From a virus, in IMG/VR virus record IMGVR_UViG_3300046006_002762, positions 1-35,770 of that record: a stretch of 35,770 nucleotides of DNA. One strand, written 5' to 3'. Both the position numbers and the translations under genes were made by a program. The notes under the pieces are model-generated. The model worked only from the letters and a program-made list of their open reading frames with translations. It was not told where the DNA came from and made no database searches. Shown here piece by piece: positions 1 to 35,770 of the stretch. The number at the start of each line of letters is the position of its first letter. Positions within the stretch are counted from its first letter, which is position 1.

Positions 1-1
1 A

Positions 2-2806
2 GGGTATGAACCTTACGAACAATTTGATGGTTCAATGTCAACATTGTTTGATGATATGTCAAGTCAAATTTTTGATATCGTTTCAACACCGGCTAAAGAA
101 GATACTTCAATTAATTATTATGGTGCAATACCAACTAGTGTTTATTCGGGTTTAAGTTCAGTATATACTGGTGAAACTAATGTTTACGGAGTGGATAATG
201 TAAGTTCAAATTTATGTAATTATTCAGCACCTCAAAATGACCCTTGGTATTACTCATTATTTGATAATGTTGGTAATGCTTCTTATACAGGATTTTCATT
301 TTGGTCTGTTGTTACAGGATTAACATTGACACCAATAATTACAACAACAACATCAACTTCAACGACGACATCAACAACAAACCCTTGTACAACAACAACA
401 TCAACATCAACTACTTCAACAACAACAGCAAAACCTGTTAATTGTTATACAGGTACATTGATTGGGGTGATTTATATTTATTCGGGTACGGCATATACAG
501 ATTATGATGACTTAGTTGTTGCAACACTTCGTTCAAGAGGATTGTCAACATATGGTTTGGAAAATGGACCTGTTTATGAAGTTTCGGGTTTAACGGATGT
601 TAGTTTAGATTGTACCGGGACATATTCAGGTGTAACTAAGAACCCATTTTCAACTTTTGGTGTTAATATTACAAGTAAAGATGGTGACCAATATTTCTTT
701 GAAACATCATTATCAAATTCAGATTCAAAATACATTAGTAAAGTGTTTGGTTCAACTAACTTCTCAAAACCAAGAACAGTAGTTCCATTATTTGTTGAAG
801 AAAGATTCCAAGCTTTATTAACGAATGCTTGGAGAATGGGTTATATTAGAGGTTTAAATTGTGAATTAACAGCTTTACCTGATGCTCGTCAATCGATTGA
901 CCCAACATCAATAGCGTTTTACTTAGAAAAATTCCAATCACCGGTTTCACCGTGGGTTGTTTCAGAATTAAGAGGTAATAAAGTTTATAACTTATTTAAA
1001 TTTACAACTATTGCAGATGGTGATTCAGCAAATATTGATATTAAAATATCAATTGCAAATATGTCATTTAACAATGGTACTTTTGATGTATTAATTAGAG
1101 ATTTCTTTGATACTGATTCCTCACCTGTTGTTCTTGAAAAATACACTAATTGTAGTATGAACCCTCAAGATAATTCATTTGTTGGTAAAAAAATCGGTAG
1201 TTTAGATGGTGAATATCCTTTATTGTCAAGTTATGTTATGGTTGAAATTAATGAGGATGCACCAATAGATGCTCTTCCTTGTGGATTCTTAGGATACGAT
1301 TATAGAGAATATGCTGGTGTAAGACCACCATTCCCATTAATTAAATCTAAATATTATTATCCTGGTGAAGTAGTTTATAACCCACCGTTTGGGTTGGCTT
1401 CAGGAGCGGATGATTCAACAACAAGTGCTGGTGATAATGTAAGAAGAACTTATTTAGGTATTTCAGATACTGAAGGTATTGATGTTGATTTCTTCCAATA
1501 TAAAGGAACTCAACTTCCTTTAGATATTTGTAATGATACTGAAGGTAATCCTTGGAATTTTAGAACAAGAGGTTTCCACATGGACAAAAACGCAAGTGGT
1601 ATTACAATTCCAAATATATTTGTAACAAGTGGTACTCCGGCATTCTTTTGTGGTGACGCACCTTTTACATCAGACCCTGATAGTGAACTTAACCCTTATT
1701 ATAGAATTTACGCACGTAAATTTACATTCTTAGTAAAAGGTGGTTTTGATGGTTGGGATATCTATAGAGAATTTAGAACAAATAAAGATGAGTTTATGTT
1801 AGGTAGAACAGGTTACTTAAAAGGTTCTTGTCCTACAATAAAATATCCAACAGCATCGGGTTGGGGAGCATTTAAACAAATTATTGTCGCAGGTAACACT
1901 CAAGATTGGGCAAACACCGATTATTACGCTTATTTATTAGGACAACAAACATTTGCGAATCCTGAGGCGGTAAACATCAATGTCTTTGTTACACCGGGTA
2001 TTGATTATGTTAATAACTCTAATTTAGTTGAGAGTGCTATTGATATGATTGAATATAGTAGAGCGGATTCATTGTACGTATGTACAACTCCTGACTACAA
2101 TATGTATGTTCCGTCAACTGGTAATCAATTAGATTTTATTTACCCACAAGAAGCTGTAGATAATTTGGCAAATTCAGGTATTGACTCTAACTATACCGCT
2201 ACTTATTACCCTTGGGTATTAATGAGAGATACTGTTAACAATACTCAGATTTACTTACCGGCAACTGCTGAGGTAACAAGAAACTTAGCGTTAACGGATA
2301 ATATTGCATTTCCTTGGTTCGCTGCGGCGGGTTACACAAGAGGTATCGTAAACGCTGTTAAAGCGAGAGTTAAATTGACACAAGAGAATAGAGATACTTT
2401 ATATCAAGGTCGTTTAAATCCAATAGCAACGTTCTCAGATGTTGGAACGGTAATTTGGGGTAACAAAACTCTTCAAATTAGACAATCGGCACTTGATAGA
2501 ATTAATGTTAGAAGATTATTACTTCAAGCTCGTAAATTAATATCAGCAGTTTCTGTTAGATTATTATTTGAACAAAATGACGCTAAGGTAAGACAAGATT
2601 TCTTAGATTCTGTTAACCCAATATTAGACTCTATTAGAAGAGATAGAGGTCTTTATGATTTCCGTGTAACTGTTTCGTCTGACGCAGCTGATTTAGACAG
2701 AAATCAAATGACTGGTAAGATTTATATCAAACCAACCAAATCGTTAGAATTTATAGACATTACGTTCTATATTACTCCAACCGGAGCTTCTTTCGAGAAT
2801 ATATAA
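2..2806 (+). CDS. Tail sheath protein (T4 gp18-like), 5' partial
   Basis: Contractile tail sheath subunit; it polymerises around the tail tube and contracts at infection. The last ~160 residues are the classic sheath C-terminal domain: an FPWFAAAGYTRG segment, a region on adaptation and start of contraction (LNPIATFSDVGTVIWGNKTLQ), a VRRLLLQARKLI helix, and a final beta strand set ending in FIDITFYITPTG. The reading frame is open to the left edge (GYEPYEQFDGSM precedes the first ATG at 35), so the true start is probably upstream and ATG 35 is internal. Counting from ATG 35, residues ~100-135 are almost pure Thr/Ser, a flexible linker dividing an N-terminal part from the main sheath body. At >=934 residues it is longer than T4 gp18 (659), the excess lying in inserted surface domains. 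A hairpin follows the stop. Identity is firm; only the N-terminus is missing. Confidence 0.93.
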   Translation, partial: GYEPYEQFDGSMSTLFDDMSSQIFDIVSTPAKEDTSINYYGAIPTSVYSGLSSVYTGETNVYGVDNVSSNLCNYSAPQNDPWYYSLFDNVGNASYTGFSFWSVVTGLTLTPIITTTTSTSTTTSTTNPCTTTTSTSTTSTTTAKPVNCYTGTLIGVIYIYSGTAYTDYDDLVVATLRSRGLSTYGLENGPVYEVSGLTDVSLDCTGTYSGVTKNPFSTFGVNITSKDGDQYFFETSLSNSDSKYISKVFGSTNFSKPRTVVPLFVEERFQALLTNAWRMGYIRGLNCELTALPDARQSIDPTSIAFYLEKFQSPVSPWVVSELRGNKVYNLFKFTTIADGDSANIDIKISIANMSFNNGTFDVLIRDFFDTDSSPVVLEKYTNCSMNPQDNSFVGKKIGSLDGEYPLLSSYVMVEINEDAPIDALPCGFLGYDYREYAGVRPPFPLIKSKYYYPGEVVYNPPFGLASGADDSTTSAGDNVRRTYLGISDTEGIDVDFFQYKGTQLPLDICNDTEGNPWNFRTRGFHMDKNASGITIPNIFVTSGTPAFFCGDAPFTSDPDSELNPYYRIYARKFTFLVKGGFDGWDIYREFRTNKDEFMLGRTGYLKGSCPTIKYPTASGWGAFKQIIVAGNTQDWANTDYYAYLLGQQTFANPEAVNINVFVTPGIDYVNNSNLVESAIDMIEYSRADSLYVCTTPDYNMYVPSTGNQLDFIYPQEAVDNLANSGIDSNYTATYYPWVLMRDTVNNTQIYLPATAEVTRNLALTDNIAFPWFAAAGYTRGIVNAVKARVKLTQENRDTLYQGRLNPIATFSDVGTVIWGNKTLQIRQSALDRINVRRLLLQARKLISAVSVRLLFEQNDAKVRQDFLDSVNPILDSIRRDRGLYDFRVTVSSDAADLDRNQMTGKIYIKPTKSLEFIDITFYITPTGASFENI
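341..430 (+). repeat. ACA/TCA trinucleotide-rich repeat encoding Thr/Ser linker
   Basis: Low-complexity stretch inside the sheath gene made of ACA, TCA and ACG codons. Two imperfect copies about 48 bases apart begin at 341 and 389, separated by AACCCTTGT (Asn-Pro-Cys). It encodes a Thr/Ser-rich linker. Tandem codon repeats of this sort can change length by slippage while staying in frame. Confidence 0.85.
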
Positions 2807-2813
2807 TTAATAA

Positions 2814-2846
2814 AATTATGACCCATTGTAATAGTGGGTCATAATT
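2814..2846 (+). terminator. Stem-loop after sheath gene
   Basis: Perfect 12-bp inverted repeat AATTATGACCCA / TGGGTCATAATT (2814-2825 with 2835-2846) around a 9-base loop, 8 bases after the sheath stop. There is no long T run after it on the + strand, so it may be a weak terminator or an RNA-stabilising hairpin. Confidence 0.6.
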
Positions 2847-2864
2847 AAGCCTTATAACAAAAAT

Positions 2865-3683
2865 ATGTTAAAAAATAAAATAATTGAAGGAATTGACGAG
2901 GAAGGTGCTCCGGATGAGAAGTATTACGCTTTTGATTGGGACGATAATATAGTTTCAATGCCAACTAAAATAATCTTAAAAGATGAAGATGGTGATGAGG
3001 TTGGAATGTCAACTGAAGATTTCGCAACTTATCGAGAAATTATAGGTAAGGAACCATTTGAATTTGATAAACACACCATTGTTGGATTTTCAGAAGACCC
3101 TTTTAGATATTTCGGGGTTAAAGGTGATAAACAATTTATTGTTGATTCTATGTTAGCAAAACCGGGACCGGCTTGGGCTGATTTTGTTGAAGCAATTAAT
3201 AATGGGTCAATTTTTTCTATAGTTACTGCGAGAGGGCACACACCATCAGTATTAAAAGAGGCTTGTTATAATTATATTGTATCAAACCGTAATGGAATTA
3301 ATTCAACTGAGTTAGTTAAAAATTTAGAAAAATATAGAGATTTAGCTGATGAGGAAAATGTTTCTAAAAAGGAGATGATTAGAGAATATTTAGATTTATG
3401 TAAATTTTATCCTGTAAGTTATGGAGAAGGTTCCGCAACAAATCCGGAAGAAGGGAAAATTAAAGCTTTAAAAGAATTTGTTCAATATGTTAAAGCAATG
3501 TCTCAACATATTCAAAAAAAGGCGTTCTTAAAAAATAAAATAAATAATTATTTTGTTCCTAAAGTAGGTTTTTCAGATGACGACATAAAAAATGTGGATG
3601 TAGTAAAGAAACATTTTGAGCAAGACCCAGAAAATATTATTAAAACTTATTCAACAGCAGGAGGAATAAAAAAAGAATATTAA
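2865..3683 (+). CDS. HAD-superfamily hydrolase-like protein (probable phosphatase)
   Basis: A 272-residue protein with the four HAD signature motifs in order. Motif I is FDWDDN with nucleophile D24 and acid/base D26; motif II is the Thr of SIVTARG at T121; motif III is a Lys around K198-K200 (EEGKIKALKEF); motif IV is GFSDDDIKNV with D238-D240. The set is complete, so a metal-dependent phosphoryl-transfer enzyme is likely. Substrate is unknown; by analogy with T4 polynucleotide kinase it could be a nucleic-acid 3' end or nucleotide phosphatase, but no kinase domain is present. It sits between sheath and tube genes, where T4 has no such enzyme. No late-promoter-like element precedes it, and only a hairpin separates it from the sheath gene, so it is probably co-transcribed by read-through. 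Confidence 0.75.
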   Translation: MLKNKIIEGIDEEGAPDEKYYAFDWDDNIVSMPTKIILKDEDGDEVGMSTEDFATYREIIGKEPFEFDKHTIVGFSEDPFRYFGVKGDKQFIVDSMLAKPGPAWADFVEAINNGSIFSIVTARGHTPSVLKEACYNYIVSNRNGINSTELVKNLEKYRDLADEENVSKKEMIREYLDLCKFYPVSYGEGSATNPEEGKIKALKEFVQYVKAMSQHIQKKAFLKNKINNYFVPKVGFSDDDIKNVDVVKKHFEQDPENIIKTYSTAGGIKKEY

Positions 3684-3710
3684 ATACTTATAATAAAATA
3701 GAATTAAATA

Positions 3711-3753
3711 AAAAAAAACTAGTTAAAAAAAAACTAGTATTAAATAAACTAGA
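3711..3753 (+). repeat. Tandem ~14-bp AT-rich repeat with inverted-repeat core
   Basis: In the 179-base gap between the HAD and tube genes, AAAAAAAACTAGTT (3711-3724) is repeated at once as AAAAAAAAACTAGTA (3725-3739), with a degenerate third copy TTAAATAAACTAGA (3740-3753). The two ACTAGT cores also form a 7-bp hairpin (3718-3724 with 3732-3738). The rest of this gap is AT-rich sequence with two AGATAAATA copies (3792-3800 and 3830-3838). I see no gene in it. Confidence 0.6.
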
Positions 3754-3815
3754 CTGGATTATAATTATAATAAATTAAATTCTAAAAGTCAAGATAAATA
3801 TTTTTTAAATAGAGA

Positions 3816-3824
3816 TATTTATTA
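3816..3824 (+). promoter_or_regulatory. Late-promoter-like element (weak form) before tail tube gene
   Basis: TATTTATTA, a one-base variant of the TATTTATAA element seen before several other virion genes, 38 bases upstream of the tube ATG. Proposed from recurrence only. Confidence 0.3.
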
Positions 3825-3862
3825 AATAAAGATAAATAAAATAAAATTAAAAACAATTTGAA

Positions 3863-4351
3863 ATGGCTGATTTATTAATGAAAATGCCCATACCTTACGA
3901 ACCTAAAAGACAAAATAGGTTTATACTACGTTTTCCTTCAACATTAGGAATTAATGAATGGTTCGTAGAATCGGCAGCAAGACCACATATAACAATTAAT
4001 CCGGTTGCAATTCCTTTCTTAAATACAGAAACATATGTTGCTGGTCGTTTTACTTGGGGAACAATTAACGTGAAATTCCGTGACCCAATCGGACCTTCAG
4101 CGTCACAAGCTCTTATGGAGTGGGTACGTTTATGTGCTGAATCAGTTACAGGTCGTATGGGATATGCTGCGGGATATAAGAAAAACATTGACCTTGAGAT
4201 GTTAGACCCAACAGGTGTTGTTGTGGAAAAATGGATATTAGAAGGTACTTTCTTATCTGATGTTAACTTTGATGGTTTAGGGTATAGTCAAGATGCTTTA
4301 GCAACTATTTCTACAACATTACGTATGGATAGATGTATATTAGTTTACTAA
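3863..4351 (+). CDS. Tail tube protein (T4 gp19-like)
   Basis: A 162-residue protein matching the T4 gp19 tail tube family in length (T4: 163) and pattern: N-terminal PYEPKRQNRFILRFP, then FVESAARPHITINPVAIPFLNTETYVAGRFTWGTINVKFRD, and a C-terminal EGTFLSDVNFDGLGYSQDALATISTTLRMDRCI. It stacks as hexameric rings forming the inner tube through which DNA passes. The start is set by the conserved N-terminus; the leader is A-rich with no Shine-Dalgarno. It is followed by an intrinsic terminator, so it probably forms its own transcript, as expected for a highly abundant virion protein. Confidence 0.93.
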   Translation: MADLLMKMPIPYEPKRQNRFILRFPSTLGINEWFVESAARPHITINPVAIPFLNTETYVAGRFTWGTINVKFRDPIGPSASQALMEWVRLCAESVTGRMGYAAGYKKNIDLEMLDPTGVVVEKWILEGTFLSDVNFDGLGYSQDALATISTTLRMDRCILVY

Positions 4352-4377
4352 AATAATATTTTATATTTAAATTTAAG

Positions 4378-4408
4378 AATCCACATATCAAAAATATGTG
4401 GATTTTTT
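4378..4408 (+). terminator. Intrinsic terminator after tail tube gene
   Basis: Perfect 11-bp stem AATCCACATAT / ATATGTGGATT (4378-4388 with 4394-4404), loop CAAAA, then a T run through 4408. Confidence 0.85.
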
Positions 4409-4414
4409 ATTAAC

Positions 4415-4423
4415 TATTTATAA
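4415..4423 (+). promoter_or_regulatory. Candidate late promoter element
   Basis: TATTTATAA lying directly after the tube terminator and 42 bases before the next ATG. It is the exact form of the recurring element and is well placed to restart transcription of the gp26-like gene. Confidence 0.45.
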
Positions 4424-4441
4424 AAAAAAGTATACATTTAT

Positions 4442-4450
4442 TATTTATAA
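4442..4450 (+). promoter_or_regulatory. Candidate late promoter element, second copy
   Basis: A second exact TATTTATAA, 15 bases before the ATG at 4466. It would leave a very short leader if it is a -10 element, so a role in translation initiation is also possible. Confidence 0.4.
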
Positions 4451-4465
4451 TAAAAACAAATTTAT

Positions 4466-5221
4466 ATGGATGAGAGTTTAATTAATGCAGGAACAGAAAA
4501 TTTCACATTACCACATGATGTGGTATCATTACCTAGTGGTGGAATTTTTTATAAATCTAAAAGAAAATCGGTTAAAATCGGTTACTTAACAGCGTCTGAT
4601 GAAAATTATTTAATTGGTGCGCTAGCGGGTAAAGAAAATGTAGTATTAACTTTATTACGTAATAAATTATATGAACATGATTTACGTCCTGAAGAACTAC
4701 TTGATGGTGATGTTGAAGCTATTTTGATATTTTTAAGAAATACTTCATTTGGTGCTGAATACACAGTTAATTTAACTGACCCACAAACTAACAAATTATT
4801 TGCTCATACTGTTATATTGGATGAGTTAAATATTAAAAAAAACCAAAATCAACCGGATGAAAATGGATTTTTCTTAACTAAATTACCTAAAACAGGTATT
4901 ACTGTTAAATTAAGACCAACAACTTTCTATGATACTATTGAGTTAGATAAAATGGTTGAACAATATCCTGCTGGAAGACAGGCACCAAGAATTACTTGGA
5001 AATTACAAAAACAAATTGTTGAAATTGATGGGGATAACGATAGAGGTAAAATAGCTATGTTTGTTGATACTTTACCTATTATGGACTCTAAATACATAAG
5101 AACTTTTTTAAGGGAGAATGAACCGTCATTGGACCTTAAGAGAACAGCAAACGCCCCGTCAGGAGAACTGGTATCTTTCGAGATAACCTTTGGGGTGGAG
5201 TTTTTTCGGCCTTTCTTTTAA
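4466..5221 (+). CDS. Baseplate / tail assembly chaperone-like protein (T4 gp26 family)
   Basis: A 251-residue protein resembling the T4 gp26-type baseplate family: near the N-terminus VSLPSGGIFYKSKRKSVKIGYLTASDENYL, then RPEELLDGDVEAILIFLRNTSFGAEYTV, and near the C-terminus SKYIRTFLRENEPSLDLKR. The family's usual CxxC pair is absent (LTDPQTNKLF in its place). It lies directly upstream of the tape measure gene, the slot used in long-tailed phages by tail assembly chaperones made as short and frameshifted forms. Its last 35 bases overlap another open frame (from 5187), and the overlap contains GAG TTT TTT CGG, a good +1 slip site, so a 298-residue longer product is likely. The region 5130-5230 is visibly richer in G/C than the rest of the gene, consistent with extra coding or RNA constraint. 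Confidence 0.75.
   Translation: MDESLINAGTENFTLPHDVVSLPSGGIFYKSKRKSVKIGYLTASDENYLIGALAGKENVVLTLLRNKLYEHDLRPEELLDGDVEAILIFLRNTSFGAEYTVNLTDPQTNKLFAHTVILDELNIKKNQNQPDENGFFLTKLPKTGITVKLRPTTFYDTIELDKMVEQYPAGRQAPRITWKLQKQIVEIDGDNDRGKIAMFVDTLPIMDSKYIRTFLRENEPSLDLKRTANAPSGELVSFEITFGVEFFRPFF
5201..5209 (+). other. Putative programmed frameshift site (+1, or -2)
   Basis: In the 0 frame the codons are TTT TTT CGG at 5201-5209. tRNA-Phe on the second TTT (5204-5206) can move forward one base onto TTC (5205-5207), a better match to its GAA anticodon, while CGG, a codon that appears infrequent here, waits in the A site. The same UUU-CG logic is used at the influenza PA-X +1 site. A purine-rich GGGGTGGAG (5192-5200) sits just upstream, like the stimulatory sequence in bacterial prfB. 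A -2 slip TTT to TTT reaches the same frame. Inferred from sequence only. Confidence 0.6.
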
Positions 5222-5363
5222 CTATCGGCAACTTCTAATTGAGGAATATTACTTGATGGCTAAATTTATAAGGACTTCTTATAATGATTTCAACGAGATG
5301 CCCACTTATGTTAGAAAATTTTTAATAAACAGAATAATAGAAGATAATACACCAAAGACGTAA
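5208..5363 (+). CDS. C-terminal extension of the gp26-like protein, expressed by frameshift (alternatively a separate 35 aa ORF from ATG 5256)
   Basis: This frame is open from 5187 to the stop at 5361-5363. Read from the slip site it encodes 51 residues: GLSFNYRQLLIEEYYLMAKF, IRTSYNDFNEMPTYVRKFLI, then NRIIEDNTPKT. The pattern L-EE-YYL-(8)-SY-D--EMP-Y-R---IN is one I associate with short tail assembly proteins of T4-like phages. An internal ATG at 5256 would give only 35 residues and would cut off the conserved YRQLLIEEYYL part, which argues for entry from upstream by frameshift. Joined to residues 1-247 of the gp26-like protein it gives a 298-residue fusion. The final codons form one arm of a 14-bp hairpin. 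It stands 45 bases before the tape measure gene. Confidence 0.6.
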   Translation, partial: GLSFNYRQLLIEEYYLMAKFIRTSYNDFNEMPTYVRKFLINRIIEDNTPKT

Positions 5364-5387
5364 ATTAAAATATGTCTTTGGTGTATT
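5346..5387 (+). terminator. Long stem-loop at end of frameshift ORF
   Basis: Perfect 14-bp stem (5346-5359 with 5374-5387; core ACACCAAAGAC / GTCTTTGGTGT) with a 14-base AT-rich loop. The left arm is the last codons of the frameshift ORF. No T run follows; instead a late-promoter-like element starts at once. Confidence 0.65.
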
Positions 5388-5396
5388 TATTTATAA
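5388..5396 (+). promoter_or_regulatory. Candidate late promoter element before tape measure gene
   Basis: Exact TATTTATAA abutting the preceding hairpin and 12 bases before ATG 5409. Confidence 0.45.
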
Positions 5397-5408
5397 AAGA
5401 AATTTAAT

Positions 5409-7304
5409 ATGCAAGATGCTGGAAGTAATTTAGAGGCTAGTGAAAAAAAAGGTAAGGATATTCTTAAGTCGTTAGGAGATGCTTTAGAAAGTAATTTTAG
5501 TGTTGCTGCGGTTGGTAAGGTTGTTGCAGAACTAGATGCGGGTGCGAGTCAACTTTTAAAACAGTTTGGTCTTGGTCAACAAATGGCTCAAACATTAAGT
5601 GCAACAATGGCAGACGCGGTTAGTAGTGTTAGAGTTTTAGGTGGTGATATTAAAGATGTAATTGAGACTCAAAGAGATGCGTCAAAAGAGTTGGGTAGAA
5701 ATGTTGTATTATCTGCTGAAGTAAATAAAGACCTTTACGCAACGATGAAAGTTACTGGAGAACAAATTGGTCCATTAGTTAAAGGATTTAAAGATGCGGG
5801 ATATGGTGCGGGACAAGTCGCTAAGGAAATGAAAAATGTTGTGGATATTGCGGCTCAATCAGGTGTTAACGCACAAAAAGTGTCTTCAGCTGTTTTACAA
5901 AATATGGACTCTCTTAGTAAATATAATTTTGAAGGTGGTGTATCAGGTTTAGCAAAAATGGCGGCACAAGCGGCGATGTTAAGAATTGATATGAAAACAA
6001 CGTTAGGTTTTGCTGAAAAAGTTTTTGACCCTGAAGGGGCTATTGAAATGGCGGCAGCTATGCAAAGATTAGGTGTTACTCAAAGTAGTTTACTTGACCC
6101 GTTAAAATTAATGGACTTAGCTCAGAATGACCCCGCTGAATTACAAAATCAAATGGCGGAGATGGGTAAATCATTTACTCAATTAAATGAAAAAGGTCAA
6201 TTTGAAATTATGCCGGGAGCAAAACGTCAAATGAGGGAGTTAGAGAAGGCGATGGGATTACCCGCAGGTGAATTGGCAAAAATGTCTTTGGCAAGTGCGG
6301 AGTTAGAGGATAAAATGAGTAAAATTCGTTTTCCTGAGTTACCTGAGTTAGACGAAGATAAGCAAAAGATGATAGCCAATATGGCTGAAATGGGTGCTGG
6401 AGGTAAATATGAGGTACAAGTAACTGACCCAGAAACAGGAAAAACAGTTGCAAAGGCTATAGATGAATTAAATGCTAAAGATGTTGCAAATCTTGAAAAA
6501 ATGGCTAATACCGCTCCAAAAACTATGGAGGAGTTGGCTAAAGAACAATTGAGTACTTTGGAATCTATTGCTGCTGATATTAAATCATTAGCCGATAAAC
6601 CGGGATTAGCTCTCGCCGGTAGTAAAAGTATGACTGGTGTTCAAAAATATACTAGAGCAGCAACAACAAGTGCTAGAAAAGTTCTATCACCAAAAGAATT
6701 AGATTCAAAAAATCTTAGAGGGACAATTGATACAGGGATTGATAGAAGTTTAGACACTCTTAAAAGATTAACAGATGGTGAAATAACCGCTGCTGAGGCT
6801 AGAAAGGAAGTTGGGGAAAATTTATCAAAGTTAAATACATTGATTAAATCAGCATTTCAAACAGGAATGAATATCGCTAAAGAAGAAGGAGAAAAGTTAA
6901 ATAAAGATTTTCCTAATGTTGCCCGAATGGAACAATTAATGACAGGTAAGATGAAAGGGGTATCAAGTGCTAAAAAAGAATCATCAGATGCTAATCCGAT
7001 GAATGTTAAAAGAGATATTAGTAATGTTAGAAATACGTCAACAATGTCTACTAATGAACAACAAAGTTCAAATAGTAATACAACAAAAACACCAATTGAA
7101 ATTACTTTAAATCATAATGTTGATTTAAAGACTAATGGTAATGTAGACACTAATCAAATTGTTATGGCACTTAAGAATACGGATGTTCAACAAGGTATTG
7201 TTATGGCGATAAAAGAGGGAATGTTTAGTAATGGTTTATTAGCTCCAACAGCAAACAAAACACAGTTAATGAACTCTAATTTAAGTTCAACATTAACAAC
7301 ATAA
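5409..7304 (+). CDS. Tail tape measure protein (T4 gp29-like)
   Basis: A 631-residue, mainly helical protein, rich in Ala, Met, Lys and Glu, with no Cys or Trp that I could find; T4 gp29 is 590 residues. Short hydrophobic Gly/Ala-rich segments (for example MAAQAAMLRI) alternate with charged helices; the C-terminal ~120 residues become Asn/Ser/Thr-rich and end in a short beta-like part (TPIEITLNHNVDLKTNG). It sets tail length by spanning the tube lumen from the hub and is ejected with DNA. Assignment rests on position: it follows a gp26/chaperone-like gene with a probable frameshift and precedes the tube-initiator and hub genes, the order usual for tape measure genes. No muramidase or peptidase motif was seen. 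The direct family match is weaker than for the sheath and tube. Confidence 0.72.
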   Translation: MQDAGSNLEASEKKGKDILKSLGDALESNFSVAAVGKVVAELDAGASQLLKQFGLGQQMAQTLSATMADAVSSVRVLGGDIKDVIETQRDASKELGRNVVLSAEVNKDLYATMKVTGEQIGPLVKGFKDAGYGAGQVAKEMKNVVDIAAQSGVNAQKVSSAVLQNMDSLSKYNFEGGVSGLAKMAAQAAMLRIDMKTTLGFAEKVFDPEGAIEMAAAMQRLGVTQSSLLDPLKLMDLAQNDPAELQNQMAEMGKSFTQLNEKGQFEIMPGAKRQMRELEKAMGLPAGELAKMSLASAELEDKMSKIRFPELPELDEDKQKMIANMAEMGAGGKYEVQVTDPETGKTVAKAIDELNAKDVANLEKMANTAPKTMEELAKEQLSTLESIAADIKSLADKPGLALAGSKSMTGVQKYTRAATTSARKVLSPKELDSKNLRGTIDTGIDRSLDTLKRLTDGEITAAEARKEVGENLSKLNTLIKSAFQTGMNIAKEEGEKLNKDFPNVARMEQLMTGKMKGVSSAKKESSDANPMNVKRDISNVRNTSTMSTNEQQSSNSNTTKTPIEITLNHNVDLKTNGNVDTNQIVMALKNTDVQQGIVMAIKEGMFSNGLLAPTANKTQLMNSNLSSTLTT

Positions 7305-7318
7305 AATAAAGTACAATC

Positions 7319-7327
7319 TATTTATAG
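7319..7327 (+). promoter_or_regulatory. Candidate late promoter element
   Basis: TATTTATAG within CTATTTATAG, a 10-base near-palindrome, 14 bases before ATG 7342. Confidence 0.4.
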
Positions 7328-7341
7328 ATAAATTAGAATAT

Positions 7342-10300
7342 ATGGCAGAGAGTTCATTATCATTTGCGTCCACGTCTTCCTTTAGAAATTCTCTAATGGC
7401 GAAAAACTTGGCACCTTATAGTGTTCAAGGAGTGTACACCCCACCGGCAAATCAAGTTAATTACGAAACCATTTTAGGTGTAAGTAATGTTATTGATTCA
7501 CCAGGTGAGTTAATAACGAATGACCCATATGGTAATTTATTATATCCATTGAACGAATATGGTCCTAATGGTGGTTATAATTTAGAAATTAATTTTAACG
7601 GACCTCCTTTACCTGTTAATTCAAATCAGGGGGAATATAACCCCAACGACACAGCGTTAGATTTACTTAATGAATTTTTTATTGATGCTGCTTATATTCA
7701 AAATGGGTATGGACCGGCGGGTGGTTATAATGATTTAGTTATTATAACAGATGTTGAAAATAACAATAAGATATATCAACCTTATTGGGAACCACCAAGT
7801 TTTGCTCCATCAACTTATTCACCTTATAATATTTTATTATCAAATAATCCTATTGGAAGTAATGGGTTACTATCTCAGGATTCTTTTATTGCGAGATTTG
7901 GAGCTCTTGAATTAAATTCGTTATTGAAAAAAAGAATTGATGCTGAATTATTTCAAAACACATTAGGTCAAATAAATTTACAATCTCTACAAGACCCGTT
8001 TGAGATTAGTATGATGTTGTCAGGTCAACAACCTTTAATTTATAAAAATTGGAAGATTACAGTACCTGAAAACCCTGTTGTTGCCGCTGCCGACTTCTTA
8101 ACAAGATTGGCGGGAGCTTATTGGCCGGTTTCATTAATACCTGGAGATTATTTCAATGATAATAACGAAAATAGTCAAACACAACAAACATCAAACGCTT
8201 TAAGTACTGTTAATCAATTAACAGGTGGTTTATTAGGTCCAATATTAAATCTTAGTAGAAGTGGTTCACAAATATTTTTAGCCAATACAGGTAATGGTCA
8301 AAGGTCTGTTTTATTTGCAAATATTAATTATAATAGATATCAACCATCTTATGATAAAGATTATGGTTTATTATTTGGGGTTGCTCAAGGATTAGTTAAC
8401 TTATTAGTCCCAAATATTAATCCGGGTAATGGTACATTAGTTGGTGGTTACTATGTTGGTAATAAAACATCGGAACCGTCTTATATTACATCACCCCCAA
8501 ATCAAATACCGGTTAACGCATTTGGTCAACAAGACCCTTCACCTGTATATGGTCCATCAGAGATGGGTATTTTATATGAAGGTAATGAATCAACACTTAA
8601 CAATTTTGGTTTAGGAGGTAAGTCCTATAGTGACGGTGGGGGTATTGACGGAGGATTTGTTTGGGTATCTCCAAAATATAAAGCCAATGCAGGATTCAGA
8701 GCGATACCGGGTGGTGGTTCCGGAACTATGGATGAGGACTATCAATTGGTTAGTGGAAACATCACTAGAGATGAATCAACAAACATTGAATTTAAATCAA
8801 CATCAATATTAGACCAAACTCAAAGATTAATTGATTCTGCGGATAATGTTACGGGTATTGCTCGATTGAAACACGTTGGTAACGCAATGAATCAGATTAG
8901 TAAGGTATTCAATGATGGTTATAAAGAAATTACTAAAGGTTCTCAAGTTTTATCGTATACTGATAATACAACAGGTGGGGCTGCCGGTATTGAATATTGT
9001 AGAGTTTTCACAAAAGATAATCCTTATTACGCGTATAATGATTTACAAAAAACAGATGGTATAACTACATCAGGTAGAAGATTTACTCATTCTGTTTTGG
9101 ATAACACATATAATTTGAATATTGCTCCATTAAGAAATCCGGGCTCAACAAACATTATTGCGAATAATGTTAATGGAACGGGGGGATATGCTAAAAAATA
9201 TATGTTCTCAATTGAGAATTTAGCTTGGAGAACATCAAGTAGACCTGGTTTTACTTATGATGAATTACCTGTTTGTGAGAAAGGTCCAAATGGTGGTAGA
9301 GTTATGTGGTTTCCTCCGTATGATTTAAAGTTTTCAGATAGTAGTACTGCTAATTGGAATGATACTTCTTTCTTAGGTAGACCTGAACCAATTTACACAT
9401 ATAAAAATACAAGTAGAACAGGGAGTTTAAGTTGGAAGATTATAGTTGATAGTCCATCTGTAATGAATGCTGTTGTGGAAAAACAATTAAAAGGACAAAA
9501 TAAAGAAAGGATTAATTCAATTATTGATTCATTTTTTGCTGGTTGTGTTAAGTATGATATTTATGAATTGGCGTTAAAATTTAATACTATACCAACAAAG
9601 GATTTATATACGTATCAAGAGATTTTAAGTAAACCAAATTTAACGGATGAAGAATTAAAAAGTGTAAGTGCTAGTATTCCAAGAGAAAATTCTGTAACTC
9701 AAGGAGGTGCGGGAACGCCTGGTGATGCAACAAATAGTACGACAAATCCGGATACTTCAATTGACGATTTCAAAAAGAATTATTCTCAGTTAGCATTTTA
9801 TTTTGATAATGATATTCCTGACCCAAACTCAAAAGGTGTTGTTTCTTCAGTGCCATATGATGTCACGTATTCGTCATATACTAGTGTTGGAAATAAAAAA
9901 ACATATGTTGATACCGCAAGTGCAATTTTTAATGTTGGTGTTACTAATAGAAATGTTGGTGAGTTCTTTACAAATATTGTTGAATCTAATTATAAAAAAA
10001 TTGCTCTTAATGATAATAATTTTATAAAAGACGCTTACAATATTCTAAAAGAAAAAAAGGGGACTATAAGTATTCAAATGGTTGGTTCGGCATCAGCAAC
10101 TGCCAGTGTCCCGTATAATGAAAATCTTTCTAAACGAAGAAATGATTCTGTTATTCAATTCTTAAAGGAGTATAGTATTGGAGATGTTAATTTGGCTCCT
10201 TTCTTTGAAAATCAAACCTTACAAATTACACTACAAAGTGGTAAGGGTGAACAAATTTCTATACCTCAAGGTGAGTCAGGTACTGGAACACAAGTTGACT

Positions 10301-12357
10301 GTAGTAAAAATGTTGTATCATCATCGGGTACAGATGTTTCTAACAAAAAAGCTGAGACATATTCAACAGATGCTATGGCATGTAGAAGAGTTAAAATTAA
10401 TAGTATTGCAATTGCACCAATTGCTCCAACAACTATAGTAAAACCACCTGAAAAAGTGGAAATAATAACACCTGATGTGACCAATACAACAATTAATACG
10501 ATTAAACCTGTTCAGACAGTTACAATTGAACAAAAATTAAAAGAAGGTATTGGGAAAAGAATTATTAGACAATTATTAACTGAATGTGACTATTTTGATG
10601 TTATTAAAGAAACTAATCCTATGGTATATGGGTCTATAGCGGATAAAATTAAATTTTTCAATCCCGCTTTTCACTCCATGACACCTGAAGGTTTAAATTC
10701 TAGACTTACATTTTTAAATCAATGTGTTAGACCTGGTGAAACAATTCCTGTAATAGGTGCGGACGGTAAACCAAAATATAATGATGCGGTTAATACTTCA
10801 TTTGGTGCACCACCGGTATTAGTATTGAGAATTGGGGATTTCTATAACGGAAAAATAATTCCAAAAACAATATCATTTACATATGAACCATTATTGTTGG
10901 ATATGAATCCGGAAGGAATTGGTATTCAACCGATGTTAGCTAACGTAAATTTAAGTTTTGATATGATTGGTGGTATGGGGCTTGCTAGACCTGTTGAACA
11001 ATTACAAAACGCGCTGTCATTTAATTTTTACGCAAATACTGAAATTTATGACGAAAGAGCAACATGGACAGAAGATACTTCAGCGTTAGATACTACATTA
11101 ATCCAATCAATATTAAATGCTCAACCACCGGTTACTGTTAATAATGTTCAAAATGAAATTACTAATGATGGTGGAAATACTATTGGTGACATATTAACTA
11201 ACATTCCGGTTACTAGTGGTCAAACAGGGGAAATTACCTATATGAGTATTATGGATAAAATATTAGATGCTACGAAAGAATATTATACAAATGTTTTAAA
11301 TCAAAGTGATAGTATTGTTAAATCATACAATTATGGTGTGTGGCAATTAATAACTCAGGATAGATTGTATACTTCGGGAGAAATAAGTTTAAATTCTAGT
11401 AGTATATTAGCTCCAATTTATGGAAAACCGGAAGGTGTTGAAACTAAAGTGGATTCATTATTTAGTACATTTATATCAGATATTAATGCTGATAATCCAA
11501 CTAATCAAAATTATATAATATCAAGATTAGTGGGTTATAAATTTACAGATGCAACAATTCAACGAGTTAAAACAAATATGAATCAATATATTACCACATT
11601 AAAAGGGGATTATAGTAGTGGTTTATTCACTAAAATTCAAGAAATTGTAATATTAGAACAAAGTATGGTTCAAATTATTAGAAAAATAAATTTAGTAACA
11701 ACTAAAACGGATGGTAAAATTTTAGACACCGGGATTCCTCGTGTTTATACTATTTCAGGTACAACCGAAGTTAATACCGCTAGTCTTGGGTCTCCATTAG
11801 ACACATATCAAGAATTGTGTGATGACTATCGTTTAGTTGGTATTAGATTAGACGATTTTAATGTGTTAATGGATGCTGAAAAAATAATTACAACAGTTAC
11901 TGTACCATATGAAGGTCCTGGTGAATTTGAACCAATTTCAAAAGATTTTGCAACAGCGTCAGTTCAGGATAAAAGACAATTTATGGTAATGGCTCAAATA
12001 TTTAATGATAAAAATAAATTAACACAATTTAAGAATGCTATTATTAGTGGAGAATTAAAAAGTGATAATAAATTAGTTAGAAAATTTAATAATATTTGTG
12101 ATGATTTTGCCGATTTAACTAAAAAAGAATTAATTGCTGAAGAAAAATTTATTAAAACAATTAAAGGAAAAGAATCTTATTTAAAATTTGTAAATCAACC
12201 GGCTTATCCTAAAGGTAAATTGAGAAAGTTTACTTATACTACGGTTCCTGACCCTGCAACTGAAACACAACAAAAAACAGATATTGCTAATTTATATAAA
12301 ACTGTAAATGTTAATAATGATAAATTAACGTTTGATGGTAAAATAAAATTTGATTAA
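7342..12357 (+). CDS. Large baseplate protein with embedded OmpA-like domain (tube-initiator / gp48-gp54 position)
   Basis: A 1671-residue multidomain virion protein. Residues ~1-600 are Asn/Gly/Pro/Tyr-rich and unrecognised. Residues ~620-760 (YMFSIENLAWR, GPNGGRVMWFPPYDLKF, SFLGRPEPIYTY, SLSWKIIVDSPSV) and ~1080-1260 (FGAPPVLVLRIGDFYNGKII, PEGIGIQPMLANVNLSFDMI) look like two parts of one baseplate/tube-initiator body. Between them, ~815-975, lies an OmpA/MotB C-terminal-like domain: LAFYFDNDIP, then ISIQMVGSASATASVPYNENLSKRRNDSVIQFL, the usual 'G-AS-----N--LS--R---V---L' signature of peptidoglycan-binding domains. The last ~400 residues are helical. It follows the tape measure gene and precedes a LysM protein and the hub, the place of T4 gp48/gp54. 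Role inferred from context; whether the OmpA-like domain still binds peptidoglycan is unknown. Confidence 0.7.
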   Translation: MAESSLSFASTSSFRNSLMAKNLAPYSVQGVYTPPANQVNYETILGVSNVIDSPGELITNDPYGNLLYPLNEYGPNGGYNLEINFNGPPLPVNSNQGEYNPNDTALDLLNEFFIDAAYIQNGYGPAGGYNDLVIITDVENNNKIYQPYWEPPSFAPSTYSPYNILLSNNPIGSNGLLSQDSFIARFGALELNSLLKKRIDAELFQNTLGQINLQSLQDPFEISMMLSGQQPLIYKNWKITVPENPVVAAADFLTRLAGAYWPVSLIPGDYFNDNNENSQTQQTSNALSTVNQLTGGLLGPILNLSRSGSQIFLANTGNGQRSVLFANINYNRYQPSYDKDYGLLFGVAQGLVNLLVPNINPGNGTLVGGYYVGNKTSEPSYITSPPNQIPVNAFGQQDPSPVYGPSEMGILYEGNESTLNNFGLGGKSYSDGGGIDGGFVWVSPKYKANAGFRAIPGGGSGTMDEDYQLVSGNITRDESTNIEFKSTSILDQTQRLIDSADNVTGIARLKHVGNAMNQISKVFNDGYKEITKGSQVLSYTDNTTGGAAGIEYCRVFTKDNPYYAYNDLQKTDGITTSGRRFTHSVLDNTYNLNIAPLRNPGSTNIIANNVNGTGGYAKKYMFSIENLAWRTSSRPGFTYDELPVCEKGPNGGRVMWFPPYDLKFSDSSTANWNDTSFLGRPEPIYTYKNTSRTGSLSWKIIVDSPSVMNAVVEKQLKGQNKERINSIIDSFFAGCVKYDIYELALKFNTIPTKDLYTYQEILSKPNLTDEELKSVSASIPRENSVTQGGAGTPGDATNSTTNPDTSIDDFKKNYSQLAFYFDNDIPDPNSKGVVSSVPYDVTYSSYTSVGNKKTYVDTASAIFNVGVTNRNVGEFFTNIVESNYKKIALNDNNFIKDAYNILKEKKGTISIQMVGSASATASVPYNENLSKRRNDSVIQFLKEYSIGDVNLAPFFENQTLQITLQSGKGEQISIPQGESGTGTQVDCSKNVVSSSGTDVSNKKAETYSTDAMACRRVKINSIAIAPIAPTTIVKPPEKVEIITPDVTNTTINTIKPVQTVTIEQKLKEGIGKRIIRQLLTECDYFDVIKETNPMVYGSIADKIKFFNPAFHSMTPEGLNSRLTFLNQCVRPGETIPVIGADGKPKYNDAVNTSFGAPPVLVLRIGDFYNGKIIPKTISFTYEPLLLDMNPEGIGIQPMLANVNLSFDMIGGMGLARPVEQLQNALSFNFYANTEIYDERATWTEDTSALDTTLIQSILNAQPPVTVNNVQNEITNDGGNTIGDILTNIPVTSGQTGEITYMSIMDKILDATKEYYTNVLNQSDSIVKSYNYGVWQLITQDRLYTSGEISLNSSSILAPIYGKPEGVETKVDSLFSTFISDINADNPTNQNYIISRLVGYKFTDATIQRVKTNMNQYITTLKGDYSSGLFTKIQEIVILEQSMVQIIRKINLVTTKTDGKILDTGIPRVYTISGTTEVNTASLGSPLDTYQELCDDYRLVGIRLDDFNVLMDAEKIITTVTVPYEGPGEFEPISKDFATASVQDKRQFMVMAQIFNDKNKLTQFKNAIISGELKSDNKLVRKFNNICDDFADLTKKELIAEEKFIKTIKGKESYLKFVNQPAYPKGKLRKFTYTTVPDPATETQQKTDIANLYKTVNVNNDKLTFDGKIKFD

Positions 12358-12359
12358 TT

Positions 12360-12686
12360 ATGGGTACTAAAGATTATTATAATAGATACAATAATTTTAT
12401 CGTTAATGGACAACAAACGGTTGTACCATATATTGCTCTGCCAAGTAAATCTACAGACAAAAGATATATTTTTAAAGTCGCTCAATCTAGATTAGATAAA
12501 GTTTCTCAACAATATTATGGTAGTCCTTTCTTTAGTTGGTTAATATTACAAGCAAATCCACTATATGCTGGTCAAGAGTGGAATATCCCCGATGGGGCTA
12601 TCTTGACAATACCCTATCCTTTAATAGCTTCTTTACAGGATTACAACAATGACCTAGAAAATTACTTCTTTTATTATGGTAGATAA
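12360..12686 (+). CDS. LysM-type baseplate protein (gp53-like)
   Basis: A 108-residue protein. The order IALPSKSTDKRYIFKV, RLDKVSQQYYGSPFFSWLIL, QANPLYAGQEWNIPDGAILTIPYPL is a LysM-like fold (a 'D--S--YYG-P--W--I--AN' helix pair closed by an 'IP-G--L-IP' strand), as in T4 gp53 and the small gpX-type tail proteins of other contractile systems. In the mature particle such proteins clamp wedges or hub near the tube; the LysM fold usually serves protein packing here. It starts two bases after the stop of the preceding gene and overlaps the next gene by 11 bases, so the three are translationally coupled. T4 gp53 is longer (196), so this is a minimal version. Confidence 0.78.
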   Translation: MGTKDYYNRYNNFIVNGQQTVVPYIALPSKSTDKRYIFKVAQSRLDKVSQQYYGSPFFSWLILQANPLYAGQEWNIPDGAILTIPYPLIASLQDYNNDLENYFFYYGR

Positions 12687-15600
12687 ATCGGAAAATATAT
12701 TAGTTGAGTTTGATTATAATAACATATCAATCATTGACCCAAATAAAGTTATAGATAATGACGGAAAAGTACAAGAACGATATGTTAAGCAGGAAAATTT
12801 AGTAATGTACGCTAATTTGGAGTGTAAAGTTTTACCTCGTACCAAATTAGCACTTGGTGTTGCAAATAACGACCAAGTACAAACAGTTTCAATAGCCACT
12901 ATTAATTTTTTAAAACCGGGAGATAAAACATTTTTAGATAATTCATATACAGATGAATTAACGGGTAAAGATACAATAAAAGGTAATGGTGTGAATCAAC
13001 CAAAACTAACGGCTGTCTCAAACCCAAATAAAAGTAGTGATTTTTACATTAGACAAACCATTAATTCAGGTGGTAAACAAGCCTCAGTTGATAATGGATT
13101 GTTGGGTATTACATCAATTAATATTAGACAAGGGTTAGATTTTTTACCTTCAATTACTATTGAATTAGAAGATGTTAAAGGTAGAGCTATGTTTGAGGCG
13201 GGTGATAATTCACCATACGCCGCATTTTTTAATTTACCATATCCAATGTTTCAATTAACAATAAAAGGGTTTTATGGTAAAGCGGTTAAATTAAAATTAA
13301 TGTTACAAACATTTTCAACTAGATATGACACATCTAATGGAAATTTTAAAATTAAATTACAATTTTTTACTTACAAATATACATTGTTAAGTGAGGTACC
13401 TATGGCGGCATTAATTGCGGTTCCACACATGTACCAATCTAGGGTTAATATACAAACAGTTAAAGGAGGTTCTAGCAATTTTTCAAACGTCCAAGATTCT
13501 ATTGTTTCAAGAGGATATCAAAAAGTTAGAGAGTTATATAGTGAATATAAATCAAAAGGTATGATACCTGATGATTTCCCTGAAATTACTGTTGTTCAAA
13601 TGAAAAATAGGATTGAAAATTTTATTAAAAATATTTTAACTTCATTTTCGCAACAAAATTTAGACCCATTAACTTATGTTGAAGAATATCAAAGATTATT
13701 GGGTAATTTAGATAAAGATGTTTATGTTGGTGCTGGAACTTCATGGTTTTCTAAATATATGGATGATAAAAATTATTTAGTAATGAAAGGTGTTAATGGT
13801 GTTAATGGAATTACTGAAGGTAGTAAGGTTTATACTTTTAAATCTGAAATAAATACAGCTCAAAAAAGAAAAAATGCTTTGGCGGAACTTCAAGGTATTA
13901 TCAGTGCGGCAAAAGAAAAAATGGAGGCAAATTCTGTTTGCGGTGAAAATGGTAAATATACTATTGATGGTAAAACAAAAACTGGTTCACATGTACCATT
14001 TAAGATTGACCCAAGTATATTTCCTATTGAACCAAAAGAAAATGATGTTAATGTTAAAGAAACTTATCGTCAAAGAAAAAAATTATCAACAGAGCCAAAC
14101 GCGGACCAACTTAAACAATTTAAAAATCAACTAGCAACCGAAGGAATTTTTAATTCATTAGAGATAACTAATAAGAAAGGTTCTGAAGATAAAAACTTCC
14201 AATTTTATATATTTGAGGGTGATAATAGGTTTGAAGATTTAATAAACCAAATGGGTAAATTAGCTAAAACAACTAAAGAAAATATTCAAGATGAATTAAC
14301 AGAAGCTTTAACTAATTTATTACAAAAAAAAGATAATGGTATTGGATTTGTTCCAAATATTAGAAATGTTCTTGCGGTTATTTTTGCTAATGGTGAGGCA
14401 TTCCTAAGATTAATGGATGATGTTCATGTACAAGCTTGGAATTTAAATGATACTCAAATTAAAGCCAGAAGAAATTCAATTTTAAATCCTGAAACAGCAA
14501 ACGCTTCTGTTGATAATTTAACATCAGGTGATAATAAAACATTACCAATTTATCCGTGGCCTCAAATGTTGACAGCAACTTCAGGTAAAGATGGTCGTGA
14601 AAAATTTGAATTAACATATCCGGGAGATAAGAATGTTATAAGTCAAACTAAAGCGTATTTAACTGATTTATGGCCTGAAGTTGAATTTGTTGAAGAATTT
14701 ATTAGAGCAACAACTCAAACAGTAAAACCGCCGGCTGACCCGACAGAAACCTCAAATCCTGTGACCGACATTCAAAGAGTTTCGTTAGATGCAATTGAAT
14801 TTCCAATTAGTAATGCTGTTTATGATAATAAAGAAGAAATTAAATATTTTTATGAAATATTTGAAAGAATATTTTTAACATCTAACTACTCAGGTTTATT
14901 AAGAAGTAATGGTAATACTCAGGATGCGGATAAAGTAACTGACGTTATTGCTGAAGCAGAAAGTATTAACATTATTCAAAGTTTATCAAATGATAATCCT
15001 TTTATTATTAAAAAATTAAAAGAGTTTGGTATTAATGCGGGTAATTTTGAAATTTTGATGAGACATATCTCAAATGATGGGACAGGTGAAAGTTGGCAGA
15101 ATTTTATTAGAGGTATCTTTAATACATCATATATTAAAAACAAAGTTAATAATTCTAGTTTTGAATTTTTAAGTCAAAATTTGTTAAATGACTCTAAATC
15201 ACAACCATTAGTTTCTTTACCGGGTGAAAAAAATATTGATGATTTTATATCAAATTCAACATCAAGTAATATTTTTAATTTAACTGACACATATCCATTT
15301 ACAAATTTCGCTTGGGTTAAAAGTGAGTTAGCAAACGGTAATTCAATTTCAGATGTTAAATCGTCTTATAATACAACAAAAGTATTAACATATAATAGTA
15401 ATAAAAAAATAATATCTAATTTTTTAGATATTACTAATGATGATAATAGAAGACCTTTTACTAACTTTTTATTTAATAATATTAAATCCCCAATTTATTA
15501 TTTTGATTTAAAATTATTTTATGAAAATAGAAGTTTTGATTCTCAATTACCGACAGAAGGTAATTTAAGATATTTAAATTATTCAGGATTGGTGTCAAGT

Positions 15601-18600
15601 AACCAAACTGTGTCAATGTTAAACACTCCATATTTTACTAATTCAATTCAAGAAGGTGTTAAAAATTTTAGAAATGGGAGTGAATATCCATTTGTGGCGT
15701 CAGCTTATTTGTTTTTAAATAGTTTACCATTATCAACGCTTAGAGAAAAGTACAAAACTTATGAGACAAATTCCGTAACGGATTTAGACTATATTTTTGC
15801 AACGCTTAAAAAATTTGGTGCGGTACATAAATTACCATATGCTTGGATATTAAAAATTGGTTCTGTTTGGAACCGATATAAAAATTTTGTTGAGACAGGT
15901 GTTGATATTATTGATACATCGTGGTCCGGATTTAGTTATGTGCATAATTATGACCCTGTTACAAATTCTGCATCTAGAAATTATGGGTTAACAATTAACG
16001 GAGCTCAAATGGATATTGTATTAGAAAAAAATACAACATTAGGTCTTGAGACATCATCATTAATGAATACCGGATTTTACCCATTATTAATTAATGATTT
16101 TAATGTGTTTTATCAAGGGTTCCAAATTTATTCAGGTTATACCGATACCGATATTCAAAATGGGTTTAGTTCAGGTGTTACATTAAATTATGTACCTGAA
16201 GCGATTATTAATATGCCAGAAGGGTTTGACCCGAATAATCCAAAAAGAGATTTAAGGGTTATTCCCTGGTCAGTTTATATTACAACATTAGATAAAACTT
16301 CATCATATATTGTGCCATCTCAAGGGGCGTTAATTAATCAAACTAGTAATGAATGTATTACTGAGGAAACAAATCAATTAAAATATGAGATAACTGGAAA
16401 TACGGCAATGTATAATGGTTCTGTTAGATTATTTTGGTCGGCACCTAACTATGGGTATTTTGATATTACTAAAGTTGTAAAACCAACACCTCTAAAATAT
16501 TTAAAACAAGTTTTTAATCTTACCGGAAATACTAAACAAGAAAATTTTTCTATTAATGGAAAACAAGATGATTACACAGAAATTAGTGAAATGTTCTCAG
16601 TATTTGAAAAAGAAATTTTAGATAGTTTTGAGTCAGAATTTTTAAATTTTTCAAAATCAATTTATGATTTTGATAGTGAGTTTATATCAAACAGTGATAC
16701 AGAAAGTACAAAATCCTTTAAGAATTTTCAAATGTTAATGAGAAATTTAATGAAAATACCTAAAATAACTGGTACGACAATAAATACTGAATTAGTTTCG
16801 GCTGTCCAAGAATCTCAATTAACTGTTTTATCTAACCTTTTACAATCATTTTTAAATTATGACGTGGTTTTTAAATATGGTAATCCGGCAAGTTTTGATA
16901 AAAGATTATTTTATACTTTTTCAAATGGGTTGATTGCTGACCCATATACGTGGAGTAAATACTCATTTCAAATACCAACTCCATTGCCGACATCAGGAGG
17001 TACAGTTACACTATCTCAATCTATTACTAACTATCCAAACGAATGGAAGGCGTTACAATTATATGTAGGGTTTTCAGAGATACCTCAATTACGTTATAGT
17101 AATAATGGTTCTTATATAACTGATTTCTTTGTTGATTGTAATATAGATTTTAGTGTTGATAATATTAAAACTTTTGCACCAATTATTAAAATTTATGCAA
17201 CTCAAAAATTAAATGATAATACTTTAACATATAATAAATTTGTTAAATTAATGAATGAGTATATTGCGAGTACGGATAAATTTCAAAGTATTATTATTAA
17301 TAAATTAATGCCTAAATTACAAAAACAATTACCGGATGTTGGTAGTACACCAGACGCTGTTTTGGCAACAGCTTTAGAAGGTCCTCAAACAAAATTAGAA
17401 TATTGGGAATCATTTAAAGCATTAAATGATAAATGGATTGCGGGAAATGATTTTAAAACTAAGACACTTTTTGAAGATATTTTATTGATGGATAGAGCAA
17501 ATAGAAATATTGGGGATAAAGTGTTAGTAGATATTCATAAATTGAAAAAAACGTTGACAAATATAAATCCTAAAACAAGTATGTTGATTTTTGTCCAAGA
17601 TATTTTAGTAACAAATAATTTTGTTGTGATGAATATACCGTCTTATGTTAATTTTTATAATGTACAAGATGCGGTTAAAAATCCTGTGCCAAAACCGGAA
17701 GGGACTATTGATTTTGCGAATACAATGTTTGGAACATTTTTAAATGTTGATTATAGAAATTCTTCGGCTAAAATGGTTTGTTTTTATGCTGGAAAACCAA
17801 GTGAACAACCGGATTTTAAAAATAATGCTAACGTAAGATTTAAAGGGGATTCCTTTGATTTAAGAAGAGCGAGTGATAATCCATTAATTGAAGACCAAAT
17901 AGGTAAACAAGATTGGGATAAATCTAATAAAGTTGTTGGGTTTAATGTTGATGTGGGACCACAAAATCAATCAATTTTTCATGGGTTCCAAATAGACCAA
18001 AGTGCGGGGCAAGCAACTGCTGAGTCATTACAACAAACAGATGAATTAGTTAAACAATCATCAGGTAAAGCGGCTGGTACTCAAAATGTTTCATTATATA
18101 ACTTATACAAAAATAGAAGTTATGCTTGTACTGTATCTATGATGGGTAATGCAATGATTCAACCAACAATGTATTTTAATTTAAGACATGTACCAATGTT
18201 TAGTGGGGCATATATGATTCAGGAAGTTAATCATAGTATTGGACCGGGAACATTTGAAACGGTATTTAAAGGTATTAGACAATCAATTTCAAATTTACCT
18301 GAAATAGATAGTTACATCCAAACATTAAAAACTAATTTATTAACGTCTATTATTGAGAAAAACAAACAAGATAAACAAGCGGCAATAAAAGAAAGTGGGT
18401 CTAAACAACAAAACGTTATTAGTCAATCTAATAATACTGTTACAGATGCAACTAAAAAACCCGCTAATAGTTCAAGTAATTATCCAAGTTGTACACCGTT
18501 AAAAAATTATGAAAAATATCAAAATATAACACCTTCTACAAACAAGGCTAAATATAAAGACGCTATTAGTACAATCATTAGTCAAACAGCTGACCAAAAA

Positions 18601-19575
18601 TTGAGATATTTAATTTTTACGGCAATTTATTTAGGTTCGTCAAATGGAACAATATTAGAAACAAATCAACATAATTATTCAGGAATTGATTTATTACAAA
18701 ATTGGGGTCAATCTGGTGTTTCTTATTTTGAAAATTTATATTATTGTAATTCTAATAATATTCCATATGCTAGCTTTTCGGATTTGCCAAAACATATTGA
18801 ATTTTTAATTTCTAGATGGAAAGATAGAGTCGGTCAATTACCAGCAATCACGGCTAAAGATATTGCTAAGTTTTATACTTTGTATTTTTCAGCAAATGCT
18901 AAAAATATTGATGTTTATAATAAATTATCTCAAAATCCAAGTCAATTAAGTGAAATTGAGGTTAGTGTTCAACAATCAATTGACCTATTTAAAACCGGTA
19001 GTGGAAATGTAAGTGGTACACCACCACCTAACACACCACCACAAGGACAAACAAACCAAGTTATTTTTGAAAATAGTTTCGCTTTTAGTACTTATTATTT
19101 ACAAAATTTAAAAATTAATAGCGGCGGGGCGTTAACGGGTGATTTTCTTGTTTTAAACAACGGTGCTTTATTAACACAAGACTATAATGCTAAAATATAT
19201 TTGGCGTCACAAATGTCAGATATATTAATTGCTAATTTTACTATAAAAGAAAAAACTAATAGAGGTTCATTTGTGAGTTCACCTGATTTTATTGAGGCTT
19301 TGGAGTTGGCTAGAAACCGACAAACATACGAAGTAGGTTTTAGAGTTAGGGTTGACGCTTTCCCAAATATTATATTTGGAAACAAGGACTTTGTAAAAGT
19401 GGTTATGCCATTGGATTGTCCTGAAGAAGGACTCAACTATCGTGAAATAATTGGAACATATGATTGGAAGGCAATTAAAGATAATATTTGTTGTAAATGT
19501 TATGGTAAACCATATACAGGTATGGAAATTGTTTGGGATGGAAAACCGTGTTCAAGAAACGGAACAACATGTTAA
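12676..19575 (+). CDS. Giant baseplate hub protein (gp27-like) with probable murein-hydrolase-like domain
   Basis: A 2299-residue protein. The N-terminal part (~130-250: GITSINIRQGLDFLPSITIE, AAFFNLPYPMFQLTIKGFYGKAVKLKLML) has the hub beta-barrel pattern of T4 gp27. A matching late segment (~1810-1870: SYACTVSMMGNAMIQPTMYF, then MFSGAYMIQEVNHSIGPGTFET) is typical of gp27/gpD/VgrG-type hubs, so about 1550 residues of largely unrecognised sequence are inserted between the two hub parts. Residues ~1955-2110 (AISTIISQTADQKLRYLIFT, ETNQHNYSGIDLLQNWG, LPKHIEFLISRWKDRV) resemble glycoside-hydrolase or lysozyme-like domains of tail proteins; by analogy with T4 gp5 they may cut the wall. A Pro-rich linker follows (~2115-2130), then a beta-rich end with five Cys in the last ~32 residues (CCKC, then two more). 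No catalytic residues could be fixed by eye. Confidence 0.72.
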   Translation: MVDKSENILVEFDYNNISIIDPNKVIDNDGKVQERYVKQENLVMYANLECKVLPRTKLALGVANNDQVQTVSIATINFLKPGDKTFLDNSYTDELTGKDTIKGNGVNQPKLTAVSNPNKSSDFYIRQTINSGGKQASVDNGLLGITSINIRQGLDFLPSITIELEDVKGRAMFEAGDNSPYAAFFNLPYPMFQLTIKGFYGKAVKLKLMLQTFSTRYDTSNGNFKIKLQFFTYKYTLLSEVPMAALIAVPHMYQSRVNIQTVKGGSSNFSNVQDSIVSRGYQKVRELYSEYKSKGMIPDDFPEITVVQMKNRIENFIKNILTSFSQQNLDPLTYVEEYQRLLGNLDKDVYVGAGTSWFSKYMDDKNYLVMKGVNGVNGITEGSKVYTFKSEINTAQKRKNALAELQGIISAAKEKMEANSVCGENGKYTIDGKTKTGSHVPFKIDPSIFPIEPKENDVNVKETYRQRKKLSTEPNADQLKQFKNQLATEGIFNSLEITNKKGSEDKNFQFYIFEGDNRFEDLINQMGKLAKTTKENIQDELTEALTNLLQKKDNGIGFVPNIRNVLAVIFANGEAFLRLMDDVHVQAWNLNDTQIKARRNSILNPETANASVDNLTSGDNKTLPIYPWPQMLTATSGKDGREKFELTYPGDKNVISQTKAYLTDLWPEVEFVEEFIRATTQTVKPPADPTETSNPVTDIQRVSLDAIEFPISNAVYDNKEEIKYFYEIFERIFLTSNYSGLLRSNGNTQDADKVTDVIAEAESINIIQSLSNDNPFIIKKLKEFGINAGNFEILMRHISNDGTGESWQNFIRGIFNTSYIKNKVNNSSFEFLSQNLLNDSKSQPLVSLPGEKNIDDFISNSTSSNIFNLTDTYPFTNFAWVKSELANGNSISDVKSSYNTTKVLTYNSNKKIISNFLDITNDDNRRPFTNFLFNNIKSPIYYFDLKLFYENRSFDSQLPTEGNLRYLNYSGLVSSNQTVSMLNTPYFTNSIQEGVKNFRNGSEYPFVASAYLFLNSLPLSTLREKYKTYETNSVTDLDYIFATLKKFGAVHKLPYAWILKIGSVWNRYKNFVETGVDIIDTSWSGFSYVHNYDPVTNSASRNYGLTINGAQMDIVLEKNTTLGLETSSLMNTGFYPLLINDFNVFYQGFQIYSGYTDTDIQNGFSSGVTLNYVPEAIINMPEGFDPNNPKRDLRVIPWSVYITTLDKTSSYIVPSQGALINQTSNECITEETNQLKYEITGNTAMYNGSVRLFWSAPNYGYFDITKVVKPTPLKYLKQVFNLTGNTKQENFSINGKQDDYTEISEMFSVFEKEILDSFESEFLNFSKSIYDFDSEFISNSDTESTKSFKNFQMLMRNLMKIPKITGTTINTELVSAVQESQLTVLSNLLQSFLNYDVVFKYGNPASFDKRLFYTFSNGLIADPYTWSKYSFQIPTPLPTSGGTVTLSQSITNYPNEWKALQLYVGFSEIPQLRYSNNGSYITDFFVDCNIDFSVDNIKTFAPIIKIYATQKLNDNTLTYNKFVKLMNEYIASTDKFQSIIINKLMPKLQKQLPDVGSTPDAVLATALEGPQTKLEYWESFKALNDKWIAGNDFKTKTLFEDILLMDRANRNIGDKVLVDIHKLKKTLTNINPKTSMLIFVQDILVTNNFVVMNIPSYVNFYNVQDAVKNPVPKPEGTIDFANTMFGTFLNVDYRNSSAKMVCFYAGKPSEQPDFKNNANVRFKGDSFDLRRASDNPLIEDQIGKQDWDKSNKVVGFNVDVGPQNQSIFHGFQIDQSAGQATAESLQQTDELVKQSSGKAAGTQNVSLYNLYKNRSYACTVSMMGNAMIQPTMYFNLRHVPMFSGAYMIQEVNHSIGPGTFETVFKGIRQSISNLPEIDSYIQTLKTNLLTSIIEKNKQDKQAAIKESGSKQQNVISQSNNTVTDATKKPANSSSNYPSCTPLKNYEKYQNITPSTNKAKYKDAISTIISQTADQKLRYLIFTAIYLGSSNGTILETNQHNYSGIDLLQNWGQSGVSYFENLYYCNSNNIPYASFSDLPKHIEFLISRWKDRVGQLPAITAKDIAKFYTLYFSANAKNIDVYNKLSQNPSQLSEIEVSVQQSIDLFKTGSGNVSGTPPPNTPPQGQTNQVIFENSFAFSTYYLQNLKINSGGALTGDFLVLNNGALLTQDYNAKIYLASQMSDILIANFTIKEKTNRGSFVSSPDFIEALELARNRQTYEVGFRVRVDAFPNIIFGNKDFVKVVMPLDCPEEGLNYREIIGTYDWKAIKDNICCKCYGKPYTGMEIVWDGKPCSRNGTTC

Positions 19576-19599
19576 ATTAGGTTTTTTCAAAATAAAAGA

Positions 19600-19608
19600 T
19601 ATTTATAA
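19600..19608 (+). promoter_or_regulatory. Candidate late promoter element
   Basis: TATTTATAA ten bases before ATG 19619. The overlapping sequence also reads TATAAAT(A), so this copy matches the T4 late -10 box TATAAATA on the same strand as well. Confidence 0.45.
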
Positions 19609-19618
19609 ATAAAAGATT

Positions 19619-19843
19619 ATGGACACAAAATTAATATTAGACAACTATTTAGGTAAAAATACCAGAAGTACCGAAAAAGATTTGGGAGATGGTTCTAAAC
19701 AAGTATGTGATTTAGATACTGGTGACTGTTATACTATCAGAATGAAAGATGGTTTAATAGAAAGAGTTGATAACACATTAAATAAAAATAAAAAAATTCA
19801 AGTTGAAACTTTAACAGGTGTAAAACAACTATTAAACGGTTAA
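19619..19843 (+). CDS. Small hypothetical protein (74 aa)
   Basis: Not recognised. A compact hydrophilic protein with a central stretch GDGSKQVCDLDTGDCYTIRMKDGLIERVD that looks like a small antiparallel beta sheet with two Cys six residues apart. No signal peptide or membrane segment. It has its own late-promoter-like element and lies four bases before the next gene, so both are probably transcribed with the virion genes. A minor virion or assembly role is possible from position only. Confidence 0.7.
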   Translation: MDTKLILDNYLGKNTRSTEKDLGDGSKQVCDLDTGDCYTIRMKDGLIERVDNTLNKNKKIQVETLTGVKQLLNG

Positions 19844-19847
19844 TAAC

Positions 19848-20513
19848 ATGAAAAAAATAGACAATCAGATTTTAGAGGAAATCGCCAGATATAATTCAAT
19901 TAATAATTATATTGTAGAACAAGACGCTACGTTACCCCCACCACCTGGTGAGGTTGACCCAAATGCTGCACCGGCTCCTGAAACGGCTCCACCGGCAGAC
20001 CCAAATGCGGGTATGGCTCCACCAACTGCTCCCGCAGGTCCACAACCTGTGGATGTTGCGACTGACCCTGATGTTGAAAAAATTGGTGCAGATGAAAAAT
20101 CTGAATCAAAAACTGAAGAAATGGACATCACTGATTTAGTAAAGTCACAGAAAAAAGTGGAAGAAAAACAGGAAGAATATTTTACTAACTTATTCCAACA
20201 TTTAACGGATTTAGAATCTAAATTAGGAGAAATGGATGGAATCATGACTAAATTAAATGATTTAGAGGCTAAAGTTGAAAAATACCGAGAAAAAACGCCA
20301 CAAGAAAGATTAGAGTTAAGAACATTGGATTCAGGTCCTTTTAATCAAAAACTAAGTCAATTCTTTGATGACAAGGAAGAAGATATGGAAAAATCGGGAA
20401 AAAATGAATATATTTTAACTCAAGATGAAGTTGAAGAATATTCTCCAAATGAAATCAAGAAAACCTTCAGAAATTTTGAAGATGAAACAAAACCATTTAA
20501 GCAACTAAGATAA
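19848..20513 (+). CDS. Acidic Pro/Ala-linker and coiled-coil protein (putative virion or assembly protein)
   Basis: A 221-residue protein not assigned to a family. Residues 1-25 are a short helix (MKKIDNQILEEIARYNSINN). Residues ~28-72 are almost only Pro, Ala, Asp, Gly and Thr, an extended linker. Residues ~85-150 are a strongly charged coiled coil (VEEKQEEYFTNLFQHLTDLE, then SKLGEMDGIMTKLNDLEAKV), and the C-terminal ~70 are acidic with two short motifs (GPFNQKLSQFFDD; EYSPNEIKKTFRNFED). Such an architecture suits a scaffold, tail-fibre chaperone or minor virion protein. It is the last gene of the first virion block, with a strong terminator just after its stop. Confidence 0.7.
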   Translation: MKKIDNQILEEIARYNSINNYIVEQDATLPPPPGEVDPNAAPAPETAPPADPNAGMAPPTAPAGPQPVDVATDPDVEKIGADEKSESKTEEMDITDLVKSQKKVEEKQEEYFTNLFQHLTDLESKLGEMDGIMTKLNDLEAKVEKYREKTPQERLELRTLDSGPFNQKLSQFFDDKEEDMEKSGKNEYILTQDEVEEYSPNEIKKTFRNFEDETKPFKQLR

Positions 20514-20515
20514 TT

Positions 20516-20542
20516 AAAATGGTCTCCGGACCATTTTTTTTT
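20516..20542 (+). terminator. Strong intrinsic terminator ending the first virion block
   Basis: 9-bp stem AAAATGGTC / GACCATTTT (20516-20524 with 20529-20537), tetraloop TCCG, and a run of nine T (20534-20542). It separates tail genes from the replication block. Confidence 0.92.
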
Positions 20543-20552
20543 ACAAAACAAT

Positions 20553-20581
20553 TTGACAAACACACGGCTGACACTTATACT
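20553..20581 (+). promoter_or_regulatory. Sigma70-like promoter for the replication block
   Basis: Perfect -35 TTGACA (20553-20558), a 17-base spacer and -10 TATACT (20576-20581), 29 bases before ATG 20611 and just after the terminator. A Bacteroidota-type reading also exists: TTTG at 20552-20555 and TACTTTTA (cf. TAnnTTTG) at 20578-20585 with 22 bases between, slightly long. Either fits host polymerase use for early or middle expression; no TATTTATA element is here. Confidence 0.65.
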
Positions 20582-20610
20582 TTTATAAACCTTTAAATAT
20601 TTTAAACACT

Positions 20611-21465
20611 ATGGCGACAAATTCATTAGACGCAGTTTTGGCTCAATATGAGCAAGCAAAACAAGGTAGTACTTCTTCTACCTCAAAATTCACACAAGAA
20701 GAAAGAATGAAAAAATACTTCGCGGCAATCCTTATGGATAAGGAAACTCAAGGTCAGCGAAGATTACGAATCTTACCAACAAACGATGGTTCTTCACCAT
20801 TTAAAGTGGTTTATTATCACGAGATTCAAGTGGATGGGAAATTCCAAAAATTTTATGACCCAGGAAAAAACGACAACGAACGTTCACCTTTGACTGAGGT
20901 TTATGAGGAACTTCGTTCAACGGGAAAAGAGGAAGATAAAAAATTGGCATCAAATTACTTGGCTCGTAAATTCTATATCGTAAAAGTTATCGATAGAGAT
21001 AACGAAGCGGACGGAGTTAAATTTTGGAGATTTAAATCTAACTACAAGAATGAAGGTATTTTCGACAAAATTATCCCAATCTACAGAAACAAGGGAGATA
21101 TTGCTGACCCTGAAACAGGTAGAGACCTTATTCTTGAATTAACTAAGGCAAAAACACCAAAAGGGGCTTATTACACCGTAATTCAAACAGTAATGTATGA
21201 TGATGCGGCTCCGGTTCACGAAGACAAAGTATTGGCTGATTCTTGGATTAACGATGAGTTAACTTGGGAAGATGTTTACTCTAAAAAACCGGTTGAGTAC
21301 TTAGAAGCTATCGCAAGAGGTGAAACTCCAAAATGGAATACTGATAAAGGCGGTTACGATTATGGTAACTCTGATTCAGGTGAAATATCGTTTGGTGGTT
21401 CTAAACCATCGGCTCCGGTTGACCCACAGGCGAATGCTGAAGAGGATGATGATATGCCATTCTAA
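20611..21465 (+). CDS. Single-stranded DNA-binding protein (T4 gp32-like)
   Basis: A 284-residue gp32-type SSB (T4: 301). It coats the lagging-strand template and nucleates helicase loading and UvsX filament exchange. The N-terminus has the gp32 cooperative region followed by an OB-type core: RRLRILPTNDGSSPFKVVYYHE, LARKFYIVKVIDRDN, GVKFWRFKSN. The C-terminus is an acidic tail ending EEDDDMPF, the usual SSB partner-docking tail (compare DDDIPF of bacterial SSB). The family's zinc-binding Cys/His cluster is missing: the protein has no Cys at all. It is the first gene after a sigma70-like promoter, so it is probably abundant early. A large stem-loop follows its stop. Confidence 0.9.
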   Translation: MATNSLDAVLAQYEQAKQGSTSSTSKFTQEERMKKYFAAILMDKETQGQRRLRILPTNDGSSPFKVVYYHEIQVDGKFQKFYDPGKNDNERSPLTEVYEELRSTGKEEDKKLASNYLARKFYIVKVIDRDNEADGVKFWRFKSNYKNEGIFDKIIPIYRNKGDIADPETGRDLILELTKAKTPKGAYYTVIQTVMYDDAAPVHEDKVLADSWINDELTWEDVYSKKPVEYLEAIARGETPKWNTDKGGYDYGNSDSGEISFGGSKPSAPVDPQANAEEDDDMPF

Positions 21466-21471
21466 TCAAAC

Positions 21472-21558
21472 AACTTAGACATATAACTAGGACACTGAGA
21501 CATACTTAGTGTCCTACTTGTCTAAAAAACTCAAAAAATTAATTTAACTTAGACATAT
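21472..21558 (+). promoter_or_regulatory. Stem-loop with competing repeat at the uvsX start (possible attenuator or translational switch)
   Basis: Inner stem TAGGACACTGAG / CTTAGTGTCCTA (21488-21499 with 21505-21516, one G-T pair, 5-base loop) is enclosed by an outer stem TTAGACA / TGTCTAA (21475-21481 with 21519-21525). An exact copy of AACTTAGACATAT occurs at 21472-21484 and again at 21546-21558, the second overlapping the uvsX ATG. TGTCTAA can thus pair with either copy, so the two folds exclude each other. There is no T run, so a plain terminator is less likely. Confidence 0.5.
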
Positions 21559-22561
21559 GGCGATTAAAAAACACGATTTTAAGTCCATTAAGGACAAATT
21601 CTCAACATCGGCAAAATACAAACCACAAAGATTTTTTGACTTAGGTCCTGACTTCTTGGATGCTGTTGGTATTCCGGGACCAGCTATAGGACACTTAAAT
21701 ATGTTCTTGGGTCACTCAGATACTGGTAAAACAACTGCGTTGGTTAAATGTGCTGTTGATGCTCAGAAAAAACAAATATTACCGGTATTCATTATTACCG
21801 AACAGAAATGGTCGTTTGAACACGCAAAACTCATGGGTTTTGATTGTGAAGAAATGGTTGATGAAGAAACGGGTGAATTAGAATGGGACGGGTTCTACAT
21901 CTTCAATAATAACTTCAGTTATATTGAACAAATTACCGACTATATTAATAGTTTACTTGATGCTCAGGAAAAGGGTGAATTAGACTATAGTTTATTGTTT
22001 TTATGGGATTCTGTTGGTTCAGTTCCTTGTAAGATGACCTTTGAAGGTAAAGGTGGTAAACAACATAATGCAGCGGCGTTAGCTGATAAAATAGGTATGG
22101 GTATTAATCAAAGAATTTCAGGAAGTCGTAAGGCAGATTCTAAATATGAAAATACTTTGGTTATTGTTAATCAGCCTTGGGTTGAACTTCCGGATAATCC
22201 ATTTGGACAACCTAAAATTAAAGCTAAAGGTGGTGAGGCAATTTGGTTGAACTCATCCTTAGTGTTCCGTTTTGGAAATGAAAAAGGTGCGGGAACAACA
22301 AAGATTACCGCAACTAAAGATAAAAGAACTATCAAATTTGCTGTGAGAACTAAAGTCTCAGTAATGAAAAACCACATCAATGGATTGGGTTATGAAGATG
22401 GTAAAATTATTGTAACACCTCACGGGTTTTTGGCGGGTAAAGAAACTACCGAAGAAAAAGCTTCAATTGAGAAGTACAAAAAAGAATACTCTGAATATTG
22501 GAAAAACATTATCGGAACAGATGGTGATTACGATTTGAAAGAGGTTGAAGAAAAAGACTAG
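21557..22561 (+). CDS. uvsX: RecA-like recombinase UvsX
   Basis: A 334-residue RecA/UvsX-family strand-exchange ATPase. The Walker A motif is GHSDTGKTT at residues 52-60; a TEQKW at 81-85 fits the catalytic Glu position (E82); Walker B is LLFLWDS at 146-152 (D151). The DNA-binding loop region GKGGKQHNAAALADKIG and the stretch IVNQPWVELPDNPFGQPKIKAKGGEAIWLNSS follow as in UvsX. The N-terminal polymerisation region is short and the C-terminus is acidic (LKEVEEKD). It is shorter than T4 UvsX (391). It pairs with the gp32-like SSB in recombination-dependent replication. No UvsY was identified. Start at ATG 21557 lies within a repeat that may control translation. Confidence 0.93.
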   Translation: MAIKKHDFKSIKDKFSTSAKYKPQRFFDLGPDFLDAVGIPGPAIGHLNMFLGHSDTGKTTALVKCAVDAQKKQILPVFIITEQKWSFEHAKLMGFDCEEMVDEETGELEWDGFYIFNNNFSYIEQITDYINSLLDAQEKGELDYSLLFLWDSVGSVPCKMTFEGKGGKQHNAAALADKIGMGINQRISGSRKADSKYENTLVIVNQPWVELPDNPFGQPKIKAKGGEAIWLNSSLVFRFGNEKGAGTTKITATKDKRTIKFAVRTKVSVMKNHINGLGYEDGKIIVTPHGFLAGKETTEEKASIEKYKKEYSEYWKNIIGTDGDYDLKEVEEKD

Positions 22562-22582
22562 TAACGAACACAAACAAAACAA

Positions 22583-23587
22583 GTGACTAAAACACTATTA
22601 GTGGATGGCAATAATTTAGTAAAAATTGGCTTTCACGGAGTAAAAGATTATTATCATAATGGAAAACACATAGGTGCCATCTGGCACTTTGTGAATACCA
22701 TTAGACGTTTCATAGACGAACAAGACTTTGATAAGGTTGTTGTGATGTGGGATGGTGATGATAACTCCTCGGCTCGAAAACTTATTTATCCCCAATATAA
22801 AGAAAAACGTAGTAGTAGAGACAACGAATATAAGTTAGATTCTTTCACTGAGCAGAAAGAAAGAATCAAACAATACTTGGAAGACTGTTATATAAGACAA
22901 ATTAACGTAGATAATAATGAAGCGGATGATTTGATTGCTTACTATTGCCAAATCTCGGAAAACGAACAAAAAACTATCTATTCGGGAGATAAAGACCTTA
23001 CCCAACTAATTTCAGATAAGGTGTCGGTATTTTACCCAAGAACTAAACAAACTTACCACGTTGGAAGTAAAATCAAATGTGATTTTTACGAATTTCCTCA
23101 CGAAAACATTAGAACTTATAAAATTTTATCGGGAGATAAATCTGATAACATTGATGGGATTTCCGGGTTGGGAGAAAAGACACTTATTAAGTTTTTTCCT
23201 GAGCTACTTGAAAAACCCGTTTCAATTACCGATATTTTAGAAAAGGCGGAAACATTACTAAAGGAAAATAAAAATAATAAAACATTACAAAATTTGTTAT
23301 CCGGTAAAAGTAAAAGTGGGTTTAATGGTGATGAATTTTTTATTATTAATGAAAAAATCATAAATTTATCAAATCCATTGATTACTGATGAAGCTAAAGA
23401 ACTTGTTGAATTATATTATAGAGAAACTTTAGACCCTGATGGTAGGGGACATAGAGGTCTTATTAAGATGATGATGGAGGATGGTTTTTTTAAGTATCTA
23501 CCGAAAGGTGATGATGCTTGGGTTAATTTTGTTAGACCCTTTATGAAATTAACAAGAAAAGAAAAAAGAAATTATAAAAACAATTAA
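22583..23587 (+). CDS. rnh: 5'-3' exonuclease / RNase H (T4 Rnh-like flap nuclease)
   Basis: A 334-residue member of the FEN/5' nuclease family. Acidic metal ligands are in the expected order: D8 in LLVDGNN, D57 in MWDGDDN, E113-D115-D116 in NEADD, D136 and D138 in SGDKDLTQLI, and D185-D188 in SGDKSDN, followed by the helix-turn-helix-like GISGLGEKT that binds duplex DNA. It probably removes RNA primers and 5' flaps on the lagging strand, as T4 Rnh does (305 residues). The start is GTG, because the catalytic D8 segment lies only a few codons in and no upstream ATG exists in frame. It begins 21 bases after uvsX and is followed 8 bases later by the next gene. Confidence 0.9.
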   Translation: MTKTLLVDGNNLVKIGFHGVKDYYHNGKHIGAIWHFVNTIRRFIDEQDFDKVVVMWDGDDNSSARKLIYPQYKEKRSSRDNEYKLDSFTEQKERIKQYLEDCYIRQINVDNNEADDLIAYYCQISENEQKTIYSGDKDLTQLISDKVSVFYPRTKQTYHVGSKIKCDFYEFPHENIRTYKILSGDKSDNIDGISGLGEKTLIKFFPELLEKPVSITDILEKAETLLKENKNNKTLQNLLSGKSKSGFNGDEFFIINEKIINLSNPLITDEAKELVELYYRETLDPDGRGHRGLIKMMMEDGFFKYLPKGDDAWVNFVRPFMKLTRKEKRNYKNN

Positions 23588-23595
23588 TTAAAATT

Positions 23596-24048
23596 ATGAA
23601 AGACCAAGAATCGGTAAAATTAGAATTCTTAATGATGGTAAATGATAACATCATTGTACAAAGATTTTTTAACGTGAGAGAGTTCAACAATGAGGGGAAA
23701 AACTCATTAGAACTTTACGAATTACTTCGTGAATTCAAAGATGACATTCAAACACAATTGTCTTTGAAAACTGTTACATATATGACAGATAATATGTACG
23801 AAATTATCAACAATCCAGCTATTTTAGAAACGTCTTATACTGACGGTCCGGAGTACTTTAACATCTTCATCAAACAAAATGATGTGACAATTTGTCATAG
23901 ACAGGTGGACGCTAAAGTATACCCTCCGAAGATAAGATATACTGTGGATGTACGCCCACACCTAAAAAACTTGTTGATGAACCTAACTGACATTTTTTCA
24001 TCAAGAGATTTAACAAAAAAATATCTAGAAGTTAACCTAAGTGTATAG
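23596..24048 (+). CDS. Hypothetical protein in the replication block (150 aa)
   Basis: Not recognised. An alpha/beta protein with an N-terminal strand-helix (KLEFLMMVNDNIIVQRFFNV), an acidic helix (LELYELLREFKDDIQTQLSL), a central FNIFIKQNDVTICHRQVDAK, and a C-terminal RYTVDVRPHLKNLLMNLTDI segment. No membrane segments or catalytic motif seen. In T4 the neighbours of rnh and gene 41 include small replication mediators (59, UvsY, 33), so a helicase loader, recombination mediator or transcription coactivator is a fair guess from place alone. It is tightly coupled to rnh (8 bases) and 29 bases before the helicase gene. Confidence 0.75.
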   Translation: MKDQESVKLEFLMMVNDNIIVQRFFNVREFNNEGKNSLELYELLREFKDDIQTQLSLKTVTYMTDNMYEIINNPAILETSYTDGPEYFNIFIKQNDVTICHRQVDAKVYPPKIRYTVDVRPHLKNLLMNLTDIFSSRDLTKKYLEVNLSV

Positions 24049-24077
24049 TATTTATTAATACACTAAAAGAAAAAAAT

Positions 24078-25460
24078 ATGGCGTCAAACAAAAATTTCGA
24101 GTATCTGGGGAGTACCTTTCAGATACAATTATTAAACCAAATCATTATCGACAAAGACTTCTCAAGGTCAATTATAGATGTGATTGAAACAAGTTATTTT
24201 GAGAATAAATACTTCAAATTAATTATTCAAATGATTAAAGAGTATTATACAAAATACGAACACACACCAACCTTTGACACATTAGAACAAATTACAAAAT
24301 CTGAGATACAACAACCTCTAGCGGCTAAAATCATTATTGATACCCTAACAAAAGTTAAGGAGTCCACGCTTGAAGGAGCTGAATTTGTACAAGAAAAATC
24401 GATGAAGTTCTGTAAACAACAGGAGTTACAGAAAGTAATGGTTAAAGCTCAAAAAATCATCGACACTGGTGAATTTGAGAGTTATGACACATTAGAGGAA
24501 ATGGTAAGTAAGGCATTACAAGTAGGTGAACACGATAAGGGAACGGAAAGTGTTTTTAGTAACTTAGATGATGTTCTAAACGAAGATTATCGTCATCCGA
24601 TACCGATGGGTATTCCGGGTATAGATAGACTCTTAAAAGGGGGGTTAGCTAAGGGTGAAATCGGTGTTGTTTTAGCACCAACAGGTGTAGGTAAATCTAC
24701 TTTACTTACAAAAATTGCGAATCACGCATTTAATTTAGGTTACAATGTTTTACAAATATTCTTCGAGGATAACCCGAAGATTATCCAACGTAAACACATT
24801 ACATTATGGACAAAGATTCATCCGGATGAATTGTCAATAAAAAAAGAAGAGGTTATGATTAAAGTTCAAGAAATTAAGGAGAAAATGCCTAATGAATTGA
24901 TACTTAAAAAACTTCCTTCTGATACTGTAACAATGATGCAGATTAAAAACCAAATCAGAAAAATGATTTCAGAAGGAATCAAAATTGATATGGTATTATT
25001 AGACTACATTGATTGTGTGGTTCCGGATAAAAACTTGGGGGATGAATGGAAATCTGAAGGGTCAGTGATGAGAGGTTTTGAATCTATGTGTCACGAACTT
25101 GATTTGGTAGGATGGACCGCTACTCAGGGTAATAGAAGTTCAATATCGTCAGATGTTGTAACAACCGACCAAATGGGTGGTTCTATCAAGAAAGCTCAGG
25201 TTGGACACGTAATTATTTCCGTGGCTAAATCTCTACAACAAAAAGAAATGAAATTAGCGACAATAGCAATAACTAAATCCCGTATTGGTGATGATGGTGT
25301 TGTATTTGAGAATTGTAAATTTGATAATGGTATGTTGGAGATAGATACTGAAAGTTCAGTAACATTCTTAGGTTTAGAAGAACAAACCGAAGAAAGAAAT
25401 AGACAGAGAATCAAGGACTTGTTAGACAAGAGAAAACAAAAAGAACAAACACAAAATTAA
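24078..25460 (+). CDS. Replicative DNA helicase (DnaB type, T4 gp41-like)
   Basis: A 460-residue DnaB-family hexameric helicase that unwinds the fork 5'-3' and works with primase. An N-terminal helical domain (~1-150) is followed by the RecA-type motor: [17 protein letters not shown], Walker [10 protein letters not shown] (200-208), a catalytic Glu in IFFED (E230), Walker B MVLLDY (D309), and the sensor/finger region TATQGNRSS (Q350, R353) with [16 protein letters not shown]. Length is close to T4 gp41 (475). No primase domain is fused, so primase must be elsewhere. The gene starts after a short leader with an A-rich start region and is separated from nrdB by only four bases. Confidence 0.92.
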
Positions 25461-25464
25461 AAAA

Positions 25465-26415
25465 ATGAAAGAAAAAATATTAGAACCAAACAATGACAGA
25501 TTCGTTATCTTCCCTATAGAACATAACGACATTTGGGAGTATTACAAACAACATCAAGCAGCGTTTTGGACGGCAGAAGAGGTGGATTTATCTAACGATA
25601 TTAGAGATTGGGAAAACCTATCTGATAACGAAAGATTTTTCCTTAAAAATGTATTAGCGTTTTTTGCGGCGTCTGATGGTATTGTAAATGAAAATTTGGC
25701 GGAGAATTTCTTAAAAGAAGTTCAGTATGCTGAAGCAAAATTCTTCTACGGATTCCAAATTATGATGGAGAACATTCACTCACTAATGTATTCATTATTG
25801 ATTGATACTTATGTGTCTGATGAGACAGAGAAAGACGAATGTTTCCACGCAATTGATAGATTACCTGCTGTTCAAAAGAAAGCTAAATGGGCTCTTGATT
25901 GGATTGAGAATGCTTCGTTTCAAGAAAGATTAGTAGCGTTTGCGGCGGTTGAAGGTATTTTCTTCTCCGGTTCATTCTGTTCTATTTTTTGGATGAAATC
26001 AAGAGGAATTATGCCAGGATTATGTAGTGCTAATTCACTAATCTTCAAAGACGAAAATTTACATTGTGATTTTGCTATCCATTTGATTAACAATCACGTA
26101 GAGAATAAACCAACTGAGAAAAGAATTAAAGAGATATTATTATCTGCTTTAGAGATTGAAAAAGAGTTTATTACTGAGTCATTACCTGTATCTTTAATAG
26201 GTATGAATTCAAACTTGATGAAACAATATCTTGAATTTGTAACTGACGGATTACTAATTAAGTTTGGTTGTAAGAAACATTTTAATGTGGAACAACCATT
26301 TAAATTTATGGAACAAATTGCTGTTGAAACAAAAGGAAACTTTTTTGAAGGTAGAACTTTGGAATACCAAAAAGCTAAGTTAGGTGAGTCATTAACGTTT
26401 ACAGAAGATTTTTAA
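25465..26415 (+). CDS. nrdB: Ribonucleotide reductase class Ia, small (radical) subunit
   Basis: A 316-residue R2 protein. All di-iron ligands are present: D71 (AASDG), E102 and H105 (MENIH), E163 (AVEG), E197 and H200 (DENLH). The radical tyrosine is Y109, four residues after H105 as in class Ia enzymes (E. coli H118/Y122). The C-terminus ends LTFTEDF, the docking tail for the large subunit, similar to the eukaryotic-type tail. With NrdA it converts NDPs to dNDPs for phage DNA synthesis. It precedes nrdA, with three bases between the genes, the reverse of the common nrdA-nrdB order. No intron or intein interrupts it, unlike some T4-type nrdB genes. Confidence 0.95.
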
Positions 26416-26418
26416 TAT

Positions 26419-28833
26419 ATGATGTCACTAAAAATTAAAAAAAGAGGGGGAGACGAAGTATCGTTTAACCCTCAAAAAATATATCAGAGAGTCAAAAGAG
26501 CTGCTAAGGGTATGAATGTGAATGCTGATGAGGTATTCATTAAAGTTATTACTTCGGTACCAACCGAAGGTATTATTACAACAAAAGAGTTGGATAAATT
26601 GGTTTATGAAATCGCTGCAGCTTATACCGGTAGTCATCACGATTATTCGAGATTGGCTTCTTCGGTAGCTATTTCTGCGTATCACAAAGAGACTGACGAA
26701 AGTTTCTGTAATACTATGAAACGTTTACACGAGGAAGGTGTTATTAATGATATCTTAATTGATACAATTAACGAATATGGTTGGGGAGATATCGATTCTG
26801 TGATAAATCACGAGAATGATTACAATTTTGATTATTTTGCTTGGAAATCATTACAGGAAATGTATTTATTAAAAACGCCTAAAGGTGTTGTAGTTGAACG
26901 ACCACAACATATGTATATGAGAGTTGCTTTATGGGTTACTAAATCATTTGAAGAGGCGGTTGAATACTATAATTCATTATCAAATCAACTTATCTCTCCG
27001 GCAACACCGATTATGATTAATGCGGGTACTAAAACACCTCAACTAGCGTCTTGTGTATTGAAATACAATAATGGAGATTCAAGACAAGGTTTATTAGATA
27101 CGTTTAACGACATTTCAACGTATTCGTCAGATGCTGCTGGTATTGGTTTATGTATGTCAAATATCCGTAGTAAAGAAAGTAGAATCAACTCATCAGGAGG
27201 ATTTGCGGGTGGTTTATTGAAATACCTAAAGATTGTTAATGAAGGATTAAGATTCTTCAACCAACAAGGAAGAAGACCGGGAAGTGCTGCTATCTACATA
27301 GAGCCTTGGCATAAAGACATCATAGACTTACTTGAAATCAAAAAGAATACAGGTGCTGAGGAATTGAGAGCGAAAGATTTATTCACCTCAATTTGGTTAC
27401 CTGACAACTTTATGAATGCGGTTAAAAACAATGGTGACTGGTATTTGTTCTGTCCTAACGATATTATCAAAGCGGGTATCAAACCATTACAAGAGGCTTA
27501 CGGTGATGAATATGAATCAAATTACAACAAAGCGGTTGAACTTGGTTTAGGTAAGAAAGTGAAAGCTCAGACAATTTGGAATAAGATTATTGAATCTCAG
27601 GTTGAAACCGGAGTTCCTTATTTATGTTCTAAAGATAGTGCTAACAGAAAGACAAACCATCAAAACATCGGGGTGATTAAACAATCTAATCTATGTAATG
27701 AGATTTACCAATATACTGATGAAACTACTACAGCAATCTGTACGTTATCATCTATGGTATTGAAAAACTTTATTATTAAAGGTGAGTTTGATTTCAAATT
27801 ACTTTATAGTGAGGTTAGAAAAGTTGTGAGAGCACTTAACAAAGTTGTTGACATCAACAGTTATTCAACGGAACAAGGAAGAAAAGGTGGGTTAGAACAA
27901 AGAGCAATTGCCATCGGAACACAGGGTCTTGCTGATGTATTCTTCTTAATGGATTATATCTTCACAACTGAAGAAGCAAAAAAACTTAATAAAGAGATTT
28001 TTGAAACTATCTATTTTGCGGCAATCACCGAAAGTATGAACCTATGTAAAACAGGTGAATACAAACCATACAAATTCTTTAAAGGGTCACCAATGTCAAA
28101 AGGTATATTCCAATTTGATATGTGGGGGTTAGATTACGAAGGATTAGGAAGAATGTGGGATTGGGATTCACTTAAATTAGAAGTGTCTAATCACGGGATT
28201 TGTAACTCTTTATTTACGGCTCAGATGCCAGTAGCGTCGTCAGCTAAGATTACAGGTTCATTTGAAATGACTGAACCGGCTCACTCGGCATTATTTAATC
28301 GTCGTGTAGTTGGTGGAGAAATTTTAATTGTTAACAAATACTTAATTAACGATTTTGAAAAGTTAGGTGTATGGTGTGAGGATTTGAAGAATGAAATCAT
28401 TATGAATGAAGGTTCTATTCAAAACATTAACTTTAATCACTATTTAGACCCGGAAGATAAGAATTACAATAAGAAGGTAAAACGAATTGAACATTTGATT
28501 CCGAAATATAGAACGATTTGGGAAATATCTCAAAGAGAACTTATTGATATGGCGGCAGACAGAGCTCCATTTATTGACCAATCACAATCAATGAATATCT
28601 ATATGTCAGAACCAACATTATCAAAAATTTCATCATCTCACTTCCATTCTTGGGGTAAAGGATTGAAAACTCTTTGTTACTATGTTAGAACAAAAGCAAT
28701 ATCAACCGGAGCTAAACATTTGGCTGTTGATATTACAAAAATCCAACAACCAAAAACAGTTGAGAAACCAACGGTTGATTTAACAACAAAACCAACAGAC
28801 ACTGAATTTGAGTGTTTTGGATGTGGTTCTTAA
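26419..28833 (+). CDS. nrdA: Ribonucleotide reductase class Ia, large (catalytic) subunit
   Basis: An 804-residue R1 protein. Residues ~3-95 are an ATP-cone (IKKRGGDEVSFNPQKIYQRV), so activity is probably switched off by dATP. The active site has N424, C426 and E428 (SNLCNEI), and the redox pair is C212 (LASCVLKY) with C441 (AICTLSS). The C-terminus ends ECFGCGS, giving C799/C802 for thioredoxin or glutaredoxin exchange. Tandem ATGs at 26419 and 26422 give MMS or MS; either may be used. Family-typical length. It ends the replication operon, followed by a strong terminator. No thioredoxin or glutaredoxin gene is in the window, so host reductant or a distant gene is implied. Confidence 0.95.
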   Translation: MMSLKIKKRGGDEVSFNPQKIYQRVKRAAKGMNVNADEVFIKVITSVPTEGIITTKELDKLVYEIAAAYTGSHHDYSRLASSVAISAYHKETDESFCNTMKRLHEEGVINDILIDTINEYGWGDIDSVINHENDYNFDYFAWKSLQEMYLLKTPKGVVVERPQHMYMRVALWVTKSFEEAVEYYNSLSNQLISPATPIMINAGTKTPQLASCVLKYNNGDSRQGLLDTFNDISTYSSDAAGIGLCMSNIRSKESRINSSGGFAGGLLKYLKIVNEGLRFFNQQGRRPGSAAIYIEPWHKDIIDLLEIKKNTGAEELRAKDLFTSIWLPDNFMNAVKNNGDWYLFCPNDIIKAGIKPLQEAYGDEYESNYNKAVELGLGKKVKAQTIWNKIIESQVETGVPYLCSKDSANRKTNHQNIGVIKQSNLCNEIYQYTDETTTAICTLSSMVLKNFIIKGEFDFKLLYSEVRKVVRALNKVVDINSYSTEQGRKGGLEQRAIAIGTQGLADVFFLMDYIFTTEEAKKLNKEIFETIYFAAITESMNLCKTGEYKPYKFFKGSPMSKGIFQFDMWGLDYEGLGRMWDWDSLKLEVSNHGICNSLFTAQMPVASSAKITGSFEMTEPAHSALFNRRVVGGEILIVNKYLINDFEKLGVWCEDLKNEIIMNEGSIQNINFNHYLDPEDKNYNKKVKRIEHLIPKYRTIWEISQRELIDMAADRAPFIDQSQSMNIYMSEPTLSKISSSHFHSWGKGLKTLCYYVRTKAISTGAKHLAVDITKIQQPKTVEKPTVDLTTKPTDTEFECFGCGS

Positions 28834-28847
28834 TAGAATTAAATATT

Positions 28848-28873
28848 AATCACGACTTTGGTCGTGATTTTTT
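28848..28873 (+). terminator. Intrinsic terminator after nrdA
   Basis: 9-bp stem AATCACGAC / GTCGTGATT (28848-28856 with 28861-28869), loop TTTG, T run 28868-28873. It closes the replication block. Confidence 0.92.
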
Positions 28874-28882
28874 ATTTTACTC

Positions 28883-28891
28883 TATTTATAA
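28883..28891 (+). promoter_or_regulatory. Candidate late promoter element
   Basis: Exact TATTTATAA right after the nrdA terminator and 29 bases before ATG 28921, well placed to restart transcription for the wedge genes. Confidence 0.5.
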
Positions 28892-28909
28892 GAAATAATT
28901 ACGACACTA

Positions 28910-28918
28910 TATTTATAG
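28910..28918 (+). promoter_or_regulatory. Candidate late promoter element, second copy
   Basis: TATTTATAG only two bases before ATG 28921. If a -10 box, the message would be leaderless or start within the gene, so the 28883 copy is the better promoter candidate. Confidence 0.25.
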
Positions 28919-28920
28919 TT

Positions 28921-29379
28921 ATGGCAGATGGAAAAACATATGGTATTAATTTCCCTTTTAGGGATTCTTATGATGGAAAGTATTTAGACCTTTCCACAGA
29001 TAGTGCTCAAGAAACAAGAACGGATTTAATACATTTATTATTAACTAGAAAAGGAAGTAGATATTTTTTACCCGATTTTGGTACAAGACTATATGAATTT
29101 ATTTTTGAACCATTAGATGGTCCAACATTTTCAGATATTGATGCTGAAATTAGAGATGCTGTTGAAGAATATATACCGGGAATAACAATAAAAAATATAA
29201 GTATTACCGCAGCATCTGATGGTGAAGAAGATAAAGGTACTTATGTTGACCAATACGATACTCGTGTTTTTAGAGTACCGGGTATTGGAACTAAAGAACA
29301 CACTGCGAAAGTTAAAATAGATTATCAAATAAATAATGACGTGTTTAACGCCAGTGATTTTGTAATCCTAAATATTTAA
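28921..29379 (+). CDS. Baseplate wedge protein (T4 gp25-like)
   Basis: A 152-residue protein of the gp25/GpW wedge family, with the core LLLTRKGSRYFLPDFGTRLYEFIFEP and a following FSDIDAEIRDAVEEYIPGI helix. It bridges sheath and wedge and starts sheath assembly. T4 gp25 is 132 residues. The frame stays open upstream to 28858, but that part would overlap the terminator loop and the promoter elements and encodes an unrelated hydrophobic stretch, so ATG 28921 (MADGKTYGINFPF) is preferred. It is followed five bases after its stop by the gp6-like gene, the usual wedge pair. Confidence 0.9.
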   Translation: MADGKTYGINFPFRDSYDGKYLDLSTDSAQETRTDLIHLLLTRKGSRYFLPDFGTRLYEFIFEPLDGPTFSDIDAEIRDAVEEYIPGITIKNISITAASDGEEDKGTYVDQYDTRVFRVPGIGTKEHTAKVKIDYQINNDVFNASDFVILNI

Positions 29380-29384
29380 AGAAT

Positions 29385-31223
29385 ATGGCTAATAAAAAAA
29401 TATCGTATACTACGAGAGACTTCCAATCAATTAGAACTGAATTAATAAACTTCACTAGAACTTATTATCCGGAGTTAGTTGACAATTTTAATGATGCGAG
29501 TGTATTCTCAGTGTTATTAGATTTAAATGCTGCGGTTACGGATAACCTTCAATTTAATATTGATAGAAGTATTCAGGAAACTGTTTTACAATATGCTCAA
29601 CAAAGGTCTTCAGTTTTTAATATTGCAAAGACTTATGGGTTAAAAGTTCCTGGTCAAAGACCATCGGTTGCCTTAGTTGATTTTTCAATTACGGTACCGG
29701 CTTTTGGTGATAAAGAGGATTTAAGATATTGTGGTATATTACGTAGAGGTTCTCAAGCAAGTGGTGCGGGTCAAGTATTTGAAACTGTTTACGATATTGA
29801 TTTTTCATCACCGTCAAACGCTGAGGGATTTCCTAATAGATTAAAAATACCAAATTTTGATTCAAATAATAAATTATTAAATTATACAATTACTAAACGA
29901 GAAACTGTTGTTAATGGGATTACCAAAGTTTTTAAAAGAGTTATTACAGCAAATGATGTAAAACCATTTTTTGAATTATTTTTACCTGAAAAAACTGTTT
30001 TAGGTGTAACTAGTGTATTATTAAAAGACGGTACTCAATATGCGAATGTCCCTTCAAACCAAGAATTTTTAGGTGTTGATAACAGATGGTTAGAAGTACA
30101 AGCCTTGGCTCAAGATAGAGTTTTTATTGAAGACCCAACAAAAGTTTCTGATAATCCCGGTATTAAAGTTGGTAGATATGTAACTACCGCAACTAAATTT
30201 ATAACAGAATTTACACCGGAAGGTTTTTTTAAAATGACTTTTGGTGGTGGAACACAATCAGCGGATGAACAACTACGAGAATTTGCTAGAGATGGAAAAC
30301 CATTGAACTTATATAAATATTCAAATAACTTTGCGTTAGGTAGTACTTTAAAACCTAACACTACTTTATTTGTTCAGTATAGAATTGGTGGTGGTTCAGG
30401 AACTAATTTAGGTGTTGGTGTAATAACTCAAATAGGGACAGTTTCATTTTTTGTGAATGGTCCATCAGATTCTGTTAATACAACTGTGGTTAATTCATTG
30501 AGATGTAATAATGTTACTGCGGCAATTGGTGGGGCTAATTATCCAACAACGGAAGAGGTTAGAAATTTAGTATCATATAACTTTACGGCTCAAAATAGAG
30601 CGGTTACAATAAATGATTATGAATCCATAATAAGAACAATGCCATCTCAATTTGGAGCTCCTGCTAAAGTAGCGATAACTGAAGAAAATAATAAGATTAA
30701 AGTTCAAATGTTATCTTATGACGAAACAGGTAGATTAACTGAAATAGTTTCTAATACATTAAAAAATAATGTGGCGAATTATTTATCAAATTATAGAATG
30801 ATTAATGATTACGTGTCAATTGAAAGTGCTAATGTTATTGATTTAGCAATAAATGTTGATGTTGTGTTAGATAATTCACAAAATCAGGGTTCAATTATAT
30901 CTCAAATAATTAATATAATTACTGATTATTTTGACCCAACAAACCAAGAAATGGGTGAAAATGTTAATGTATCAGAATTAAGAAGATTAGTTCAAAGTGA
31001 AAATGGGGTTATTTCTGTTTCTGACATGACATTTTTTAATAAAGTTGGGGGTCAATATTCTTCCTCTCAAACATCACAAAGATATATTGATTCGGAAACT
31101 AAACAAATTGAATTAGTTGATGATACAATTTTTGCTGAACCGAGACAAGTATACCAAGTTAGATATCCAAACAAAGATATTAATGTTAGAGTTAAAAATA
31201 TTAAAACGGTTAATTTCTCTTAG
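29385..31223 (+). CDS. Baseplate wedge protein (T4 gp6 / baseplate J-like)
   Basis: A 612-residue gp6-type wedge subunit (T4 gp6: 660). N-terminal YTTRDFQSIRTELINFTRTYYPEL is the usual start of this family. The C-terminal half has the J-like core: NYPTTEEVRNLVSYNFTAQNRAVTINDYESIIRTMPSQFGAPAKVAI, then INDYVSIESANVIDLAINVDV and NVSELRRLVQSENGVISVSD. It dimerises around the baseplate and links wedges into a ring. It is directly downstream of the gp25-like gene with no promoter between, so the two are co-expressed. The ends look complete. Confidence 0.92.
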   Translation: MANKKISYTTRDFQSIRTELINFTRTYYPELVDNFNDASVFSVLLDLNAAVTDNLQFNIDRSIQETVLQYAQQRSSVFNIAKTYGLKVPGQRPSVALVDFSITVPAFGDKEDLRYCGILRRGSQASGAGQVFETVYDIDFSSPSNAEGFPNRLKIPNFDSNNKLLNYTITKRETVVNGITKVFKRVITANDVKPFFELFLPEKTVLGVTSVLLKDGTQYANVPSNQEFLGVDNRWLEVQALAQDRVFIEDPTKVSDNPGIKVGRYVTTATKFITEFTPEGFFKMTFGGGTQSADEQLREFARDGKPLNLYKYSNNFALGSTLKPNTTLFVQYRIGGGSGTNLGVGVITQIGTVSFFVNGPSDSVNTTVVNSLRCNNVTAAIGGANYPTTEEVRNLVSYNFTAQNRAVTINDYESIIRTMPSQFGAPAKVAITEENNKIKVQMLSYDETGRLTEIVSNTLKNNVANYLSNYRMINDYVSIESANVIDLAINVDVVLDNSQNQGSIISQIINIITDYFDPTNQEMGENVNVSELRRLVQSENGVISVSDMTFFNKVGGQYSSSQTSQRYIDSETKQIELVDDTIFAEPRQVYQVRYPNKDINVRVKNIKTVNFS

Positions 31224-31277
31224 TAATTTATTTTAAAAATTATTGTTTTATCCTTATTATTAATCAAACAAAATAAT

Positions 31278-32195
31278 ATGGATTATATTTTACAATTTTT
31301 AGACGCTATAAAAGGTAATAACGGTACTTGGATTCAAGCCATCGTTATTAGTTTAATTTTACATATTAGACTTTGGATAGGAATACCATTTTTTATACAT
31401 TATTTAATAATTGTTATTAAAAACAAAACAAATATTAAAATATTCCCAACATTAATGTGTATTTTTTTTATGACCTTGATTGGGTATGAATCTACAAACA
31501 TTTATAGTGATAGACAATCTGAGACTAAAAAATATAACATAGAACATGTTAAAAAAACTACAAATAATTTAATTATAGTGATACAAGGGGTTAATAATCC
31601 ATTTAAGGATTTTATCTCTAAAAACAAAACTCAAGTTGACGTTACAAATTCTCGTGATGAAAATGGGTTGGGATATATTAAATCAAAAAATTTTACAAAA
31701 GATACTCAAGTTTTAACTTATGTGAGTTCACATAGTGAAAACTTAACACCTGAAGATGTTTATAGTGTGATTTATTACTACAAGTTATTTAATCCAAATG
31801 GTAAAGTTATTATGGTGGGTCATAGTATTGGGGGGTATAATGTTATTCAAGTTGTTAATCAATTAAAGAAAGAAAAAATCAATATTGATTTAGCTATTTT
31901 AATAGACCCGGCAAACAAAAAAGAAAATAATGTTGAATATAATATTCCTACTAATATAAATAGATTAATTAATTTAACTTCAACTGAATATAGTGATGAG
32001 TTCATATTTTTTACAAATTCAGGGGGTAAACCAACGATATCGTCAAGTAATGTGAATTACGTTAACATTGAAATAAAAAACACAACTCATACGGATATTG
32101 ATAATGTCGTTTATCTTAAAATTAATGAATTATTAAAAGATTTTATAGAAAAAGGGGATAATCCAATAAGTGAGATTAAGAAATATAAGTTTTAA
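31278..32195 (+). CDS. Membrane-anchored alpha/beta hydrolase (putative esterase or lipase)
   Basis: A 305-residue protein with an N-terminal membrane part and a C-terminal alpha/beta-hydrolase fold. Residues ~18-48 (TWIQAIVISLILHI, IGIPFFIHYLIIVI) and ~54-70 (IFPTLMCIFFMTLIGY) are hydrophobic; the loop between has Lys49, Lys51 and Lys54, suggesting that side is cytoplasmic and the enzyme domain faces out. The fold has an early strand and loop (LIIVIQGVNNPF), the nucleophile elbow VGHSIGG with S183, an acid at D210 (ILIDPAN), and a candidate His at H271 (NTTHTD), a complete triad. It is not a virion family I know, yet lies between wedge genes. Roles consistent with this: lysis, envelope modification, superinfection exclusion. 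No late-promoter-like element precedes it. Confidence 0.7.
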   Translation: MDYILQFLDAIKGNNGTWIQAIVISLILHIRLWIGIPFFIHYLIIVIKNKTNIKIFPTLMCIFFMTLIGYESTNIYSDRQSETKKYNIEHVKKTTNNLIIVIQGVNNPFKDFISKNKTQVDVTNSRDENGLGYIKSKNFTKDTQVLTYVSSHSENLTPEDVYSVIYYYKLFNPNGKVIMVGHSIGGYNVIQVVNQLKKEKINIDLAILIDPANKKENNVEYNIPTNINRLINLTSTEYSDEFIFFTNSGGKPTISSSNVNYVNIEIKNTTHTDIDNVVYLKINELLKDFIEKGDNPISEIKKYKF

Positions 32196-32221
32196 TCATA
32201 ATTTATTTTATTAAATAATGA
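32196..32221 (+). terminator. Weak stem-loop after hydrolase gene
   Basis: Imperfect 10-bp stem (TCATAATTTA with TAAATAATGA, one A-A mismatch), loop of about six bases. AT-only and without a clear T tail; a weak terminator at most. Confidence 0.3.
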
Positions 32222-32248
32222 ATTATCTTTTGAAAATAGTATATAAAC

Positions 32249-32257
32249 TATTTATTA
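32249..32257 (+). promoter_or_regulatory. Late-promoter-like element (weak form)
   Basis: TATTTATTA within CTATTTATTA, 12 bases before ATG 32270. Confidence 0.35.
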
Positions 32258-32269
32258 AAAAAGATTATT

Positions 32270-35200
32270 ATGTCCAATTCATTTAGAATAAGAACTGAGC
32301 CTGGTGTTGATAAATCACTTAATGTCTTGATAGACCAAGAATTTGAGTATTTAGAAATATTATCTCTAAAAATATTACAAAGTCAAATATATACTAGACA
32401 ATGCTCGGATTATGGAGTTCTTGTCGGTAGAGTTAGCGTTAATAATGGTTTTGGTATTCCAAACGCTAAAGTTTCAATATTTGTTCCATTAGATAGTACT
32501 GATGAATTAGACCCCGTAATTTCCGAATTATACCCTTATAAATCACTTTCTGACCTTAATGATGACGGATACCGTTATAATTTATTACCATATACTCAAT
32601 CCCACAGTGGTCATATACCAACTGGAACCTTCTTCACTAGAAAAGATGTTTTAGTTGACCCAACATTAATCCAAGTTTATGATAAATACTATAAATTTTC
32701 CACAGTAACTAATACAAGTGGGGATTATATGATATTTGGATTACCAACCGGTAGTCAAACAATAGTTGTTGATATTGACTTATCGGATATTGGAGAATTT
32801 TCATTATCACCACAAGATTTAATAAGAATGGGTATTGCCACACCATCTCAAGTTGCGGGGGTTTCATTTAAATCGTCAACCAATTTAAGAAGTTTACCTC
32901 AAATTATAACTATTAATAGAACTGTTGAAGTTGAGCCTTTATGGGGTCAACCACAAATATGTAATTTAGGGATTACAAGAACAGATTTTGACTTATCGTC
33001 GGAATCTGGAATAGATATCACACCTACGGCTATTTTTATGGGTTCCATAGTTTCTACAACTGATGAGGATGCTTTAAAACGAACGTGTCAAGTTAGAGGT
33101 AATGCGGGTTATTTATGTAGTTTAACTACGGGTCCTGGTGAAATTTTAGGTATACGTCAAACAATATTCCAAGATGAATATGGTAGACCAATATTGGAAT
33201 CTTTTGATTTAGATGAGGGGGGTAAAGTAATTGATTCAAATGGTACGTGGTTAGTTGATATACCAATGAATTTGGATTATTACATTACAAATGAGTTTGG
33301 GGAACAAGTCTTATCAAATGACCCTAAAAAAGGGGTTCCAACAAGAGCCAAATGTCGTTTTAAAGTAAAATGGGACCAATCTCCATCATTATCAGAACAA
33401 ATTAAGAGAGGTTATTTTATTGTACCAAATGTTAGAGAACATGGGTGGACTACTAGTGGTTCAGACCCATTGAGTTCTTCTAATAGAACATTGAATTCAC
33501 CGTATGATTTGGCAATGAAATCATATGCTTTTAGTTTAGATTGGGCGGATTATGGATATACAGGTACGTCTACAAGTAGTGGTGCAAACATTGGTAGACA
33601 AATGATTCAAGAGGCAATTGATTGTGACGATAAATTTTATGTAATGCAATATAATAAAGTTTATACAGTATCTCAGTTAGTTGATAAATTTAGAAAAGGT
33701 ATTACACCTGATAGATTTATTGGGATTAAAAATATTTTGGATGATAGTTGTAATAGTGAAAATAACAAATTTCCAACAAATGATTCTAATATGAGATTTG
33801 ATATAATTTATATTTTATATTCATTTCTAATGATGGTATTTAGACCGGTGCTTTTTTTATTATTGATTACCGCCCATTTATTATATTTTACAATAATGTT
33901 GCTTAGAATATTAGTAATACCAGCGTTAATACTTTATTATACAGTTCAGGTAGTCAATACGGGAGTTTTAATCGCAGGAACAGTACCATATGCTTTAGGT
34001 TTAATTGTTGGGTACTTACTACAAATTATTCTTTATATATTGCTTATTGCGGCTTTTGTTGTTATATTGAAGGAATTATGGAAGATGGATTTAAAAGGTA
34101 TTTCATTACCTATGTTAACTTATCCGGATTGTGATTTATGTGATTGTTCTGTTGGTCAAACACCTGGTACTGAAGGTAGTGTGAGTGAAGAAGCGAGCGC
34201 TTCTGTTTCAGATATTTCAGGAGATTCTACAGAGGAGTTACCTTGCCCATATATATATCTTGACCCTGCACCTGATAACGCATTATCGTCATCTTTAGTT
34301 TTGTTGGGGGTTAGTAGTCCTTTATATAAAATTCCGGGTAATTCGGTAGATTCATCAATAAAAAATGCTGTTACATCAATTTATTCAGGTAAAATACCTG
34401 CTGGTGATAGTGATAATAGTGTTGGTATTCCAAAAGTACAGGAAATTGTTTATGAGATTAGTGGGAATCAAGAAAATGATTATATATTTTCGTCTAATTT
34501 AACTTTGGCGGAAAGAATGAATTTGTTTAACACAAAGGCGAAGTATTTTGATGGAAGTCCTGGTTCAAATCCGGGTGGTGGTGTTAATAGAATAAAAGTA
34601 ACATTTGACCCGGCAAATAATAGTCCTTTAACTACATTCCATTATGATAATACTATAGTCATTTTATGTGATAAAAATAGTTTAAATAGTTTGAAAGTTG
34701 GTCAAATGCTTTCATTTCAAAATCCTACATTAACCAAAGATATTAATTTATTTAGTGGTGTTACAAATTCTTTTGGTAACCAAGCGATTACAGGATTTAC
34801 ATCTACAGGAATAACACAAGTTTCTTTCTCTTATGCTAACCCTAATCCGGCGGGTTCTCCTTTAGGGGTTACATATAATGTTATGTTAACAGGTTCAACG
34901 GAATTTACAGGCACAACGAATGGTTATAATGATTATTATAGGTTCCCGATGGATTTGGAATATTTCCAAGTTATAACGGGTATGACTTATTCTGAATTTA
35001 GTGGACAATGTGGGACAACAATACCTAATTCTCTTAATGAAAGATTTCTACATAATGATATGTTTCTTCAAAGATGGGCAGGTGGTAGTCAAATACAACC
35101 AGGTTGTTGGGGAGGACCGTATACTAAAGATAATCCAACTACTGAATCATTCCCAATATTAAAAAAACCAATAAATTATCTGAAAGACCCTGACCAACAA

Positions 35201-35770
35201 TGTGTTTTAATCTTAAATAGAGGTGTTGACCCTAATGTGTCAAGAGTAAAAATTAGATACGATTTAAATATTTTATTTGGTAAAAATTTAGGTAGTGACC
35301 CTTCATTGATTATTGAAGGTAATTATAAAATGAACTATCCAATTCAAGGAAAATTTAAAAATGTTAGTCACGATAAAAATAACATACCAAATAATTTAGC
35401 AACAGATTCATATTCAGGTGAAAAATTATATTTTGATACGTTTGATTTTACCGCAGACACCACTTCATTTTCATCATTCACCTCTCCGTTATTTAGTTAT
35501 TATTCTAAATTAGATAACAACGCTTTAACTTATCGACCAAGTTGTCCTGGTCCTGAGGTGGGTTTTGAATTCCCATTACCAGTTTCTGATGGGGCTCAAG
35601 CAAACAGTGTGTATGGTTTAAAAGTTATTACTCAAAATGATTTTACAAGTGAATGGAGTTTGTCACAAATTACCCCTTATGGATTTATGGGTATTGATAG
35701 TTGTACTACTTATGTTCCGGTTAGTAATGGTAATGGTTCTGATACAACAAAAAATAGAGGGTATTATATT
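32270..35770 (+). CDS. Very large putative tail/baseplate protein with beta domain and transmembrane block, 3' partial
   Basis: The frame from ATG 32270 (MSNSFRIRTEPGVDKSLNV) is open to the right edge, at least 1167 residues. Residues ~50-170 resemble a carboxypeptidase-regulatory or prealbumin-like beta sandwich (VGRVSVNNGFGIPNAKVSIF, then STVTNTSGDYMIFGLPTGSQ), with a ~65-residue insert. Residues ~512-602 are almost wholly hydrophobic (YILYSFLMMVF, FLLLITAHLLYFTIMLL, ILVIPALILYY, GLIVGYLLQIILYILLIAAF), enough for about four membrane helices. A CDLCDC cluster and a Ser/Glu-rich linker follow, then a long beta-rich part. Position after gp25, gp6 and the hydrolase suggests a distal baseplate or tail-fibre-type protein; the hydrophobic block is unusual for that and hints at membrane entry on infection. 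No family was recognised for the C-terminal part. Confidence 0.75.
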   Translation, partial: MSNSFRIRTEPGVDKSLNVLIDQEFEYLEILSLKILQSQIYTRQCSDYGVLVGRVSVNNGFGIPNAKVSIFVPLDSTDELDPVISELYPYKSLSDLNDDGYRYNLLPYTQSHSGHIPTGTFFTRKDVLVDPTLIQVYDKYYKFSTVTNTSGDYMIFGLPTGSQTIVVDIDLSDIGEFSLSPQDLIRMGIATPSQVAGVSFKSSTNLRSLPQIITINRTVEVEPLWGQPQICNLGITRTDFDLSSESGIDITPTAIFMGSIVSTTDEDALKRTCQVRGNAGYLCSLTTGPGEILGIRQTIFQDEYGRPILESFDLDEGGKVIDSNGTWLVDIPMNLDYYITNEFGEQVLSNDPKKGVPTRAKCRFKVKWDQSPSLSEQIKRGYFIVPNVREHGWTTSGSDPLSSSNRTLNSPYDLAMKSYAFSLDWADYGYTGTSTSSGANIGRQMIQEAIDCDDKFYVMQYNKVYTVSQLVDKFRKGITPDRFIGIKNILDDSCNSENNKFPTNDSNMRFDIIYILYSFLMMVFRPVLFLLLITAHLLYFTIMLLRILVIPALILYYTVQVVNTGVLIAGTVPYALGLIVGYLLQIILYILLIAAFVVILKELWKMDLKGISLPMLTYPDCDLCDCSVGQTPGTEGSVSEEASASVSDISGDSTEELPCPYIYLDPAPDNALSSSLVLLGVSSPLYKIPGNSVDSSIKNAVTSIYSGKIPAGDSDNSVGIPKVQEIVYEISGNQENDYIFSSNLTLAERMNLFNTKAKYFDGSPGSNPGGGVNRIKVTFDPANNSPLTTFHYDNTIVILCDKNSLNSLKVGQMLSFQNPTLTKDINLFSGVTNSFGNQAITGFTSTGITQVSFSYANPNPAGSPLGVTYNVMLTGSTEFTGTTNGYNDYYRFPMDLEYFQVITGMTYSEFSGQCGTTIPNSLNERFLHNDMFLQRWAGGSQIQPGCWGGPYTKDNPTTESFPILKKPINYLKDPDQQCVLILNRGVDPNVSRVKIRYDLNILFGKNLGSDPSLIIEGNYKMNYPIQGKFKNVSHDKNNIPNNLATDSYSGEKLYFDTFDFTADTTSFSSFTSPLFSYYSKLDNNALTYRPSCPGPEVGFEFPLPVSDGAQANSVYGLKVITQNDFTSEWSLSQITPYGFMGIDSCTTYVPVSNGNGSDTTKNRGYYI

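Follow-up and report, generated by a model that had tools for sequence, protein, structure and literature searches.

How can a protein acquire a C-terminal domain that is encoded in another reading frame, past a conserved stop codon? This question is raised by a locus in a virus record of 35.8 kb (31.5% GC; the whole stretch is called the window below), whose gene set is that of a T4-like phage, with sheath and tube genes, a PF12322 protein, a UvsX-like recombinase, a DnaB-like helicase, ribonucleotide reductase and wedge proteins. An earlier note on this DNA had proposed that a gp26-like frame is joined, by a programmed +1 (or -2) shift, to an overlapping frame just before the tape measure gene; an ORF check confirmed the coordinates of both frames (Table 1), and translation confirmed a shifted product of 298 residues instead of 251. 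In our reading the locus very probably encodes a T4-type tail assembly chaperone (TAC), whose short and long forms are predicted, from sequence comparison and structure modelling, to arise by programmed +1 frameshifting at UUU_CGG. Conservation, frame, selection and predicted fold were computed directly; the occurrence, +1 direction and frequency of the shift, the role of an upstream hairpin and the function of the products are what we infer.

Gene context and probable chaperone identity

The gp26-like ORF sits between the tail tube gene and an ORF in the tape-measure position. The latter had no confident family match in profile searches and takes its label from position alone, as in the records of phages immuto and LIS04. 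Between the extension and this ORF, a very stable, terminator-like hairpin is found at 5349-5384 (z -8.4), its 5' arm being the end of the extension and its loop side carrying the extension stop. The string TATTTATA occurs close upstream of several gene starts (4415, 4442, 5388, 7319, 28883, 28910), possibly as a late promoter; its total count in the window, 10, is at chance level. Further downstream, the ORF at 7342-12357 (1671 aa) has no confident PHROGs match (best E 0.73), and that at 12676-19575 (2299 aa) has none at 0.01. No phage-encoded tRNAs were found within the window, which is a fragment, and no homologue turned up in a pattern scan of cellular genomes.

Table 1. Features of the chaperone locus, in window coordinates
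Feature	Position	Strand	Basis or remark
Tail tube ORF	3863-4351		upstream of gp26-like ORF; phrog_4542
gp26-like ORF, 251 aa, likely short form (TAC-N) of T4-type tail assembly chaperone	4466-5221	+	PF12322, phrog_150, fold match
Predicted fusion TAC-NC, 298 aa, one base skipped at shift site	4466-5363	+	translation; AlphaFold2
GCCCC, possible outer stem with GGGG 5192-5195	5153-5157	+	weak
SD-like GGAGA	5162-5166	+	conserved in 44 representatives; GGAG there in 48/56 of second set
Candidate 5' RNA hairpin GGTATCT-TTCG-AGATAACC	5170-5188	+	15 nt from P-site codon; putative role
+1 reading frame; post-shift residues form C-terminal extension (TAC-C)	5187-5363	+	stop 5361-5363
TTG in extension frame, possible internal start (rival)	5190-5192	+	TTG in 45/56 of second set
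Shift site TTT_TTT_C	5201-5207	+	P-site TTT 5204-5206 would slip +1 to TTC 5205-5207
CGG, putative waiting A-site Arg codon	5207-5209	+	rare-codon counts; CGN conservation
Zero-frame stop TAA ending short form	5219-5221	+	conserved stop
Tape measure ORF, 631 aa	5409-7304	+	directly downstream of extension; ORF call

The gp26-like ORF matches PF12322 (T4_baseplate) with 36.0 bits (E 7.5e-9), above the curated cut-off of 24.5, and phrog_150 with an E of 1e-10; T4 gp26 and T4 gp51 score 215.6 and 177.5 bits against PF12322. An AlphaFold2 model of the 298-aa fusion, built from a 31-row alignment (pLDDT 87.1, pTM 0.81), predicts the extension as three helices (253-268, 272-277 and 280-294; block pLDDT 86-95). 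Among the viral models that it matched, the named top rows were mostly gp26-type hub or baseplate proteins (SP-15, E 3e-17), and many rows carried no name. Foldseek gave no match in the PDB at E <= 0.001, and a sequence search of solved structures returned chance-level matches only (best E 0.21). Re-ranking of solved chains by VIA-align placed the HK97 tail assembly chaperone (2ob9) on top, with a weak Z of 6.0 over model residues 133-221 (79 aligned, rmsd 3.2), values below 8 being such as can reflect a common arrangement; the second chain, YqbN (3klu, Z 5.5), is presumably a prophage TAC, and the next, unrelated, reached 3.4. This ranking of a predicted model backs the chaperone reading without proving it. 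The fusion of a gp26-like protein with a chaperone-like extension, as first proposed, is best amended in one respect: the fusion itself is supported, and the gp26-like part is likely to be the chaperone (TAC-N), not a hub protein to which a chaperone is attached.

Extension frame, proposed shift site and rare codon

Close relatives comprised 127 IMG/VR loci of 65-100% identity, some near-identical, with a readable gene end in 125. In the analysis as a whole, seven loci without a readable gene end were dropped, and extension counts omit loci with less than 150 nt downstream. A second set of 57 loci was assembled around the divergent member L134, partly from the same contigs; one of these was too short. 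Three remote groups, of the immuto (F), SP-15 (S) and Atu_ph07/RaK2 (J) types, are presented in the last section. The zero-frame stop is TAA, TGA or TAG in 115, 5 and 5 of the 125 relatives. Past it, the +1 frame provides an extension of at least 30 aa in 124/124 testable relatives and the -1 frame in none of the 124; after clustering at <85% nucleotide identity the counts are 26/26 and 0/26, and shuffled window-type gene ends are open in 7% of cases per frame. The openness of the extension frame exceeds chance. By length count, the second set has the +1 extension in 55/56 loci and the -1 in none; L402 lacks the extension, and the extension-length frame of L404 is unrelated. Control genes gave, by cluster, open frames past the stop in 1/43 (+1) and 2/43 (-1) for the ORF at 2865-3683, and in 2/100 and 7/100 for the sheath gene. 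The values for the tail-tube gene, which weigh against the reading, are high (open for at least 30 codons in 30/126 and 17/126 clusters), its +1 openness being above the 6-12% shuffle rate computed for gp26 ends.

Selection acts on the same frame: over the extension, pN/pS is 0.30 (bootstrap 0.22-0.38) in 44 representatives, as opposed to 0.92 and 1.35 in the other two frames, which have stops in 44/44. The conserved extension peptide opens right at the zero-frame stop, mostly with N[YH][RK]Q, a position that bears on how its translation begins. Re-initiation after the gp26 stop could use ATG 5256, the first ATG of the extension frame and present in the window and its close relatives, or another downstream start; this reading is hardly credible, as more distant relatives have other codons in place of that ATG and the conserved peptide starts upstream of it. 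From the opening of the extension frame to 10 codons past the stop, ATG is absent in 113/124 window-type loci and in 61/78 (F), 23/29 (S) and 69/78 (J) loci of the remote groups. The earlier note had described the extension as having no good start of its own: no group has a conserved ATG, and the extension is not found as a gene with its own conserved start, which bears the description out for ATG, and one start-like codon, TTG 5190-5192, stands against it.

The string TTTTTTCGG at 5201-5209 is a plausible slip site. TTT_C is found at -15 from the stop in 125/125 relatives and TTTTTTC in 124/125, and the codon that follows is CGN in 124 (CGG 90, CGC 20, CGA 11, CGT 3), the sole exception, L048, having CTC. 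The sequence features of a UUU_CGN +1 site (P-site UUU, a following C, A-site CGN and a continuing +1 ORF) are present, in support of the proposed move from TTT to TTC while CGG waits. In the second set, TTTTTTC stands at the standard place in 48/56 loci; in L396/L400/L402-type loci it lies one codon farther from the stop. Two natural variants, L127 (TTC TTT CGC) and L048 (TTT TTT CTC), both keep the +1 extension. The shift site is a family trait.

The A-site codon is exceptional within the window: among the 9,663 codons of 15 ORFs (at least 200 aa each), CGG stands at 5207 and nowhere else, and CGC is absent; the shift site is likewise the sole in-frame TTT_CGN among the 10,307 codons of 20 ORFs (at least 100 aa each). 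Outside the gene end, 28 representatives have three CGG and no CGC among 1,171 Arg codons, and these two codons occupy 110/125 shift sites, a signal that is partly confounded, since the third base of CGN doubles as the middle base of a codon in the +1 frame (for Gly, Ala, Asp or Val). The check that the earlier note had asked for, namely whether the overlap and TTTTTTCGG are conserved with suppressed synonymous change, gave a positive outcome: in the same 28 representatives, which include L047 despite its one-base frame problem, the last three 11-codon windows of gp26 show synonymous differences at 0.33-0.37 of the expected level, the remaining windows lying at 0.56-1.49, and 13 of the 21 codons from 237 to 257 have none. 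The two slip codons are fixed and the last Phe codon, outside the slip, is free (16 TTC, 12 TTT). Part of this constraint reflects dual coding, because zero-frame third bases are +1-frame second bases; it also reaches some 50 nt upstream of the slip site, into sequence where frameshifting requires no +1 reading.

In the mechanism proposed here, most ribosomes would terminate at 5219 and release the short form, and a minority would pause with peptidyl-tRNA-Phe on UUU 5204-5206, since the phage hardly ever uses the codon that follows, CGG. The tRNA may then re-pair on UUC one base forward, after which translation would continue in the +1 frame as far as 5363 and add the three-helix domain, yielding the long form. 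If lambda G/GT is a guide, the role expected of the short form is to coat the tape measure protein, and that of the long form to recruit tube subunits.

Two other routes into the extension frame would use the same string. A shift of -2 reaches this frame with a fusion one residue longer; T6 would allow re-pairing, and a -2 shift is known for phage Mu (in a passage of PMC3498833). The -2 route is nonetheless improbable: the T run is broken in L127 (TTC TTT CGC), in group F (TTT CTT TGG) and in group S (TTC TTT CGT), and the TTT_C or CTT_T for a +1 move is kept. It is re-pairing, as read from these sequences, that argues for +1 rather than -2. The T6 homopolymer could also point to transcriptional slippage or to a sequencing or assembly error, a base error at T6 being named in the earlier note as something that would simply fuse the frames. 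A base error is very unlikely because the shift string recurs in 124/125 records, and slippage because loci with a broken T run (L127, the CTT_TGG loci, TTC TTT CGT) keep the extension; taken together, these artefactual or transcriptional origins are highly improbable, and translational +1 frameshifting is retained as the preferred reading.

Candidate upstream hairpin and possible internal initiation

Upstream of the slip site, a candidate RNA hairpin (Table 1) is the best fold of its 21-nt stretch in 44/44 representatives, with a mean MFE of -3.35 versus -1.30 in synonymous shuffles; taken one by one, only 32% of the representatives rank within the top 5% of their own shuffles. Divergent members carry matched changes in the two arms (such as GGTAACT/AGATTACC, GGTAATAT/ATATTGCC and GGTTACGTT/AACGTATCC), and these paired changes are better evidence for the hairpin than shuffle statistics. 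Both the synonymous-shuffle z and the alifold z ignore shared ancestry; the scan gave z values of -19.9 and -18.9 around the slip site, and large values elsewhere (-8.5 at -84..-60 and +6.6 at -57..-33 from the P-site codon). Longer single folds often prefer other pairings to the 5170-5188 hairpin, the single folds of the upstream stretch of the window do not exceed dinucleotide shuffles in stability (z -0.8 and -0.2), and those of four stretches around the shift site have z from -0.8 to 0.1. A distance of 15 nt from the P-site codon is about where mRNA leaves the ribosome, so that refolding of the hairpin could push the ribosome forward and thereby favour forward slippage. In the bypassing of T4 gene 60, a 5' stem-loop has a forward-pushing role.

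An outer stem is less clear: GCCCC and GGGG are both present in 125/125 relatives, with ACCCC in some members of the second set, and the pair -67/-22 is standard in 35/44 representatives versus 28 expected (78/125 of all loci), a weak signal. The purine-rich GGGGTGGAG next to the site, to which attention had been drawn earlier, is present in the window and varies among relatives (GGGGTTGAG, GTGGAC, GTGGAA), and is therefore unlikely to be an essential SD-type stimulator. RF2-like SD stimulation was rejected, GGAG adjoining the site not being conserved (GTTGAG, GTGGAC, GTGGAA). A downstream stimulatory structure was likewise rejected, alifold giving 0.0 for 0..+90 and +30..+120, as was a strong-looking hairpin over the slip site (-6.4 to -9.8 kcal/mol among the folds listed), which would be inside the ribosome at decoding. 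Alifold windows that include the gene end contain a weak 6-bp stem (-2.9 kcal/mol versus about 0 in column shuffles), in which the last two gp26 codons (-6..-1) pair with +22..+27 and which is built from conserved Phe and Glu codons.

The same upstream elements admit another explanation, the main rival, in which the extension is a separate 57-aa protein initiated within the gp26 gene at TTG 5190, with GGAGA as ribosome-binding site acting over the hairpin. In the window subfamily, GGAGA, the place of the hairpin and TTTGGGG hardly vary, synonymous positions included (TTTGGGG being found in the 44 representatives except where the preceding codon varies); the TTG, which lies upstream of the shift, is kept in window-type relatives, and 0/124 loci of the subfamily are without a start-like codon upstream in the extension frame. 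Spacing would suit initiation, GGAGA standing about 5 nt from the TTG once the hairpin is looped out, and in T4 gene 38 a hairpin brings the ribosome-binding site near the start. Among extension loci of homologues of the same gene pair, however, 22/78 (F), 9/29 (S) and 39/78 (J) are devoid of ATG, GTG and TTG over the interval that runs from the opening of the frame to the tenth codon after the stop. In L393, TTC GGG abolishes the TTG and TTTTTTCGT stays, though an ATG lies upstream in the +1 frame of this locus. The possible GCCCC/GGGG stem would moreover cover the TTG, and the near-unique codon that follows TTT in the window is left unexplained. Internal initiation as the source of the extension is thus unlikely; it could operate together with +1 frameshifting in the window branch.

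Distant relatives and known frameshift systems

Nineteen distant records were picked from tblastn matches to cover different phages. The +1 design is found in five with 25-30% identity to the window protein, namely Flavobacterium immuto (CTT_TGG), Streptococcus GXN1 (TTT_CGT), Bacillus SP-15 (TTT_CAC), Listeria LIS04 (TTT_AGT, with a less evident P-site fit) and the uncultured LR756508 (TTT_CTA), and in a sixth, Microcystis Mel-JY01 (TTT_TGG). Thirteen others (Atu_ph07, PA5oct, RAS14, LR756511, Phosso, Vibrio 2.275, Munch, CBB, 121Q, RaK2, SCTP-2, S-RIM8 and C48C1) have the extension in -1, at T_TTT_TTC or T_TTT_TTT. No joined gene is marked in the annotation tables of the distant records examined; in the annotated records examined the extension either appears as a short ORF of its own, labelled hypothetical or, in cyanophages, 'hub assembly catalyst', or is left unannotated.

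Among the best 80 IMG/VR matches of the F and of the J type, the extension is in +1 in 78/78 loci of group F (sites TTT_TGG 57, CTT_TGG 16, other 6 of 79) and in -1 in 78/78 of group J (T_TTT_TTC in 76/79); in group S it is in +1 in 29/32, with L266-L268 having it in -1, with TTT TTC or TTT TTT strings in the -1 register. By cluster, the group's own direction is found in 65/65 (F), 24/27 (S) and 52/52 (J) clusters; past the stop, the opposite frame stays open in 9/65, 4/27 and 3/52, against shuffle rates of 9%, 6% and 12%. Six SP-15-type loci (L253, L256, L257, L258, L262, L263) have CCC_AGT instead of TTT_CGT, another plausible +1 site. In group F, many of the 40 loci listed (e.g. L154) carry GGAGG about 30 nt upstream and, immediately ahead of the slip site, a CCC-AATT-GGG-like hairpin.

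In T4, 26 and 51 are two separate genes, gp51 being longer at its C-terminus. Profiles of the extensions link several groups: W-S (W being the window type) 95%, F-J 93%, F-S 90%, S-cyano 89%, S-J 75%, W-F 60% and W-J 45%, with T4 gp51 joined to cyanophages at 96% and to J at 73%; overall, 9/15 group pairs score 45-96% and 6/15 at most 7%. The S profile omits L248, L249 and L266-L268, and the T4 and cyanophage profiles hold five and two sequences. The window-type profile failed to match the T4 gp51 C-terminus directly (0.09%), and scored 0.08% against cyanophages; its extension is therefore tied to T4 gp51 through intermediates only. The profile phrog_634, 'baseplate hub assembly catalyst', matches both T4 gp51 147-246 (1.2e-23) and the -1 extension of S-RIM8 (1.6e-29). 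A 2010 genome comparison states, in a passage of PMC3037559, that cyanophage gp51 has about 20% of the length of other gp51 proteins and corresponds to the C-terminal part only, which a -1 extension of gp26 would explain.

Within this family, the T6C string stands in the TTT_TTT_C register in +1 loci and as T_TTT_TTC in -1 loci. It is possible, if doubtful, that the problem of making a short and a long form was solved by forward slippage, backward slippage and duplication, that a register change of T6C switches direction while keeping both proteins, and that the shift in the window branch is driven by the rarest Arg codon together with a hairpin folding behind the ribosome. The present reading would place T4 gp26/gp51 in a family in which frameshift designs are widespread and vary in direction by lineage, would make T4 tail biogenesis comparable with that of lambda, and would offer a natural series for how shift sites change direction. 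It would also carry into bacteria the UUU_CGN motif, otherwise met only in eukaryotic viruses in the portions of literature consulted here, and suggests that a C-terminal chaperone domain has been missed or misnamed in annotation.

Vladimirov, Gautam and Davidson reportedly described, in 2022 (Virology 566:9), the TACs of T4-like phages as gp26/gp51, with frameshifting in several T4-like groups; frameshifting in T4-like chaperones as such is thus already known. Portions of the literature describe separate short and long chaperone genes in some T4-like phages (PMC10885494) and poly-T signals that serve -1 shifts in T4-like TAC-N genes (PMC12846349). A 2010 review, in the part seen of PMC3004832, calls gp26 and gp51 hub assembly chaperones, with gp51 'of unknown function', and a 2016 review (an excerpt of PMC5009743) presents T4 as an exception to otherwise widespread G-T frameshifting. 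The window shares with gp26/gp51 the family PF12322 and, by prediction, the short and long forms, whereas its predicted shift is +1 at UUU_CGG and theirs is -1 or replaced by two genes. Among the literature matches listed, most subscription papers lying outside that scope, no +1 or UUU_CGN case was found in phage chaperones.

In other phages, excerpts of PMC5009743 and PMC3498833 give -1 for lambda G/GT, P2 and other TACs, -2 for Mu and a 'very likely' +1 for HSTV-2. These systems resemble the window in having the chaperone just upstream of the tape measure gene and a low-copy long form made by frameshifting, and differ from it in their shift sites. The canonical -1 pattern X_XXY_YYZ does not apply in the window type, where T6C has the register TTT_TTT_C and the -1 frame is open for at least 30 aa in 0/124 loci. 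The prfB gene of RF2 has the +1 site CUU_UGA (in a passage of PMC10885494), and CUU_UGG or UUU_UGG in group F would be the same kind of P-site slip, with a sense codon in place of the stop; the window type departs from the RF2 type in having no conserved SD 3 nt upstream and a sense codon, CGN, in the A-site. Influenza A PA-X and plant amalgaviruses provide a further parallel in their UUU_CGN +1 sites (passages of PMC5052127 and PMC3498833), where the shift string is identical and tRNA-Phe is thought to move from UUU to UUC while a rare Arg codon waits. Those are eukaryotic RNA viruses, whereas the window belongs to a bacterial DNA phage with a candidate 5' hairpin. Against this background we count as new the predicted +1 shift at UUU_CGN, UUU_UGG or CUU_UGG, the rare codon at the site and the change of direction within one family.
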